NCBI RefSeq assembly: GCF_017306545.1
Contig: NZ_JAFKID010000022.1
Coordinates: forward strand, 25,399-89,398
Length of the DNA: 64,000 nucleotides
Source: Mesorhizobium sp.
GTDB taxonomy: Bacteria > Pseudomonadota > Alphaproteobacteria > Rhizobiales > Rhizobiaceae
Reading direction: 5' to 3'
The notes below the pieces were generated by a model. The model had not been told where the DNA came from. It made no database searches and saw nothing but the letters and a program-made list of their open reading frames with translations. The translations under genes were made by a program, and so were the position numbers. Positions 1 through 64,000 of the stretch are shown one piece after another (the stretch's first letter is position 1; the number at the start of each line of letters is the position of its first letter).

Positions 1-563
1 TTGGAATCGCGATCGAAATCCTGATCGTAGAGATGCTCCACCAGCTCCGTGCGGGAAACCACCTCGCCCATATGGTGCATGAGATAGGCAAGCAGCCGGA
101 ATTCATGCGAGGTCAGTTTCAGCGGCACGCCGTCGACGTCGGCCTTGGACGCCTTGGTGTCGAGGCGCAACGGGCCGCAGGTGAGTTCGGAGGAAGCGTG
201 CCCGGCGGCACGGCGGATCAGCGCGCGCACTCGCGCAAGCACTTCCTCGATGTGAAAGGGCTTCGCCACATAGTCGTCGGCGCCGGCGTCGATGCCGGCC
301 ACCTTGTCGCTCCAGCGGTCGCGCGCGGTCAGCATGAGCACGGGCATCTTCCGGCCTTCGCGCCGCCAACGCTCGACGACGCTGATGCCGTCCATCTGCG
401 GCAGGCCGATATCGAGAACGACCGCGTCATACGGCTCTGTATCGCCGAGGAAATGGCCCTCCTCGCCGTCATAAGCCCGGTCCACCACATAGCCGGCATC
501 CGCAAGTGCGTCGGAAACCTGCCTGTTGAGGTCCTTGTCATCCTCGACGACGAGTACGCGCAT
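1..563 (-). CDS. feuP: Response regulator, OmpR/PhoP family, FeuP-like (3' end outside window)
   Basis: The visible 187 residues form a CheY-like receiver domain (start MRVLVVEDDKDLNRQ, phosphoacceptor Asp in the VLDIGLPQMDG motif near residue 51, Lys in AKPFH near residue 102). This is followed by the start of a winged-helix DNA-binding domain (KLTSHEFRLLAYLMHHMGEVVSRTELVEHLY). The protein is a cytoplasmic transcription factor phosphorylated by a partner histidine kinase. The sequence closely resembles rhizobial FeuP, which with kinase FeuQ controls cyclic glucan export in Sinorhizobium; that role is knowledge of the family, not seen here. The cognate kinase would be expected just left of the window. 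The upstream small secreted gene fits the FeuN-FeuP-FeuQ arrangement. Other PhoP-like regulators remain possible. Confidence 0.8.
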   Translation of the reverse strand, partial: MRVLVVEDDKDLNRQVSDALADAGYVVDRAYDGEEGHFLGDTEPYDAVVLDIGLPQMDGISVVERWRREGRKMPVLMLTARDRWSDKVAGIDAGADDYVAKPFHIEEVLARVRALIRRAAGHASSELTCGPLRLDTKASKADVDGVPLKLTSHEFRLLAYLMHHMGEVVSRTELVEHLYDQDFDRDS

Positions 564-626
564 CGTATCCTTTCTACCCGCCGTGCCGGATATAGGGCGA
601 TTCCAACCCCTTTGGAAACGCCGGCT

Positions 627-926
627 TCAGCCCTGCGGAACGACGATTTCGGCGCGGCGTGGCCGTTCGCCTTCCTTACCCGGCACCAACACCACGATGA
701 CGCAGACAGGCTGCCCGCCGCGTGTCGCCTGCGAGGCCTTGGCAAGCGTCCCGCCCTTCTGTGCAGCCACCTCCTGGCCGACCGCGTAACAATCCGCCGA
801 GACGTTGACGACCGGATCGGAATATTGCGGCATGACGAAAGGAGCGGCTTCCGCCCCGGCAACGAACGATGCGCCGGCATAAAGCGCCAGCGCCGAAGTT
901 GCAAAGCGGAATGTCAGCCTTTTCAT
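627..926 (-). CDS. feuN: Small secreted protein upstream of feuP, FeuN-like
   Basis: A 99-residue protein starting MKRLTFRFATSALALYAG with a typical Sec signal peptide (positively charged n-region, hydrophobic core, AEA-A cleavage site around residue 28). The mature part has two cysteines (DCYAVG and QPVCVIV) that could form a disulfide, and a Pro/Arg-rich end. It lies 63 bp upstream of the FeuP-like regulator on the same strand. In Sinorhizobium a small periplasmic protein encoded next to feuPQ (FeuN) holds the FeuQ kinase in check, and size, export signal and position match. The assignment rests on context and general features, not on a recognised domain. A longer in-frame start at 998 was rejected because it would bury the signal peptide. 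Confidence 0.6.
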   Translation of the reverse strand: MKRLTFRFATSALALYAGASFVAGAEAAPFVMPQYSDPVVNVSADCYAVGQEVAAQKGGTLAKASQATRGGQPVCVIVVLVPGKEGERPRRAEIVVPQG

Positions 927-1046
927 GAGCGGCGTTCTAACGCGCCCCTGCTGAACATGGAATGAACGTCTCCACGCTCCCAATCCATCCGTCCCCACGT
1001 CGCCCCCTTCGACCGAACATCACGGTCCGGCGTGCATGGGTTCACT

Positions 1047-1253
1047 CTAGCCTATCCTTTCCTTCGCCGACAACCGGCCGAGGATGGCGATCAGGCCCGA
1101 TACCGCGCTGATGGCCTGGAGCAGCGTATCGGTCAGGGCCTGTCCGTCCACGCCGTCGATCGGCAGGCCGGCAATGCCGGCCGCGCCGGTCAGCACGGTG
1201 ACGATGGAGGCCCAGATCGTGCGGGACAGATACCAGGGTTTGCTCGTGGTCAT
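1047..1253 (-). CDS. Small membrane protein at the end of the GTA cluster, holin-like
   Basis: A 68-residue protein (MTTSKPWYLSRTIWASIV...) with one clear hydrophobic helix near residues 13-32 and a second near residues 45-60, short charged ends and a basic tail (SAKERIG). Size and two-helix layout resemble phage holins, but no holin family signature is certain. It lies 27 bp downstream of the TIM-barrel protein gene on the same strand and is the last ORF of the cluster, a place where rhizobial GTA-like clusters often carry such an ORF. A membrane role in particle release is inference only. Confidence 0.6.
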   Translation of the reverse strand: MTTSKPWYLSRTIWASIVTVLTGAAGIAGLPIDGVDGQALTDTLLQAISAVSGLIAILGRLSAKERIG

Positions 1254-1280
1254 TGTCGAAACCTTTCCTTGAGGGAGTTT

Positions 1281-4200
1281 TCAAACCAGGGCGAGGCGAC
1301 GGCTGGCGGGAAGGCCCCAGCCGATCGACGTGCCGAGCTGACGAACGGTCACGTCGATCGATGCCGGCCGGGCGCCGAAATCGCCGGCGATTGCGGCGGC
1401 CGCGTAGGTCCAGCGCGGTTGCGCCACCTCGACGGTCCGCACCGCCGCGCCGTCGACGGGTGCAATCTCCAGCCGATAAAGCTCGCTTTCTTCGGCCAGC
1501 GGTATGTCGGTGCCTTCCCACTGATCGGCGTCGATGCGGCCGCAGCGGGTCCAGGACAGGACGAAATCGTCACCGTCCCGCACCGCGCGCAGGTGAACCG
1601 GCGCATAGGGCAGCAGAGCCCGAACGCCGCCGACCTCGGACGCCTGGACAAAATTGTCGGCGGAAAAGTCGAGCGAAGACGGTCCGACGCGCCAGTTCAG
1701 CGACAAGCCGGCCTCGCTCGACAGCAGGCCGGCGGGCGCCACCGCGTCATCGAGCATGACGAAGTCGGCGCCCGCCGGCGCCCCCGCGGCCATGGCATCG
1801 GTGGTGCCAAGCTGGCCGCGCAACAGCCCCGAAAGCCTCCATGTCTGCGCCGCGACCTCCTCGGCCGTCTCGAATTGCAAGACCTCCCAGGCACCGGAGC
1901 CAGAGCGGACGGCAGCCGCGTTGGCTCCGTTCAGCAGTTGCAGGCGGCTGACGCTCGCGGCCTCCGCGTCGAACAATTCGACGGAAAGCCAGCCTGTGCG
2001 GTCGAGCCGGCCGGCAAAGCCCGCGCCGAGCGCCGCCGTCAAACGGCCGACTCCGGCGCGTTTCGCAACGAGGCCGCGCGCGACGAAACCGTCATCCCCC
2101 GGTGCGACGAAAATCGCCTGGCTGCGCCATGGCTTCTGCCAGGCGGCGACACGAAACTGGTCCTGCACCGCGCCGCTTCCGACCGCCGCCGGCAGATCCA
2201 GAAACAGAACGTGCGGCCGACCGACGACCGCCGGCGCCGTCACAGCACCCGTCGGCATGGCATTCGACCAGACGGCCGGCACACCGCGCGTGATCTGGCG
2301 GGCCGAAACCTTGCGGACCAACCCGTCCTCGATCTCGGTGACGAGGAATTCGGACGGATTTCCCGACGCCGCGACGGTGACTATCGCACCGGGGACGATT
2401 TCGGTTTGCGGCTGCGGCACGGCAAAGCTCGTCGTCTCGCGACCGTACCAGGTGCGTTTCAGCCAGTCGTCCAGCAAAGCGCGCGCCTGGCCGGCTTCCA
2501 GAACACCGGGAAAGGAGAGCGAATGCTGCCTGCTGCCCGCCGCGCCAAGCCGGAGGCTGCGCACCGTGGCGGTCTGGTATTCGCTCAGCGGATCGCGGAA
2601 GGTCAAATTCGCCTCGGCCGGCAGGTCATGGTCCGGCTCGCGCTTCGTCTCGACCACCGGTTCGTCCGGCGCGGAAACGAATTCATCCACCGCGACGGCC
2701 GCCGCCCCGGAAGCATCGGCCTGCCGTATCACCAGCCGGTCGGGATCTTCCGCCACGATCAGGCCGAACAGATCGAGCAACGGCTCGAGCGCGGCGCGCG
2801 CCGAGGTCGGATCGTCGACCACATATCCGGCAACCGAGCCAGTCACCGCACCAATATCGGCCGCCGGCTGACCATGATCAGCCAGGATGGCGTTGACCAG
2901 ATCGCCCAGAGCCGGATTGGCGAGGCGGCCGTTGAGCCAATGGCCGCGATTCCAGTTCGTGCCGTCGGTCCAAAGATCGTTGCGCAGCGGAAAGGCCGGG
3001 AACGGCCGTGCATCCCACGCCCACAGATAGATGCGCGAGGGATCGACCATGCGCCCGCCATAGACGGAAGAGAGTGGATTGGCGGTGTCGGAAATTGCGC
3101 CTGCATCGCCGCCCCAATGGCGCAGATGCGCCTCCAGGAAACGATGCTGGGCTGCGTCGGCCCGGCCGCCGCCGGAAAAATAGGGAATGCTGTTTTCCGC
3201 CGACTTCGGATCGGGAAAGACGTTCGGCTGGTTGGGGCCCTTGTCGACCGCCGGGCAGCCGAGTTCAGTCAACCAGACCGGTTTTGCTTGCGGAACCCAG
3301 GCGGTTGCCGCCGCTTTCTGCACACCGCCGACCCGGTCGAAGTGCCGGTTGGACCACCAGTTCACGATGTCCTTGCAGCGATAGGTCCACGGCTTGCCGT
3401 AGGCGCCGTCGGTGATCGGCGCACGGGCGCGCGCTTCACGCGCTTCGGCGTCCGGATAATACCAGTCGAACCCTTCGCCGCCGGCGACCGCCTCGGCCAG
3501 ACCCGCCGGATCGTAAGGACCGGCGAAGCCGTCCGGGTTGCCGCCCGCATAATCGGCGTCGCGCCAGTCGGACAGCGGCATGTAGTTGTCGATGCCGACC
3601 GCATCGACGGCCGGATGCGCCCACAGCGGATCGAGGTGGAAATAGACGTCGCCGCTGCCATCGGCCGGATGATGGCCGAAATATTCGCTCCAGTCGGCGC
3701 CATAGGTGATGCGCGTGCCGGCCCCCAATACGGAGCGCGCGTCGGCAGCCAGCGCACAAAGCTGTTCGACAAAGGGGAAGGCGTCGGCTTCATCCCGCAA
3801 GGTGGTGAGCCCGCGCATTTCGCTGCCGATCAGAAAGGCATCGACGCCGCCCGCACGCACGGCGAGATGGGCATAGTGAAGGATCAGCCGGCGAAAGCCC
3901 CAGTCGTCGGCCGATCCGGAGAAGGCGACTGTATCGCCGCTCGCCGCGAAGTCGATGGGGAGCGCCGAACCACAGAAAGAGACGACCTGCGTTCGCGCCG
4001 CTGCGGTCCGGTCGGCGCTGCCTGGCAACATCGGCGCGGGATCGACGGTGATGCGGCCGCGCCACGGATAGCTCGGCTGCTCGGCGCGCCCATAAGGATC
4101 GGGCGAGGCGTTGCCGTCCGGTATGTCCATCATCATGAAGGGATAGAGCGTGACGCTAAGGCCCCGCGCCTTGATCTCGACGATGGCGTCGATGACGCTG

Positions 4201-5177
4201 CGGTCGGACGGCGTGCCGCCGTAGGCCGCGCCGCCGTCATGCCGGGAAACGACCGGCGCGTCCGCGCGCTGGACGCCGGAAACGATCCAATCGCTCGACA
4301 GCCCGTCAGCGCTGGCCGTGGTCACGGCCGGGCGGACGCGGCAATGGCCTGCCCTCAGATCGTCGCCGAACCAGGTAACGATCAGCGCCACATGCTCGAG
4401 ATTGGGGCATGTCGTCTGCAACTCGTCCAGCGAGGCGGCGATATCCGTGCCGGCAAACAGGACGTTGCGGTTGATCGCCGCCTCTTCGCCCGGCCGCTTC
4501 TGCCGCGTGACGAGTGCCGGCGACAGCCCGTATTCGATCGCGCCGGGAAGCAAGGCTACGGCGCGCACGGACCGGTGAAGTGCACCGACCGGCCGAATGA
4601 TCTCGAACTGCACCTGCGGAATACGGTTGCCGTAGTCGCCGATCGGCAGCCGGTCGAGCACGATATAAGCGATATCGCGATAGGCCGGCGTGTTGCCGGC
4701 GCCCTGTTTCGCCTCGATCAGCGGATCGGCGGGCTGCGCGGCGGAACCTTGATAGACACGCAATTCGACCGTCTCGCGGTCGATTTCCCTACCGTCCGCC
4801 CAGATGCGGCGGATGCCGGCGATCTCGCCTTCGCAAAGGGCGAAAGCGACGTTGGCGTAGTAGGAATATTCCGTCACCTTGGGGCCGAGCTTGCCCTGCC
4901 GCCGGGTCGCCTGGCTCTCTTCGAAGCGTGTCGCCCAGATCAGGATGCCGCCGAGCCGCGCCGTGCCGTAAAGGCGCGGCAGCGCCACGCCCTCCTCGGC
5001 GGTGAACGGCCGTGCGCCGCTGAGGCGCGGTCCCTCGATGCGGCTGGTGCCGTTGATCAGCGCCCGGTCGACGGCATAGCCGGCCAGCGCGCCGGCGGCG
5101 GTGCCGATGGCAGAGCCGACGGGACCGAGCAGTCCGCCGAGATAGGCGCCGGCTGCTTGCAGAAGGATTGTCGCCAT
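1281..5177 (-). CDS. GTA baseplate/host-specificity protein with TIM-barrel domain (RcGTA gp15 type)
   Basis: A 1298-residue protein and the hallmark gene of GTAs. It has a glycine-rich hydrophobic N-terminus (about residues 8-38, glycine-zipper-like), a tail-hub region up to about residue 330, a glycoside-hydrolase-like TIM barrel in the middle (about 380-740, with motifs such as ITYGADWSEYFGHHPADG and WLTELGCPAVDKGPNQ), a Phage-tail_3-type region after about 780, and a C-terminal beta-rich part. By homology it forms the central fibre/megatron of the tail tip and may act on cell envelope polymers. The start ATG (MATILLQAAGAY) lies 15 bp after the NlpC/P60 peptidase stop. The length matches the family (about 1300 aa) and no disruption is visible. 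Confidence 0.93.
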   Translation of the reverse strand: MATILLQAAGAYLGGLLGPVGSAIGTAAGALAGYAVDRALINGTSRIEGPRLSGARPFTAEEGVALPRLYGTARLGGILIWATRFEESQATRRQGKLGPKVTEYSYYANVAFALCEGEIAGIRRIWADGREIDRETVELRVYQGSAAQPADPLIEAKQGAGNTPAYRDIAYIVLDRLPIGDYGNRIPQVQFEIIRPVGALHRSVRAVALLPGAIEYGLSPALVTRQKRPGEEAAINRNVLFAGTDIAASLDELQTTCPNLEHVALIVTWFGDDLRAGHCRVRPAVTTASADGLSSDWIVSGVQRADAPVVSRHDGGAAYGGTPSDRSVIDAIVEIKARGLSVTLYPFMMMDIPDGNASPDPYGRAEQPSYPWRGRITVDPAPMLPGSADRTAAARTQVVSFCGSALPIDFAASGDTVAFSGSADDWGFRRLILHYAHLAVRAGGVDAFLIGSEMRGLTTLRDEADAFPFVEQLCALAADARSVLGAGTRITYGADWSEYFGHHPADGSGDVYFHLDPLWAHPAVDAVGIDNYMPLSDWRDADYAGGNPDGFAGPYDPAGLAEAVAGGEGFDWYYPDAEAREARARAPITDGAYGKPWTYRCKDIVNWWSNRHFDRVGGVQKAAATAWVPQAKPVWLTELGCPAVDKGPNQPNVFPDPKSAENSIPYFSGGGRADAAQHRFLEAHLRHWGGDAGAISDTANPLSSVYGGRMVDPSRIYLWAWDARPFPAFPLRNDLWTDGTNWNRGHWLNGRLANPALGDLVNAILADHGQPAADIGAVTGSVAGYVVDDPTSARAALEPLLDLFGLIVAEDPDRLVIRQADASGAAAVAVDEFVSAPDEPVVETKREPDHDLPAEANLTFRDPLSEYQTATVRSLRLGAAGSRQHSLSFPGVLEAGQARALLDDWLKRTWYGRETTSFAVPQPQTEIVPGAIVTVAASGNPSEFLVTEIEDGLVRKVSARQITRGVPAVWSNAMPTGAVTAPAVVGRPHVLFLDLPAAVGSGAVQDQFRVAAWQKPWRSQAIFVAPGDDGFVARGLVAKRAGVGRLTAALGAGFAGRLDRTGWLSVELFDAEAASVSRLQLLNGANAAAVRSGSGAWEVLQFETAEEVAAQTWRLSGLLRGQLGTTDAMAAGAPAGADFVMLDDAVAPAGLLSSEAGLSLNWRVGPSSLDFSADNFVQASEVGGVRALLPYAPVHLRAVRDGDDFVLSWTRCGRIDADQWEGTDIPLAEESELYRLEIAPVDGAAVRTVEVAQPRWTYAAAAIAGDFGARPASIDVTVRQLGTSIGWGLPASRRLALV

Positions 5178-5192
5178 AGAGGCTCCGAACGG

Positions 5193-5642
5193 TCAGATGG
5201 ATGGAAAAGCGAAGACGGCCGCGATGCGGCGTCGCCATTGCGGCACGAGCGGCGACAGCGCGACGGCGGCCGCCCCTTCGTAGGCATGAACGAACCTGTC
5301 CGCGCTAACGGCGATGCCGAGATGCCGGGCCGGCCAGTGCGGGCGCCAGCGAAACAGCAGCAAGTCTCCCGGCGCCACGGCTGCGGCGTCCTTTTCGTGA
5401 AAATGCCGCCGCGCGGCATCGGCCAGTCGGTCGCCCTCGCCGTTCGGCGACCAGTCGGCGGCATAGGCGCCCGGCTCTTCCAGCTCGCGGCCGTAGACCT
5501 GCCGCCATACGCCGCGCACCAGCCCGAGACAGTCGCAGCCTATGCCTTTGCGACAGCCTTGATGCCTGTAGGGCGTGCCGATCCAGGCCAGCGCCTCGGC
5601 AATCACCGCGTCGGCGGGTTCAGGGAACGACTGGGCCGCCAT
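5193..5642 (-). CDS. NlpC/P60 cell-wall peptidase of the GTA tail (gp14 type)
   Basis: A 149-residue protein with the NlpC/P60 fold. The nucleophile Cys sits in GCDCLGLVRGVWRQVYG (around residue 35), preceded by the typical WIGTPYRHQGCRKG stretch, and the catalytic His is in RHLGIAV near residue 107. By family it cleaves peptide crosslinks of peptidoglycan so that the tail can reach the recipient membrane. The start overlaps the end of the DUF2163 gene by 23 bp, which suggests coupled translation. The length matches RcGTA gp14. Confidence 0.93.
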   Translation of the reverse strand: MAAQSFPEPADAVIAEALAWIGTPYRHQGCRKGIGCDCLGLVRGVWRQVYGRELEEPGAYAADWSPNGEGDRLADAARRHFHEKDAAAVAPGDLLLFRWRPHWPARHLGIAVSADRFVHAYEGAAAVALSPLVPQWRRRIAAVFAFPSI

Positions 5643-6510
5643 CGAAAACGCCGCCGTCGGTCACATAGGAATAGGCCGAATCGTTGCCGGGCAGGTGCGG
5701 AAAACCACGAAAATTCAGCGCATTGGCGAACTTCGCCTTACAGGTCGTAAAGCTTTTGTCGCAGCCGGCCGCGATCGAAAAGGCGTCGCCGGGTGCGATC
5801 GCCGGGCCGACGGACGGCAACAGGACGAGGCTCGTCATGCTTCCCTCCCGGCGATGAGCGACAACCCGCTCGGAGCGGCCCGCACGCGCGCCGCTCGTCC
5901 AGGTCAGTGTACCTGCGGAGAACCAGCCGCCTTCATAAGCTTCCAGGCTCGCGACCCCGAACGTGTCGGATGTGCCGACCGTCGTGACGGTTCCAGCCAC
6001 CGTGAACCCCGGCTGATCGAGTAAAAAGCCACAACGCGCATCGCCCAGTTCCGCATTGCAGGAGCGCGTGACATAATGGCCGTTCGGCTGGTCGAGCGCC
6101 GTCACCAGACTTTCCAGTTCGGCGACGAAGCGTTCATCGCTGCGCGTGATCTTGCCGATGGTCGCGGTGCGGATCACGGCGAAATCCGTCGGCTGGCGCC
6201 AGTTGACCAGCAGCGTCTCCACCTTGGCGCCGTCGTAGAGCCCCGCGGCTATATCCTCGTCGCTGATGCGCTGCGAGGACAGCGCGCCTTCGACATCGAC
6301 CGTATCGACGGCCAGCCCGAGCGAGTCGCGCGCCTCGCTGGCGGAGAAGCCGGTTTCGGGCTCGCAAGTCAGGCCGTCGACCGCCAGCCGACGGTCATGG
6401 TCGGTAAAGCCCCAAACCGTACCGTCGCGCCGGGTCAGGCGCCAGCAATGGCTGACGGTGGTGACATCGCGGGCGAAATGAGCCGCGAGCGCCGCAGGAT
6501 AGGCCGTCAC
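5620..6510 (-). CDS. GTA baseplate hub protein, DUF2163 family (gp13 type)
   Basis: About 296 residues starting at a GTG that overlaps the stop codon of the upstream gene (GTGA overlap), reading (M)TAYPAALAAHFARDVTTVSHCWRL. It matches DUF2163/phage conserved hypothetical BR0599: an N-terminal part with WGFTDHDRRL and a C-terminal cysteine-rich part (CNAELGDARCGF, GCDKSFTTCKAKF) that in RcGTA binds an iron-sulfur cluster. A longer frame to 6699 exists but lies within the preceding gene and looks like a shadow, so GTG at 6510 was chosen. It acts in the tail hub. Confidence 0.92.
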   Translation of the reverse strand: MTAYPAALAAHFARDVTTVSHCWRLTRRDGTVWGFTDHDRRLAVDGLTCEPETGFSASEARDSLGLAVDTVDVEGALSSQRISDEDIAAGLYDGAKVETLLVNWRQPTDFAVIRTATIGKITRSDERFVAELESLVTALDQPNGHYVTRSCNAELGDARCGFLLDQPGFTVAGTVTTVGTSDTFGVASLEAYEGGWFSAGTLTWTSGARAGRSERVVAHRREGSMTSLVLLPSVGPAIAPGDAFSIAAGCDKSFTTCKAKFANALNFRGFPHLPGNDSAYSYVTDGGVFDGGPVVP

Positions 6511-7157
6511 AACTGTACCTCGACCAACGGGATGGATGGAATCTGCCCTGCCTTGAACGCTTTCAGGTTGACGGACAGGCGCTCGGTATCGAAGCGCACC
6601 GGCACGTCGAACTCGTAGCCGGCGGTGATGACCGCTCCCGCCGCAGGAAGATGGCCCGGCGCAAAGACGATCTCGCCTGTCTCGCCGTCGAAGCTGCAAG
6701 CCGAGGCCATGTCCTGCTCGACGGTCGCGACGGCCACGCGAAGGCTTTCCGCGCGCGGCTTCATGACGAGGCGGCGATAGGCATCGTCGCCGGCGCCATA
6801 GACTTTCGCCAGTGGAAAGCGGTCGCTGACGCCATCGCCGACGCCGATCGCCTGATCGAGCGGGGATGGCGCCGCGCCCGGCCGGCAGGACTTCATGTCG
6901 AACGGATCGCGGAAGCGGAAGGCGTGGAGAGAACCGCGCCGCGCCTCGAAGAAATCGATCACCTCATGCAGATCGTCCAGCGAGCGCACGCCGGTGCCGG
7001 CGTCGTAATAGTGCCGCGACTGTGAAAAACGCGCATTGCGTTTTTCCCGCCCGGAGGTCAGCGCGACGATCTCGTTGCGCCGTTCCGGCCCGCCCGTCGC
7101 GCCGAAGGAGACGCCGAGCGGAAACAGCACGTCGTGGAAACTGGAAAGTTCGGTCAC
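6507..7157 (-). CDS. GTA distal tail protein, DUF2460 family (gp12 type)
   Basis: A 216-residue protein with DUF2460 hallmarks: FHDVLFPLGVSFGATGGPERRNEIVALTSGRE at the N-terminus, RNARFSQSRHYYDAGTGVRSLDDLHEVIDFFEARRG, and a C-terminal part ending in NLKAFKAGQIPSIPLVEVQL. In RcGTA the homologue is the distal tail protein linking tail tube to baseplate. Its stop codon overlaps the GTG of the DUF2163 gene, and it starts 8 bp after the tape-measure stop. The length is typical of the family. Confidence 0.93.
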   Translation of the reverse strand: MTELSSFHDVLFPLGVSFGATGGPERRNEIVALTSGREKRNARFSQSRHYYDAGTGVRSLDDLHEVIDFFEARRGSLHAFRFRDPFDMKSCRPGAAPSPLDQAIGVGDGVSDRFPLAKVYGAGDDAYRRLVMKPRAESLRVAVATVEQDMASACSFDGETGEIVFAPGHLPAAGAVITAGYEFDVPVRFDTERLSVNLKAFKAGQIPSIPLVEVQL

Positions 7158-7165
7158 GGATAGCC

Positions 7166-7747
7166 TCAGAAGGTTCGGGTTCCGCGCGAGACGGCGCGCG
7201 CCAGCATGCCGGTGATCTGCGCCTCCGACTTGCGGAAGGAGGAGGCGTCCTGCGCGGTGACGTTGAAGACGACGTTGACCGGCGCGGCGTTTCCGGCTGC
7301 TGCCACCCCCAGGCTGCCGTCGGGGCCGCGGCGCAGCGGCAGGATGGCTTCCGACCCGGCCTCGCCCATCAGGCCGAGATTGCCGCCGAGCGGAAAATAG
7401 GTCGGTGCCGACACGACACCGCCGCCGGCGAAGGGAACGACATGGCCGGGCACGCCGCCCTTGGCGAAAGGCAGGATGCCCGCCAATCCGCCCACCAGCC
7501 CGGAAAACAGCGAACCGGCCAGCGATTGCAGGGGTTGCAGGCCCTGCCTCAGCGCCATGCCGGCCAGGTTGAGGCCGATGCGGCGCAGCACGTCGTCGAA
7601 CTCGCGGCCGCTGACGACAGCGCCCTTCAGCGCCCCGGCCATCTGCGAGCCGAAATTTTCCGACAGTTTGCCGAGGTCGGCCAGCGCCGCCTCGAAGGGT
7701 GCCGTGTCGGCGCGCACGGACACGATGACGTCTTCGGCCAAGGTCAA
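7166..7747 (-). CDS. GTA tail tape measure protein (gp11 type)
   Basis: A 193-residue short tape measure protein: an N-terminal region (VSVRADTAPFEAALADLGKL), a central hydrophobic glycine-rich segment (about residues 72-115), and a C-terminal part with LMGEAGSEAILPLRRGPDGSLGV, typical of TIGR02217-neighbour tail proteins of GTAs. It sets tail length and is probably ejected during DNA delivery. The start appears to be TTG at 7747, overlapping the TGA of the tail-chaperone extension, with an AGGAG only 2-3 nt upstream. The small size agrees with the short tails of GTA particles. Confidence 0.88.
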   Translation of the reverse strand: MTLAEDVIVSVRADTAPFEAALADLGKLSENFGSQMAGALKGAVVSGREFDDVLRRIGLNLAGMALRQGLQPLQSLAGSLFSGLVGGLAGILPFAKGGVPGHVVPFAGGGVVSAPTYFPLGGNLGLMGEAGSEAILPLRRGPDGSLGVAAAGNAAPVNVVFNVTAQDASSFRKSEAQITGMLARAVSRGTRTF

Positions 7748-7968
7748 TTCTCCTGATCCAGAGTATCGGGAAAGGCGCGCATCAGCGCCGCGAGATCAGC
7801 ACGCAGGGGCGCCGGACCGCGCGCGGGCGAGCGGGCGCGCACGGCATGGCCGAACTCGACCGGCGTCATCGCCCAGAAGGCGTCCGGCGAAAGCCGCAGC
7901 AGGCCGAAACCGGCCGCCATCGCGTCGTCCCACGGAAAGGCCGACCGCTCGCCAGCTGCGGCATCTAA
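7744..7968 (-). CDS. Tail assembly chaperone extension (rcc01693/Phage_TAC_6-like), probably made by -1 frameshift from gp10
   Basis: This frame encodes LDAAAGERSAFPWDDAMAAG and continues to SPDAFWAMTPVEFGHAVRAR, matching the rcc01693/TIGR02216 phage tail assembly chaperone family. No ATG, GTG or TTG lies before the conserved FPWDDAM motif. The only in-frame ATG (7920) starts inside that motif and has no ribosome binding site. The frame is exactly -1 relative to the upstream gp10 ORF and the two meet at a slippery heptamer directly before the gp10 stop. The most likely product is therefore a 187-residue fusion (113 residues of gp10 plus 74 from here), like the G/GT chaperones of tailed phages. 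It ends at a TGA overlapping the tape measure start. Confidence 0.82.
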   Translation of the reverse strand, partial: LDAAAGERSAFPWDDAMAAGFGLLRLSPDAFWAMTPVEFGHAVRARSPARGPAPLRADLAALMRAFPDTLDQEN

Positions 7969-8306
7969 GGGTTTTGCGGGGTTGCTCCTGCGGTCGCGGT
8001 GCCGAACGTGGCCACCAGCAATTCCGACACGACCGCCGCAAAGCCGGCCGCACCGTTGGCGCACTGCATGGCGCCGACCGCCTCGTCGTCGATATCTTCG
8101 CCGGCGCCGCGCAGGCCGGCGCCGATCACCCGCATTATGTCGAGTGCCGACAGCCGCCCGGTCGAAAACCGGTCCACCAGCGCGGCAAGATCGTCCGCCG
8201 CATAGGCCGCTTCCAGTTCGGCCAGCGCGCCCAGCGTCAGGCACAGCCTGCGCGGTCTGCCGTCCAGTTCGGCCGAAATCTCGCCGCGCCGCCGGTTCGC
8301 ACTCAT
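7965..8306 (-). CDS. GTA tail assembly chaperone/gp10, GTA-gp10 (Phage_TAC_11) family
   Basis: A 113-residue protein starting MSANRRRGEISAELDGRPRRL with the family core LCLTLGALAELEAAYAADDLAALVDRF and GRLSALDIMRVIGAGLRGAG. The family is listed as GTA-gp10 and assigned to tail tube or tail assembly chaperone function, analogous to phage lambda gpG. The ATG overlaps the stop of the major tail protein (ATGA). The reading frame ends in TAG right after a slippery heptamer, so a minority of ribosomes should continue in the -1 frame into the rcc01693-like segment. Confidence 0.9.
   Translation of the reverse strand: MSANRRRGEISAELDGRPRRLCLTLGALAELEAAYAADDLAALVDRFSTGRLSALDIMRVIGAGLRGAGEDIDDEAVGAMQCANGAAGFAAVVSELLVATFGTATAGATPQNP
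7968..7989 (-). promoter_or_regulatory. Programmed -1 ribosomal frameshift signal joining the two tail chaperone ORFs
   Basis: On the minus strand, AGGAG (7989-7985) is followed by a 10-nt spacer and then A AAC CCT (7974-7968), a canonical X XXY YYZ slippery heptamer in the gp10 frame, immediately followed by the gp10 TAG stop (7967-7965). A Shine-Dalgarno-like stimulator 10 nt upstream of the slip site is the layout known from E. coli dnaX. A possible distal stem (CCGCAGC at 7960-7954 with GCTGCGG downstream) may contribute. Frameshifting is inferred, not observed. Confidence 0.75.
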
Positions 8307-8719
8307 GCCACCACCGCGAAGCTGACCGCGCCCGCCGACTCCAGCGCCATCTCGAACGTGATTTCGCCGTCATGGGCGCCGGAATATTCCAGCGAAGTGA
8401 TCTGGAACGGGCCGGAGACGGTGCCGAAGTCCGGAACCGCCATCTGCCAGGCAGCGATTTCCCCGGCGAAGAACTTCGACCGGATCAGCGCGTCTGACTG
8501 GGCGTCCTTGAAGATGCCTGAACCGCTGACGGCGGCGCGCTGCACACCGCTGCCGGCGAGCAGTTCGCGCCAGCGCCCGGCCGAATCCGCATCGGTGATG
8601 TCCACCGTCTCGCTGTTGAAAGCAATGCGCTTCGACCGCAGGCCGGCGACGGTGACGAAACCGCCGGTGCCATCGGAATCGAGTTTGAGAAGAAGGTCCT
8701 TGCCCTTCTGCGCGCCCAT
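8303..8719 (-). CDS. GTA major tail protein, TP901-1 family (gp9 type)
   Basis: A 138-residue tail tube protein (MGAQKGKDLLLKLDSDGTGG...), with the family signature AFNSETVDITDADSAGRWRELLAGSGVQRAAVSGSGIFKDA. It polymerises as hexameric rings forming the tail tube. A perfect AGGAGG ribosome binding site lies about 5-7 nt before the ATG, the best in the cluster, in keeping with a highly made structural protein. It follows the tail terminator gene by 46 bp and overlaps gp10 by 4 bp. Confidence 0.94.
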   Translation of the reverse strand: MGAQKGKDLLLKLDSDGTGGFVTVAGLRSKRIAFNSETVDITDADSAGRWRELLAGSGVQRAAVSGSGIFKDAQSDALIRSKFFAGEIAAWQMAVPDFGTVSGPFQITSLEYSGAHDGEITFEMALESAGAVSFAVVA

Positions 8720-8765
8720 GCAGGCCTCCTGGTTGTGCTGTCGATTGTGGGGTTGATCCGGCGCC

Positions 8766-9173
8766 TCAGGCGCCGTCCTCGATCATGGCGCGGAAGCGCA
8801 ACAGGCCGTGATGGATCAAAAGATCCTCGTCGTAACGCGCTTCCGAATAATCCAGCCGCAGGGCGACCAGCCGGTGGGCCTCCAGAGTGAGCGGCTCTTC
8901 CAGCCGCGCCCGGATGGCTTCCATGATGGCCAGCGCTTCCTTCTTGCCCTGGCTCTTCGACCAGACATGCAGGATAAAAAGCTGTTCGGCGCCGCTTTCG
9001 GTTGCCGTGCTCCAGTCGTAGATGCCGGTCATGCCGAACGTCACATAGGGAAAGCGGGTGTTTGCGGGCGCCTGATCGAATACCTTGGCGCCACCGAGCA
9101 GCGCCATCAGCGCGCTTTCGGCGCCCAACGCGGCAAAGATCGCCTTTTGAAGATCAGCCGCGGCCGCGATCAT
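8766..9173 (-). CDS. GTA tail terminator, DUF3168 family (gp8 type)
   Basis: A 135-residue DUF3168 protein: AADLQKAIFAALGAESALMALLGG, FPYVTFGMTGIYDWSTATESGAEQLFILHVWSKSQGKKEA, then LVALRLDYSEARYDEDLLIHHGLLRFRAMIEDGA. In RcGTA the homologue caps the tail tube at the head-proximal end. The ATG at 9173 lies within the last 20 bp of the small ORF upstream. The length and all conserved blocks are intact. Confidence 0.92.
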   Translation of the reverse strand: MIAAAADLQKAIFAALGAESALMALLGGAKVFDQAPANTRFPYVTFGMTGIYDWSTATESGAEQLFILHVWSKSQGKKEALAIMEAIRARLEEPLTLEAHRLVALRLDYSEARYDEDLLIHHGLLRFRAMIEDGA

Positions 9174-9342
9174 CGCCGTCCTCCTTCGTGCGCCGATCCA
9201 AAACCGGGCGAGCCTGCCGCCTCTCCAGCGGCGGCTGTCTTATAGAAAGAGTGCCGCGCTCGGCCCGCTCGGCCAGGTCGAGCGCCCTCCAGCGCAAGGC
9301 GCGCACAAGGCCGTCGAGCGTCATCGCCATCGTCACCTTCAT
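9154..9342 (-). CDS. Unassigned 62-aa protein between GTA gp7 and gp8
   Basis: The frame starts at an ATG overlapping the gp7 stop (ATGA, 9342-9339) and reads MKVTMAMTLDGLVRALRWRA, continuing through LDLAERAERG to a strongly charged Arg/Asp/Glu-rich tail (about residues 35-62). It overlaps gp8 by 20 bp. The 4-bp start/stop overlap on one side and the gene overlap on the other argue for a real, translationally coupled gene, since otherwise gp7 and gp8 would be separated by 165 bp in a cluster with almost no spacers. No domain is recognised. A short amphipathic helix followed by a disordered tail is plausible. RcGTA has no numbered gene here. Confidence 0.62.
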   Translation of the reverse strand: MKVTMAMTLDGLVRALRWRALDLAERAERGTLSIRQPPLERRQARPVLDRRTKEDGDDRGRG

Positions 9343-9677
9343 AGGGTCGCCTCCCGCGTCCGGCACAGAAGGTAGCGGCCGCTCTCGTCGGGATCGTGCA
9401 CGGTGACGATCCGGAAGCAGCGGTCGCCGCCGGCGAAGCGCATGTCGGCTTCGACATCGCCGCGATGGCGCAGGGTGATGCGGTGCGTCACCGCCTCCAG
9501 CGTCTGCCCGGCGCCGAAGCGGCTGTCGGCCGATACCGGCTCGATGCGGGCAAACACCGTGGCGACGTCGCTCCAGCTTTCGGCGAAGCCGCCGAGACCG
9601 TCCGACACGGCCGTCACCGTCTGGAGCACCAGCCGGGTGCGCAGCGCGCCGGGATCGACAAAGGTTTTCCCCATCAC
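9339..9677 (-). CDS. GTA head-tail joining protein, SPP1-type head-tail adaptor (gp7 type)
   Basis: A 112-residue head closure/stopper protein of the Phage_H_T_join family: DPGALRTRLVLQTVTAVSDGLGGFAESWSDVATVFARIEPVS and HRITLRHRGDVEADMRFAGGDRCFRIVTVHDPDESGRYLLCRTREA. It starts at GTG 9677 or at the adjacent ATG 9674. Both overlap the gp6 stop (GTGATG). It seals the head after DNA packaging and connects head to tail. Its stop overlaps the ATG of the 62-aa gene. Confidence 0.92.
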   Translation of the reverse strand: MMGKTFVDPGALRTRLVLQTVTAVSDGLGGFAESWSDVATVFARIEPVSADSRFGAGQTLEAVTHRITLRHRGDVEADMRFAGGDRCFRIVTVHDPDESGRYLLCRTREATL

Positions 9678-10243
9678 AGCCGCCCCGCGCGATAGCCGGC
9701 GACGATGCGGTCGAAGCCGGCGGGATAGGAGACCGGCTGGTCGGCCGGGCCGTAACCGGCGCGGAACTCGTACCAGTGCGCCACCAGAAGCAGGATCGCC
9801 CGCTTCAGCGGGTCGGGAACGTCGGTTCCCGCCTCGCCGAAACCGGCTGTGAAATCGATCTCGAGGCCGTTCATGGCGCGCAAAGGCGCGACGGGCGCGG
9901 TGAAATGAATACGCGCCGGCCGCGACACGGTATCGATCTGATAGGTGGCGGGATCGACCACCGACCCCTCGCCTTCGCTGCCGAAGGCGGTAACAGCCTG
10001 AATCTCGATCAGCGGATAAATCCTGACGAGCGTACAGCCGGTTTGCGGCCAGTCGTCAAGGACGAGCCGCCAGCTTTGTGCAAGCAGCGCTATGCCGGTG
10101 CTGCGCTCGACCTCCTGGCGGGCGGCGCGGATCAGGCCGGCCAGCAGGTCGTCGTCATCGCCGTGGTCGATGCGCAGATGGGCCTTTGCCTCGGCCAGCG
10201 TCACCGGTTCGGCGCCCGGGTCTACGGTGCGGATAAGCGTCAT
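9674..10243 (-). CDS. GTA head-tail connector/adaptor, phiE125 gp8 family (gp6 type)
   Basis: A 189-residue connector: EPVTLAEAKAHLRIDHGDDDDLLAGLIRAARQEVERSTGIALLAQ at the N-terminus (the six-helix connector core) and LKRAILLLVAHWYEFR near the C-terminus. By homology it docks on the portal dodecamer. It is the first gene after the transcription terminator that follows the capsid gene. The ATG lies about 100 bp downstream of the capsid stop, the widest spacer in the cluster, and that spacer contains the terminator. Confidence 0.92.
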   Translation of the reverse strand: MTLIRTVDPGAEPVTLAEAKAHLRIDHGDDDDLLAGLIRAARQEVERSTGIALLAQSWRLVLDDWPQTGCTLVRIYPLIEIQAVTAFGSEGEGSVVDPATYQIDTVSRPARIHFTAPVAPLRAMNGLEIDFTAGFGEAGTDVPDPLKRAILLLVAHWYEFRAGYGPADQPVSYPAGFDRIVAGYRAGRL

Positions 10244-10260
10244 GCGTCAGCCTTCATGGA

Positions 10261-10304
10261 GAAAAAGAAAAGCGGCTCCGGCGGGGAGAAAACACCGGAG
10301 CCGC
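10261..10304 (-). terminator. Intrinsic terminator between GTA capsid and gp6 genes
   Basis: Read on the minus strand, a perfect 10-bp GC-rich stem (GCGGCTCCGG paired with CCGGAGCCGC, 10304-10295 with 10281-10272) and a 13-nt loop are followed at once by TTTTCTTTTTC. This is a textbook Rho-independent terminator lying 40 bp after the capsid stop codon. It should leave capsid and upstream messages more abundant than the tail messages. Confidence 0.88.
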
Positions 10305-10344
10305 CGTCAACTCCCGCCCACTCAGAAAGGGACGGGAGAAGTAC

Positions 10345-11607
10345 TCAGGCGGTGCCGAACTTCAGGAGCTTGATGGCGTCGAAGTCCTGCACGCCGCCGC
10401 CGACGCGCTTGGTCGTGTAGAACAGCACGTAGGGCTTGGCGGAGTACGGATCGCGCAGTACCCGGACGCCAGCACGGTCGACGACGAGATAGCCGCGGCT
10501 GAAATCGCCGAAGGCGATCGGCGTGGCGTTGGCGCCGATGTCGGGCATGTCCTCGGCCTCGACCAGTGGGAAGCCCATCAGCATGGCGCGCTGGCCGGGG
10601 CCGGCGGGCGGCTGCCACAGATAGTTGCCGTCGGCGTCCTTCAGCTTGCGGATCGCCGCCTGCGTCTTGCGGTTCATGACCCAGTTGGCGTTCTGCCGAT
10701 AGCCGGCCTTCAGCGTGTAGACGGTGTCGATCAGCACGTCCGACTCGTCGGCGGCCGGCCAGCCGCCGGAAACGCCGGTCAGCGTGTAGCCGATCTTCCC
10801 CCACGCCCAGGCGCTTTCGGCGACCTGCGTGTAGCTGAGGAACCCCTTCGGCTTGGCGGTGCCGTCGCCGGTGACGAAGGCGGTGCCTTCCTGCTCGGCG
10901 AAGGCCGCCTCCACTTCCGCCGAGATCCACTGGTCGAGATCGACGACGGAGTCTTCCAGCAGCGAGGCGGTCGCGGCCGGCATGGCGTAGAGTTCCATGG
11001 TCTGGAACTGCAACTCGGCCAGCGTGGTGGCGCTGGTCTGCGGGCGCTCGGCCGTTTCCGCCACCCAACCGACCGCCGGACCGGTGGCCGAGAACGGCTT
11101 CTTCAGCACCGCCGCGGAAACCTGCCGCACCGAAGCAATGGAGCGGATCGGCGAGAGCGCCGACAGGCGTTTGCCGATCTCGGTTTCCGTCTCGGGCGGG
11201 ACGAGATAGCCGCCGTCCTGCCCGGAGCCGCCGAGATTGGTCGACATGGCCTTGGTGTCCAGGGAGCGCAGCCCACGGTCGTCGCCGGAGCGCATATAGG
11301 CGTCGAAGGCGGCCTTGTGTTCGCTCGGCCCCGCGCGATCTTCGCGACCGAGAACCGGGCGGATGCGCTTCAGCGCCAGCATGTCGAGCGCCCGCTTCTG
11401 CTCATCCAGCGCACGCGAGATGCGCTCCACCTTCTCGCCGGTCAGCGCATCGGCGCCGAAGCGGCCTTCGATCTGCGCCAGTTTCTCGTCGTTGCTGTCC
11501 TTGAAGGCCTCGAAGGTGGTCATGAACTCGCCGAAGGCGTCCTTCAGGTCGAGATAGTCGTCGGCGGCCGCCTTGGTTTCAGGCGCCGCTGCGAGCGTTG
11601 CATTCAT
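10345..11607 (-). CDS. GTA major capsid protein, HK97 fold (gp5 type)
   Basis: 420 residues starting at ATG 11607 (MNATLAAAPETKAAADDYLDL) with AGGGA about 9 nt upstream. An N-terminal coiled-coil scaffold/delta domain (about residues 20-95) precedes the HK97-type coat core (STNLGGSGQDGGYLVPPETETEIGKRLSALSPIRSIASVRQVS), conserved to the C-terminus (AIKLLKFGTA). The delta domain should be removed by the adjacent prohead protease. It forms the icosahedral head. The start overlaps the protease stop region by 4 bp (ATGA). The longer frame to 11874 is a read-back into the protease gene. Confidence 0.95.
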   Translation of the reverse strand: MNATLAAAPETKAAADDYLDLKDAFGEFMTTFEAFKDSNDEKLAQIEGRFGADALTGEKVERISRALDEQKRALDMLALKRIRPVLGREDRAGPSEHKAAFDAYMRSGDDRGLRSLDTKAMSTNLGGSGQDGGYLVPPETETEIGKRLSALSPIRSIASVRQVSAAVLKKPFSATGPAVGWVAETAERPQTSATTLAELQFQTMELYAMPAATASLLEDSVVDLDQWISAEVEAAFAEQEGTAFVTGDGTAKPKGFLSYTQVAESAWAWGKIGYTLTGVSGGWPAADESDVLIDTVYTLKAGYRQNANWVMNRKTQAAIRKLKDADGNYLWQPPAGPGQRAMLMGFPLVEAEDMPDIGANATPIAFGDFSRGYLVVDRAGVRVLRDPYSAKPYVLFYTTKRVGGGVQDFDAIKLLKFGTA

Positions 11608-12287
11608 AGAGAATATCCCTGCGGTTTGAGTGAGCGTGTCGCCCGGCGAAGACGTTCCGCCAGGCCGTGCATGGTTTCGGGCGCGGCATCCCGCCCGCGC
11701 GCCAGACTGGCGAAGCCCTTCGCGATGACGGTACGGGCCTCGCCTCTTGAAAGCCCCGCATCCCGCGTGAGCCACAACTCGAATTCCCTGACGGTCGGCA
11801 GCGGCCTGCGCCCCTTGACCGTCTCGATGCGGGCGCCGGGCAGCATCGGGAAGGTGACGACCGAGATTTCCCAAAGGTCGGCTTCCAGGATGCGACGCAC
11901 GCCGGTCGCCGCATCGCGCCGAGCCTTGACTGTGCGAAAGCCGATGGAAAGACCGTCCAGCGCGCCGGCGCGCATCAGGCTCAGCGCCTCGCGAGCGCGG
12001 GTCGAGCCCGCCGTGAGACGGCCACGTACGAACAGGCCGCGCCGGTCCTCGCGCACCTCCGTCCAGGTGCCGATCGGCTCGTTCGGATCGTGCTGGTAGA
12101 GCATGCGGATACCGGCGGCACCGCGTCGGCGGAGCGAACCGGCGAAGGCGCCGCGTTCCACCGCGTCCTTGCCGAGATCGACCTCGCCGAACAGGCTGGC
12201 ATAGCCGGAGAACGTGCCGTCCGTCTCCACCTTGTCGAGCACCAGATCGACGAACTTGCGTTCGGTCCGCCGCACCTCACCGTTCAT
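11604..12287 (-). CDS. GTA HK97-family prohead protease (gp4 type)
   Basis: About 227 residues with the U35/HK97 protease core: TFSGYASLFGEVDLGKDAVERGAFAGSLRR, MLYQHDPNEPIGTWTEVRED (catalytic His), LSLMRAGALDGLSIGFRTVKA (catalytic Ser) and ILEADLWEISVVTFPMLPGARI. It processes the capsid N-terminus during head maturation. The ATG at 12287 (MNGEVRRTERKF) was chosen because GGGAG lies 7 nt upstream. An ATG at 12293 has the same motif too close. The start lies inside the end of the preceding small membrane protein gene. Confidence 0.93.
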   Translation of the reverse strand: MNGEVRRTERKFVDLVLDKVETDGTFSGYASLFGEVDLGKDAVERGAFAGSLRRRGAAGIRMLYQHDPNEPIGTWTEVREDRRGLFVRGRLTAGSTRAREALSLMRAGALDGLSIGFRTVKARRDAATGVRRILEADLWEISVVTFPMLPGARIETVKGRRPLPTVREFELWLTRDAGLSRGEARTVIAKGFASLARGRDAAPETMHGLAERLRRATRSLKPQGYSL

Positions 12288-12630
12288 CGGCATTCTCCCG
12301 ATTTTTCTTGCCAAAGAGGCTTCCGATCCCGTTCTGCTGGAAGGCACGCACGACGAAGCCGAGCGCCCACCAGGCGCACAGGCTCGCCACTGCGGATCCC
12401 ATCAGCATGAGCTCCGTCGGGCCAATCGCTGTCTCGATCTCGAGTTCGGAGGCCACCTTGAGGCCGGCCGTGCCACCGAACACCAGCCCGCACACGACGC
12501 CGACGGCGAAGCGGGCAGCCGCCTCGCGCCGGCCGTGCGGCAGCATATAGGCGAGCGAGATGGCGGAACCGGCGACGGCGCCGCCGGCCTTGGCCAGCCA
12601 CAGCCAGGCTGTCTGGGAAAAATCGTTCAT
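12277..12630 (-). CDS. Small membrane protein of the GTA cluster, DUF6107-like
   Basis: 117 residues from ATG 12630 (MNDFSQTAWLWLAKAGGAVAG) with three hydrophobic segments (about residues 7-28, 39-58 and 74-96) and a charged C-terminus (KKNRENADER). It sits between portal and protease, the position of RcGTA g3.5, and overlaps the protease start by 11 bp. Rhizobial GTA-like clusters carry comparable ORFs annotated DUF6107, and that name is given from memory. Function unknown; a membrane role in assembly or release can be imagined but is not shown. Confidence 0.72.
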   Translation of the reverse strand: MNDFSQTAWLWLAKAGGAVAGSAISLAYMLPHGRREAAARFAVGVVCGLVFGGTAGLKVASELEIETAIGPTELMLMGSAVASLCAWWALGFVVRAFQQNGIGSLFGKKNRENADER

Positions 12631-12647
12631 GATCTTGGGTCCGTAAT

Positions 12648-13829
12648 TCAGCCGAGGCCGCGCGGCTGGTAGCCGACCGCCTCGCGCTTCTCGTCTTCCG
12701 TGAGGAAGGAGGCCGCATCGACGCGCTTCCACAGGGCGTCGCGCTCGCTGGAGAGGCCTTCGATGCGGTCGGCGTCGTACCAGAGGCGCAAGCCCTCGCC
12801 GAACGGCCCGGCCAGCCAGGCCGACAGTTCCTTGGCGGTGCGCGCCACCAGCGGCAGCACGGTCAGGCGGTAGAAGGCGCGGTTGGCCTCCTGATAGTTG
12901 GCGTAGGTGTTGTCGCCGGGAATGCCGAGCAGCATCGGCGGCACACCGAAGGAGAGCGCGATGTCGCGGCTGGCCGAATGTTTCGCCTCGATGAAGTCCA
13001 TGTCCTTCGGCGACAGCGCCATCGCCTTCCAGTCCAGCCCGCCCTCCAGCAGCAGCGGCCGCCCTGCGCGGCGAGCGCCCGAATAGCCCTCCTCCAGTTC
13101 CGCCTTCAGGCGCTCGAACTGATCGTCGGTCAGGTTGCCGCCGTCCCGCGGCGCATAGACCAGCGCGCCGGAGGGCCGCGCAGAATTGTCGAGCAGCGCC
13201 TTGTTCCAGGTGCCGGCGGCGTTGTGCGTGTCTAGCGCCATCAGGGCCGCTTCCAGCGGCGGAAAACCGTAGTGGTCGTCGAGTGGGTGGAAGAGCCTGA
13301 GATGCAGAGCGCCGCCGCCCTCGCCGGCGCCGAGCGGCACTTTACGGCGAGCCGATCCCTCGCGATGATCGAGCGCCACCGGCCAGCCGGTCGCGTCCGT
13401 TTCCACCGTCACCCGGTCGGGGCGAAGCAGATGCAATTCGCGCGCATCACCACCCGCCTCGATCAATTCGACATAGGCGTTGCCGGCGAGCAGCAGATGA
13501 CCATACAGCGCCTCGAAGAAGGTGGCGCCGGCCTGCCGCTGGTTCGGCTGGCCGAGCAGCTTCAGCAGCGAGTGCTCTTCGATCTCGGCTGCGCCCTCGT
13601 AGAGCAGCCACGGGATCGCCGAGGCGGTTTCGGCGATCAGCCGCACCGAGCGGTGGACGATCGGGTTCCTCATGAACCCTTCGCGCGCCAGCGCTGCATA
13701 GTCGCGGCGTGTCCAGCGCGCCTCGGCTTGCGCCTGGAAGGCGATGAATCCGCCAGAAGCTCCGCTTTTCGTTTCCACGCGCGCGGCAGCACCATTCCCC
13801 TTGCGGGGCCAAGGCCATATCCAAGCCAT
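12648..13829 (-). CDS. GTA portal protein, HK97 family (gp3 type)
   Basis: 393 residues with the HK97 portal pattern: AYVELIEAGGDARELHLLRPDRVTVETDATGWPVALDHREG, LRLFHPLDDHYGFPPLEAALMALDTHNAAGTWNKALLDNSARPSGAL, and ISHDM-like FGVPPMLLGIPGDNTYANYQEANRAFYRLTVLPL. It forms the dodecameric DNA channel at the head vertex and docks the terminase. The start MAWIWPWPRKGN is followed by a basic, probably flexible N-terminus. The gene lies 11 bp after the terminase large subunit stop. Confidence 0.95.
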   Translation of the reverse strand: MAWIWPWPRKGNGAAARVETKSGASGGFIAFQAQAEARWTRRDYAALAREGFMRNPIVHRSVRLIAETASAIPWLLYEGAAEIEEHSLLKLLGQPNQRQAGATFFEALYGHLLLAGNAYVELIEAGGDARELHLLRPDRVTVETDATGWPVALDHREGSARRKVPLGAGEGGGALHLRLFHPLDDHYGFPPLEAALMALDTHNAAGTWNKALLDNSARPSGALVYAPRDGGNLTDDQFERLKAELEEGYSGARRAGRPLLLEGGLDWKAMALSPKDMDFIEAKHSASRDIALSFGVPPMLLGIPGDNTYANYQEANRAFYRLTVLPLVARTAKELSAWLAGPFGEGLRLWYDADRIEGLSSERDALWKRVDAASFLTEDEKREAVGYQPRGLG

Positions 13830-13840
13830 ATCCCATCCTG

Positions 13841-15187
13841 TCAGCGAAGTTCACGGATTCGCGGCTCGGCCGCGTGGTTCGGCATCAGTTCCGTCACCGC
13901 CCAGACCAGCGCGTCCACGCGGTCGGGCGAGCGGCCGTTCGACAGCCCGTCCGGGCCGAATTCGCACATCTCGTCCTCCAGTTCGGCGAAGCGGCCGGCA
14001 TGGAGGACGCGGCCCTGCTGGTAGAGCGCGGCGATCGGCTCGGCCCTGAGCCACTTGCCCCGCCGCGCCCTGACCGCCTTGACCGGCACCGCCGGATCGA
14101 CGGTGCGGACCACCGCCGAAGCCATCTCGCCGCCCTGGTTCACCTCGACCAGCAGGCAATCGGCCTGCAAGGAATGGAACAGCGCCACGGCCTGCGAGGC
14201 CCAGCGCTGCGGCGCCGCACCACGCAACGTCGCATCGGCCAGCACCACCGCCCTGCCCTCGCCGTCCAGCCCGGCGGCGACGATGCCGCAGGCGTCGGAC
14301 GTCTTGCGCGAACTGGCCGGCGGATCGACCGCCACGACGATGCGTTTCAGTTCGCCAGGCGTCGAGACGATCGCCGTTTCGAGCAGGCCGCGCGACCACA
14401 GCGCATCGGCGCGGTCCTCGATCAGTTCGCCGCCCAGTTCCTGCCGGCCGAGCACGCTGCCGGCATAGCGCCGCTCCACGGCGGCCAGGAAACCAGCGGC
14501 GAGATGGGCGCCGTTGTCCTGCGTCGTCATATGCGTTGTGACGGTGCTCGGGTCCGCCAGCAGCCGCTTCAGCAGCGGCGTCGGGCGCGGCGTCGTCGTC
14601 AGCAATTGCAACGGGCGCTCGCCGAGCCGCAGACCGAATTGCAACATGTCGAAGCAGTCTTCGGCATAGCGCCATTTGGCCACCTCGTCGCACCAGGCCG
14701 CCTCGAACTGATGGCCGCGCAGGCTTTCGGGATCCTCGGACGAGAACATCATCGCCACCTGCCCGTCTTTCCAGACCAGCCTGCGGCGGCTCGCCTCGAA
14801 GCGCGGCCGCTCCCGCCGCGAAATCGTGGCGATGCCCGAAATGCCTTCGATCATCACGTCGCGCACATCGGCCAGCGTCTCGCCGACCAGCGCCAGGCGG
14901 AAATGCTTATGGCGGGCGAAAGGCGGCACGGAACGCGCCAGCCCATTGACCCATTCAGCGCCGGTGCGCGTCTTGCCGGCGCCGCGCCCGCCGAGCAGAA
15001 GCCATGTCTCGGGCGGCCCGCCGAGCAGCGGATATTGCGCCAGGCGCGCGCTACGGAACCACTCGTTGCGGATCAGCCAAGCCTTCCGCCCGCCCACATT
15101 CTCCTGCAACCAGGGATGCTGCGAGTTCACGGGCAAGCGCGATAATTCTGTCGTTGATAGCCTGGAGCACGGCGGCCACGTCTTCAT
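13841..15187 (-). CDS. GTA terminase large subunit (gp2 type)
   Basis: About 448 residues. The ATPase has Walker A GGRGAGKTRTGAEWV and a Walker B/adenine region (HQFEAAWCDEVAKW), and a C-terminal nuclease domain has VAVDPPASSRKTSDACGIVAAG, LLVEVNQGGEMASAVVR and DRVDALVWAVTEL. It packages host DNA into heads by a headful-like process in GTAs. The start is uncertain: ATG 15187 overlaps the small subunit gene by 137 bp and GTG 15130 by 80 bp, and neither has a strong ribosome binding site. The fold needs about 35-40 residues before Walker A, so both would work. Confidence 0.92.
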   Translation of the reverse strand: MKTWPPCSRLSTTELSRLPVNSQHPWLQENVGGRKAWLIRNEWFRSARLAQYPLLGGPPETWLLLGGRGAGKTRTGAEWVNGLARSVPPFARHKHFRLALVGETLADVRDVMIEGISGIATISRRERPRFEASRRRLVWKDGQVAMMFSSEDPESLRGHQFEAAWCDEVAKWRYAEDCFDMLQFGLRLGERPLQLLTTTPRPTPLLKRLLADPSTVTTHMTTQDNGAHLAAGFLAAVERRYAGSVLGRQELGGELIEDRADALWSRGLLETAIVSTPGELKRIVVAVDPPASSRKTSDACGIVAAGLDGEGRAVVLADATLRGAAPQRWASQAVALFHSLQADCLLVEVNQGGEMASAVVRTVDPAVPVKAVRARRGKWLRAEPIAALYQQGRVLHAGRFAELEDEMCEFGPDGLSNGRSPDRVDALVWAVTELMPNHAAEPRIRELR

Positions 15188-15551
15188 CCGATCCGATCTG
15201 GTTCTCTTTGGCGGCCTCGTCGGGCCGCATGATTTCGCCGATCTTGTCGAGACCGCGGACCATGGCGATGATGCCGTCGATCTCGGCCTTGCTGATCCCC
15301 TTGCCTGTCTCGCCGGCGCCGCTTCCCAACGCCTCCAGCCGGCCGAGAAGCTGGCCGGCAACCTGCCGCACGCGCGCGGCCACGTCCTGTCCGGAGCCGA
15401 GGCGCACCGTCCATCCTTCGCGTTCGGCTTGCGCCAGCAGGCCGTTGACCGAGCGGCCGCACGCTTCGGCGATCCGCGCAAGCGAGATATCCGTGCCTTC
15501 GACAAGCGCGCGCAGGGCACGGTTGCGGATATCCGCAGACGAGGCGGCCAT
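15051..15551 (-). CDS. GTA terminase small subunit-like protein (gp1 type)
   Basis: 166 residues. An N-terminal helix-turn-helix (ADIRNRALRALVEGTDISLARIAEACGRSVNGLLAQAEREGW) resembles small-terminase DNA-binding domains. A helical oligomerisation part with IDGIIAMVRGLDKIGEIMRPDEAAKENQ follows, then a C-terminal helix (INDRIIALARELAASLV) that in RcGTA gp1 contacts the large subunit. It is the first gene of the cluster, lying 135 bp downstream of the proposed -10 element. The overlap with the large subunit gene is unusually long. Confidence 0.88.
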   Translation of the reverse strand: MAASSADIRNRALRALVEGTDISLARIAEACGRSVNGLLAQAEREGWTVRLGSGQDVAARVRQVAGQLLGRLEALGSGAGETGKGISKAEIDGIIAMVRGLDKIGEIMRPDEAAKENQIGSDEDVAAVLQAINDRIIALARELAASLVAGECGRAEGLADPQRVVP

Positions 15552-15685
15552 CGGTTCTCCCTGATCTGGACGATGAATGAAGGGCGACAGTCGGCGCTGG
15601 CCTGAATGCCGCCAAACGGCGATCGTTCTCAGACCGCTTTCGCTGCCTGACCGCCGCTGCCCACACTTTTGTGACGATAGCGAAA

Positions 15686-15714
15686 CCCTATCAGATGACC
15701 GTTACGGTGTCAAG
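15686..15714 (-). promoter_or_regulatory. Probable promoter of the GTA cluster
   Basis: On the minus strand TTGACA (15714-15709), a perfect -35 hexamer, is followed after 17 bp by TAGGGT (15691-15686), a weak -10. The spacer contains CCGTAACGG, the arm of an inverted repeat, so a repressor bound there would block RNA polymerase. Transcription would enter GTA gene 1 about 135 bp later. This is a sequence-based prediction. Confidence 0.6.
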
Positions 15715-15741
15715 AATAAATTCCTATTTTTTACCGTAACC
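15702..15741. promoter_or_regulatory. Inverted repeat, possible TetR-type operator
   Basis: GTTACGGT (15702-15709) and ACCGTAAC (15734-15741) are perfect 8-bp inverted copies, 24 bp apart, in an AT-rich stretch. GTTACGGT-type boxes are common operators of TetR-family repressors. The first arm lies inside the GTA promoter spacer. The second lies on the side of the PBP gene. Confidence 0.55.
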
Positions 15742-15870
15742 GCCCAAAGCCGATCCGCCGTTCCGGTTGTCGCTTGCCGGCACCGCCGAAATCGGGGAAA
15801 AGAGGTTCGATCCGCCCTGAAATCGCCCGCAAGCGTTTTCAATCTACAGGCGAGGGATTGCGGATACCAC

Positions 15871-18027
15871 ATGGTCGAGCCAATCGAACCGCGCAGAAGG
15901 AGAGGCCGTGTAGCCGCGTGGCTGCTGGCGATCGATGCCTGGCTCGATTCCTCCCTCTACGAAATCCGCTTCAAGGCCGGCGAATTCTGGGAAGCGGCGA
16001 CGATCTTTTCGCGCCGGTTCCGCCTGCACGGCTGGCGCCGGGTGCTGATCGAACTGCTCAGCGAAGGCTTTACCATGGGGGCCGGCGGCGCGGTGGTCAT
16101 GCTGGCGCTCGCTCTGCCGGCCTTCCAGGCCACGCAAGGCAACTGGCGCGCGCAGGACGATTTCGCCGTCACCTTCCTCGACCGCTACGGCAACGAGATC
16201 GGCCAGCGCGGCATCATCCAGCGCGATTCCGTGCCGGTCGACCAGATGCCGGACCATGTCATCAAGGCGGTGCTGGCGACCGAGGACCGGCGCTTCTTCG
16301 AGCACTACGGCATCGACGTGCTCGGCCTCATGCGCGCCATGACCGAGAACGTGCGCGCCAACTCCGTCGTGCAGGGCGGATCGAGCATCACCCAGCAGCT
16401 CGCCAAGAACCTGTTCCTTTCGAACCAGCGCACATTGCAGCGCAAGATCAAGGAAGCCTTCCTGTCGATCTGGCTGGAAGCCAATCTCTCCAAGAAGGAA
16501 ATCCTGCAACTCTACCTCGACCGCTCCTATATGGGCGGCGGCACGTTCGGCATCGAGGCGGCGGCGGACTTCTATTTCGGCAAGAGCGTCAAGGACCTGA
16601 ATCTGGCGGAAGCGGCGATGCTGGCGGGCTTGTTCAAGGCGCCGACCAAATACGCCCCTCACATCAATCTGCCGGCGGCGCGCGCCCGCGCCAACGTGGT
16701 GCTGAACAACCTCGTCGACAGCGGCTTCATGACCGAAGGCCAGGTGCTGCAAGCCCGGCTTCATCCGGCCAGCGTCGTCGACCGCGGCGAGCGCAAGAGC
16801 CCGGACTATTTCCTCGACTGGGCCTTCGACGAGGTCAAGCGCCTCGCCCCGCCGGGCACGCACTCGCTGGTCGCCCACACCACCTTCGACGCCAACATCC
16901 AGAAGGCGGCCGAAGAGTCGCTGGAATTCCATCTGCGCCAGTACGGCAAGGACTACCACGTCAGCGAAGGCGCCATCGTCGTCATCGAGACGAACGGCGC
17001 GGTGCGGGCCATCGTCGGCGGGCGCGACTACGGCGCCAGCCAGTTCAACCGTGCGACCAGGGCACTGCGCCAGACGGGTTCGTCCTTCAAGCCCTATGTC
17101 TATGCGACAGCCATGGAGCATGGCTTCAAGCCGGACTCGGTCGTCTCCGGCGGCCCGATCAACTGGGGCGGCTGGCAGCCGCACAACTACGGCGGCGGCT
17201 TCTCCGGCAACGTCACCTTGCTGACGGCTTTCGTGAAATCGATCAACACCGTGCCGGTGCGGCTGGCCAAGGACTACCTGTCGATCCCGCCGATCAAGGC
17301 GATGGCGGAGGCGATGGGGGTTGAATCGCCGCTGGAAGGGCACAAGACCATGGTGCTCGGCACCTCCGGCATGACAGTCATGGACCAGGCAACCGGCTAC
17401 AGCGTCTTCGCCCAGAACGGTTATGTCGGCACCCGCCACGGCATCACCCAGCTCGTCACCCACACCGGCGACGTCGTCTACGACTTCGCCAAGGACGCGC
17501 CGCCGCCGCACCGGGTGCTTTCGGAACAGGCGCTGCGGTCGATGAATTATATGCTCACGCAGGTGCCGGTCATCGGCACGGCCCGCCGGGCCGCCCTGCC
17601 CGGCATCGTCTCGGGCGGCAAGACGGGCACCACGCAATCCTATCGCGATGCCTGGTATGTCGGCTTTACCGGCAACTACACGGCGGCGGTGTGGATGGGC
17701 AACGACGACTTCAGCCAGACCCACAACATGACCGGCGGTTCGCTGCCCGCGATGGTGTGGCAACGCCTGATGGTCTACGCCCACCAGAACATCGACCTGA
17801 AGCCGATCCCCGGCATCGACCATCCCTATGTCGACGACGCGGTCGCCGCCAAAGCGGAGGAAGCGCAGAAGAAGCAGGCCGAGGCGGATGCAGCCAAGGC
17901 GGCGGCCGAGCGGCCGCCGGTGCTTTCCAGCCGCACCACCCAGATGCTGCGCGACCTGACCCGCCTGTTCCAAACGGCACCGCCGCTCGAACCGGCGGCC
18001 GAGCCGGAAACCCTTTCAGCGCTTTGA
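15871..18027 (+). CDS. Class A penicillin-binding protein (PBP1A family, transglycosylase/transpeptidase)
   Basis: 718 residues from ATG 15871. A cytoplasmic N-terminus and one membrane helix (about residues 68-90) are followed by a GT51 glycosyltransferase domain with TEDRRFFEHYGIDVLG (catalytic Glu), GGSSITQQLAKNLFL, KIKEAFLSIWLE and a YMGGGTFGIEAAADFYFGKSVKDLNLAEAAMLAGL block. The transpeptidase domain has SSFK (nucleophile S404), SIN (S457-N459) and KTG (K584-G586). It polymerises and crosslinks peptidoglycan. A charged Ala/Lys-rich stretch lies near the C-terminus (about 650-680). The longer upstream frame (from 15577) has no coding support. It is divergent from the GTA cluster. Confidence 0.93.
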   Translation: MVEPIEPRRRRGRVAAWLLAIDAWLDSSLYEIRFKAGEFWEAATIFSRRFRLHGWRRVLIELLSEGFTMGAGGAVVMLALALPAFQATQGNWRAQDDFAVTFLDRYGNEIGQRGIIQRDSVPVDQMPDHVIKAVLATEDRRFFEHYGIDVLGLMRAMTENVRANSVVQGGSSITQQLAKNLFLSNQRTLQRKIKEAFLSIWLEANLSKKEILQLYLDRSYMGGGTFGIEAAADFYFGKSVKDLNLAEAAMLAGLFKAPTKYAPHINLPAARARANVVLNNLVDSGFMTEGQVLQARLHPASVVDRGERKSPDYFLDWAFDEVKRLAPPGTHSLVAHTTFDANIQKAAEESLEFHLRQYGKDYHVSEGAIVVIETNGAVRAIVGGRDYGASQFNRATRALRQTGSSFKPYVYATAMEHGFKPDSVVSGGPINWGGWQPHNYGGGFSGNVTLLTAFVKSINTVPVRLAKDYLSIPPIKAMAEAMGVESPLEGHKTMVLGTSGMTVMDQATGYSVFAQNGYVGTRHGITQLVTHTGDVVYDFAKDAPPPHRVLSEQALRSMNYMLTQVPVIGTARRAALPGIVSGGKTGTTQSYRDAWYVGFTGNYTAAVWMGNDDFSQTHNMTGGSLPAMVWQRLMVYAHQNIDLKPIPGIDHPYVDDAVAAKAEEAQKKQAEADAAKAAAERPPVLSSRTTQMLRDLTRLFQTAPPLEPAAEPETLSAL

Positions 18028-18136
18028 CGTCGCGTCGGCACGATACCGGCCGCTCCGGGTGCGGGATTTCGCGAGCTTGCCAGGGCAGGCCGCGCCACGA
18101 TATGCCGGCATGGCTTGGTTCCCGGTCCGGTCCGTC

Positions 18137-18721
18137 ATGCTGAAGAACGCACTCCTGACGCTCCTTGCGATCGCCATCGCCGTCGGCCTCGGCGGCGGCA
18201 GCGTCTGGTATACGCTCAATGCGCAAAGCGGCATCGGCGCCATCCGCATCGGGCCGTGGACCGCCTTCCCCGCCATCGGCACGCCGAACGCCGATCCCTA
18301 CTCGCAGGCCCGCGTCGCCAGGGAGGGCGTCCTGGCGCTCGGTCGGGCAGAGGGCCTGTCTTTCGTGGCCGAGCGCGATTCGGCAGGGCAGGCGCTGCGG
18401 CGCGAATGCGCCTATACGATCGAAGGCGGTTTTCCGACCGCGCGCTTCTGGACGCTCTATGCGGCGGACCGGTCGCTCGACGTCATCGCCACCGGCAAGC
18501 CGCGGCCCGCCGCCCTGCACTCCTACGAGATCCTGCGGACGGCAGACGACACGGCGCGCATTTCCGTCTCGCGCCATCCCGCCCCCGGCAACTGGCTTCC
18601 CGTCACCGGCAGCGGGACGCTCTATTTCGTGCTGACCTTCTACGACACGCCGATCGCCAACAGCACCGGACTGTCCGACGTGGTGCTGCCCGGCATCGAG
18701 AAGGGCCGGTGCGATGCGTAA
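18137..18721 (+). CDS. DUF1214 domain protein, membrane anchored
   Basis: About 194 residues from ATG 18137 (MLKNALLTLLAIAIAVGLGGG), with an N-terminal signal anchor and a periplasmic DUF1214 domain (NADPYSQARVAREGVLALGRAEGLSF, TLYAADRSLDVIATG, GSGTLYFVLTFYDTPI). An in-frame ATG at 18110 would add nine residues before the anchor. Function unknown; in many bacteria DUF1214 is fused to DUF1254, which here is the next gene, overlapping by 8 bp. The pair probably acts together in the envelope. Confidence 0.85.
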   Translation: MLKNALLTLLAIAIAVGLGGGSVWYTLNAQSGIGAIRIGPWTAFPAIGTPNADPYSQARVAREGVLALGRAEGLSFVAERDSAGQALRRECAYTIEGGFPTARFWTLYAADRSLDVIATGKPRPAALHSYEILRTADDTARISVSRHPAPGNWLPVTGSGTLYFVLTFYDTPIANSTGLSDVVLPGIEKGRCDA

Positions 18722-19268
18722 ACTCCTTTACGCCGTGCTGCTCGGCCTGGTCGGCGCCGGCATCGTTCACATCGTCGTGCTTCTATTGGTCCCGGATTTC
18801 TCGGAGCGCGATGCCTGGTCGCAACTGGCGGCCGGCTCGGACCTCTATCGCATGACGCGCCTGGACGCCGAGGCAGGCGGGCCGCCGATCGTCAAATCCG
18901 TCGACCCGCTGTTTTTCGCCGCTGCGTGCCGTTTCGACCTGAACGACGGCATGGTGCAGATCACGGCCCCCGGCCAGGTGCCTTTCTGGTCCGTGTCCGT
19001 CTATGACCGCAACGGCCACAACGTCTACAGTTTCAACGATCACAGCGCGACGGACGGACGGCTCGACACGGTCGTGCTCACCCCCGCGCAGATGATCGAG
19101 GTGCGCAAGGAACTGCCGGAGGACTTCGCCGGATCGATCTTCGTCGAGGCGCCGATCGGCGAGGGCATCGCCGTGATACGCAGCTTCGTCCCGGACGAAA
19201 GCTGGAAACCGACCGTGCGGCGCTTCCTCGCCGGCGCAACCTGCGACCTGGAAGGTTTCGGAGACTGA
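18714..19268 (+). CDS. DUF1254 domain protein, membrane anchored
   Basis: 184 residues starting MRKLLYAVLLGLVGAGIVHIVVLLLV (signal anchor), then an extracytoplasmic part with FAAACRFDLNDGMVQITAPGQVPFWSVSVYDRNGHNVYSFND, matching the DUF1254 family. The start overlaps the end of the DUF1214 gene by 8 bp, so the two are co-translated. Function unknown. It is shorter than free-standing DUF1254 proteins (usually over 400 aa), so it carries only the core. Confidence 0.82.
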   Translation: MRKLLYAVLLGLVGAGIVHIVVLLLVPDFSERDAWSQLAAGSDLYRMTRLDAEAGGPPIVKSVDPLFFAAACRFDLNDGMVQITAPGQVPFWSVSVYDRNGHNVYSFNDHSATDGRLDTVVLTPAQMIEVRKELPEDFAGSIFVEAPIGEGIAVIRSFVPDESWKPTVRRFLAGATCDLEGFGD

Positions 19269-19283
19269 CCGCTCAGCGCCGGG

Positions 19284-19472
19284 TCAGTGTCTCGGCGCCG
19301 GCTTCTCCGCCGGCAGGCGCGCCGGCTCCGACGCTCCTGTTCCCCGCTCGGCGCCGCCCGGATGCTCGTAGCGGATGCCGGGAAAGATGATGACGGCCGC
19401 CGGTGTCGCAAAGGTTCGTGGCGTCCGGCCTGTCGCCACCGTTCGTGGCGTAAAAGACAGTATCCTGCCCAT
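19284..19472 (-). CDS. Small conserved rhizobial protein, function unknown
   Basis: 62 residues from ATG 19472: MGRILSFTPRTVATGRTPRT, a hydrophobic stretch with IIFPGIRYEH, then a Pro/Ala/Glu-rich tail. Short basic proteins with an N-terminal GR(I/V)L(S/Q)F motif and a GVRYE-like motif are common in rhizobia. GAGAGG lies about 11 nt upstream of the ATG. It is convergent with DUF1254 and divergent from DUF2336. No function can be named. Confidence 0.6.
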   Translation of the reverse strand: MGRILSFTPRTVATGRTPRTFATPAAVIIFPGIRYEHPGGAERGTGASEPARLPAEKPAPRH

Positions 19473-19546
19473 GGTTCGCGTATTCCTCTCGGTTCGACCG
19501 GAGCACAACGCAACGCCTCCAATGCTTGATTAAGGCTCCCAGAGAG

Positions 19547-19562
19547 TTAACGGAGCGCTAAC
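19547..19562. promoter_or_regulatory. CtrA-like box upstream of DUF2336 gene
   Basis: TTAA, 7 bp, then CTAAC: one mismatch from the alphaproteobacterial cell-cycle regulator CtrA consensus TTAA-N7-TTAAC. It lies about 100 bp upstream of the DUF2336 start and 75 bp upstream of the divergent 62-aa gene. Another TTAA (19529-19532) lies nearby. Prediction only. Confidence 0.4.
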
Positions 19563-19659
19563 GGATCGCCGCTAATTTGAGCTTGTTCCGGCGCACGGCG
19601 AGGCTGGCGGTCAAGGCCCGAGCGGCGGAAAGTGTCGGTTGGCGTAAGGCGTATCCTTC

Positions 19660-20652
19660 GTGTCTTCATCGGATTTCCGTCACATTGCGACGCGCACAGA
19701 AGCCGGAAAGGCCGAACGGCTGTTCCGCGCGGCCATCTCCGCCTTTTGCTGCCTGCCGCGTCCGTCGCGGCGCGAGATCGCGCAGCTGGAAGACCTCGCC
19801 CTGCCGCTCTTCGACGGCGTATTGCCCGATGGATTGCGCTTCGCGGCGGCAACGCTTTCCGAATGCACCTACGCCCCGACCGGGCTCGTGCGGCGCCTGT
19901 GCGAAGCGTCCGTCGATGTCGCAGCTCCCTTGCTGATCCGCTCGCAGGCGCTGACCGACATCGACCTGATCGCGCTGATCGGCCGGCACGGCCTGCCGCA
20001 CGCACGCGCCATCGCCAGGCGCAAGGACCTCAACCCGACGATAGCCAAGCTCATCCGCGCCCTCGAGAAGCCGGCACTCGTTCACAGCGCGCCGGCAGCC
20101 GCGCCCGAGGCGCCCTCCCCCGAGGCTCCAAAAGCGCCGGAACGCATTCCCGGACAGGCTGCGGAAGAAACCAGGCGCAAGTTGCGGTCGATCATGCTGG
20201 CCGACAGCCTGGCGGAACAGGGCGCGCTCAATCCCTCCGCCCGTTCGGGCACCTATGCCAGACTGCGCGAGACGGCGCTGACCGGCAACGCCGCGTTCTT
20301 CCAGACGGCGCTGGCGGATGCGCTCGGCATCGATTTCGTCACGGCGCGCGCCCTGACGGCGTCGGCGGACCATGCCGGCCTGCTGACGGCGCTGCGGGCC
20401 CTCGACATCGGCGAAGACAAGGCTTTTCTCATCGCCGTCGCCGTGTTCCCGACCCACTTCCCGCATCCGCAGGCGATCCGGCTGTTTCTCGACCGCTACC
20501 GCCTTCTGCATCGCGAGGCGGCGGCAGAACAGGTCCGCGAATGGAAGGCGGAGGCGGCGTCCAAGGCCATCATCGAGGCTAAGCGGGCGACGGCCAATTG
20601 CGACCGCCCCGCCGCTCCGGCCAGGCCGGCGTCGGTCCTCAAAGCGTCGTGA
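19660..20652 (+). CDS. DUF2336 domain protein
   Basis: 330 residues from GTG 19660 (MSSSDFRHIATRTEAGKAERLFRAAISAF). The N-terminal half is an all-helical DUF2336 repeat region (SRREIAQLEDLALPLFDGVLPDGLRFAAATLSE, LIRSQALTDIDLIALIGRHG, HARAIARRKDLNP). A Pro/Ala/Glu linker (about residues 145-168) leads to a second helical half. DUF2336 proteins are soluble, alphaproteobacterial and of unknown function. The stop overlaps the convergent DUF1491 gene by 14 bp. A CtrA-like box lies upstream. Confidence 0.85.
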   Translation: MSSSDFRHIATRTEAGKAERLFRAAISAFCCLPRPSRREIAQLEDLALPLFDGVLPDGLRFAAATLSECTYAPTGLVRRLCEASVDVAAPLLIRSQALTDIDLIALIGRHGLPHARAIARRKDLNPTIAKLIRALEKPALVHSAPAAAPEAPSPEAPKAPERIPGQAAEETRRKLRSIMLADSLAEQGALNPSARSGTYARLRETALTGNAAFFQTALADALGIDFVTARALTASADHAGLLTALRALDIGEDKAFLIAVAVFPTHFPHPQAIRLFLDRYRLLHREAAAEQVREWKAEAASKAIIEAKRATANCDRPAAPARPASVLKAS

Positions 20653-20986
20653 CCGCGAGCAGGTCTTCGACCGCATCGCTCCCCGCTTCGATCTCGACCA
20701 CCCAGATATCGGAATCGAACCGCTGTTCCTTCGCGAGCCGTGCTTCCAGCGCCGGCGCTTCCTCGCCCTCGCCGATCCGGACGAAAAGCCGGTCCTGCGG
20801 GTGTGCGGTGTCGTAGCTCGCCTGCGGCGCCGGGCCGAAAAGCTGTACGGCGCCGAATCTGTCGCGCACCAGAACGAAGACGGTGCCCGCTTCGGCCGCG
20901 CCGCGCCGCATGACGGCGGCAAAGCCGCCGCCGGAAAAAATCCGGCGGGTCAACGCCGACACCCAAAGATCGGTGGTAACTCGCAT
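20639..20986 (-). CDS. DUF1491 family protein
   Basis: 115 residues (MRVTTDLWVSALTRRIFSGGGFAAVMRRGAAEAGTVFVLVRDRFG...), matching DUF1491 along its full length, including the C-terminal RFDSDIWVVEIE motif. This small alphaproteobacterial family has no known function. Its gene is convergent with and overlaps DUF2336 by 14 bp, and lies 72 bp after the peptidoglycan-binding protein gene start region on the same strand. Confidence 0.9.
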   Translation of the reverse strand: MRVTTDLWVSALTRRIFSGGGFAAVMRRGAAEAGTVFVLVRDRFGAVQLFGPAPQASYDTAHPQDRLFVRIGEGEEAPALEARLAKEQRFDSDIWVVEIEAGSDAVEDLLAVTTL

Positions 20987-21058
20987 ATGCCGCTCGCTCC
21001 GACTGCCTGCGTCCGTTCATAGCGGCATCGAAGGACGGCGGCGAGCGGAAAGCCGACG

Positions 21059-21832
21059 TCAGTTGGTCAGGCCGATCTCGCGCATCTTGGTGTAGACGAC
21101 CTCGTCGGGCTCGCCGGTTTCGGGCAGGCCGAACAGAGCCTGGAATTCCTTGATCGCCGCCTTGGTGCGGCTGCCGACCATGCCGTCCAGCTTGATGTCG
21201 TCGTTGCCGAAGGCCTTCAGACCGGCCTGGATCTTGACGATCCGGGCATCGGCCGCCGGCGAAGGTTGCGCAGGCGTTACGGCCCCGGTTAGCGCGGCTT
21301 GCGGCGGCGCCGCTGCCTGCCCGCGCGGCGTCGGATGCGGAACGGCGGCGGTCGTCGGCGTGGCGCCGAGCTGTTCGAGGAGGGCATCGTCAATGCCGCC
21401 CGAAGCCAACCCCACCTTGCTCCGATAGACATCGATCGCCTTTTGCGTGTTCGGCCCCTGGAGGCCGTCGACCGTTCCGGAATAGAAACCGAGGGTCTTC
21501 AATATTTCCTGCACCTGCTGGACGACAGGATCGCTCTTGGGAACGGGCGGCGGCGCCGGCCGCTCGATGTTGATGGTCGTTTCCGGCTCGTCCGGCACCG
21601 GGGTCGGGAAGTGCTCGATGCTGCGGGTGGCGAAGAAGGCACCCTTATGCGGGAAGGGCTGGTACCACAGCGCATTGGCCGAGACATAGAACAGCGTCAC
21701 CAGGAAGGCGGTCGAGCCGCCCACCAGCACAGGATTTGCCGCCACCAGGCTGCCCAGGGCGACCGCGCCGGACCCCAGGGCATTGCGCCGTGCGGGCGCC
21801 TTTTTCTCAGGCCGTTTTGCGGAACGCGCCAT
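21059..21832 (-). CDS. Membrane-anchored protein with two peptidoglycan-binding (PF01471) domains
   Basis: 257 residues. A basic N-terminus (RSAKRPEKKAPARR) is followed by a transmembrane segment (about residues 25-52), a Pro-rich linker, then two PG_binding_1 repeats: VQQVQEILKTLGFYSGTVDGLQGPNTQKAIDVYRSKVG (about 107-145) and IVKIQAGLKAFGNDDIKLDGMVGSRTKAAIKEFQALFGLPETG (about 200-243). It probably tethers the envelope to peptidoglycan or modulates a hydrolase. Its start overlaps the end of the DivJ-like kinase gene by 26 bp, so the two are co-expressed. Confidence 0.88.
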   Translation of the reverse strand: MARSAKRPEKKAPARRNALGSGAVALGSLVAANPVLVGGSTAFLVTLFYVSANALWYQPFPHKGAFFATRSIEHFPTPVPDEPETTINIERPAPPPVPKSDPVVQQVQEILKTLGFYSGTVDGLQGPNTQKAIDVYRSKVGLASGGIDDALLEQLGATPTTAAVPHPTPRGQAAAPPQAALTGAVTPAQPSPAADARIVKIQAGLKAFGNDDIKLDGMVGSRTKAAIKEFQALFGLPETGEPDEVVYTKMREIGLTN

Positions 21833-23585
21833 CGGCCTCCCCCTTGCTTGCTCTCGCCGACGGCATCAGCAGGACCACCGGCTTGTCCGAGCCCTGCTTC
21901 GGCCCGTCCAGCGGCAGGCTGATCGAAACCTTGGTGCCCTCTCCCGGCGCGCTCTCGATCGACATCGTACCCTCGTGCAGCGCGACCAGCCCCTTCACCA
22001 AGGACAGGCCGAGGCCGGTGCCTTCGAAGCGGCGCGTGTAGTCGTTCTGGATCTGCATGAACGGCTTGCCGAGATTGGCGAAATCCTTTTCCTCGATACC
22101 GATGCCGGTGTCGCTGACCCAGAAATGCAGGCGCGAGCCGACACGCTGAGCGCCGATGGCGACATGGCCGCCGCCCGGCGTGAATTTCACGGCGTTGGAA
22201 ACCAGGTTGATGAGGATCTGCTGGACGGCGCGGCGGTCGGCGTTGATCTCGCCGGTGTCGGCCACGCGCGCCTCCAGGACGACGCCTTTCGTTTCGGCCT
22301 GCAACCGCATCAGCGACTGACACATATCGACGGCATCGGAAAAGTGGAACGGCTCCGGCTGCACGCCGTAAGTGCCGGCCTCGATGCGCGACACGTCGAG
22401 GATGGACGTCACCACTTCGAGCAAATGCTGGCCGGACTCGCGCACCAGTTCCACATATTCCTTCTGCCGAGGGTCCTTGAAGGGCCCGAACATCTCGTGC
22501 AGCAGCATGTCGGAAAAGCCGATGATGGCGTTGAGCGGCGTGCGAAGCTCATGGCTGACCGCCGCCAGGAAACGGCCCTTGGCGATATCGGCGCCGGCCG
22601 CCGCTTCCCTTGCGGCTTCCAGTTCCTCGCGCAGACCCTGCGCCTCGCCGCCGTCGCGCAGCAGGCCGATGAAGCAGTCCGTCTCACCCGAACGCATCAG
22701 TTCCAGATCGAACGGACGATAGCGGTCGCCGGGATCGTCGGCTCCGCTGCGCGGCATGCGCAGGCGCAGGCTCAATCGCTGCCGCGAAGCTCCGTCGCGC
22801 AGGTCCGCCAACGCGCTGAGATAGGGCACGCGGTCGGCGATATGGATGCGGTCGAACAGGCCGGTGCCGGCCAGCAGAGCGGGCGCCAAGCCGAGCAGCG
22901 ACTGCGTCCTGGCCGAGGCCTCGACCACGTCGCCCGCCCGCGCCAAACGCAGGACGACGCCGTCGATGACGTCCTCAAGCCTGGCCTCTTCAGTCTCTTC
23001 CACGCCCGAGACGGCCGCGAAATCGCCGAGGCGCGGCGCCAGCGTCAGGCCCCAGGCAAGCGGCAGCAGCCAATGCCATGCCGCCGGGATCGCCGCAGGA
23101 AAGACGGGTTCCAGCGCGTACTGCAAAACGAGCGCGGCGGCGGCCGCCGCCGCCGCCCAAACCGTTGCGCGGCGCGACCCCGACACCCAGGCGGTTTCCA
23201 CCGGCAGCGCCAGCGCCAGCAGGACGACGGGCGATGCCAATCCGCCAGCAAGTGCGACGAGGCAAGCAAGGCCGAGGCTTCCCGCGATCAGCGCAATCCG
23301 GCCCGGCACCGCCAGGCTGCCGCTCGCGGAAGCCAAAAGCCCGGTGAACCAGCAGACGCCGAACGCTGCGAAAATGCCGGCGAGCGCCATGTCCACGCCA
23401 AGGCGAACCGCGCTCAAGGTGACGGCGGCGCCGCCGACCAGGAAAGGCGCCGCCATCATCAGGCCGATGAAGCGGCGCTGCGCGCGGCGCTCGCCCGCGG
23501 CGGCGACACAGGGATGGACGAGCCGGCCGCAACCCGCAGCCATCGCGTCGCATACGTCAATGTATCGGGTGGCCAGGGAACTCAA
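21807..23585 (-). CDS. Sensor histidine kinase, DivJ-like (multi-TM, PAS, HisKA, HATPase)
   Basis: Up to 592 residues. Six or so hydrophobic helices (about residues 40-175), a PAS-like region (about 200-310), and a HisKA domain with H345 in SHELRTPLNAIIGFSDMLLHEMFGPFKDPRQKEYVELVRESG. The HATPase_c domain has ILINLVSNAVKFTPGGGHV, DTGIGIEEKD and RRFEGTGLGLSLVKGL. The layout of a membrane domain of this type plus PleC/DivJ-type HisKA suggests a DivJ-like cell-cycle kinase, though the exact orthology is uncertain. The ORF starts with TTG at 23585. ATG 23543 is an alternative, and neither has a strong ribosome binding site. No receiver domain is attached. Confidence 0.82.
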   Translation of the reverse strand: MSSLATRYIDVCDAMAAGCGRLVHPCVAAAGERRAQRRFIGLMMAAPFLVGGAAVTLSAVRLGVDMALAGIFAAFGVCWFTGLLASASGSLAVPGRIALIAGSLGLACLVALAGGLASPVVLLALALPVETAWVSGSRRATVWAAAAAAAALVLQYALEPVFPAAIPAAWHWLLPLAWGLTLAPRLGDFAAVSGVEETEEARLEDVIDGVVLRLARAGDVVEASARTQSLLGLAPALLAGTGLFDRIHIADRVPYLSALADLRDGASRQRLSLRLRMPRSGADDPGDRYRPFDLELMRSGETDCFIGLLRDGGEAQGLREELEAAREAAAGADIAKGRFLAAVSHELRTPLNAIIGFSDMLLHEMFGPFKDPRQKEYVELVRESGQHLLEVVTSILDVSRIEAGTYGVQPEPFHFSDAVDMCQSLMRLQAETKGVVLEARVADTGEINADRRAVQQILINLVSNAVKFTPGGGHVAIGAQRVGSRLHFWVSDTGIGIEEKDFANLGKPFMQIQNDYTRRFEGTGLGLSLVKGLVALHEGTMSIESAPGEGTKVSISLPLDGPKQGSDKPVVLLMPSARASKGEADGAFRKTA

Positions 23586-24046
23586 CGCAACGCACTCGCA
23601 CCTGTCTGCTTCGCAGATCGCTTTTGGTTAATCCGAAACTCGCATCCAGCCTTTAAGGAAAGAATAAAAGGCAGGTCCCGAAGCGGGATCGCCAGGGCGA
23701 ATATCGGTGGCTGACCCCACCAGAACCAGGCCAATTGCGGCCATAGTAAACGGCAGGTTAGCCGCCTGGCCGCCACGCGCGACGGCGAACGACCGCCACC
23801 GCGGCCGGCGGAAAAACCTGCCGCCGTTATAAATCAGTATTTTAACTGGTTATCGCCGGGTAAACGGGAGAAACCGGCCTCCACCCGGTCTTGCCGGGTC
23901 AAGGCGAGGGCGCGTTTTTGCATAAAATTTGAAGAAAATTCTCGCGTGCCGATCAAGCCGCCTTTCGTGCGTCCGTGTCATGGTGTGCGTCAACCAAGAG
24001 GCCGCACCGACAGCCGTGCGGCCCGTCACAACGAGAGGGCAGTCAC
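23586..24046. other. Divergent intergenic region, kinase/DUF5330
   Basis: A 461-bp stretch without a convincing gene. It holds a TTAACCA half-site on the minus strand near 23627, upstream of the kinase gene, and an AT-rich patch around 23826-23945. A minus-strand frame of 64 codons (23582-23776) was judged non-coding. No tRNA or clear hairpin terminator was seen. Confidence 0.6.
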
Positions 24047-24388
24047 ATGGGCTTTCTGATCAAGGCCGCATTCTGGTTCTCGCTGGTGCTGCTGGCGCTT
24101 CCGCTGGGCACGAGCGGCAACGGAACGGACCAGCCGAGCGTCGGGCCGCTGGAGGCGCTGGCAGCGGCACGCGAAGCCGTCGGCGACATCGCCGGCATCT
24201 GCGAGCGCAAGCCGGACGTCTGCGTTACCGGCAAGTCCGCTCTCTACACGATCGCTACCCGCGCCAGGGAGACGGCGCGCATCGCCGGCTCCATGCTGGA
24301 CGACGGCGCCGGGCAGGCCGATGCGACGACCGCCGAGGCCAAGGCGGACACCAAGATCATCACCGGCAGCGTTCCGGCCAAGAACTGA
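24047..24388 (+). CDS. DUF5330 family small secreted or membrane protein
   Basis: 113 residues from ATG 24047 (MGFLIKAAFWFSLVLLALPLG), preceded by GAGAGGGC 5-7 nt upstream. It has an N-terminal signal peptide or anchor, then a helical part with ALAAAREAVGDIAGICERKPDVCVTGKSALYTIATRARETARI, which includes two cysteines, and a Lys/Asp-rich tail. It matches the rhizobial DUF5330 family of unknown function. A strong terminator follows 24 bp after the stop. Confidence 0.85.
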   Translation: MGFLIKAAFWFSLVLLALPLGTSGNGTDQPSVGPLEALAAAREAVGDIAGICERKPDVCVTGKSALYTIATRARETARIAGSMLDDGAGQADATTAEAKADTKIITGSVPAKN

Positions 24389-24412
24389 AGACTTTCCGCT
24401 GCCCGACAGCAC

Positions 24413-24456
24413 CACCGCAGGCCGTGTCCTCTCGGCGCCTGCGGTGTTTTCTTTTT
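24413..24456 (+). terminator. Intrinsic terminator after the DUF5330 gene
   Basis: A perfect 10-bp stem CACCGCAGGC/GCCTGCGGTG (24413-24422 with 24437-24446) and a 14-nt loop are followed by TTTTCTTTTT. It separates DUF5330 from sufE, which starts 38 bp later. Confidence 0.9.
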
Positions 24457-24493
24457 CCGTGACGCGGCGCTGCCGCCTCACTATATCCGGGCG

Positions 24494-24922
24494 ATGGCTG
24501 CCACGATCGACACAATCCGCGACGATTTCTCCCTGCTCGACGCCTGGGAGGACCGCTATCGCTATGTCATCGAACTCGGCGAAGCGCTGCCGCCGTTTCC
24601 CGAGCCGCAACGGACTGGCGCCAACAAGGTGCCCGGCTGCGTAAGCCAGGTGTGGCTGACGACGGAGGTCGGCGCCGGCGACGACCCGCCCCTGACTTTC
24701 CAGGGCGATTCCGACGCCCATATCGTGCGCGGCCTCGTCGCCATCATGCTCGCCCTGTTTTCCGGACATGGCGCCAGCGAGATCCTGGCGACCGACGCCG
24801 AGGCGACGCTGAGGGAACTCGGGCTGGACGAGCATCTTTCGCCGCAGCGCGCCAACGGCCTGCGTTCCATGGTCAAGCGAATCCGCCACGACGCCGAGGC
24901 GGCGTTGCGGCAGCCCGCCTGA
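24494..24922 (+). CDS. sufE: SufE family Fe-S cluster assembly protein (cysteine desulfuration)
   Basis: 142 residues with the SufE fold: IRDDFSLLDAWEDRYRYVIELGEALPPFPE, then the sulfur-acceptor Cys49 in VPGCVSQVWL, and a C-terminal helical part (LRELGLDEHLSPQRANGLRSMVKRIRHDAE). By family it accepts persulfide sulfur from cysteine desulfurase SufS and passes it to the SufBCD scaffold. It is not next to a suf operon here. It is convergent with the DUF6456 gene, 13 bp away. Confidence 0.93.
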   Translation: MAATIDTIRDDFSLLDAWEDRYRYVIELGEALPPFPEPQRTGANKVPGCVSQVWLTTEVGAGDDPPLTFQGDSDAHIVRGLVAIMLALFSGHGASEILATDAEATLRELGLDEHLSPQRANGLRSMVKRIRHDAEAALRQPA

Positions 24923-24935
24923 GAGCGCCGGCCCG

Positions 24936-25730
24936 TCAACCGATCGAGGGCCGGTAGTCCGCCGCGCCCCAATGCAGGACGCACGGGCGCTCCCGCTCCT
25001 TCACCGGCGAATAGTGCCGCGCCAATGTCGCCAGCGCTGCCTTGAGAACCACCTTGGCCGACCGGACCGGCCAGCCTCGTTCGCTCTCGACCAGTTCCAG
25101 CCCCTTGAGAAAGCAACAGACGTCGATCAGCACGCCCGACAGTTCCGGGCCCACCGCCGCGATCGCATTGTCCACCCGCTGACGCGCACCGAGAACGGCG
25201 TCGGTCAGGTCCGCCCCGCCGCCGGCACCGCCGCGCCGGCCGGATGAAACGGAGGCGACCCAATTGGCCCCGAGCCTCGGCATGATCTGGCCGCGCGTAT
25301 AGTCGGCGCGCAGCCGCTCGCCGGCCCGGAATTCCTCCATATCCAGAAACGGCTTGCCGTCCTTGCCCTTGCGCCGGACGAGTTGGGCCAGCGGCGATTC
25401 GGACAGATTGGCGAGCGCGGCCGGAGCGTCGGGCTCGTCGAAAGTCACCAGGCCGATATCCCGCCGACCGTTTTCGGCTTGAAGCGAGAGCAGCCGCCGC
25501 GCCAGCGCCAACCCCTGCTCGGACAGCGCGACGGTGTGCGACGTCCGCACGACGACGCCGCGCGATGCCAGAACGGCCAGGAGGTCGCCCGGCACGGCGA
25601 TCGTGCCTCGTTCGCCCGCCTCCAGCAACAGTTTCGCCCCGTTTGCGGCCTGGCGGATCGATGCCGGCCCGGCAACAAGGAACGACAAAAGGCGCCGGCC
25701 GGCCGCCGGTGAAGACATGATCTGTTCCAT
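24936..25730 (-). CDS. DUF6456 domain protein, likely DNA-binding regulator
   Basis: About 264 residues from ATG 25730 (MEQIMSSPAAGRRLLSFL). ATG 25718 is an alternative. A winged-helix-like N-terminus (GERGTIAVPGDLLAVLASRGVVVRTSHTVALSEQGLALARRL) is followed by a rhizobial core ESPLAQLVRRKGKDGKPFLDMEEFRAGERLRADYTRGQIMPRLGANW and a conserved helical C-terminus (GPELSGVLIDVCCFLKGLELVESERGWPVRSAKVVLKAALATLARHY). The function is unknown, though the fold suggests nucleic-acid binding. It starts 16 bp after the HTH gene and is probably co-transcribed with it. Confidence 0.82.
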   Translation of the reverse strand: MEQIMSSPAAGRRLLSFLVAGPASIRQAANGAKLLLEAGERGTIAVPGDLLAVLASRGVVVRTSHTVALSEQGLALARRLLSLQAENGRRDIGLVTFDEPDAPAALANLSESPLAQLVRRKGKDGKPFLDMEEFRAGERLRADYTRGQIMPRLGANWVASVSSGRRGGAGGGADLTDAVLGARQRVDNAIAAVGPELSGVLIDVCCFLKGLELVESERGWPVRSAKVVLKAALATLARHYSPVKERERPCVLHWGAADYRPSIG

Positions 25731-25746
25731 GATCGGCAGCCCGCAG

Positions 25747-26166
25747 TCAGAATTCCAGCCGGTTGCGGAAGGCCGCATGCGCGATCAGTTCCAGCTTCAG
25801 CACGATCTGCTCGAATTCCATATCATCGCGAAGGTCCTCGACGACCTGGCAGGCATGCGCGACGGTGGTGCGATCCCGACCGAACCCGCGGCCGACCTCG
25901 GCCTGGGTCAGCCGCAACACCACATGCGCGACATACATGGCAACCTGTCGCACGCGCGAGGCCCCCATCGAGCTTTTGCCCGGCCTGCGCAAATCCTTGC
26001 TGGAAATCGAGAAGAAGGCCGCCGCGATGTCGATCAGGCATTCGCACATCTCCATCGCCACCTCGTCACGCCGCTTGGACAAAGCGTGGAATCCACAAGG
26101 CACGGCCATGTCGCCTTCCCCGGCATCCACCGGCTCTTCAACAGGGATCGAGGATGTCTGAGGCAC
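25747..26166 (-). CDS. HTH protein related to DnaA domain IV
   Basis: 139 residues from GTG 26166, chosen because GGAGG lies exactly 7 nt upstream. A TTG at 26181 lies before the ribosome binding site. The C-terminal half, RQVAMYVAHVVLRLTQAEVGRGFGRDRTTVAHACQVVEDLRDD, strongly resembles the DnaA C-terminal DnaA-box-binding domain (helix-turn-helix plus the RDRTTVAHA signature). No AAA+ ATPase domain is present. Such stand-alone domain-IV proteins occur in rhizobia. Roles in replication control or transcription are possible but not shown. Confidence 0.85.
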   Translation of the reverse strand: MPQTSSIPVEEPVDAGEGDMAVPCGFHALSKRRDEVAMEMCECLIDIAAAFFSISSKDLRRPGKSSMGASRVRQVAMYVAHVVLRLTQAEVGRGFGRDRTTVAHACQVVEDLRDDMEFEQIVLKLELIAHAAFRNRLEF

Positions 26167-26289
26167 TGAACTTCCTCCCAATAGGAATAAGTTCCTTATA
26201 TTTCCTCATGGGCGGCATGTGAACATACTAAGAACGAGCGGCGCCGATCTGTTTCCATAACTGATTGATCGATAAAGATTTTTATTTTT

Positions 26290-26310
26290 GTAGGAAAATT
26301 TTCCCTACAC
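26290..26310. promoter_or_regulatory. AT-rich palindrome in a divergent promoter region
   Basis: The sequence contains the perfect 12-bp palindrome GGAAAATTTTCC, extended to near-perfect GTAGG/CCCTAC arms. It lies between the divergent HTH gene (start 26166) and the small gene at 26373, in an AT-rich patch. Position and symmetry suggest an operator. The binding protein is unknown. Confidence 0.4.
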
Positions 26311-26372
26311 CGCTTTCCCCATCCTCGACCCCTCCGATGATAGTGGGTGCGGGTTTGACTGGGACGGTGGGC

Positions 26373-26762
26373 ATGACACGGTTAAAGCAGGAAGCGAAGC
26401 GGTTCGGCATCGAGAAAATCAAGGAGCAGGAGCGGGCCAGCCAACTCGCGGCGCTGCGATTGATGTGCGGCCTCGATCTGGAAGAGGCGCTGGGCACGGC
26501 GGCGGAGCAGCGCTCAAGGCTGATCCAGCGGCTGGAACGGCTGCTCGAGCGCGAGCGCCTCAGAGGCACGAGGCGCCATTGGAGCTATGATCTCAACCGG
26601 CATATCGCGCTGAAACAGGTACTCGACCGCCTGCGCGGCGAGAAAGCGACGGGGCCCTTTGCCGGCTCTCTTACCGGCCTCCTCGCCGCCAAAAAACACC
26701 GCACACGGGGCAACGGCGTAGCGGCAAACGAAAACGGCGCCCGACGGCGCCATAATCGGTGA
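26373..26762 (+). CDS. Conserved basic helical protein, function unknown
   Basis: 129 residues from ATG 26373 (MTRLKQEAKRFGIEKIKEQERASQLAALRLMCGLDLEEAL). It is rich in Arg, Lys and Glu, mostly helical and coiled-coil-like in the middle (QRSRLIQRLERLLERERLRGTRRHWSYDLNRHIALKQVLDRLRG), with a basic disordered tail. The pattern is familiar from rhizobial genomes as an unnamed family. A GGTGGG lies 4-8 nt upstream of the ATG. The frame upstream (26265-26372) is AT-rich and judged non-coding. It is convergent with mucR. Confidence 0.7.
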   Translation: MTRLKQEAKRFGIEKIKEQERASQLAALRLMCGLDLEEALGTAAEQRSRLIQRLERLLERERLRGTRRHWSYDLNRHIALKQVLDRLRGEKATGPFAGSLTGLLAAKKHRTRGNGVAANENGARRRHNR

Positions 26763-26777
26763 CAAATCCGGCAGGGG

Positions 26778-27203
26778 TCAGCGCCCCGTGCGCTTGCGCC
26801 CCAGCCCCATCTTCTTGGCCAGTTGCGAACGCGCCGCCGCATAGTTGGGCGCCACCATCGGATAGCTCGGGTCAAGACCCCACTTTTCGCGATACTGGTC
26901 GGGGCTCATGTTATAGTGGGTCATCAGGTGCCGCTTGAGCGACTTGAACTTCTTTCCGTCTTCCAGGCACACGATGTAGTCATCATGGACGGACCGCTTC
27001 GGATTGACCGCCGGCTTCTGCTTGTCGACCGCCGGGGGCTCGCTGGCACCGCCGACACGGCCGAGCGCCGCGTGGACGTCAGCGATCAGGTTCGGCAGCT
27101 CGCCGGCCGGAACGGGATTGTTGCTGACGTAGGCCGCCACTACATCGGCGGTCAGTTCAATCAGCACATCATTGCTTCGAGCAGGTGTTTCAGCGATTTC
27201 CAT
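26778..27203 (-). CDS. mucR: MucR/Ros family zinc-finger transcriptional regulator
   Basis: 141 residues. The N-terminal oligomerisation region ([35 protein letters not shown]) is followed by the Ros/MucR zinc-finger domain ([67 protein letters not shown]). MucR proteins are H-NS-like global regulators of exopolysaccharide, motility and virulence genes in rhizobia and Brucella and bind AT-rich DNA, including their own promoter. An AT-rich gene-free region lies directly upstream. Several MucR paralogues usually exist per genome. Confidence 0.93.
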
Positions 27204-27586
27204 CGGTATAAGACCCCAACGAGTGTTTCTTCTATCGCCCGTCTTCTTCGAGAATCGGGCATTTTTTCATTTTCGCAGGAAAGACCCTGCGATTCGTAGT
27301 ACGGCACCCTAATGAACCTCACGGAAAAGCAAGTCAATTATTCGAAGGCATTATATCCCGAAAATAGCCGGATTTATTTCGATTACATATTCATCCCTTT
27401 CTAATACAACTTCCGGCATTGACTTTATCAGTCGCCTGAACGGGAAATCCGCCGGAATGACCGGCGAAGTTGTATCAGGACAGAGGCCGTAAGCTGAAGC
27501 AGCGTTCAATCCGGTGCTTGGCCCTTGAAGAAGGCGCCTCGGCATGTTCATTCCGAAAAGTCCGAAATCCAGAGCAGCGAGTTGTC
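27204..27586. promoter_or_regulatory. AT-rich upstream region between mucR and the S9 peptidase gene
   Basis: This 383-bp divergent spacer contains the most AT-rich DNA of the neighbourhood (about 27290-27420, with several A/T runs and TATAT). MucR/Ros proteins bind such DNA and often repress their own gene. A 66-codon minus-strand frame (27351-27551) and a plus-strand N-terminal extension of the peptidase are not supported as coding. Confidence 0.5.
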
Positions 27587-29704
27587 ATGAGCCGTCCGTC
27601 CGCCTTTCCGCATGCCGATGCTCCCCATCCCGCCAGGCATCCCGTCTCGGACACGCATCACGGTATTGCCCGGACCGACGACTACGCCTGGATGCGCGCG
27701 GAAAACTGGCAGGACGTCTTCCGCGACCCGTCGCTGCTCGATCCCGGCATCCGCGCGCATCTGGAAGCCGAGAACGCCTATCAGTCCGTTTTGATGGCCG
27801 ACACGGCCGATCTTCAAAAACTGCTATTTTCCGAGATGAAGGGACGCATCAAGGAGGACGATTCATCGGTGCCGATGAAGGACGGGCCTTACGCCTACGG
27901 GTCTTCGTTCAAGCTGGGCGGCGAGCAGCCGCGCTATTTCCGCACGCCGCGAGACGGCGGAAGGGAAAGGATTCTGCTCGACGGCGACATCCAAGCCGAA
28001 GGCAAGGCCTATTTCCGCCTGGGCGGCATCGATCACTCGTCGGACCACGCCCGCCTTCTGTGGGCATTCGACGACAAGGGCTCGGAGTTCTACACGCTGT
28101 GCGTACGCGACCTGGCGAGCGGCACGGATAGGGCCGAGCGCATTAACGACACCGGCGGCTCCGGCGTATGGGCGGCGGATAACGAAGGCTTCTTCTACAC
28201 GCGCCTCGACGCCAACCATCGTCCGTCGCGGATCTTCTTCCACAAACTCGGCGCCGACGCGCAGACCGACCGGCTGATCTATGAGGAAAGCGACCCCGGC
28301 TTCTTCATGAATGTCGGCGGCACGCGCGACAACCGATGGATCATGATCTCCATCAGCGATCACGAAACGTCGGAGTATCACCTGCTGAGCGCATCCGACC
28401 CGCTGGCCGAGCCCAGGCTGGTGGCGGCGCGCGAAACCGGGCTGCAATACGATCTTGAGGAAGGCGGCGACGTCTTTTTCGTGCTCACCAACGCGGACGG
28501 CGCCGAGGATTTCAAGATCATGACCGCGCCTGTCGGCGATCCGGTGCGCGCCAACTGGCGCGAACTGGTGCCGCACGAGCCCGGCCGTTTGATCCTGTCC
28601 GTCATCGGCTTCAAGGACCACATGGTGCGGCTGGAACGCAAGGACGGCCTGCCGCGCATCGTCGTGCACGACCGCGCGAGCGGCGCCGAGCACACGATCG
28701 CCTTCGACGAGGAAGCTTATTCGCTCGGCCTGTCCGGCTCCTACGAATACGACACGGAGGTGATGCGCTTTACCTACTCGTCCATGACGACGCCGGCGCA
28801 GGTGTTCGACTACAACATGCGCACGCGCGAGCGCACCTTGCTGAAGACGCAGGAAGTGCCCTCCGGCCACGACCCGGAACACTACGTTACCCGCCGGCTG
28901 ATGGCGCCGGCCGCAGACGGGCAAACGGTTCCCGTTTCGCTGATCCATCACCGGGACACCCCGCTCGACGGCTCGGCGCCCTGCCTGCTCTACGGCTACG
29001 GCGCCTATGGCATCACCATTCCGGCTGCCTTCAACACCAACTGCCTGTCGCTGGCCGACCGCGGCTTCGTCTACGCCATCGCGCATGTGCGCGGCGGCAA
29101 GGACAAGGGCTATGGCTGGTACGAGGACGGCAAGCGGGCCAGGAAGACGAACACCTTTACCGATTTCATCGCCGTCGCCCGGCATCTCGCCGCCGAAAAC
29201 TACACCGCGCATGAGCGGATCGTGGCGCAGGGCGGGTCGGCCGGCGGCATGCTGATGGGCGCCATCGCCAACATGGCGCCGGAGGCCTTCGGCGGCATCA
29301 TCGCCGAAGTGCCGTTCGTCGACGTGTTGACGACCATGCTGGACGAAACCTTGCCGCTGACGCCGCCCGAATGGCCCGAATGGGGCAATCCGGTCCAGTC
29401 CGAGACCGATTACCGGCTGATCGCCTCCTATTCGCCCTACGACAACGTGGCCGCGCTCGCCTATCCGCCCATTCTCGCGGCCGCCGGCCTGACAGATCCG
29501 CGCGTCACCTATTGGGAGCCGGCCAAATGGGTGGCGAAACTGCGGGAGCGCAAGGCGGGCGACAATCCGGTCCTGTTCAAGATCAACATGGAGTCCGGCC
29601 ATGCCGGCGCCTCCGGCCGGTTCTCGCGGCTGGAGGAGATCGCCTTCACCTACGCCTTCGCGCTGAAGGTGACGGGACGGACGGATTTCAAGCCGCTCGC
29701 CTGA
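27587..29704 (+). CDS. Oligopeptidase B-like S9 serine peptidase
   Basis: 705 residues from ATG 27587. The N-terminal seven-bladed propeller (HGIARTDDYAWMRAENWQDVFRDP is a family start motif) covers residues 60-440. The alpha/beta-hydrolase domain has the nucleophile S551 in QGGSAGGMLMG, the Asp in GLTDPRVTYWEPAKWVAKLR and the His in ESGHAGASGR. By family it cuts oligopeptides after Arg or Lys in the cytoplasm. No signal peptide is seen. The frame could extend upstream to 27470, but that segment is in the AT-rich regulatory region. It is convergent with the di-haem cytochrome gene. Confidence 0.9.
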   Translation: MSRPSAFPHADAPHPARHPVSDTHHGIARTDDYAWMRAENWQDVFRDPSLLDPGIRAHLEAENAYQSVLMADTADLQKLLFSEMKGRIKEDDSSVPMKDGPYAYGSSFKLGGEQPRYFRTPRDGGRERILLDGDIQAEGKAYFRLGGIDHSSDHARLLWAFDDKGSEFYTLCVRDLASGTDRAERINDTGGSGVWAADNEGFFYTRLDANHRPSRIFFHKLGADAQTDRLIYEESDPGFFMNVGGTRDNRWIMISISDHETSEYHLLSASDPLAEPRLVAARETGLQYDLEEGGDVFFVLTNADGAEDFKIMTAPVGDPVRANWRELVPHEPGRLILSVIGFKDHMVRLERKDGLPRIVVHDRASGAEHTIAFDEEAYSLGLSGSYEYDTEVMRFTYSSMTTPAQVFDYNMRTRERTLLKTQEVPSGHDPEHYVTRRLMAPAADGQTVPVSLIHHRDTPLDGSAPCLLYGYGAYGITIPAAFNTNCLSLADRGFVYAIAHVRGGKDKGYGWYEDGKRARKTNTFTDFIAVARHLAAENYTAHERIVAQGGSAGGMLMGAIANMAPEAFGGIIAEVPFVDVLTTMLDETLPLTPPEWPEWGNPVQSETDYRLIASYSPYDNVAALAYPPILAAAGLTDPRVTYWEPAKWVAKLRERKAGDNPVLFKINMESGHAGASGRFSRLEEIAFTYAFALKVTGRTDFKPLA

Positions 29705-29714
29705 CCCGCGCCGG

Positions 29715-30665
29715 TCAGCTTTCCGGCTTCTTGCGCGGCGGATAGCCGTTCGGATGCGGCGGGATCGCCTTGAGGTAGGCGGCGATCGCCGCCCGGTCGT
29801 CGGGCGTCAATTCGGCGATGTTCTTCTGCACGTCGACCATGGCGCCGCCGACCGAATCGAAATCCGGCGTAAAGCCCGTCTCCAGGTAGCCGGCGATATC
29901 GTCCGCCGACCAGCCGCCGATGCCGCCTTCGCCGGAGGTGATGTTGGGCACGATGCCCTCGCCTTCGGCAGCCGTGGCGCCGGCCAGCCATTCGGCTTTC
30001 TTCGACCCGCCGGCGAAATCGCGCGGCGTGTGGCATTCGCCGCAATGGCCCGGCCCCTCGACCAGATAGCGGCCGGCGGCGACGGCCGCGGACGCGTCGG
30101 CCGGCAGGCCGATCACCGGCCCGTCGCTGAGGTAGGCGAGTTTCCACAGGCCGATGCCGCGGCGGACGTTGAAGGGGAAGGACAGGCGGTGGCCCGGCGC
30201 CTTGCCGGAAACCGCCGGCAGCGTCTTCATGAAGGCATAGAGATCGGCCACGTCGGACGGCTTCATGCGGGCGTAGGACGCATAGGGAAAAGCGGGGTAG
30301 AGATGCTCGCCCGAAGGCGCCACGCCTTTCAGCACGGCGTTGGCGAAGTCCTCCATCGACCAGGCGCCGATGCCATCCTTCGCATCCTGCGAGATGTTGG
30401 GCGCGACGAAGGTGCCGAAGGCCGTCTTCAATTCGACTCCGCCGGCAAGGTCGAACCGGGCGTCGCCCTCGGCTTTCGGCTTGGCATGGCAGGAGGCGCA
30501 TCCGCCGGCAAAGAAGATGCGCCGCCCCTTCACGGCATCACCCGTACCAAGCTTGGCAACTTCTTCGGCGTCCAGCCTGACGGGCGCCGACAGGAACCAG
30601 CCGGCGGCCGCGCACGCACAGCCGACGACGGCGGCTGCGGCGAGAAGCTTGCCGGCCAAACCCAT
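29715..30665 (-). CDS. Di-haem cytochrome c family protein, membrane anchored
   Basis: 316 residues from ATG 30665 (MGLAGKLLAAAAVVGCACAAAGWFLS, signal anchor). Two cytochrome c domains are visible: the first haem motif CASCH near residue 55 with axial Met region, the second CGECH near residue 208. Each is followed by NI(S/T)-type blocks (VAPNISQDAKDGIGAWSMEDF, IVPNITSGEGGIGGWSADDI) typical of the cytochrome subunits of alcohol/gluconate-type dehydrogenases. It probably passes electrons in the periplasm. The start overlaps the end of the cytochrome c' frame region, with 9 bp spacing. Confidence 0.88.
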   Translation of the reverse strand: MGLAGKLLAAAAVVGCACAAAGWFLSAPVRLDAEEVAKLGTGDAVKGRRIFFAGGCASCHAKPKAEGDARFDLAGGVELKTAFGTFVAPNISQDAKDGIGAWSMEDFANAVLKGVAPSGEHLYPAFPYASYARMKPSDVADLYAFMKTLPAVSGKAPGHRLSFPFNVRRGIGLWKLAYLSDGPVIGLPADASAAVAAGRYLVEGPGHCGECHTPRDFAGGSKKAEWLAGATAAEGEGIVPNITSGEGGIGGWSADDIAGYLETGFTPDFDSVGGAMVDVQKNIAELTPDDRAAIAAYLKAIPPHPNGYPPRKKPES

Positions 30666-30673
30666 CGGGTCCG

Positions 30674-31114
30674 TCAGCTCTTCTTGATGCGATAGGTCTG
30701 GTGGCAGGAACTGCAATCGTCGCCGATGGTGCCGAGTTGCGCCTTGAGTCCGCCGAGGTCGGCCGGCGGGGACGCCACGGCCGCCTTCACGTCGGCCAGG
30801 AACTTGTCCTCGGCAGCCTTGAAGCCCGCCGTATCCTCCCAGATCTTCGGCGCAGCCGTGGTTTTGCCGCCATGATCGCTGCCGGCCGGAAACAGGGCCG
30901 CCGCATCGAATTTCTCGGCGTTGGCCTCCAATCCCTTCAGCGCGTCGAGGACGGCTGCCGCGTCGAAGGCCTGCTCGCCCTTGACCATCTTGGCCAGCGT
31001 GCCGACGAGCTTGCCGCGTTCCTTCATCAGAGCCTGCCTGTCGGCGATCGGATCGGCGGAAGCGGCTGCGCCGGTGAAGGCGAGCATGGAGATGGCAATG
31101 ACCAGCTTTCTCAT
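30674..31114 (-). CDS. Cytochrome c' (four-helix bundle, class II)
   Basis: 146 residues from ATG 31114 (MRKLVIAISMLAFTGAAASA, cleavable signal peptide). Mostly helical, with the haem attachment motif CSSCH plus QTYR at the C-terminus, as in cytochrome c'. By family it is a periplasmic haem protein that binds NO and other small ligands. The gene directly precedes the di-haem cytochrome (8 bp gap), so both should be co-expressed. The frame upstream to 31312 has no coding support. Confidence 0.88.
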   Translation of the reverse strand: MRKLVIAISMLAFTGAAASADPIADRQALMKERGKLVGTLAKMVKGEQAFDAAAVLDALKGLEANAEKFDAAALFPAGSDHGGKTTAAPKIWEDTAGFKAAEDKFLADVKAAVASPPADLGGLKAQLGTIGDDCSSCHQTYRIKKS

Positions 31115-31250
31115 TCGGGAGGCTCCGTTGTTGTCGGTTGCAGACCGTATCCGGCCCTGGACGTCAACGAAAGACATCCCCCTTAAATTCCCGCTCCCCT
31201 CACACGAGCGTGAATTTCCGCCTCGCAGCCCCTGAAACGAAAAAGCCGGA

Positions 31251-31293
31251 TTAGAGCGAAATGCCGTTTCCTTGAATCGGTATTCCGCTCTAA
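31251..31293. repeat. Intergenic palindromic repeat, first unit
   Basis: TTAGAGCGAAATGCCG pairs with CGGTATTCCGCTCTAA, 14 of 16 positions, with an 11-nt loop. The sequence is a familiar type of short rhizobial intergenic palindrome. It lies between the cytochrome c' start and the sodB stop, together with a second unit. Confidence 0.7.
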
Positions 31294-31308
31294 CCATTTG
31301 TTTTTGAA

Positions 31309-31351
31309 GCATGACGTTTTCCGAAAAGTCTGCAACTTTTCGGCATCATGC
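31309..31351. repeat. Intergenic palindromic repeat, second unit
   Basis: Outer arms GCATGA/TCATGC and inner arms CCGAAAAGT/ACTTTTCGG form an interrupted hairpin. It lies 16 bp after the first palindrome and 23 bp before the sodB stop. The pair together looks like a composite rhizobial repeat. On the minus strand it could act as an mRNA 3' stabiliser for sodB. Confidence 0.7.
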
Positions 31352-31374
31352 TTTAGCCGGGGCTCCCTTGAAGA

Positions 31375-31977
31375 TCAGGCTTTGGCCTTTTCGTAGAGTT
31401 CGAGGACATGGTCCCAATTGATCAGGCTGTCGACGAAAGCCTCCAGATATTTCGGGCGGGCGTTGCGGTAGTCGATGTAATAGGAATGCTCCCACACGTC
31501 GACGCCGAGGATCGGGCTCGCGCCATGCACCAGCGGGTTCTCGCCGTTCGGCGTCTTGGAGATGGCCAGCTTGCCGTCCTTGACGGACACCCAGGCCCAG
31601 CCGGAGCCGAACTGCGTGGAGCCGGCGGCGATGAAATCGGCCTTGAACTTGTCGTAGCCGCCGAGGTCGGAATCAACCGCCTTCTGCAAGGCGCCCGGCA
31701 GCTTGTTGCCGCCGCCGCCCTTCTTCATCCACTTCCAGAAGTGGATATGGTTGTAGTGCTGGGCGGCGTTGTTGAAGAGGCCGGCGTTCTTGCCGAACGA
31801 CTGCTTGACGACTTCCTCCACCGAGAGGTTGCCCATGCCGGCTTCCGCCGCCAGCTTGTTGCCGTTGTCGACATAGGCCTTGTGGTGCTTGTCGTGGTGA
31901 TATTCCAGCGTTTCCTTCGACATATACGGCTGCAAGGCCTCGTAGTCGTACGGAAGGGCGGGCAGTTCAAAAGCCAT
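31375..31977 (-). CDS. sodB: Superoxide dismutase, Fe/Mn type
   Basis: 200 residues from ATG 31977 (MAFELPALPYDYEALQPYMS), with GAGGAG 7 nt upstream. Metal ligands are visible as H27, H77, D160 and H164 (LEYHHDKHHKAY, AAQHYNHIHFW, DVWEHSYYIDYRN). The pattern and the N-terminus are those of iron-type SodB. It converts superoxide to peroxide and oxygen in the cytoplasm. It is transcribed alone, and the palindromic repeats follow. Confidence 0.95.
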   Translation of the reverse strand: MAFELPALPYDYEALQPYMSKETLEYHHDKHHKAYVDNGNKLAAEAGMGNLSVEEVVKQSFGKNAGLFNNAAQHYNHIHFWKWMKKGGGGNKLPGALQKAVDSDLGGYDKFKADFIAAGSTQFGSGWAWVSVKDGKLAISKTPNGENPLVHGASPILGVDVWEHSYYIDYRNARPKYLEAFVDSLINWDHVLELYEKAKA

Positions 31978-32079
31978 GGTGCTACTCCTCAAATAAATCC
32001 GGATAGATACCGGATAAAGATAGGTCGGCAACGGCCGGAGGCAACGCCGGCGGCGGCTGCGCGAATGCCTTTTATCGGG

Positions 32080-32958
32080 TCATCCGGCGGAAGTCGAATG
32101 CGCCCACTCCCAATAAAGCTCGCGCGCCTTCTTGGCGACCGGGCCGGGCTGAAGGTCACGGTTCTCGATGCGGGTGACCGGCACGATCTTGGAGTGATTG
32201 CCGGTTGAGAAAATCTCGTCGGCCTCGAGGAAATCGCGCACCGTGAGCGTCTTTTCGATGGCGCGGAAGCCGTAGTCGCCGAGCAGCGCCATGGTGCGGG
32301 CGCGGGTGATGCCGGACAGGAAAGTGCCGTTGGCCGCCGGCGTCATGACATGGCCGTCCTTGACCAGGAAGATGTTGGACGATCCCGTCTCGGCGACGTT
32401 GCCCAGCATGTCCAGCACCAGCGCGTTGTCGAAGCCCCGCCCTTTGGCCTCCATGATGGCGCGGCCGTTGTTGGGATAGAGGCAGCCGGCCTTGGCGTTG
32501 GTCGGCATCGTCTCGATGGTCGGCCGGCGGAAGGGCGAGACCGTGACGGAAAAGCCGCTCGGCGCAATCATCGGCGATTCGTAGAGGCACAGGCAAAACC
32601 GCGTCGACCCCGGATCGGCGGGCACGCCCATGTAGCCGCCGTGCTCGGCCCAATACATCGGGCGGATATAGACCGCGGTCTTGCCGTCGAATTTCTTCAA
32701 CCCGTCCCAGGCCAAGCCGACGATTTCCTCCGGCGTCATCGTCGGCGCAAGGCCGAGCGCGGTGGCGGAGGCGTTGACGCGCCGGCAATGCAGGTCGAGG
32801 TCGGGCGAAACGCCTTCGAACCAGCGGCCGCCGTCGAAAACGGTCGAGCCCAGCCACATGGCATGGCTGCGCGGGCCGACGATGGCCACGTTGCCTTCGT
32901 GCCAGTCACCGTCCACGTAAGTCCAGGTCGTCGATTGCGCCGCCGCTGCCAGGGTCAT
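32080..32958 (-). CDS. ilvE: Branched-chain amino acid aminotransferase (PLP fold type IV)
   Basis: 292 residues from ATG 32958 (MTLAAAAQSTTWTYVDGDWHEGN). Fold-type IV motifs: VFDGGRWFEGV, the PLP Lys in TNAKAGCLYPNNGRAIMEAKGRGFDNALVLDMLGNVAETGSSNIFLVKDG, and FLSGITRARTM. It transaminates Leu, Ile and Val. Related D-amino-acid or aminodeoxychorismate enzymes share the fold, but the ETGSSNIFLV block and length favour IlvE. The frame to 33114 lies in the divergent promoter region and is not used. Confidence 0.87.
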   Translation of the reverse strand: MTLAAAAQSTTWTYVDGDWHEGNVAIVGPRSHAMWLGSTVFDGGRWFEGVSPDLDLHCRRVNASATALGLAPTMTPEEIVGLAWDGLKKFDGKTAVYIRPMYWAEHGGYMGVPADPGSTRFCLCLYESPMIAPSGFSVTVSPFRRPTIETMPTNAKAGCLYPNNGRAIMEAKGRGFDNALVLDMLGNVAETGSSNIFLVKDGHVMTPAANGTFLSGITRARTMALLGDYGFRAIEKTLTVRDFLEADEIFSTGNHSKIVPVTRIENRDLQPGPVAKKARELYWEWAHSTSAG

Positions 32959-33213
32959 TGTCTCGTTCCGTTCATCGTCGGTTTCATAGGAAGGCGCCCG
33001 GCTGTCCGCGTCAACCGGCAAGATCGCGGATATCGTTGGCGCAAGGCCATGCGGCGACCGTTGCCGATCCGCCACACTTGCGGCCCGATTGCAACCCAGC
33101 ATGATCTTGTTCACCTTCTGGCCAAAATCCGGAAGGCTTATCGCCTCGCATTATGCGATCAGGAGAGCGTGCGCGTGCCTCATGCCTCCCTGCGACCGGA
33201 GCCAAAGGCCACC

Positions 33214-34020
33214 ATGTTCAAGACCCCCCTCTCCTCAACGCCGGTGACGCGCCGGGCCCTGCTTGGAACCGCCGCCCTCGGTACCGCCTCGATGGTGCTG
33301 GCGGGCTGCACCACAAGCGCCGACCGCCCGCCACCCGAATTGCCCGCAGCACCCAGCGAGCCGCCGCTTTCGGGCTATGCGAGCATGTATGGTCCCATCG
33401 AAGATGGGGGATTCCAGATTCCCGCCGTGCCGATCCAGAAGATCGATCCGCAATTCCTGCGCCAGATCGTCGACGATCCGACCGGCCAGACGCCCGGAAC
33501 CATCGTCGTCGATACGACCGGCCATTTCCTCTACCTTGTGAGGCCGGGCGGTCAGGCGATCCGCTACGGCGTCGGCCTCGGCCGGGCCGGCTTCGAGTGG
33601 TCGGGCAACGCCGTCGTCCAATGGAAGCAGAAGTGGCCGAAATGGACGCCGCCGGACGAGATGATCGCGCGCCAGCCCGAGTTGAAGAAATACAGCGCGG
33701 CCAACGGCGGCATGCCAGGGGGATTGATGAATCCGCTCGGCGCACGCGCGCTCTACCTCTTCCAGAACGGCCAGGACACGCTTTATCGCCTGCACGGTTC
33801 GCCCGAATGGAACTCGATCGGCAAGTCCGTCTCTTCGGGCTGCGTGCGGCTGATGAACCAGGACATCATCGACCTTTACGACCGCGTGCCGCAAAAGACC
33901 CCGGTCATCGTTACGGCCAATGTCGGCCAGCCGACGGTTGCCTCGACCCGTTTCCATCGGGGTGAAGCCATCGACGCCGGCGTGCCGCAGGATGCCGAAC
34001 TGCTGGGCCCGGCCGACTAA
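33214..34020 (+). CDS. L,D-transpeptidase (YkuD domain), exported lipoprotein
   Basis: 268 residues from ATG 33214. The N-terminus TPVTRRALLGTAALGTASMVLAGC has both a Tat-like RR motif and a lipobox (LAGC, C32), so the protein is probably an exported lipoprotein. The YkuD domain covers about residues 94-236 with H194 in RLHGSPEWN and the catalytic C210 in SSGCVRLMNQD. It forms 3-3 crosslinks in peptidoglycan or attaches proteins. It is divergent from ilvE. The upstream frame is non-coding. Confidence 0.9.
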   Translation: MFKTPLSSTPVTRRALLGTAALGTASMVLAGCTTSADRPPPELPAAPSEPPLSGYASMYGPIEDGGFQIPAVPIQKIDPQFLRQIVDDPTGQTPGTIVVDTTGHFLYLVRPGGQAIRYGVGLGRAGFEWSGNAVVQWKQKWPKWTPPDEMIARQPELKKYSAANGGMPGGLMNPLGARALYLFQNGQDTLYRLHGSPEWNSIGKSVSSGCVRLMNQDIIDLYDRVPQKTPVIVTANVGQPTVASTRFHRGEAIDAGVPQDAELLGPAD

Positions 34021-34045
34021 GAACTCAGAAGGCGCTCCGCGCGCT

Positions 34046-35587
34046 TTAACGCCCGCGCGACAGGCTGCCGAGGATGCCGCGCACGATGGCGCGGCCGAGG
34101 GACGAGCCGACCGAGCGCACCACCGACTTGATCGCCGCCTCGGTGACGGTCTGGCGGTTCGACGGCCGCGGCGCCGGGCTGCGGCGTCCCGACGGCGCCG
34201 GGGCGGAACCGCCGCCGCCGAAATCCGGCAAGGTCCAGCGCGAGCCGCCGCCTTCCTGCGCCTGCTCACCGGCAGCCTGCGCCTCCGAGGCCTTTTTCTG
34301 CAACATCTCGAAGGCCGATTCGCGATCGATCGTCTGGTCGTATTGGCCGGCGACCGGGCTTTGCGCCATCACCTTCTGCCGCTCTTGCGGCGTGATCGGC
34401 CCGAGCCGCGAGGACGGCGGCCGAATCAGCGTGCGCTGCACCATCGAAGGCACGCCCTTTTCCTGCAAGGTGGAAACCAGCGCTTCGCCGGTGCCGAGTT
34501 GGGTGATCGCCTTGGCGCAATCGAAATCCGGGTTGGGCCGGAACGTGTCGGCGGCGGTGCGCACCGCTTTCTGCTCGCGCGGCGTATAGGCGCGCAGCGC
34601 GTGCTGCACCCGGTTGCCGAGCTGCGCCAGCACCGTCTCCGGCACGTCCAGCGGGTTCTGGGTGACGAAATAGACGCCGACGCCCTTCGAGCGAATCAGC
34701 CGCACGACCTGCTCGACGCGGTCGATCAGCGCCTTCGGCGCGTCGTCGAACAGAAGATGCGCCTCGTCGAAGAAGAAGACCAGCCTCGGCTTGTCCGGGT
34801 CGCCGACTTCGGGCAGCACCTCGAACAGTTCCGACATCAACCACAGAAGGAAGGTGGCGTAGAGGCGCGGCGCCATCATCAGCTTGTCGGCGGCCAGAAC
34901 GCTGATGGCGCCGCGACCGTCCGGCGTGGTGCGCATGAGGTCGGAAATGCGCAGAGCCGGCTCGCCGAAGAAGTTCGCGCCGCCCTGCTGTTCCAGGATC
35001 AGCAGCGAGCGCTGGATGGCTCCGACCGACTGTTTTGTGACGTTGCCGTAGCGAGCGGCGATCTCGTCGGCGCGCGAGGCGATGTTGGCGAGCAGCGACT
35101 GGAGGTCCTTCATGTCGAGCAACAGCAGGCCTTCCTCGTCGGCGATGCGGAAAGCGATGTTCATGACGCCTTCCTGCGCTTCGGTGAGGTTCATCAGCCG
35201 CGACAAAAGCAACGGTCCCATTTCCGAGACGGTGGCGCGGATCGGATGGCCCTGCTCGCCGAACAGGTCCCAGAAAATGACCGGAAACTCCCGGAACTCA
35301 TAAGGATCGAGCCTGATCTGCTCGGCCCGCTTGAGGAGGAAATCCTGTGCGGTGCCCATCATGGCGATGCCGGACAGGTCGCCCTTGATGTCGGCGCAGA
35401 ACACCGGCACGCCGGCATTGGAGAATCCCTCGGCCATGATCTGCAAGCTGACGGTCTTGCCGGTGCCGGTCGCGCCGGTGACGAGGCCATGCCGGTTGCC
35501 GTAGCGCAGCAGAAGCTCCTCCGGCTTCTGATAGCTGTCGTCCGGCTTGCGGCTCGCGCCCAGAAAGATGCCAGCGTCGTCGGCCAT
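34046..35587 (-). CDS. HerA/YjgR-like ATPase (DUF853)
   Basis: 513 residues from ATG 35587 (MADDAGIFLGASRKPDDSYQ). P-loop ATPase of the HerA-FtsK superfamily: Walker A GATGTGKT (near residue 40), Walker B RLVFFFDEAHLLFDD, and QRSLLILEQQGG and FVTQNPLDVPETVLAQLGNRVQHALRAYTPREQKAV motifs of the YjgR/DUF853 family. The low-complexity Gly/Pro/Ser region near the C-terminus (about 440-480) precedes a conserved amphipathic tail. The biological role is unclear; DNA processing is assumed from the fold. The frame extending to 37063 is antisense to mutase genes and not used. Confidence 0.9.
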   Translation of the reverse strand: MADDAGIFLGASRKPDDSYQKPEELLLRYGNRHGLVTGATGTGKTVSLQIMAEGFSNAGVPVFCADIKGDLSGIAMMGTAQDFLLKRAEQIRLDPYEFREFPVIFWDLFGEQGHPIRATVSEMGPLLLSRLMNLTEAQEGVMNIAFRIADEEGLLLLDMKDLQSLLANIASRADEIAARYGNVTKQSVGAIQRSLLILEQQGGANFFGEPALRISDLMRTTPDGRGAISVLAADKLMMAPRLYATFLLWLMSELFEVLPEVGDPDKPRLVFFFDEAHLLFDDAPKALIDRVEQVVRLIRSKGVGVYFVTQNPLDVPETVLAQLGNRVQHALRAYTPREQKAVRTAADTFRPNPDFDCAKAITQLGTGEALVSTLQEKGVPSMVQRTLIRPPSSRLGPITPQERQKVMAQSPVAGQYDQTIDRESAFEMLQKKASEAQAAGEQAQEGGGSRWTLPDFGGGGSAPAPSGRRSPAPRPSNRQTVTEAAIKSVVRSVGSSLGRAIVRGILGSLSRGR

Positions 35588-35749
35588 GTCGCGGATCTCC
35601 GTTCCCTTCGGAGGCAGGTATAGTGATGGCTCGCCGAAAATCAAAGGCGCGGTGCAACCTTCCCGGCCTTCGTTGCATTGCGATATCCGAGAAGGAACCG
35701 TAGAGTGTGGCCTACCAGGCTGGTGCGGCCGACGGAACAGGAAATGCAG

Positions 35750-37188
35750 ATGGGCGCCGGGGCCTTGATCGACGACAAGAGCCACGAAGATACCGACCGA
35801 GAGCGCTGGCTCGCCCTCGCGCAGAAGGCGCTGGCCGGCACCTCCTTTGAGAAAAAGCTGGTATCCCGCACGGATGACGGCATCCGTATCGATCCGCTTT
35901 ATCGGCGGGCGCCGGCAGCCGTGCCCTGCCTGCGGGCCGATGCGAGCCGGCCGTGGATGATCAGCCAGCGCGTCGACGATCCCGACGTCGAGCGCGCCAT
36001 CGCGCAGATGGCGGAGGATCTGGCGCAGGGCGCCACCAGCCTGTCGCTGGTCTTCGCGGGCGCGCCGAACGCATTCGGCTACGGCCTGCCGAGCACGCCG
36101 CAGACGCTGGAGCGCATCCTCGCCCAAGTCTCGCTCAACCAGGTGCAGCTGCGCGTCGACGTCCATCCGATAAGCCGCGCCATGGCCGACGATCTGGTGG
36201 GACTGCTGACCCGGCGGCGCGCCGATCCTTCCAAGCTCAGCCTCTCCTTCGGCATCGACCCGGCGGCGATCTTTGCCGGCACCGGGCGGCTGCGCATGTC
36301 GATCGAGGCCTTGCAGGCGTCGATGCCGCAGTCGCTGGCGCATTTCTTCGCGCTCGGCGTTCCCGGCATCCTGCTGGAAGCGGACGGGCGCGTCTTCCAC
36401 AATGCCGGCGCCACCGAGGTGCAGGAACTGGGCATTGCGCTGGCCTCCGCCGTCTCGCATCTGCGGCTGTTCGAGGAGGCGCGCCAGGCGCTCGTCTACG
36501 CCGCGCCGCATATCGGCTTCGCGCTGGCGGTGGATCAGGACCAGTTCCTGTCGATGGCGAAGATCCGGGCGCTGCGCAGGCTGTGGGCGCGCATCCAGGA
36601 AGTCTGCTCCATCCCGGCTTCGGCGGCTGAAATCCATGCCGAGACGTCCTACCGGATGATGACGGCAAGGGACCCCGAAACCAATATCCTGCGCAACACC
36701 ATCGCCTGCTTCGCCGCCGCCACCGGCGGCGCCGATTCGATTTCGGTCCTGCCGCACACGATCGCGCACGGCCTGCCGGCCGGCTTCGCCCGCCGCATCG
36801 CCCGCAACACGCAACTCGTCATGGCGCGCGAAAGCCATATCGGCTTCGTCGCCGATCCCGCAGCCGGCTCCGGCGGCATCGAGGCGCTCACCGAAAGCCT
36901 GTGCGTGGCCGCATGGGAGGAATTCCAGCGGATCGAAAGCGAAGGCGGAATGCTCGCGAGCCTGCGCGACGGCCACATCCAGGCCCGCATCAAGGCCGCG
37001 CGGGAAAAGCGCGCGCAGGCCCTCCAGGCAGGGGCACGACCGATCGTCGGCACCACCCTGCATCCGCTGAAGAGCGAGGCGCCGGTCGAAACACTCGACG
37101 CCGAACGGCCAGCGGTACCGAACGACGGGGTGGTGTTCTGCGAGCCGCTGGTGCCCGAACGGCTCGACCAGTCAACCGGCGAGGCACC

Positions 37189-37192
<4 letters not shown>
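35750..37192 (+). CDS. mutA: Methylmalonyl-CoA mutase small (beta) subunit, short form
   Basis: 480 residues. ATG 35750 is chosen because AGGA lies 7 nt before it; ATG 35744 has it only 1 nt away. A MutA-type TIM barrel is seen ([68 protein letters not shown]). The protein ends after the barrel: the C-terminal B12-binding-like domain present in classical beta subunits (about 620 aa) is missing. With the next gene it should form the heterodimer that isomerises methylmalonyl-CoA to succinyl-CoA. The stop overlaps the large subunit ATG. Confidence 0.88.
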
Positions 37193-39309
<2,117 letters not shown>

Positions 39310-39324
39310 GCAGTCCGCGTGTGG

Positions 39325-39330
39325 TATACT
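39325..39330 (+). promoter_or_regulatory. Possible -10 element upstream of the 66-aa gene
   Basis: TATACT lies 26 bp before the ATG at 39356, just after the mutase stop codon, in a short AT-rich patch. No clear -35 is seen, so this is weak evidence for a separate promoter. Confidence 0.35.
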
Positions 39331-39355
39331 TTCAATTTCTACGAGAGATTGCAGG

Positions 39356-39556
39356 ATGCCGAAGCTGACCGAGGACGACGAGCGAAAACTCGTGCTCGCG
39401 CGCGAACTCATGGATCGCTATGGCGCCGTCTTTTCCCTGCTCGCACAGGGAGAAAACTCCCCCTATATGACCGAGGCAGTCAGGCAGCGATTGGCCGAGG
39501 CTGAAAAGAAGCTCGCACCCTACACGATTACAGGCCGCGCCACGCAAGCAGAATGA
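39356..39556 (+). CDS. Small hypothetical protein after the mutase operon
   Basis: 66 residues, MPKLTEDDERKLVLARELMDRYGAVFSLLAQGENSPYMTEAVRQRLAEAEKKL..., charged and predicted helical with no signal peptide. A purine-rich GAGAG lies about 9 nt before the ATG. The codon use resembles its neighbours. No domain is recognised. The gene starts 46 bp after the large mutase subunit and may be co-transcribed or have its own promoter. Confidence 0.6.
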   Translation: MPKLTEDDERKLVLARELMDRYGAVFSLLAQGENSPYMTEAVRQRLAEAEKKLAPYTITGRATQAE

Positions 39557-39607
39557 CTTGTCGATCCGGCCGTCCTAAGGAGCACTCCACTACAGGAGTA
39601 GGGCGCC

Positions 39608-40081
39608 TCATTCCCGCGTCGTCAGCTTGACGATTTCCCATTCCTTGCCGTTGACGGTGACGAGGTCGCCGGCGCTTTTGCCGAACAGTGCCTGGGCCAT
39701 CGGCGAGACATGGGAGATGGAACCTTTGGCGGGCTCGGCCTCGTCTTCGCCGACGATCCGCCAGTGCACCTTGGCGCCGTCCTCGCCTTCCAGCGAAACA
39801 CCCATGCCGAAGCGCACGACATCGCTGTCTGGTTCGGGCACGGACAGTTCGGCGTTTTCGCGGCGGGCAGTCCAGTAACGCAAGTCGCGCGAGGCCATGG
39901 CCAGGCGCTCGCGGTCCTCCTGTCGTTCACCCTTGCCGAGTTCCTTGCGCAGCCTCTCCAGCTCGGCTTCGATTAGCGCCAGCCCACGCTCCGTCACCAG
40001 GTTGCGGTGCGGACTGACCGGCCGTTCGCCGATGTCGGCAATGGCCTCGTTGTCTTCTTCGCGGGTGAAGGCTCTGCTCAT
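39608..40081 (-). CDS. GreA/GreB-family transcript cleavage or elongation factor
   Basis: 157 residues: an N-terminal coiled coil (NLVTERGLALIEAELERLRKELGKGERQEDRERLAMASRDLRYWTARRENAEL) and a C-terminal FKBP-like domain (VVRFGMGVSLEGEDGAKVHWRIVGEDEAEPAKGSISHVSPMAQALFGKSAGDLVTVNGKEWEIVKL). The combination is that of Gre factors, closer to GreB than GreA by its end. The acidic tip of the coiled coil is not obvious, so it may be a Gre-like anti-factor. It is divergent from the TIGR03808 gene. Confidence 0.88.
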   Translation of the reverse strand: MSRAFTREEDNEAIADIGERPVSPHRNLVTERGLALIEAELERLRKELGKGERQEDRERLAMASRDLRYWTARRENAELSVPEPDSDVVRFGMGVSLEGEDGAKVHWRIVGEDEAEPAKGSISHVSPMAQALFGKSAGDLVTVNGKEWEIVKLTTRE

Positions 40082-40186
40082 GGCGGGAGCTTAGGCCGTC
40101 CCTCGACCCGCCACAAGCCATGCCGGGAAAGACGAAAACTGGCACGGTTCCTGCGCCGCCAAGACAAATCGCCGGAAACTGTGCCA

Positions 40187-41563
40187 ATGTTGAACAGACG
40201 TGCCCTGCTTGTCGGTTGCGCCAGCCTCGCGGCAACCGGCTTTCCGCTTGCCCGGGCGGCGGCAAAGAGCCTTGGCACGATCGAAACCGCGTCGCTGCGC
40301 GGCTCGATCAGCGCCACGGACCTGGGCGTGCTGCCCGGCACCTCCGACGACCAGAGCAAGGCGTTTTCGCGCATGCTGCATGACGCGGCCAAGCGTGACC
40401 AGCCGATCTTCCTGCCCGCCGGCACCTATGTCGTCTCTAACCTTTCGCTGCCCGGCCGCGTGCGCCTTTCCGGCGTTCCCGGCGCCACGCGCCTCGTCTA
40501 TGGCGGCGGCGGCCATTTCATACGCGGCGAAAACGCCGAGCACATGGAATTCACCGGCCTCGTGCTGGACGGCGCCGACCAAGGGCTGGCCGATTATACC
40601 GAGGGCCTGCTGGACCTGCGCGGCGCCGCCTATCTGGCCATCGACAACTGCACGCTCACCGGCAGCGCCAAGAACGGGCTGGCGCTGGAACGGGCGGCCG
40701 GCCGCGTCGAGCGCACGACGATCTCCGGCGCCGCCGATGCCGGCATCTGGTCGGTCGAGGCGGCCGGACTGACGATTGCCGGCAACACGGTTTCGGATTG
40801 CGCCAACGGCGGCATCCTCGTCCATCGCTGGCAGGCGGCGCCGGACGGAACGCTGGTGACAGGCAACCGCGTCGAGCGCATCGGCGCACGCAACGGCGGC
40901 ACCGGGCAGAACGGCAACGGCATCAACGCCTTCCGCGCCGCCAACGTCGTCGTCTCCGGCAACCTCGTCTCCGATTGCGCCTTCTCGGCGATCCGCGCCA
41001 ACAGCGCCAGCAACATCCAGATCAACGGCAACACCTGCCTGCGTTCCGGCGAAACGGGCCTCTATTCGGAGTTTTCCTTCGAGGGCGCCGTCATCGGCAA
41101 CAATATCGTCGACGGCGCCGCCAACGGCATTTCCGTCGTCAACTTTAACGAAGGCGGCCGCATGGCGGTATGCTCGGGCAACATCGTGCGCAACCTTTCG
41201 ACGGTCGGCCCCTATCCCGCCGAAAACGGCGGCTTCGGCACCGGCATCAGCGTCGAGGCCGACACCACCGTCACCGGCAACATCATCGAGAACGCCCCGC
41301 TGGCGGGCCTGCAACTCGGCTGGGGGCCGTTCCTGCGCGATGTCGTCGCCACCGGCAACGTCATTCGCAAAGCCGGAACAGGCATCATGGTCAGCGTGGT
41401 CGAGGGCGCCGGCTCGGCGATCATCTCGGACAACGTCATCGACGGCGCGCTGCACGGTGCCGTCATCGGCCACCGCTGGGCCGATCCGGTGACAGGCGAT
41501 CTCGCCACACTCGGCAATGCCGGCTACGCGCACCTGACGGTCGAGCGCAACCACGTCAGCTGA
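40187..41563 (+). CDS. TIGR03808 family Tat-exported beta-helix repeat protein
   Basis: 458 residues from ATG 40187 (MLNRRALLVGCASLAATGFPLARA): a Tat signal with RR and an Ala-x-Ala cleavage region. The remainder is a right-handed beta-helix made of Asn/Gly/Val-rich repeats (NCTLTGSAKNGL, GLTIAGNTVSDCANGGILV, NVVVSGNLVSDCAFSAI, NIQINGNTCLRSGETGL), as in pectate-lyase-like proteins. TIGR03808 is a rhizobial family of unknown substrate. It is exported to the periplasm as a folded protein. Confidence 0.9.
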   Translation: MLNRRALLVGCASLAATGFPLARAAAKSLGTIETASLRGSISATDLGVLPGTSDDQSKAFSRMLHDAAKRDQPIFLPAGTYVVSNLSLPGRVRLSGVPGATRLVYGGGGHFIRGENAEHMEFTGLVLDGADQGLADYTEGLLDLRGAAYLAIDNCTLTGSAKNGLALERAAGRVERTTISGAADAGIWSVEAAGLTIAGNTVSDCANGGILVHRWQAAPDGTLVTGNRVERIGARNGGTGQNGNGINAFRAANVVVSGNLVSDCAFSAIRANSASNIQINGNTCLRSGETGLYSEFSFEGAVIGNNIVDGAANGISVVNFNEGGRMAVCSGNIVRNLSTVGPYPAENGGFGTGISVEADTTVTGNIIENAPLAGLQLGWGPFLRDVVATGNVIRKAGTGIMVSVVEGAGSAIISDNVIDGALHGAVIGHRWADPVTGDLATLGNAGYAHLTVERNHVS

Positions 41564-41577
41564 CGTTCGCCGTCAAT

Positions 41578-42582
41578 TCAGGCAAGCATCCCGGCCGGAC
41601 GCAGCGCGCCGACCTTCAGGCCCTTGCGATTTTCCAGAGCGGGATTGGCGAGTTCGGCCAGTTTCGCCGCCAACTCCCCGTCGGCCTTCAGCAATTTGGC
41701 GAGCACCGCCGCGACCATGACTTCGGCGCCGCGGCCGGCGCCGTCTTCACATTTCAGCGAAATGCCCACGCCCAGTTCCGGCACGGCGGCGCAATAGACA
41801 CCTTCCGCGCCGGTCTTGACGAAGATGCGGCCGGGCGCGGCCTGCATCAGCGCAACGTCGGCGCGGCCAGTGCCGGCGACGAGGAACGGCTCGGCCATGC
41901 AGGCCTTGAGCAGCCGTTGCGCTGCCTTCGCCCGCGCGGACGGCAGGCCTTTTCCCGTCGCCATGCGGGCGAAGCCGAGGGCGTAGCTGCGCAGCGGCAC
42001 GGCGTAGGTCGGGATGGAGCAGCCGTCGGTGCCGCGATGCTCGGCATCGTGGACGGCGCCGGTGACGCTCTCCATCGCCTCGCGCACCATCTCCTGCTCA
42101 GAGTGGCCGGCCGCGACGTAGCCGCGATGGTCGATGCCGAGATGCCGGCAGGTGCACAGGAACCCCGAATGCTTGCCGGAGCAGTTGTTGTGCAGCGCGC
42201 CCGGCGAGCCGCCGGAGCGGGCAAGCGCAATCGTCGCCTCATGGTTCGACGGCCAATGGGTGCCGCATTCCAGCGCCGTTTCGTCCAAACCGGCCTTGGC
42301 CAGCATGGAGCGCGCCAGGTCGACATGCTCCGGTTCGCCGGAATGGGAGGCGCAGGAAAGCGCCAGTTCCTTGTCGCCGAAACCGTAGGCGTCGGCGGCG
42401 CCGCTTTCGACGAAGGGCAGCGCCTGGATCGCCTTGACGGCGGAGCGCGGGAAGACGGGCCGCGCCGTGTCGCCGATTTCCATGAGCGGCCTGCCGTCGG
42501 CGTCATAGACGGCCACAGCGCCGCGATGGTTGCTCTCGACCACGCTGCCGCGCGTCACTTCGACCAGAACAGGGTTTGTCAT
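41578..42582 (-). CDS. ansA: L-asparaginase II, Rhizobium etli AnsA/ReAV type
   Basis: 334 residues of the PF06089 asparaginase family, which is unrelated to bacterial type I/II enzymes. Motifs: VTRGSVVESNHRGAVAVYDADG, PVFPRSAVKAIQALPF, SCASHSGEPEH, NNCSGKHSGFLCTC and GTDGCSIPTYAVPL. Conserved Ser, Cys and Lys residues of these blocks form the active centre. It hydrolyses asparagine to aspartate and ammonia. It is convergent with the TIGR03808 gene and lies upstream of DUF488 on the same strand order. Confidence 0.9.
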   Translation of the reverse strand: MTNPVLVEVTRGSVVESNHRGAVAVYDADGRPLMEIGDTARPVFPRSAVKAIQALPFVESGAADAYGFGDKELALSCASHSGEPEHVDLARSMLAKAGLDETALECGTHWPSNHEATIALARSGGSPGALHNNCSGKHSGFLCTCRHLGIDHRGYVAAGHSEQEMVREAMESVTGAVHDAEHRGTDGCSIPTYAVPLRSYALGFARMATGKGLPSARAKAAQRLLKACMAEPFLVAGTGRADVALMQAAPGRIFVKTGAEGVYCAAVPELGVGISLKCEDGAGRGAEVMVAAVLAKLLKADGELAAKLAELANPALENRKGLKVGALRPAGMLA

Positions 42583-42612
42583 CGTTCATGCCTGGAAATG
42601 GAATTCGGAGCC

Positions 42613-43188
42613 TTATTCCTGCAACGGTTCGGCTGGATAGACAAGCCGGTCCGGCGGCTGGCGGCGAGCGGCCGGGGTGATGGTGGCCAGCTCCATCCGG
42701 TCGTCACCCATGAGATGAAAGACCGTCTCGCCGCCGCACAGCAGATAGTCCGCGACGATGCGGCGATGGCAGCGCCACCAGACGGCCTCCGAGCACATCA
42801 TCGCCGTGCGCCGCCGACGTCCGAGAGCGACGAGCGCTTCGAGGCCAGTGCGGAAGCGCTCGCCCAGCGCATAGTCGGCGTAGTTGTGAAAACTCCGGTT
42901 GATCCAGAAGGCGTTCGTCGCCTCGGGCACGTCGCCCGCCTTGCCACGCAGCCCGCCAAGCTCGGCAATATGCTCGTAGCCGATCTGGTAGGGAGCGAGG
43001 TTCTCGCCCAGCACGTCCTTGTTGTATTGCGGGTTTGTGCGCGAACGCGGCACGGTGCGGATATCGGCCACCATCTCCACGCCGGCGACCCGCAGGAGGT
43101 CGACGAATTCAGGAATCGTGCGGGTCGAATGGCCGATGGTGAAGAACGGGAGAACCGTTCCGGAGGAGCCGGCCCTATGCTCAGGCAC
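42613..43188 (-). CDS. DUF488 family protein
   Basis: 191 residues from GTG 43188 (MPEHRAGSSGTVLPFFTIGHSTRTIPEFVDLLR). A GTG at 43155 lies just before the core and would be a shorter start. Family motifs: TIGHSTR, ADIRTVPRSRTNPQYNKD, EHIAELGGLRG and CSEAVWWRCHRRIVADYLL, the Cys/His-rich DUF488 signature. The function is unknown. It follows the thiolase gene by 11 bp on the same strand. Confidence 0.88.
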   Translation of the reverse strand: MPEHRAGSSGTVLPFFTIGHSTRTIPEFVDLLRVAGVEMVADIRTVPRSRTNPQYNKDVLGENLAPYQIGYEHIAELGGLRGKAGDVPEATNAFWINRSFHNYADYALGERFRTGLEALVALGRRRRTAMMCSEAVWWRCHRRIVADYLLCGGETVFHLMGDDRMELATITPAARRQPPDRLVYPAEPLQE

Positions 43189-43199
43189 GGCAATCGGAC

Positions 43200-44366
43200 C
43201 TATCTGATCCGGTCCAGGATGGAGACGTAGTTCGCCACCGCCGCGCCGCCCATATTGAAGATACCGCCAAGCTTGGCGCCCGGCACCTGAATGCCGCCGG
43301 CTTCGCCCGTCAGTTGCATGGCGGTGAGAACGTGCATGGAGACGCCGGTGGCGCCGATCGGATGGCCCTTTGATTTCAGGCCGCCCGAGGGATTGACCGG
43401 CAGCTTGCCGTCCTTGGCGGTGTAGCCTTCCATGGCGAGTTTGGCGCCCTCGCCACGCTTGGCGAGCCCCATCGCCTCGTATTCGATCAGTTCGGCGATG
43501 GTGAAGCAGTCGTGCGTCTCGACGAAGGAGAGGTCGCCCAGCGTCACGCCGGCGCTCTTCAGCGCCCTGCCCCACGCTTCCTCGCAGCCCTCGAACAGAA
43601 GGATGTCGCGCTTCGACATGGGCAGGAAATCCTGCACATGCTCGTTGGCGCGGAAGGCGACGGCGCGGCGCATGCCGAGCGCGGTGGTCGAATCGGTCAA
43701 CACCAGGGCTGCCGCGCCGTCCGACACCAGCGAGCAATCCGTGCGCTTCAGCGGCCCGGCGACGAAGGGGTTCTTCTCGCTCTCCTGCCGGCAGAAGTCG
43801 TAGCCGAAATCCTTGCGCATCTGCGCGTAGGGATTGTCGACGCCATTCTTGTGGTTCTTCGCCGCGATCATCGCCAGCGCGTCCGACTGGTCGCCGTAGC
43901 GCTGGAAATAGGCCTGCGCGATCTTGCCGAAGACGCCGGCGAAACCGGCCGGCGTATCGCCGTCTTCCGGCAGGTAGGAGGCTTTCAAAAGGTTCTTGCC
44001 GATTTCCGGGCCGGGCGTCGTCGTCATCTGTTCGGCGCCGACGACCAGCACGACACGCGCCGCATTGGCATCGATGGCTCGGATGCCTTGCCGCACCGCC
44101 GCCGATCCCGTCGCGCAGGCGTTCTCCACCCGCGTCGCAGGCTTGAAGCGCAGGCGGTCATCCGCCTGAAGTACAAGGCTGGCAGTAAAGTCCTGGGCCG
44201 AGAAGCCGGCGTTGAAATGGCCGAGCACGATTTCGTCCACGTCGTCCGGCCCGATGCCGGCGTGCTCCAGCGCATCGGCCGCCACCTTGGTGATCAGGCC
44301 CTCCAGCGTCTCGCCTTCCAGCTTGCCGAAGCGCGAATGCGCCCAGCCGACGATGCATGCGGTCAT
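43200..44366 (-). CDS. Thiolase family protein, acetyl-CoA acetyltransferase (SCP2-type)
   Basis: 388 residues. Nucleophile C84 lies in RVENACATGSAAVRQGI, with HDCFTIAELIEYEAMGL and GGLKSKGHPIGATGVSMHV in the C-terminal half. The lack of the usual C-terminal Cys and the overall motifs place it in the SCP2/SCPx-type thiolase group. It probably cleaves or forms a 3-ketoacyl-CoA; the true substrate is unknown. It is transcribed divergently from betI. Confidence 0.88.
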   Translation of the reverse strand: MTACIVGWAHSRFGKLEGETLEGLITKVAADALEHAGIGPDDVDEIVLGHFNAGFSAQDFTASLVLQADDRLRFKPATRVENACATGSAAVRQGIRAIDANAARVVLVVGAEQMTTTPGPEIGKNLLKASYLPEDGDTPAGFAGVFGKIAQAYFQRYGDQSDALAMIAAKNHKNGVDNPYAQMRKDFGYDFCRQESEKNPFVAGPLKRTDCSLVSDGAAALVLTDSTTALGMRRAVAFRANEHVQDFLPMSKRDILLFEGCEEAWGRALKSAGVTLGDLSFVETHDCFTIAELIEYEAMGLAKRGEGAKLAMEGYTAKDGKLPVNPSGGLKSKGHPIGATGVSMHVLTAMQLTGEAGGIQVPGAKLGGIFNMGGAAVANYVSILDRIR

Positions 44367-44495
44367 GACTGCCTCCTTCGCCGCTTCCCGCAGGGTCGCG
44401 GCACGTTTTGTTCAAGTCTGAACCGTCTTCGCAGCCGCGTAAAGAGATTTCGCACATGCGAAGACGATTGAATCGATTGAGCCACCGCAGACGGG

Positions 44496-44517
44496 TTATT
44501 GATTGATCAGTCAATAA
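44496..44517. promoter_or_regulatory. BetI-like operator upstream of betI
   Basis: TTATTGATTG, 2 bp, CAGTCAATAA: a near-perfect inverted repeat (9 of 10 bp), 28 bp before the betI start. BetI is a TetR-family repressor released by choline, and its boxes are AT-rich palindromes of this kind containing TTGA/TCAA. The site fits autoregulation of betICAB and may also affect the divergent thiolase gene. Confidence 0.75.
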
Positions 44518-44545
44518 AAAATAAGCTCCCCTTGGGAGGTCCGCC

Positions 44546-45139
44546 ATGCCAAAGCTCGGAATGGAACCGGTGCGCCGCAAGGCGCTGATCGACGCGACGA
44601 TCTCGGCGATCGGCGAACGCGGCTCGCTCAACGTCACCGTCTCGGAAATCGCCGAACGCGCCGGCGTGTCGTCGGCGCTGGCGCATCATTACTTCGGCCC
44701 GAAGGAAGAACTGCTGCTCGCCACGATGCGACAGTTGCTGGCCGATCTCGGTCGCGACAGCGTGGCGGCGCTCGGCAAGGCGGCGACGCCGCGCCAGCGG
44801 CTGTCGGCCATCGCCGCCGTCAACTTCAACGCCGGCCAGTTCCGCGAGGAAACGGTGCATGCGTGGCTCGCCTTCTATGTCGAGGCGCAGAACTCGCTGC
44901 CGCTGCGCCGCCTGCTCAGCGTCTACGCGCGGCGGCTGCATTCCAACCTGATGAGCGGCCTTCTCCCGCTCGTTCCCCGTCGTGAAGCCGAACGCATGGC
45001 CGAGGCCATCGCTGCGATGATCGACGGCCTCTACATCCGCCGCGCGCTGCGCGACGGCCTGCCGAACCCCGCCAGCGCGATTTCGCTGGTCGAAGACTAT
45101 GTCGACGCCATGCTGGCCAAACAGGCGCCCCGCAGATGA
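44546..45139 (+). CDS. betI: Transcriptional repressor BetI (TetR family)
   Basis: 197 residues with a TetR HTH ([48 protein letters not shown]) and a BetI-type ligand domain ([57 protein letters not shown]). It represses choline conversion genes until choline is present. The stop overlaps the betC start by 4 bp. The operator lies upstream. Confidence 0.94.
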
Positions 45140-46662
45140 CCGCCAAGCCGAATATCCTCATCGTCATGGTCGACCAGCTGAACGGGACGCTGTTCCCGGA
45201 CGGGCCGGCCGATTTCCTGCACGCCCCGCATCTCAAGGGACTGGCGGCGCGTTCGGCCCGCTTTGCCAACAACTACACCGCCTCGCCGCTGTGCGCGCCC
45301 GGCCGCGCATCCTTCATGAGCGGGCAGTTGCCGTCGCGCACCGGCGTCTACGACAACGCCGCCGAATTCCCCTCCTCCGTGCCGACCTTCGCGCATCATC
45401 TGCGCGCCGCCGGCTATCACACCTGCCTGTCCGGCAAGATGCACTTCGTCGGGCCGGACCAGTTGCACGGCTTCGAAGAGCGGCTGACCACCGACATCTA
45501 CCCGGCCGATTTCGGCTGGACGCCGGACTACCGCAAGCCCGGCGAGCGCATCGACTGGTGGTATCACAACCTGGGTTCCGTCAGCGGCGCGGGCGTCGCC
45601 GAAATCACCAACCAGATGGAGTATGACGACGAAGTCGCCTTCCATGCGGTGCAGAAGCTTTACGACCTGTCGCGCGCCTCCGACGATGCGGCGCGCAGGC
45701 CGTGGTGCCTGACCGTCTCCTTCACCCATCCGCACGACCCCTACGTGGCGCGGCGCCAATATTGGGATCTTTACGAAGACTGCCCGGCGCTGGAGCCGGA
45801 GTTCGGCTTCATCCCCTATGAAAGCCAGGACCCGCATTCGCAACGTCTCTACAAAGCCAGCGACTACGACAGCTTCGCCATCACGCCGGAGCAGGTCCGG
45901 CGCGCCCGGCGCGGCTATTTCGCCAACATCTCCTATCTGGACGACAAGGTGGGCGAACTGATCTCGGTGCTGGAACGCACGCGGATGCTGGACGACACCG
46001 TCATCCTGTTCTGCTCCGACCACGGCGACATGCTGGGCGAGCGCGGCCTGTGGTTCAAGATGTGCTTCTTCGAAGGCTCGGCCCGCGTGCCGCTGATGAT
46101 CGCCGGCAAGGGCATCCCTGCCGGTCGGATCGACGCACCAGTCTCCAACCTCGACGTGACGCCGACGCTGTGCGACCTCGCCGGCATCGACATCGAGGCC
46201 ATCATGCCATGGACGGACGGTCAGTCGCTGAAGCCGCTCATGGACGGCGGGACGCGCACGGAGCCGGTGCTGATGGAATACGCCGCCGAGGGCAGCTATG
46301 CGCCGCTGGTCGGCATCCGTGAGGGCAAATACAAGTTCGTCCATTGCGAACTCGATCCGCCGCAACTGTTCGACCTCGAAGCCGACCCGCACGAACGGAC
46401 AAACCTCGCCGCCGGCCCGGCCCATGCGGCGCTGGTCGAGGCCTTCATGGAGAAGGTGCGCGCGCGCTGGGACATGGCCGGCTTCGACGCCGCCGTGCGC
46501 GCCAGCCAGGCGCGCCGCTGGGTGGTCTATCCGGCGCTGCGCAACGGCGCCTACTACCCGTGGGAATTCCAGCCGCTGCAAAAGGCGTCCGAGCGCTACA
46601 TGCGCAACCACATGAACCTCGACACGCTCGAGGGCGAAAAGCGTTTTCCGCGGGGCGAATGA
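45136..46662 (+). CDS. betC: Choline-sulfatase BetC
   Basis: 508 residues with the type I sulfatase signature: C53 (formylglycine precursor) in [25 protein letters not shown] and [16 protein letters not shown] choline-sulfatase C-terminal block follows ([36 protein letters not shown]). It releases choline from choline-O-sulfate. The start overlaps betI and the stop nearly touches betA, so the three genes are one operon. Confidence 0.95.
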
Positions 46663-46663
46663 C

Positions 46664-48325
46664 ATGAACGTTCTCGCGGAAGCGGATTTCGTCATCGTCG
46701 GTTCGGGCTCGGCCGGCTCGGCCATGGCCTATCGCCTGTCCGAGGACGGCAAGCATTCCGTCATCGTCATCGAATATGGCGGCACCGACGCCGGGCCGCT
46801 GATCCAGATGCCATCGGCGCTGTCGATCCCGCTCAACATGCCGCTTTACGACTGGGGCTTCGCCAGCGAGCCGGAACCGCATCTCGGCGGCCGCGTGCTG
46901 GCGACGCCGCGCGGCAAGGTGCTGGGCGGCTCCTCCTCCATCAACGGCATGGTCTATGTGCGCGGCCATGCGCACGACTTCGACCATTGGGCCGAACAGG
47001 GCGCGGCCGGCTGGAGCTATGCCGACGTGCTGCCCTACTTCAAGCGCATGGAGCATTCGCACGGCGGCGAGGACGGCTGGCGCGGCGCGGACGGGCCGCT
47101 GCATGTCCAGCGCGGCCAGCGCCGCAATCCGCTCTACGCCGCCTTCATCGAGGCCGGCCGCCAAGCCGGCTTCGAGCTGACCGACGACTACAACGGCGCC
47201 AAGCAGGAAGGTTTTGGGCCGATGGAGCAGACCATCCATAACGGCCGCCGCTGGTCCACCGCGAACGCCTATCTGAGGCCCGCCCTCAAACGGCAAAACG
47301 TGAGTCTGGTCAAGGGTTTCGCCCGGCGCGTGGTGATCGAGAATCAACGCGCCGTCGGCGTCGAGATCGAGGCTCACAAAAAGATTCAACTCGTTAAGGC
47401 AAGACGCGAAGTCGTCGTCGCCGCCTCCTCCATCAACTCGCCGAAGATCCTGATGCTGTCGGGTATCGGCCCGGCCGCGCATCTCAGGGAAAACGGCATC
47501 GAGGTGATCGCCGACAGGCCGGGCGTCGGCGCCAACCTGCAAGACCATCTCGAACTCTATATCCAGCAGGAATCGACCCAGCCGATCACGCTGAACTCCG
47601 TGCTCAACCCCTTGTCCAAGGCGCTGATCGGCGCGCGCTGGCTGTTCTTCAAAAGCGGGCTCGGCGCCACCAATCATTTCGAGGCGGCCGCCTTCGTGCG
47701 CTCCGCAGCCGGCGTCGATTATCCCGATATCCAGTATCATTTCATCCCCGCCGCCGTGCGCTACGACGGCAAGGCCGTGGCCAAGACGCACGGCTTCCAG
47801 GCGCATGTCGGGCCGATGCGGTCGAAGTCGCGCGGCACGGTCACGCTGCGGTCGCCGGATGCGTGGGCCAAGCCGGTGATCCGCTTCAACTACATGGCGC
47901 ATCCCGACGACTGGACCGAGTTCCGCCACTGCATCCGGCTGACCCGCGAAATCTTCGGCCAGGCCGCCTTCGACGCCTATCGCGGCAGGGAGATTTCTCC
48001 CGGCGGCCATGTGCAAAGCGACGAAGACCTCGACGCCTTCATCCGCGACCATGCCGAGAGCGCGCTGCACCCTTGCGGCACCTGCCGCATGGGTCGGGCA
48101 GACGACCAGACGAGCGTGGTCGATCCCGAATGCCGGGTCATCGGCGTGGAAGGATTGCGCTTGGCGGACTCCTCAATCTTCCCGCGCGTCACCAACGGCA
48201 ACCTCAACGCGCCGTCGATCATGACCGGCGAGAAGGCCGCCGACCATATCCTCGGCCGCCCCCCCCTCGCCCCGTCGAACCAGGAACCGTGGATCAATCC
48301 GCGCTGGCGCGAGAGCGACAGATAA
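46664..48325 (+). CDS. betA: Choline dehydrogenase BetA (GMC oxidoreductase)
   Basis: 553 residues. N-terminal FAD-binding [23 protein letters not shown] signature [30 protein letters not shown], and C-terminal HPCGTCRMG with [32 protein letters not shown]. It oxidises choline to betaine aldehyde at the membrane. The ATG lies 1 bp after the betC stop. A 126-bp palindromic repeat separates it from betB. Confidence 0.95.
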
Positions 48326-48337
48326 CTTGCGCAGAAG

Positions 48338-48463
48338 GCGCCGCCCCTCATCCGCCTGCCGGCACCTTCTCCCCGTATAAAGACGGGGAGAAGGACAAGC
48401 CGCGGCGTTGACGATCCCCTCTCCCCGTTCTTGGCTGGAGAGGGTAAGGGTGAGGGGCAGCGC
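48338..48463. repeat. Rhizobial intergenic palindromic element between betA and betB
   Basis: The ends are inverted copies (GCGCCGCCCCTCA and TGAGGGGCAGCGC, 12 of 13 bp). Inside is a perfect 11-bp hairpin (CCTTCTCCCCG/CGGGGAGAAGG, 48365-48375 with 48384-48394), then a second block rich in CTCTCC/GGAGAG. Elements of this composition are common between genes of Mesorhizobium-like genomes. It interrupts the bet operon spacing. Confidence 0.75.
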
Positions 48464-48484
48464 CGACCTCATGGAGACCGTCTC

Positions 48485-49948
48485 ATGAAAGCCCAGCCCA
48501 AAGCCTCGCACTACATCAACGGCCGCTATGTCGATGACGAACAGGGCGCGGCGCTGCCGGTCATCTATCCGGCCACCGGCGAGGTGATCGCCAACCTGCA
48601 TTCGGCGACGCCCAACATCATTGAGCTGGCGGTGGAGGCGGCGCGAGCGGCGCAGCCGGCATGGGCGCGGCTGAAGCCGGTCGAGCGTGGCCGCATCCTG
48701 CGGCGCGCCGCCGACATTCTTCGCGCCCGCAACGAGAGCCTGGCGCGGCTGGAGACGCTGGACACCGGCAAGCCGGTGCAGGAGACGCTGGTGGCCGACG
48801 CGCCCTCCGCCGCCGACTGCCTGGAATATCTCGGCGGCGCGGCCGCGTCCTTCAACGGCGAGTTCGTCGATCTCGGCGGCCCCTTCGCCTATACGCGACG
48901 CGAGGCGCTCGGTGTCTGCGTCGGCATCGGCGCCTGGAACTACCCGATCCAGATCGCCGGCTGGAAATCCGCCCCGGCGCTCGCCATGGGCAACGCCATG
49001 GTGTTCAAGCCTTCCGAAAACACGCCGCTGTCGGCGCTGGCGCTGGCCGAGATCTACACCGAGGCCGGCCTCCCGGACGGGCTGTTCAACGTCGTGCAGG
49101 GCTATGGCGACGTCGGCGCGGCCCTGGTCGAGCACGAGGTCGTCGCGAAAGTTTCCGTCACCGGCTCGGTGCCGACCGGACGCCGGGTGCTGGCGCTCGC
49201 CGGCTCGAAGATGAAGCACGCGACGATGGAACTCGGCGGCAAGTCGCCGCTGATCGTCTTCGACGACGCCGACATCGAAAACGCCATCGGCGGCGCCATG
49301 CTCGGCAACTTCTATTCCGCCGGCCAGGTCTGCTCCAACGGCACCCGCGTCTTCGTCCAGAAAGGCATTCACGACCGTTTCGTGGAGCGGCTGGTCGAAC
49401 GCGCCAAGACCATAAGGCTCGGCGATCCGCTCGATCCGGACACGCAGATGGGGCCGCTGGTCAACAAGGCGCAGCACGACAAGGTCGTCTCCTATATCGG
49501 CATCGGCCGGGAGGAAGGCGCCGCGCTCGCCTGCGGCGGCGGCGTGCCGCGCCTGCAAGGCTTCGAAAGCGGCTTCTTCGTCGAGCCGACCGTCTTCACA
49601 GGCGTGACCGATGCCATGCGCATCGCCCGTGAGGAGATTTTCGGGCCGGTGATGAGCGTGCTTTCCTTCGACAGCGAGGACGAAGCGGTCGAGCGCGCCA
49701 ACGCCACCGAATTCGGCCTTGCCGCCGGCGTCTTCACGCGCGACCTGCCGCGCGCCCACCGCGTGATTTCCGAATTGCAGGCCGGCACCTGCTGGATCAA
49801 CGCCTACAACCTGACGCCGGTCGAGATTCCCTTCGGCGGCACCAAGCAATCCGGCATCGGCCGCGAGAACTCGCTGGCCGCGCTGGAGCACTATTCGCAG
49901 ATCAAGACCGTCTATGTGGAGACGGGCGACGTCGCCAGCCCCTACTGA
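48485..49948 (+). CDS. betB: Betaine aldehyde dehydrogenase BetB
   Basis: 487 residues from ATG 48485, with GGAGA 7 nt upstream. Aldehyde dehydrogenase family: [45 protein letters not shown], catalytic Glu in [12 protein letters not shown] and the Cys in [15 protein letters not shown]. It makes glycine betaine from betaine aldehyde with NAD(P). It is the last gene of the bet set, after a repeat. Its stop overlaps the end of the convergent ManC-AGE gene. Confidence 0.95.
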
Positions 49949-52176
49949 CCGGCGTCCGCGCTGTAGTCCAGGTACGCGGTCAGGGCGCTGACCAGATGAT
50001 AGAGGATGCTGGCCGGCACCTCCGTCGCAAGCGGCTGGCCGTGCCGGTCGATGCGGTCGATCCACAGGCCGGCGGGCGCGGGGTCCAGATGCCATGCGAA
50101 CAGCCGGCCGACGCGCTCCTCTATTTCCGGCTTCAAATCGGCGCCGCCGGCTGAATCCAGCGCGATCACGGCCTTGATCGCCTCCGCCTGCGGCCAACTG
50201 CGCGAGACGGGATCGAGCGGCGCACCGCCTGACGAAACACGGCTGAAAGCAAGACCGGTCGTCCGGTTGATGCCGTTGGCCACGGCCGAGGCATAAAGTT
50301 TGCGGGCAAAGGCGACCAGTTCCGGTCGCCCGGCACGGTGCGCGAAATCGACGATGAGCGACGCCCATTCGAAATGGTGGCCCGGCTCGAACTCACCGAC
50401 CCCTTTGGCCGGCATCCGGCCATCCTGAAAACATTCGCCCAGCGTCCAGTTCCCGGCATCGAAAAAGCAGGATTGGAAAAGCGCGAGTATTTCCTCCGCG
50501 CGATCGAGAATCCGTTTCTCGGCGGTGGCGTCGTGCCAGGCCAGAAAGGCCTCCAGCAGATGCATATGCGGGTTGGAGCGGCGCCGGGCTGGATCGGCGT
50601 CCGCCGCATCCAGATAGCCGCTCGAGCCCGGAGCCCTCAAATGCGCGTCGAGTGCTGCAAGCGTCTCACGACAGAGCGGCAAGGCATCGGGATGGCCGCA
50701 GCGATGCGCCTCGGCCAAGGCCAGGAGCAGGCAGGCATGGTCGTAGCTGTCCTCGGTCGCGTCGAGAATCGCCCCATCGGCATCGAGCGTGCGCGCCCAG
50801 CCGCCTGCGGCGGTCCTGCCACGGCGTTTGACGAAAGCAAGGCCGTGGCCGACCATCCGTTCGGCCGGGCCGTCCCAGCCATGCCGCCGGGCTGCCGCGA
50901 AGGCATAGACCTGCCGAGCCATGGTGCGCATGCGCTTCGGCCCGGTCACGGGGCGGCCGTCGAAGCCCACCGCCTCGTGAAAGCCGCCGTTCCCTTCATC
51001 GACACCGATGCGCGACCACAGCGGCATGGCTTCCTCGAACAGCCATTGTCGCGCCCTTTGGCGCCAACCGCCCCATCGCGCCGTTTCCGCACGATCCGGC
51101 TCGACCGTCGCGGGCGAGCGGCGTCGTAACCCGGATACGGCCACCGCCCCACGCCGCTCATGAGCGAAACCGGCGGGCGCGACGAAGACCGCGTCCGGCG
51201 TCGAAACGATGGCGAGATGTTCCGCGCCGGCGACGGACAGCCGCCGGCCTTCGCTGCGCAGATAGGACTGGCGGCAGCCGGTGGCGACGACGTCGCCGGC
51301 AATGACGTTGCCGTGCTCGTCCGGCGCGGCCGCCGCCAGGAGCGTGGTCCAGGAGCCGACGTCGCTCCAGCCGAACGTGGCCGGCACCAGCGCCAGGTCG
51401 GCGCACCGTTCCACGATGGCCCGGTCGAAGGAGACGGCGGGCGCGTTGCGATAGTCAACCCGAAGGTGCGGCGTGTCCCCGGTCGAGATTGCCGCCTGAA
51501 ACGCCTCCCCCACCGTCGCCCACAAAGCCGGTTGCAAGGCCAGAAAAATCCGGCGCATGGCCGCGGCGCGGAACAGGAAGATGCCGGCGTTCCAGAAGAA
51601 ACCTCCTTTACGCACGTAGGTTTCGGCCGTTTTCAGGTCGGGTTTTTCAACGAAGCGCCGCACGTCGAAGGCGGCGCCGTGCCGTTCGCCGGCCTCGATA
51701 TAGCCGTAACCCGTTTCGGGGCGCCGCGCTTCCACGCCGAACAGCACCAACCGCCCGTCGCGGGCGACCGGAGCGCCTTGCTCCACCGTTTCCCAGAACT
51801 GCGCATCGGTCGAAATCGCATGATCCGACGGCGCAACGAGGACGAGCGCGTCGCCAAGGGCATGAAGCGCCTTCAACGTCGCCAGCGCGACGGCGGCGGC
51901 CGTATCGCGCCCTTCCCGTTCAAACAGCACGCTGCCGCCTGCAAGATCGAAACCGCCCAGTTCGCGATGCAGGAGAACGGCGTTCCGCTCGGCTCCGACG
52001 ACGAAGATCGGCGCCGCACCTTCCGGCCTGGCCCCGAGCCGGCTCAAGGTTTTCGCCAGCATCGAGCCGCCGCCGGTCAGGTCATGGAACTGCTTGGGCT
52101 TGTCCGGCCTCGACAAAGGCCACAGCCGCGTTCCCGCGCCACCGGCAAGAACGAAGCAGACCATCCGCTCGGTCAT
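49942..52176 (-). CDS. Fusion of mannose-1-phosphate guanylyltransferase-like domain and AGE-family epimerase
   Basis: 744 residues from ATG 52176 ([33 protein letters not shown]). Residues about 5-285 form a ManC-type sugar nucleotidyltransferase ([70 protein letters not shown]). The mannose-6-phosphate isomerase cupin usual for this family is reduced to a short stretch, and an (alpha/alpha)6-barrel of the N-acylglucosamine 2-epimerase family follows (about 390-740; [68 protein letters not shown]). One protein could isomerise and activate a hexose; substrates unknown. Confidence 0.87.
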
Positions 52177-52406
52177 CGCCTCACCCACCCTGCTGCCGCA
52201 TCCCCATACGGACCGGCCCCGACTCTGATCGAGCGACACCGGTAATGCCGACCTTACCGATCAATCGCGCAAGAGGAAGGGCCTGGCGGGCCGAACGGCA
52301 TTGGCCTTTCGTCCCAGCCCTACCCCAAATTGCAATTTGCGCCGCCGTTGTCGCCATTGGTGCTTGCAGGAAAGGAATGCGGCGGTTATAAGCCCGCCGT
52401 CTGGTC

Positions 52407-52483
52407 ACGGAGTGTAGCGCAGTCTGGTAGCGCACCTCGTTCGGGACGAGGGGGTCGCAGGTTCAAATCCTGCCACTCCGACC
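52407..52483 (+). tRNA. tRNA-Pro (anticodon CGG)
   Basis: 77 nt with the 7-bp acceptor stem CGGAGTG/CACTCCG, discriminator A, and encoded CCA. The anticodon stem CCTCG/CGAGG holds the loop TTCGGGA with anticodon CGG at 52441-52443, and the T arm contains GGTTCAAATCC. It is isolated between protein genes, with no integrase or phage remnant beside it. Confidence 0.96.
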
Positions 52484-52554
52484 AGCCGAATTCCCGAAAA
52501 AACCCAGCCAAGATCCCGAAAAAACAGAGAAATCCCGGATTTTTCAGGAAAGCT

Positions 52555-54219
52555 TCACGCATCCGCGCGGAAGCGGGTCGAGTCGATGGCGGCGGCCATC
52601 AAGGTTTGCGTGTAGACATCCTGCGGATGGTCGAAAATCGCCTCGGTCGGCCCTTCCTCGACGATCCTGCCCTGCTTCATCACGATGATGTAATCGGCCA
52701 TGGCGCGCACCACCGAAAGGTCGTGGCTGATGAACAGATAGGACAGGTCGTAATCCGCCTGGAGCCGGCGCAGCAGGTCCACGATCTGCTTCTGCACCGA
52801 GCGGTCAAGCGCCGAGGTCGGCTCGTCGAGAACGACCACTTTCGGCTTCAGGATCATCGCGCGGGCGATCGCGATGCGCTGGCGCTGCCCGCCGGAAAAT
52901 TCGTGCGGGTAGCGGTTGCGGGTGTTGGGATCGAGGCCGACCTCGCGCAGCGCCTCGACCGCCCGCTGATCGCGCTGCTTGGCCGAAAGTTCCGGCTCGT
53001 GCACCAGAAGGCCTTCCGTCACCACCTGCCCTACCGTCATGCGCGGCGACAGCGAGCCGAACGGGTCCTGGAAAACGAGTTGCAGTTCGCGCCGCAGCGG
53101 CCGCATCGCCTGGCGGTCGGCGTGGGAAATATCCCTGTCGTCGAAGCGAATGACGCCGTCACTCGGCAACAGCCGCAGCAGCGCGCGGCCGAGCGTCGAC
53201 TTTCCCGAACCCGATTCACCGACGATGCCGATCGTCTGCCGGCGCTTGAGCCGGATCGAAATGCGATCGACGGCGCGCAGCAGCATCGGATCGCCGGCGA
53301 GGAAGCCGCCGCCGATCCGGAACGTCACCTCGACGTTGCGGCCCTCCAGAAGCACCGGCGCATGCGGCGGCGGCGGCTCCTTGCGGCCGGTCGGCTCGGC
53401 CGCCAGAAGCATGCGGGTGTAGTCGTGCCTGGGCGCGACGAACAGCGCCTCGGTCGGCCCCTCCTCCACCACCTCGCCTGAACGCATGACGTAGACACGG
53501 TCGGCGAAACGCCGCACGATGCCCAGGTCGTGGGTGATGAAGATGATCGCCATGCCGAGTTTCTGCTGAAGCTCGGCCAACAGGGTCAGGATTTCGCCCT
53601 GGATGGTGACGTCGAGCGCCGTCGTCGGCTCGTCGGCGATGAGAATATCGGGATCGTTGGCGAGCGCCATGGCGATCATGACGCGCTGGCGCTGGCCGCC
53701 GGACATCTCGTAGGGATAGGATTTCATCCGCCGTTCCGGCTCGGGAATATGGACGAGGCGCAGCAGTCTCAGCCCCTCCTTGTGCGCCTCGGCGGCGCCC
53801 AGGCCGCGATGGCGGCGTATGGGTTCGATAAGCTGGTTGCCGATCGTATAGAGCGGGTCCAGCGAGGTCATCGGCTCCTGGAAGATCATGCTGATCTTCG
53901 CCCCGCGAACCGTGTTGAGCTCCGATTTCCCGAGCGCCAGCAGATTGCGACCGCGATAATCGACGATGCCGCTGGCCTCGCCGTTGGAGGCGAGCAGGCG
54001 CATGGCGGCCATCATGGTCTGGCTCTTGCCGGAGCCGGACTCGCCGACGACGGCGACGGTTTCGCCGGCGCAGACGTGGATGTCGATGCCCTTGACCGCC
54101 TCGACGGTGCCGTCAAGCGTGCGAAAGCGGACCTTGAGATCCTTGACGTCCAGTATGGTTTCACGGCTGCCCATGTCGGCGGTCCCCATGTCGGCGGTCC
54201 CCATCTCAGCGGTCCCCAT
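52555..54219 (-). CDS. Oligopeptide ABC transporter, fused double ATP-binding protein (DppD-DppF/YejF type)
   Basis: Up to 554 residues with two complete ABC ATPase domains: first Walker [13 protein letters not shown], signature [15 protein letters not shown] and Walker [13 protein letters not shown] (about residues 20-270), then Walker [28 protein letters not shown] and [12 protein letters not shown] (about 305-540). It powers uptake through the two permeases upstream. The N-terminus is a 15-bp tandem repeat giving [21 protein letters not shown], so four ATG codons (54219, 54204, 54189, 54174) could start it. Family comparison favours a start close to [13 protein letters not shown]. Confidence 0.93.
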
Positions 54220-54230
54220 CTCAGCGGTCC
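54171..54230. repeat. Four-copy 15-bp tandem repeat at a stop/start junction
   Basis: Four 15-bp units: two identical ones (CCATCTCAGCGGTCC on +) nearer the permease and two variants differing at two positions (CCATGTCGGCGGTCC). They cover the junction between the permease stop (TGA, 54223-54221) and the ATPase start. Each unit carries an ATG on the minus strand. Two units carry a TGA. Confidence 0.9.
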
Positions 54231-55345
54231 TTGGGGTCGAGCGCGTCGCGCAGGCCGTCGCCGACGAAGTTCAGCGCAAACAGCGTCGAGACGAGGAAGA
54301 AGGCCGGAAACAGGAGCATCCAGTTGGCGCTGCCGATGTTCCTGGCGCCGGTTGAGATCAGCACGCCCCAGCTGGTCATCGGCTCCTGCACGCCGAGGCC
54401 GAGGAACGACAGGAAGCTTTCGAGGATGATGACCTGCGGCACCAGAAGGGTCATGTAGATGACCACCGGCCCGAGCAGGTTGGGGATGACATGGCGCAGG
54501 AGGATGCCGCGCGCGCCGACGCCCAGGGCCTCGGCCGCCTGGACATATTCCTGCCGTCGGATCGACAGCGCCTGTCCGCGCACGATACGCGCCATGTCCA
54601 GCCACAGCACGGCGCCGACGGCCAGAAACATCAGCACGAAATTGCGACCGAAGAAGACGACCAGCATGATGACGAAGAAGATGAAGGGCAGCGAATAGAG
54701 CACATCGACGATGCGCATCATCACCTCGTCCACCTTGCCGCCGATGAAACCGGCGGTGGAGCCGTAAAGCACGCCGATCATGACCGCGACGACGCCCGCC
54801 AGGAGGCCGATGGCGAGCGAGATGCGCCCGGCCATCAGGGTTCGCGAAAGCAGGTCGCGGCCGACATTGTCGGTGCCGAAAAGAAAATACTGCTGCTTGA
54901 CCGCAGCGCTGAACGTCATCTCCAGACCGTCCGGCGACTTCGTCTCCACCTTGGCGTTGTCGAACGTATCGGAGCGGTCGACGTAGCGCAGGTAGCGTTC
55001 GTCCACCGGTTTGGTCGCCGTCACGGTGACGGTGGCGAGGCCGTCCTCCAGCTTCCACTCCTTGAGGTCGACGCGCATGCGCTTGAGCACGTCGGTCAAC
55101 GCGCCCTCGACCATGTCCGCCTTGGGATAGGCGGAAAGGCTGGGCGGCGTGCGCACATAGTCCGAATAGATGGTCGTGTAGTCGTGCCGGACGAACCAAG
55201 GCCCGGCAATGCACACCACCGCCATCAGCACCAGATAGCACAGACTTACCATGGCGGCGCGGTTCGCCTTCAGGCGCGCCCAGGCATCGCCCCAGAGCGA
55301 ACGGCCGACGACGGCGGCGGGAGCGGCGAGCGCGGCCTCAGTCAT
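54221..55345 (-). CDS. Oligopeptide ABC transporter permease (DppC/OppC/YejE type)
   Basis: 374 residues. An N-terminal membrane helix (about 33-53) is followed by a large hydrophilic insert (about 54-150, with a DDR/KxR-rich part), then the binding-protein-dependent transport domain with five helices (FGTDNVGRDLLSRTLMAGRISLAIGLLAG and EALGVGARGILLRHVIPNLLGPVVIY, the EAA loop). The insert is longer than in DppC and is the YejE feature. It pairs with the DppB-type permease and starts 8 bp inside it. Its stop lies next to the repeat at the ATPase start. Confidence 0.93.
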   Translation of the reverse strand: MTEAALAAPAAVVGRSLWGDAWARLKANRAAMVSLCYLVLMAVVCIAGPWFVRHDYTTIYSDYVRTPPSLSAYPKADMVEGALTDVLKRMRVDLKEWKLEDGLATVTVTATKPVDERYLRYVDRSDTFDNAKVETKSPDGLEMTFSAAVKQQYFLFGTDNVGRDLLSRTLMAGRISLAIGLLAGVVAVMIGVLYGSTAGFIGGKVDEVMMRIVDVLYSLPFIFFVIMLVVFFGRNFVLMFLAVGAVLWLDMARIVRGQALSIRRQEYVQAAEALGVGARGILLRHVIPNLLGPVVIYMTLLVPQVIILESFLSFLGLGVQEPMTSWGVLISTGARNIGSANWMLLFPAFFLVSTLFALNFVGDGLRDALDPKDR

Positions 55346-56261
55346 AGCGCACCCTCGGATCGACCACGGCGTACATGATATCGACGATCAGGTTGAAGAC
55401 GATGGTGAAGATGGCGATCACCACGACCGTGCCCATCACCAGCGTGTAATCGCGATTGAGAGCCGCATCGACGAAGTAGCGGCCGACGCCGGGAATGGCG
55501 AAGATCGTCTCGACGATGATCGAGCCGGTCAGCAGGGCCGCCGCCGCCGGGCCGGTGAAGGAGACGATCGGCAGGACGGCGCCGCGCAGCGCGTGCTTGA
55601 CCACGATCGACCAGTCGGAAAGGCCGAGCGCGCGGGCGGTGCGGATGTGGTGCGAGCGCAGCGATTCGATCATCGAGCCGCGCATCAAGCGCGCGACGAT
55701 GGCGATCTGCGGCAGGGCCAGCGTCAGCACCGGGCCGATCTTGTTGACGAAGGCGCCGTCGCCCCAGCCGCCGATCGGCAGCAGTTTCCAGCTCAGGCCG
55801 AAAACGAGCTGGATGATCGGCGCGATGACGAAGGTCGGTATTGTCGAGCCGGCGGTCGCCAGCGCGATGACGGCATAGTCGCCGCCGCGGTTCTGGTTCA
55901 GCGCCGCCACGGTGCCGAGCAGGGAGCCGAGAAGCAGGGCGAGGACGAGGGCCGAAGCGCCGATCTGGATGGAAATCGGCAGGCCCTTGGCGAACAGTTC
56001 GCCGACGGTGAAATCAGGCAGGTTGTAGCTGGGGCCGAAATCGCCGTGAGTCAGGTTTCTCAGGTAGTGGAGGTACTGGACCCAGAGCGGATCGTTGAGG
56101 CCGAACTCGGCTTCGAGATTGGCCCTGATCTCGGGGCTGAGCCCCCTCTCCTGGTTGAACGGACCGCCGGGAGCGACGCGAATCAAGAAGAACGCCAGCG
56201 TCACGATGACGAACAGCGTCGGTATGGCGGTCAAAAGCCGCCGAAATACATAGAGAAGCAC
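55338..56261 (-). CDS. Oligopeptide ABC transporter permease (DppB/OppB/YejB type)
   Basis: 307 residues from GTG 56261, with GGAGG 5 nt upstream, giving MLLYVFRRLLTAIPTLFVIVTLAFFLIRVAPGGPF, the standard OppB start. TTG 56282 lies before the ribosome binding site and is unlikely. Six helices, EAA loop ARALGLSDWSIVVKHALRGAVLPIV, and PGVGRYFVDAALNRDY. It forms the inner-membrane channel with the DppC-type subunit. The stop overlaps that gene. Confidence 0.93.
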   Translation of the reverse strand: MLLYVFRRLLTAIPTLFVIVTLAFFLIRVAPGGPFNQERGLSPEIRANLEAEFGLNDPLWVQYLHYLRNLTHGDFGPSYNLPDFTVGELFAKGLPISIQIGASALVLALLLGSLLGTVAALNQNRGGDYAVIALATAGSTIPTFVIAPIIQLVFGLSWKLLPIGGWGDGAFVNKIGPVLTLALPQIAIVARLMRGSMIESLRSHHIRTARALGLSDWSIVVKHALRGAVLPIVSFTGPAAAALLTGSIIVETIFAIPGVGRYFVDAALNRDYTLVMGTVVVIAIFTIVFNLIVDIMYAVVDPRVRYD

Positions 56262-56328
56262 TGGGCCCTCCCGCTTGAGCAAGGACAGGGACCGCCGCTC
56301 CGCAAGGGGAGCGGCGGCGCGCCGTCGG

Positions 56329-57921
56329 TCAGTCCTTGCTGATGAAGCGGGACGGATGGACGTCCATCACATTGTCCACGAAGCCGTGGAGCTTCGGCGA
56401 AACGATGTCGTGGTAGCTGTAGTAGAGAAGCGGTATCTGGCCGACATTGTCGATGAGGACACGCTCGGCGTCGGCCAGGTCCTTCATGCGTTCCTGCGGA
56501 TTGCCGCCGGCTGCGGCGGCCTTGTCCATCGCCTTCTCGAAGTCGGCATTGTCGAAGTCGGAATAGTTGTTGCCGCTCGCCTTGCGCGAAATGCCGAGGA
56601 AGGTTTCGGGGTCCTTGTAGTCGGCGATCCAGCCGGCACGGGCGACGTCGTAGTTGCCCTTCTGCTCCAGGAAGCTGTAGTGGGTCTTGGTGTCGGTGTT
56701 GAGCAGCGACACGTCGACGCCGAGCGGCTTCAGCTGTTCCTGAATGGCCACGGCCGTATTCTTGTGGTTCTCCGACGTGTTGTAGCGGATTTCCATCTTC
56801 AGCGGATGCTCGGGCGTATAGCCGAGCTTCTCGAGGATCTTCTTGGCCTCGTCCTCACGGTCGATCTGCGACATGTCGGCATATTTGGCGAGTGCCGGCG
56901 TGTAGCCCTCGATGCCGGGCGGCACCATGGAATAGCCGGGCAGCATGGAATTCTGCCAGACCTTCTCGGCTAGGAAGTCGCGGTCGATCGCCATGGAGAT
57001 AGCGTTGCGCAGTTCGACGTTGTCCCACGGCGCCTTGTCGGTCTTGATCGCGTAGTAATAGGTGCCGAGATAGGGGCCGACCTTGATCTGGTCGCCGAAC
57101 TTGGCTTTCAGGTCGGCAAGCTGTTCGGTGGGCAGGTCGTCATAGCTGTCCAGTTCGCCGGCTTCGAAGCGCTTGATGGCGGAGGAGCGATCCTCCGTCG
57201 GGATATAGTTGACCGTGTCGATCTTGACGGAGGCGGCGTCCCAGAACTTCGGGTTCTTGACCAGCTTGATGTGGTCGTTCGGCACCCATTCGGCCAGCGT
57301 GTAGGCGCCGTTGGACACCAGCTTGCCGGGCTTCACCCAATCCGCGCCCAGTTTCTCGACCGAGGCCTTGTTGACGGGATAGGTCGCCTGATGGGTCAGC
57401 ATTTCAAGGAAATACGGCGTCGGCGCCTTGAGCGTCACTTCCAGCGTATGGTCGTCGACCGCCTTGACGCCCATGTCGTCCGGCTTGCCCTTCTTGGTGT
57501 TCACCTCCTCCGCGTTCTTGATCGGATAAAGCATGGAGGCGTATTCGGCGCCCGTCGCCGGGTCTTCCAGCCGGTGGAAGGCAAAGACAAAATCTTCGGC
57601 CGTCACCGGGCTGCCGTCCGACCACACGCCGTCCTTGCGCAGCTTGAAGGTGTAGACCGTGCCGTCGTCCGAAACCGTCCAGCTTTCGGCGGCGCCGGGA
57701 ATGACGTTCGCCTTCTCGTCCTGCATGACGAGGCCCTGGAACAGATCGCGCAGCACGTTGGCTTCATAGATGGTCGAGGTCTTGTGCGGGTCGAGCGATT
57801 CCGGCTCGGCGGCGCTGCCGCGGTTGTAGACCACATCGGCAAAGGCGGCCGTGTGGAACGCCCCCGCCCCCAGCGCCAGCGTGGTGGCAAATACGGTTGC
57901 CTTCAGCATTGTCTTGAACAT
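56329..57921 (-). CDS. Oligopeptide ABC transporter substrate-binding protein (OppA type)
   Basis: 530 residues with a Sec signal peptide (MFKTMLKATVFATTLALGAGAFHTAAFA) and a family 5 extracellular solute-binding fold: VYNRGSAAEPESLDPHKTSTIYEANVLRDLFQGL, WSDGSPVTAEDFVFAFHRLEDP, ARAGWIADYKDPETFL. It is OppA/MppA-like and may bind peptides or murein peptides. It is the first gene of the operon, 67 bp upstream of the permease genes, and has its own leader. Confidence 0.94.
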   Translation of the reverse strand: MFKTMLKATVFATTLALGAGAFHTAAFADVVYNRGSAAEPESLDPHKTSTIYEANVLRDLFQGLVMQDEKANVIPGAAESWTVSDDGTVYTFKLRKDGVWSDGSPVTAEDFVFAFHRLEDPATGAEYASMLYPIKNAEEVNTKKGKPDDMGVKAVDDHTLEVTLKAPTPYFLEMLTHQATYPVNKASVEKLGADWVKPGKLVSNGAYTLAEWVPNDHIKLVKNPKFWDAASVKIDTVNYIPTEDRSSAIKRFEAGELDSYDDLPTEQLADLKAKFGDQIKVGPYLGTYYYAIKTDKAPWDNVELRNAISMAIDRDFLAEKVWQNSMLPGYSMVPPGIEGYTPALAKYADMSQIDREDEAKKILEKLGYTPEHPLKMEIRYNTSENHKNTAVAIQEQLKPLGVDVSLLNTDTKTHYSFLEQKGNYDVARAGWIADYKDPETFLGISRKASGNNYSDFDNADFEKAMDKAAAAGGNPQERMKDLADAERVLIDNVGQIPLLYYSYHDIVSPKLHGFVDNVMDVHPSRFISKD

Positions 57922-58208
57922 TAGCCTTCTCCCTTTGCGGCGCAGCCTCGCGGAGCGCGCCTCACGAGTGTTGTCGTCGCGACCCGGTTCCCCCAGGTTC
58001 GTCGGCGAGCCGCAGGTCCCTTCCCGCAGCCGGTGTCAGGACACTAACAGGCGACAATCATATTTCAACAACCTCCTTCCCGGAGCCGGAGCACATGTTT
58101 CCAGCCGCCGGGGCCGGTACGCAGACGCATCGCCGTCACAACCTGAATTCATCTTGGGTTGTATTCTTAGTTCAGCCGATTCTCATATGGAAAGGGCATG
58201 CTCGTTCC
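57922..58208. other. Divergent intergenic region, oppA/tadE
   Basis: A 287-bp spacer without a gene. The oppA side is GC-rich. The tadE side (about 58145-58255) is strikingly AT-rich, unlike its surroundings. No tRNA, terminator or clear palindrome was seen. Confidence 0.55.
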
Positions 58209-58655
58209 ATGTGTAATCGTTTGTCTTTTCAATTTAATTTCGTAAGATTGACACGCGATGCGAAGGCGACGTCGGCCATCGAATTCGCCATGCTGTCTCC
58301 CCTTTTTATCCTGATCTTGCTCGGAATGGTTGCATACGGCATCTACTTCGGTGCCAGCCATTCCGTCCAGCAGATCGCCGCCGACGCGGCGAGGATCGCG
58401 CTGTCCGGCCTGGACCAGACGGAACGCCAGACCCTCGTGACGGCCTTCATCCGCAACAACGCCGCTGGCTACCCTTTCATCGATCCGCAAAAGCTGACGG
58501 TGACGGCCGAGGACAACGCCGCCGATCCCGACCAGTTCGTCGTCGCCGTGCAATACGACGCGCGCGAGTTGCCGATCTGGGACCTCCTGCCGGCGCTGCC
58601 CCTGCCGGGCACGACCATCGCGCGGCGCTCGACGATCCGCATCGGAGGCATATGA
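58209..58655 (+). CDS. tadE: TadE family pilus assembly protein
   Basis: 148 residues from ATG 58209 (MCNRLSFQFNFVRLTRDAKAT). The TadE-like motif SAIEFAMLSPLFILILLGMVAYGIYFG gives one N-terminal membrane helix with the Glu at position +5 required for pseudopilin processing, and the C-terminal half is periplasmic. The first 60 bp are AT-rich and atypical. It overlaps the next gene by 4 bp (ATGA). No other tad genes (cpaBCEF, flp) are in the window. Confidence 0.87.
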   Translation: MCNRLSFQFNFVRLTRDAKATSAIEFAMLSPLFILILLGMVAYGIYFGASHSVQQIAADAARIALSGLDQTERQTLVTAFIRNNAAGYPFIDPQKLTVTAEDNAADPDQFVVAVQYDARELPIWDLLPALPLPGTTIARRSTIRIGGI

Positions 58656-60430
58656 TGCCGAAGCGCTTCCTTGCCGGGAAGGTCTGGGCCGATTTCGCCC
58701 GCGACAGGCGCGCCAATTTCGCGGTGATGACGGCGCTCAGCATGCCGCTCGCCATCACGCTGGCCGCGTTCGCGGTGGACGAGGGGTCGCTCTACACGGA
58801 ACGACGCGCGTCGCAGTCCCTCGTCGATATCGCCGCCATCACTGCCGCCGCCAATATCGACCGGGCCGAGGCCGCGGTGCTGACGACCTTGCGGGACAAC
58901 GGCATTGCCTCCGTCGCCATGCGCGACCCCGATACCGGCACTCTTCCCGCAGACGCCACCGGCGACACGCCGGCCGTCAGGATCGTGCGCGGGCACTATT
59001 CGCCCGATCCGGCCGTCGCCGCCGGCAGTCGCTTCCAGCCCCTGACACAGCCCTACAATGCCGTGCGGGTAACGCTCGAAAGGCAGGGAACCCTGTTTTT
59101 CGGCTCCGCCATCATGGCTCCGCCGACGATTTCCACCACGGCCGTCGCGAGCAGCCGGGCCGAAGCCGCCTTTTCCGTCGGTTCGCGGCTGGCGAAGGTC
59201 GACGGCGGCATCCTCAACGCCCTGCTCGGCGGTCTCGTCGGCGGCAATCTTTCGCTCAGCGTCATGGATTACGACGCGCTGATCGGCGCCGACGTCGATG
59301 CGCTCTCCTTCCTCGATGCACTCGCCCTGCAACTGCATGTGACCGGCGGCACCTATAGCGAGGTGCTGCAATCCAAGGCGACCATCGGGCAGGTGGCGAC
59401 GGCGCTCGCCAATACGGCAGGCGTCGGTCAGGCGAGCAAGCTCGCCTTGCAGGCAATCGCCGCCGGCGCCACGCTCGGCACGCAAATTCCCCTCAGCCAG
59501 CTCATCGATCTCGGCCCCGTCGCCCGTCTCGGGCTGGGGCAGCGGCCGTCAGGCCTGCCGATCGACGCCAGCGCTTTCGGCATGCTGACGGCCGCGGCGA
59601 CGCTGGCAAACAGTTCGCATCAGGTCCAACTCGACCTCGGCACAACGGTTCCCGGCCTCGTCTCGGCCAAGCTCGCCATCGCCATCGGCGAGCCGCCCCA
59701 ATCCTCGCCATGGCTGGCGGTCGGCGAGACGGGTACCGTGGTGCGGACGGCGCAGACGCGGCTTCGCCTCGACGCGACCATTGGCAATTCGGCCTCCAAC
59801 CTCGGCGGCGGCATCAAGCTTCTTTCCGTATCGCTGCCACTGCATGTCGAGGTGGCGCAGGCCGAGGCCAGGCTGGCCGCCATTTCCTGCCCGACCGGGC
59901 GGCCGGACAGCATCAGCGTCTCGGTCGCGGCGCGCCCCGGCATCGCCTCGCTGCGGCTCGCAGAAAGCGACGCCGCCGGCTTCGCCGACTTCAGCAAGCC
60001 GCAATCCTTCCACGACGCGCGCATCGCCGCGGTCAGCCTCAAGCTGCTGTTGCTGTCGCTCGACCTGCTCGGCGTCGACGGCTCCGCCTCGGCCACGTCG
60101 ACCAACACCAGCCCGACGATGCTGACCTTCGACAGCACCGACATTGCCAACAAGGCCGTGAAATCCACGCCGACCAAGAACGTCACCGAAACCCTGACCC
60201 TGTCGCTGGTCAACGACCTCACGCTTTCGGTGAACGCGCTTGGCCTCGGCCTCGATGTCACCGGCCTCTTGTCCACGGTGAAGCCCGCCGTCGTCACGGT
60301 CCTCAAAACCGTGACGGTTCCCCTGGACACGCTGCTCTACAACACGCTTTCGGCGCTCGGCGTGCGCATCGGCGAGGCCGACGTGCGCGTCACCGGCGCG
60401 ACATGCGGGCGAGCCGTGCTGGTGCAGTAG
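58652..60430 (+). CDS. tadG: TadG family pilus assembly protein
   Basis: 592 residues. N-terminal helix ANFAVMTALSMPLAITLAAFAVDEGSLYTERRASQSLVDIAAITAA (TadG-like, Tad_N), then a large extracytoplasmic part rich in Ala, Leu, Ser and Thr with weak internal repetition (LLGGLVGGNLSLSV, LGLGLDVTGLLSTV). Its ATG overlaps the tadE stop. TadG usually carries a VWA domain, but none is obvious here, so only the N-terminal part clearly belongs to the family. It is convergent with the alpha-glucosidase gene, 6 bp apart. Confidence 0.85.
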   Translation: MMPKRFLAGKVWADFARDRRANFAVMTALSMPLAITLAAFAVDEGSLYTERRASQSLVDIAAITAAANIDRAEAAVLTTLRDNGIASVAMRDPDTGTLPADATGDTPAVRIVRGHYSPDPAVAAGSRFQPLTQPYNAVRVTLERQGTLFFGSAIMAPPTISTTAVASSRAEAAFSVGSRLAKVDGGILNALLGGLVGGNLSLSVMDYDALIGADVDALSFLDALALQLHVTGGTYSEVLQSKATIGQVATALANTAGVGQASKLALQAIAAGATLGTQIPLSQLIDLGPVARLGLGQRPSGLPIDASAFGMLTAAATLANSSHQVQLDLGTTVPGLVSAKLAIAIGEPPQSSPWLAVGETGTVVRTAQTRLRLDATIGNSASNLGGGIKLLSVSLPLHVEVAQAEARLAAISCPTGRPDSISVSVAARPGIASLRLAESDAAGFADFSKPQSFHDARIAAVSLKLLLLSLDLLGVDGSASATSTNTSPTMLTFDSTDIANKAVKSTPTKNVTETLTLSLVNDLTLSVNALGLGLDVTGLLSTVKPAVVTVLKTVTVPLDTLLYNTLSALGVRIGEADVRVTGATCGRAVLVQ

Positions 60431-60435
60431 GAAGC

Positions 60436-62067
60436 CTATCCGATCTGGCCGATAAAGGCGCGCAAGCCCGGCAGCGACAGGGCATCTCCCTGCAAGGCCG
60501 CGCCGTAGCCGGCGTAGTCGACGGCCGTGACCGGGCCGAGATCGGCAGGCAGAGGCCAGCGCACTTCGCCTTCGCCGAAGTTGAAGGCGCACAGCAATTT
60601 CTCGCCCTCCCCTTCCCGAACGAAGGCCAGCACGTCGCCGCCGGCATCGAGGAAACGGATCGAACCGCGCACCACCGCCGGATGCGCGCGGCGGATGCCG
60701 AGCACGGCGCGGTAGTGGGTCAGCACCGAATTCACGTCCGGGGTCTGGACGTCCACGGCGCGGGCGCGCTGGCTGTCCGGCACCGGCAGCCATGGCTTTG
60801 CCGTCGAAAAACCGGCGTTCGGCGCATCCTTTTCCCAAACCATCGGCGTGCGGCAGCCGTCGCGCCCCTTGTTGCCGGGCCAAAAGCGGATGCCGACTGG
60901 GTCGCGCAGGTCCGCATAGGCGAGTTCCGCCTGCTCAAGCCCCAGTTCCTCGCCTTCGTAAAGGCAGATCGAGCCGCGCAGGCACGAAAGCAGCTCGATG
61001 GCGAACTTGGCGACGGCGACCGGGTCGCCGCCCGGCCGCGTCCAGCGCGTGACGTGGCGCACCACGTCATGGTTGGAGAACGCCCAGCAGACCCAGCCGT
61101 CGGGCGCTTCCCGCTCGAAAGCCTCGACGCAGCCGCGCACGTGGCCGGCGGAAAAATCCGCGCCGAGCATGTCGAAGGTGTAGCACATGTTGAGCTTGTC
61201 GCTTCCGCTCGTGTAGGCGGCCAGCGTCTCCAGCGAACGGTCCTCGTCGCCGATCTCACCGACGGCGGCGCGGTCGCCGGCTTTGTCCAGCACAGAACGC
61301 AACCGACGCAGGAAATCGAGGTTTTCCGGCTGCGTCTTGTCGAACAGATGCTCCTGAAAGAGATAGGTGGTGTTCTGGCCGTTGGTGCCGGCGACGCTTT
61401 CGGCCAGCGGCGGGTTGGACCGCAGCCAGCGGTCCTGGAAATAATAGTTCACCGTGTCGAGGCGGATGCCGTCGACGCCGCGATCCAGCCAGAAGCGCAC
61501 GGCGTCGAGCAGCGCGTCCTGCACGGCGCCCTCGTGGAAATTCAGCGCCGGCTGGGCGGCGAGGAAATTGTGCATGTAATACTGCCGGCGCGTCGCGTCC
61601 CACTCCCATGCCGGCCCGCCGAAGACGGAAAGCCAGTTGTTGGGCGCCGTGCCGTCCGGCTGCGCGTTGGCCCAGACGTACCAGTCGGCCTTGGCGTTGT
61701 CGCGGCTGGAGCGGCTTTCGACGAACCAGTCGTGCTTTTCGGAGGTGTGCGCCAGGACCTGATCGATGATCACCTTCAGGCCCAGCCGATGCGCCTCGGC
61801 GACCAGCGCGTCGAAATCCGCCTCCGTTCCGAACATCGGATCGACGGCGCGATAGTCCGACACGTCGTAGCCCATGTCGGCCATCGGCGACTTGAAGAAG
61901 GGCGACAGCCAGATCGCGTCGGCGCCGAGCGAGGCGACGTGGCCGAGCCGGCGGGTGATGCCGGCGAGGTCGCCGCTGCCGTCGCCGGTCGTGTCCTGAT
62001 AGGAGCGCGGATAGATCTGGTAGATGACGCAGCCGCGCCACCACTCTTCCTTCGCCGCCTCAGCCAT
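60436..62067 (-). CDS. aglA: Alpha-glucosidase/oligo-glucosidase, GH13
   Basis: 543 residues. GH13 motifs: VIYQIYPRSYQDTTGDGSGDLAGITRRLGHVASLGADAIWLSPFFKSPMADMGYDVSDY, region II DGIRLDTVNYYF (nucleophile Asp), region III AVGEIGDED (acid Glu) and region IV SNHDVVRHVTRW. It hydrolyses alpha-glucosides in the cytoplasm (no signal peptide). The rhizobial AglA name is likely but other oligo-1,6-glucosidases look alike. It follows glgX by 21 bp on the same strand. Confidence 0.9.
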   Translation of the reverse strand: MAEAAKEEWWRGCVIYQIYPRSYQDTTGDGSGDLAGITRRLGHVASLGADAIWLSPFFKSPMADMGYDVSDYRAVDPMFGTEADFDALVAEAHRLGLKVIIDQVLAHTSEKHDWFVESRSSRDNAKADWYVWANAQPDGTAPNNWLSVFGGPAWEWDATRRQYYMHNFLAAQPALNFHEGAVQDALLDAVRFWLDRGVDGIRLDTVNYYFQDRWLRSNPPLAESVAGTNGQNTTYLFQEHLFDKTQPENLDFLRRLRSVLDKAGDRAAVGEIGDEDRSLETLAAYTSGSDKLNMCYTFDMLGADFSAGHVRGCVEAFEREAPDGWVCWAFSNHDVVRHVTRWTRPGGDPVAVAKFAIELLSCLRGSICLYEGEELGLEQAELAYADLRDPVGIRFWPGNKGRDGCRTPMVWEKDAPNAGFSTAKPWLPVPDSQRARAVDVQTPDVNSVLTHYRAVLGIRRAHPAVVRGSIRFLDAGGDVLAFVREGEGEKLLCAFNFGEGEVRWPLPADLGPVTAVDYAGYGAALQGDALSLPGLRAFIGQIG

Positions 62068-62088
62068 GGTCGCTCCCCGCCTTTCGGT

Positions 62089-64000
62089 TCACCGTTGCTC
62101 GATCATCAGGGCGACAGACCGCCCCGGAACCGCCTCGCCGGCCGCCGGACCGCCTTCCAGGGCGGCAGCCCAGCGAAAGCCTTCCCGGCCGGGCAGGACG
62201 AAGGTCGAGCCGCGCCGGTCGCCGTTGACAAGCACGGCCAACCGGCCGCCCTGCGCGTTCCCGTCAGCCATTACCATGGCAAGGCGGCGGCGCGCAGGGT
62301 CCTGCCAGGTCACATCATCGAGAGGCGTGCCGGTTTCGGCCAGCCATTCGACATCCGCCATTTTCCCCGTCCCCGCCGGCCGGCCGGCGAGAAAGCGAAT
62401 AGTCTGCAAGGCAGGCGCCGCCTGCCGCAGCGCCGAAAGAGCGGCGACGAAATCCTCCAGCGCCGTATCGCGTCCCGCCCAATCCAGCCAGGTCAGGTCA
62501 TTGTCCTGCGCATAGGCATTGTTGTTGCCGCGCTGGCTGCGGCCGAACTCGTCGCCAGCCGTCAACATGATGGCGCCGCGCGAGGCGAACAGAGTGGCAA
62601 GCAGCGCGCGCTTGTCCGCGTCCCGTCGCGCGCGGATGGCGGGATCGTCCGTTTCGCCTTCGACGCCGTCGTTCCAGGAGAAATTCTCGTCGTGGCCGTC
62701 GCGGTTGTTCTCGCCGTTCGCCTCGTTGTGCTTGCCGGCATAGGAGACGAGATCGGCCAGCGTCATGCCGTCATGCGCGGCAATGAAATTCATCGTACGG
62801 GTGGCGGGCGCGCCATCGCGCTGAAAAACGTCGGACGAGCCGGCCATCCGCGTCGCCAGCGCGCCGACCGCGCCGGCGTCGCCACGCCAGAAACGGCGCA
62901 CGTCGTCACGGTAGCGATCGTTCCACTCCAGAAAGGGCGAAGCAAAATTGCCGAGTTGATAGCCGTTCCGGCCGATGTCCCATGGCTCGGCGATCAGGAT
63001 GCGATCCCCAAGCAACGGGTCGGCGCGCATCGCTTCCAGCAGCGGCGCGTCCGGTCGGTAGCCCGCATCGTCTCGGCCGAGGACCGGCGCAAGGTCGAAG
63101 CGGAAACCGTCCACGCCGGCATGGCGGACGAAATGGCGCAGGCTGTCGAGAACGAGCCGCTGCACGGCCGGATGATCGCAGGCCAGCGTGTTGCCGGTGC
63201 CGGTGTCGTTGACGAGTTTTGCGCCCGCATCGTGCCGGTAATAGGCTTGCGCATCCAGCCCGCGCAGCGACAGCGTCGGTCCCTGCGCATCGCTCTCGCC
63301 CGTATGGTTGAAGACGACATCGAGGACGACGCCGATGCCGGCCTTGTGGAGCGCGCACACCGCCTCGCGCAGATCGGCCAGCCCGCCCGGCGCCAGGCGT
63401 GGATCGAGCGCCATGAAGGTGACGGGATTGTAGCCCCAGGCGTTGGTCAGGCCGAGCGGCGGCAGATGGCGCTCGTCGATCCACGCCGCGACCGGCATCA
63501 GTTCGACGGCTGAGACGCCGAGCTTTTTCAGATGGTCGATGACGGCCGGCGCCTTCAGCGCGCGCAGTGTGCCGCGATCTTTTTCGGGCACGCCGGGATG
63601 ACGGATCGAGAACGCCTTGACCGGCAGTTCGTAGATCAGCCCGCCGGGATCGAACAGCGGTGACTGCATCGGTGGCGGCGCAGGCAACGCGCGCGCAATG
63701 GCTTTTGGCACCAGCGCGGCCGTATCGCCGCCCTCGCCGCGCCGCGCCGCCAGACGCGCGTCATAGATGTAGGGGCGATCGATCTCGACCGCATAAGGAT
63801 CGACCAGCAGCTTTTGCGCATCGAACCACAGGCCCTTTTCCGGCGCGTAAGGCCCATCGGCGCGAAAACCGTAGCGGGTGCCGTCTTTCAGGCCTGGCAC
63901 GAAGAGCGCATGAACGCCCCCGCCTTCCGATTTCAACTCAAGCCACGTCTCGCGCTCACCATCGAACAGGCAGACCCATACGCGCTCCGCCGCGCCGGAC
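62089..64000 (-). CDS. glgX: Glycogen debranching enzyme GlgX (5' end outside window)
   Basis: The open frame runs to the right edge. The first visible residues SGAAERVWVCLFDGERETWLEL belong to the N-terminal CBM48-like domain, so the start lies beyond the window. GH13 motifs: VVFNHTGESDAQGPTLSLRGLDAQAYYR, DGFRFDLAPVLGRDDAGY (nucleophile Asp), ILIAEPWDIGRNGYQLGNF (acid Glu) and FIAAHDGMTLADLVSYAGKHNEANGENNRDGHDENFSWN, which is the GlgX signature. It removes alpha-1,6 branches from glycogen. An internal ATG at 63936 is not the start. Confidence 0.94.
   Translation of the reverse strand, partial: SGAAERVWVCLFDGERETWLELKSEGGGVHALFVPGLKDGTRYGFRADGPYAPEKGLWFDAQKLLVDPYAVEIDRPYIYDARLAARRGEGGDTAALVPKAIARALPAPPPMQSPLFDPGGLIYELPVKAFSIRHPGVPEKDRGTLRALKAPAVIDHLKKLGVSAVELMPVAAWIDERHLPPLGLTNAWGYNPVTFMALDPRLAPGGLADLREAVCALHKAGIGVVLDVVFNHTGESDAQGPTLSLRGLDAQAYYRHDAGAKLVNDTGTGNTLACDHPAVQRLVLDSLRHFVRHAGVDGFRFDLAPVLGRDDAGYRPDAPLLEAMRADPLLGDRILIAEPWDIGRNGYQLGNFASPFLEWNDRYRDDVRRFWRGDAGAVGALATRMAGSSDVFQRDGAPATRTMNFIAAHDGMTLADLVSYAGKHNEANGENNRDGHDENFSWNDGVEGETDDPAIRARRDADKRALLATLFASRGAIMLTAGDEFGRSQRGNNNAYAQDNDLTWLDWAGRDTALEDFVAALSALRQAAPALQTIRFLAGRPAGTGKMADVEWLAETGTPLDDVTWQDPARRRLAMVMADGNAQGGRLAVLVNGDRRGSTFVLPGREGFRWAAALEGGPAAGEAVPGRSVALMIEQR

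Follow-up and report, generated by a model that had tools for sequence, protein, structure and literature searches.

Frameshifting that yields a pair of tail chaperones of the G/GT type is textbook knowledge for tailed phages, and a frameshift site of the dnaX type is known to combine a Shine-Dalgarno (SD) sequence 10-14 nt upstream with a stable downstream hairpin. The lambda G/GT pair and the roles of its chaperones are described in the excerpted text of PMC5009743. Excerpts of PMC8601537 present a programmed frameshift as usual in tail assembly chaperone genes, one Rhodobacter phage being, unlike most, without clear evidence of it; there the frameshift is stated for phages, not for RcGTA. 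In a phage with a cluster similar to that of HK97, the tail chaperone frameshift was measured at 6-7% (excerpts of PMC3711429). As for GTAs, excerpts of PMC11409702 give RcGTA g10 as Rcc01692, with pfam11836, and g10.5 as tail chaperone 2; the word 'frameshift' is absent from the text of that paper, and neither 'frameshift' nor 'chaperone' occurs in PMC7296036, PMC6821227 and PMC11150451. Elsewhere, frameshifts are mentioned for a Wolbachia hydrolase (+1; PMC10299305), beside tail-tube domains (PMC9022992), and as mutations or sequencing errors (PMC3610622, PMC10721106). The GTA literature that we found names the two chaperones as separate genes or omits them. Among the PMC matches listed, no title or abstract opening reports frameshifting of GTA g10/g10.5; since most subscription papers lie outside PMC, the newness of a GTA frameshift, of the Asn-Pro slip site and of its replacement by NTGA starts, all discussed below, is provisional.

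The locus analysed in this work can be likened to lambda gpG/gpGT by its layout, with two ORFs between the tail tube and the tape measure, the second of them in the −1 frame, joined by a slippery heptamer. It differs from lambda in its slip site (A_AAC_CCY), in its GTA-like cluster and in its protein families (PF11836 and PF09550). These families are the same as those of RcGTA g10/g10.5 ('tail chaperone 1 and 2'), with the difference that, in the order of genome G578 (probably Rhodobacterales), the second gene has a start of its own. Finally, the SD-stimulated −1 frameshifting of dnaX and IS911 resembles the present site in that an SD-like element precedes the heptamer by about 10 nt, but the window site has no significant downstream hairpin. 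The comparison of 287 distinct homologous junctions supports programmed −1 frameshifting, and we consider it highly probable that such a ribosomal frameshift makes the G/GT-type tail chaperone pair for the GTA here.

The gp10-TAC_6 junction in the window

By the window we mean the whole stretch of DNA analysed, 64,000 nt long; coordinates are positions in it, and all the gp10 and TAC_6 features lie on its minus strand (Table 1). They form part of a cluster in the order terminase, portal, protease, capsid, PF05135, PF05521, PF11367, tail tube, gp10, TAC_6, short ORF and DUF2460, which is presumably the gene order of RcGTA. The expected Pfam match was found for nine of the ten flanking ORFs, the exception being the 193-aa ORF at the tape-measure position, for which there is no Pfam match at all; the same place is labelled tail tape measure in two GenBank relatives. 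Both the PF11836 and the PF09550 families are named TAC in Pfam, whilst the NCBIfam name of the second (TIGR02216) is rcc01693 family. A profile search for PDB relatives of the chaperones returned weak senseless matches only, none of them credible.

Table 1. Features of the chaperone junction and its neighbours (window positions), with the truncated second genes of two GenBank records (positions in their own loci)
Feature	Positions	Strand	Basis
gp10 (RcGTA g10-like, 'tail chaperone 1'), zero-frame product, 113 aa	7965..8306	-	PF11836 E=6.7e-29
AGGAG, Shine-Dalgarno-like element, 10 nt 5' of the heptamer	7985..7989	-	sequence read; best anti-SD energy -6.6
Slippery heptamer A_AAC_CCT (slip to AAA CCC)	7968..7974	-	sequence read; conservation in homologues
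gp10 stop TAG, adjoining the heptamer	7965..7967	-	sequence read
-1-frame linker LDAAAGERSA, read only post-shift	7939..7968	-	translation
TAC_6 domain (rcc01693 family, 'tail chaperone 2'), FPWDDAM...DQEN, stop TGA 7746-7744	7744..7938	-	PF09550 E=4e-18; TIGR02216 E=2.9e-16
Major tail tube protein (g9-like), directly upstream	8303..8719	-	PF06199 E=1.1e-44
Short ORF, 193 aa, tape-measure position (g11-like), directly downstream	7166..7747	-	position only
GenBank TAC_6 genes annotated from an internal Met, FPW dropped	L320 2887-3066; L321 2908-3066		annotation

The zero frame of gp10 ends in CAA AAC CCT TAG, so that the heptamer A_AAC_CCT (7974-7968) touches the stop codon. The initial annotation had described A AAC CCT as lying directly before the gp10 TAG, AGGAG as lying exactly 10 nt upstream, gp10 and the rcc01693-like frame as being in −1 register, and FPWDDAM as having no start codon before it. 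All of this is confirmed by the coordinates and frames on the minus strand: the heptamer and stop are read at 7974-7965, AGGAG at 7989-7985 with a spacing of exactly 10 nt, and, going upstream from FPWDDAM, the first in-frame start is met 126 nt away, a GTG within gp10. A −1 slip at the heptamer would give AAA CCC TTA GAT GCC..., with TTA (7968-7966) as the next codon, and this reading runs for 74 codons up to TGA 7746-7744, which, added to the 113 aa of gp10, makes the 187-aa fusion that had been predicted. The PF09550 match covers residues 17-75 of the downstream frame translated from 7986.

The pattern AAAACCCTTAG occurs once in the 4.8-Mb genome and the reversed control pattern is commoner (twice), so that rarity alone is no evidence. 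The same genome has a second PF11836 match (G000:C21:59967-60257, locus L322), and a purpose-built profile found no TAC_6 within 400 nt downstream of it. What follows this second match is a different −1-frame ORF, with an apparent GTGA overlap.

Slip sites and putative stimulators in homologous junctions

In total, 320 sequences were analysed (loci L001-L319 and the window's own stretch) with profiles built from the first matches. Both proteins were found in 306 of them, 12 without gp10 and two without TAC_6 within 400 nt being dropped, and merging identical junctions brought the 306 rows down to 287. The sampling consists of best-scoring matches and is incomplete: in the window's order, where 186 of 297 genomes matched, 30 loci and 100 further listed places were taken, with five other listed places and the weaker matches beyond the list left out (barring same-genus loci), and the best 30 loci were used from each of the other searches, in which 127/148, 31/40, 48/99 and 52/385 genomes matched. 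In the genus itself, PF09550 matched in three of the 37 genomes searched (own included), 34 of the 36 others being without a match; the GTA cluster looks rare in the genus and common in the order (186/297 genomes). Start codons were counted in the TAC_6 frame, from 15 nt before the end of the gp10 domain to just past FPW, and slip sites from 12 nt before that end, the in-frame sites being the heptamers A_AAC_CCY, N_NNA_AAN and N_NNU_UUN or the tetramer C_CCY. The synonymous null was obtained, for a set of 212 junctions, by resampling codons synonymously with the gene's own usage.

When no ATG, GTG or TTG start is present, 118 of the 119 junctions are in −1 register, where a third would be expected. 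Heptamers are found in 100 of these 118 start-less −1 junctions, as opposed to 14 of the 104 −1 junctions with ATG or GTG, and counting C_CCY as well brings the figures to 116/118 and 17/104. In the 111 start-less −1 junctions compared with the null, A_AAC_CCY is in frame in 33 (2.2 expected; 0 and 2 in the other frames), N_NNA_AAN in 25 (2.7 expected) and N_NNT_TTN in 41 (2.9 expected), the other two frames holding 0-3 of each heptamer class; the heptamers are about 10-fold above the null. Start-less gp10 tails are longer than those of the start-codon class (medians of 21 and 6 codons), which favors chance matches, and this tail length is taken into account by the null.

The distribution is not all or none. 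Junctions with ATG or GTG (n=51) are also above the null, with 7, 2 and 5 of the three heptamer classes against 0.36, 0.33 and 0.12, so that frameshift and start modes are not strictly exclusive; those with TTG only (n=31) have 13, 1 and 2 against 0.81, 1.03 and 0.14. Both a slip site and an ATG or GTG start are present in 20 of the 287 junctions, and neither in L036, L126, L128 and L203. In addition, the context CCC-TTT-CCC-TGG is common for C_CCU_UUC, its slip codons encoding the start of the FPW motif, so that part of this class overlaps FPW codons, a constraint that the zero-frame null leaves unmodelled. CCCTTT lies across the domain start in 32/118 start-less, 6/31 TTG and 3/104 ATG/GTG junctions, and a heptamer at a position other than the FPW start is present in 77 of the 118 start-less ones. 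In 15 homologues of other lineages the slip site is G_GGA_AAG, which we take to be lambda's own.

The codon choice at the window's type of site is narrow. Asn-Pro in gp10 tails of the −1 set (n=66) is written A|AAC|CCT in 40 cases and A|AAC|CCC in 14, together 54. An A precedes AAC in 54 of the 60 tails with AAC-CCT or AAC-CCC, whereas across the gp10 genes of 53 such loci 7.4% of codons end in A, and A|AAC in gp10 tails is never followed by CCG or CCA, despite a median GC3 of 83%. Under wobble rules, CCU and CCC are both read by tRNA-Pro(GGG), a tRNA whose anticodon would fully match the CCC reached by a −1 slip. The genome carries a gene for it (L334) and also has the UGG and CGG forms; a tRNA-Pro(CGG) gene, at 52408-52484, is the sole tRNA gene of the window. 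The Asn-Pro slip site (A_AAC_CCY, with the core C_CCY) makes tRNA-Pro(GGG) the candidate for the tRNA that slips. According to excerpts of PMC4066793, C_CC.U and C_CC.C count among the shifty tetramers of E. coli when a stimulator is present, whilst C_CCA and C_CCG shift little, and A_AA.C_CC.A stays below threshold even with a strong pseudoknot. The same excerpts (section 17) have CCN codons and mixed purine/pyrimidine heptamers shifting less than others, so that a modest, perhaps low, rate would be expected here.

In a variant of the frameshift that we hold to be rather unlikely, tRNA-Pro could slip alone, from CCU or CCC to CCC, perhaps in the P site with the stop codon in the A site, the preceding AAA being an enhancer. 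Such slippage would fit the E. coli tetramers just mentioned, the adjacency of the stop codon, which adjoins 29 of the 54 A_AAC_CCY sites, and the retention of C_CCY in junctions without a heptamer, where it is present in 16/18 start-less (null 10.2) and 14/15 TTG junctions (null 6.8; 12 abutting the stop), as opposed to 2/13 with GTG (null 2.2) and 0/25 with ATG (null 3.2). The start-less excess is, however, modest, with C_CCY present in the other frames in 5/18 and 9/18, and the TTG class has the TTG start as an alternative; C_CCY alone is a weak signal. Moreover, the frequency of A before AAC, far above 7.4%, argues that, at sites with Asn, the first tRNA is of importance too.

Pairing with the anti-SD sequence, taken as the best 7-15 nt upstream, is stronger than in the synonymous null in all three heptamer classes (n=47, 23 and 46), with set means of −6.57, −6.84 and −8.04 kcal/mol against −5.34, −4.61 and −6.25 (z −4.5, −5.0 and −6.5). 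Folding of single sequences without pseudoknots, on the other hand, detected no significant downstream RNA structure, either at the window site (z −0.12) or in the class means (−0.62, −0.75 and −0.06, against −0.24, −0.03 and 0.09 further down, at +80 nt, with 90 start-codon junctions as another control giving −0.40 after the stop). With no clear signal from such folding, a downstream hairpin was set aside as stimulator; of the dnaX-type layout proposed initially, it is the SD-like element that stands. The frequent contact between slip site and stop codon suggests that the adjacent stop, too, may have a role in slippage.

The way in which the pair would be made can be outlined as follows. Most ribosomes would stop at TAG 7967-7965 and release gp10 (113 aa). 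The pairing of AGGAG with 16S rRNA, and probably also the adjacent stop, would slow a minority, which would slip back one base on A_AAC_CCU, with tRNA-Asn moving from AAC to AAA and tRNA-Pro(GGG) from CCU to CCC, and would read 74 more codons, through the linker and the TAC_6 domain, to give the 187-aa fusion. If lambda is a guide, the role of gp10 would be to coat the tape-measure protein and that of the TAC_6 part of the fusion to recruit the tail-tube protein.

Start codons, closest relatives and annotation

Alternatively, ribosomes could re-initiate and make TAC_6 as a separate protein, from a start that is weak or internal (TTG over the stop, the ATG after TAG, or the Met at domain position 7), the event being coupled to gp10 termination and AGGAG serving as the ribosome-binding site. 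Many homologues have this architecture, with ATG or GTG starts: 104 of the 136 junctions that have them show the −1 register, and the start overlaps the stop as NTGA in 91 of the 104, an overlap that itself gives the −1 register. TTG is the sole start in another 31 −1 junctions and overlaps the stop in 30 of them, 25 as CCT TGA, so that by sequence these cannot be told from TTG initiation. In the window, however, the stop is TAG and the overlapping triplet is TTA, just as CCC TAG relatives give CTA. The ATG directly after TAG is in the gp10 frame, wrong for TAC_6, and unconserved, and was rejected as a start. So was Met7, which is annotated as the start in two GenBank records; starting there would leave the conserved FPW untranslated, yet its W is retained in 111 of the 118 start-less junctions. 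Since re-initiation would also leave the A before AAC in 54 of the 60 tails unexplained, we regard it as improbable here.

The closest relatives, here the 33 junctions (window included) with gp10 at least 73% identical, a cut-off set on viewing, are all in −1 register. In 26 of them A_AAC_CCT or A_AAC_CCC stands directly before the stop; the full heptamer is absent in seven, of which six have C_CCT only and one (L035) combines a GTG start with a long insertion and lacks a slip site. The stop is TAG, which makes no TTG, in 12 of the 26 heptamer-bearing relatives, two of these 12 (L163 and L167) having an ATG or GTG in the linker. Relatives that could be named include Mesorhizobium zhangyense (L191) and Mesorhizobium sp. 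SCN 65-20 (L189, with C_CCT only). A plasmid search with the window gp10 added A_AAC_CCT in Shinella and C_CCT TGA in Methylobacterium bullatum, with no genes listed there. Long insertions between the gp10 stop and TAC_6 were seen in L035, L089, L018, L300, L303 and L315, several of which contain GC-rich, palindrome-like sequence that recalls repetitive elements.

Two annotated relatives, GenBank MW462191 and MW091529, both have A_AAC_CCT followed by TGA, with a TTG start possible in both. In both records the annotated second gene begins only at the seventh residue of the domain, a Met, by which FPW is lost, and in this respect the expectation that annotation would miss the recoding proved right. 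A GenBank search with gp10 of the G578 order returned only these same two phage records.

That gp10 and TAC_6 once formed a single frame, now split by a sequencing error or by decay in a dead element, has next to no likelihood, for although the lack of PF09550 in 34 of the 36 other same-genus genomes means that the cluster is often absent in the genus, the combination of −1 register, slip site and absence of ATG or GTG recurs in 31 of 61 family codes, nine of the ten flanking ORFs tested keep their expected Pfam match, and gp10 and TAC_6 share one uninterrupted frame in 0 of 287 junctions (they are in the same frame in eight, all with a stop between). Transcriptional slippage was rejected, the run being only AAAACCC.

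Two modes across lineages

In the window's order, 93 of the 150 junctions have a slip site, −1 register and no ATG or GTG, and 41 have ATG or GTG without a slip site. The order of G578, which is probably Rhodobacterales, is different: all 28 junctions read there, from best-scoring loci, have an ATG or GTG start, one of them also with C_CCY and none with a heptamer, and 24 are in −1 register, 22 of these as NTGA overlaps. A large family in which 127 of the 148 genomes gave a PF09550 match looks like Rhodobacterales. Start-type junctions also prevail in the orders of G337 and G340 (20/25 and 19/22). Among the 61 family codes, a slip site without ATG or GTG occurs in 31 and starts only in 29, both kinds being found in six.

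These counts bear on the earlier description of the recoding event as conserved. It is so among the closest relatives, where 26 of the 33 junctions keep the heptamer before the stop, and over the heptamer classes the SD-like element exceeds its null, but the 28/28 ATG or GTG starts in the order of G578 rule out conservation of the frameshift across all GTAs. The comparative evidence thus supports the mechanism in the window's lineage, whilst its rhodobacteral extension is not borne out. Likewise, the initial annotation remarked that annotated GTAs usually list the two genes as separate; this would be right in the order of G578, probably Rhodobacterales.

On a tree of 270 of the 287 rows (after score cut-offs), comprising 143 slip, 103 start, 19 both and five neither, parsimony gives 19 slip/start changes, an estimate that is inflated by tree error, as the tree was built from 159 columns. 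Over 10 independent pairs, slip site and ATG/GTG change in opposite directions in 6.2 and together in 0.0, with a median p of 0.03 (p 0.06 with heptamers only). On balance, we lean towards the interpretation that alphaproteobacterial GTAs have repeatedly switched between the frameshift fusion of gp10 and TAC_6 and a free TAC_6 made from an overlapping NTGA start, with the −1 register as the shared stepping stone. If such interpretation is correct, the covalent G-T link of lambda-like tails would be dispensable in these particles. In L031 and L074, A_AAC_CCT is kept and the F of FPW is now ATG (MPW); these two may be intermediates between the frameshift and start-codon modes.

If the frameshift is true of the 31 family codes out of 61, a recoding signal of phages would have been retained by bacteria within a domesticated element, and annotation would be liable to cut the second chaperone at an internal Met. 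As frameshift lineages and start-codon lineages both occur in nature, the need for the G-T fusion could be tested directly.
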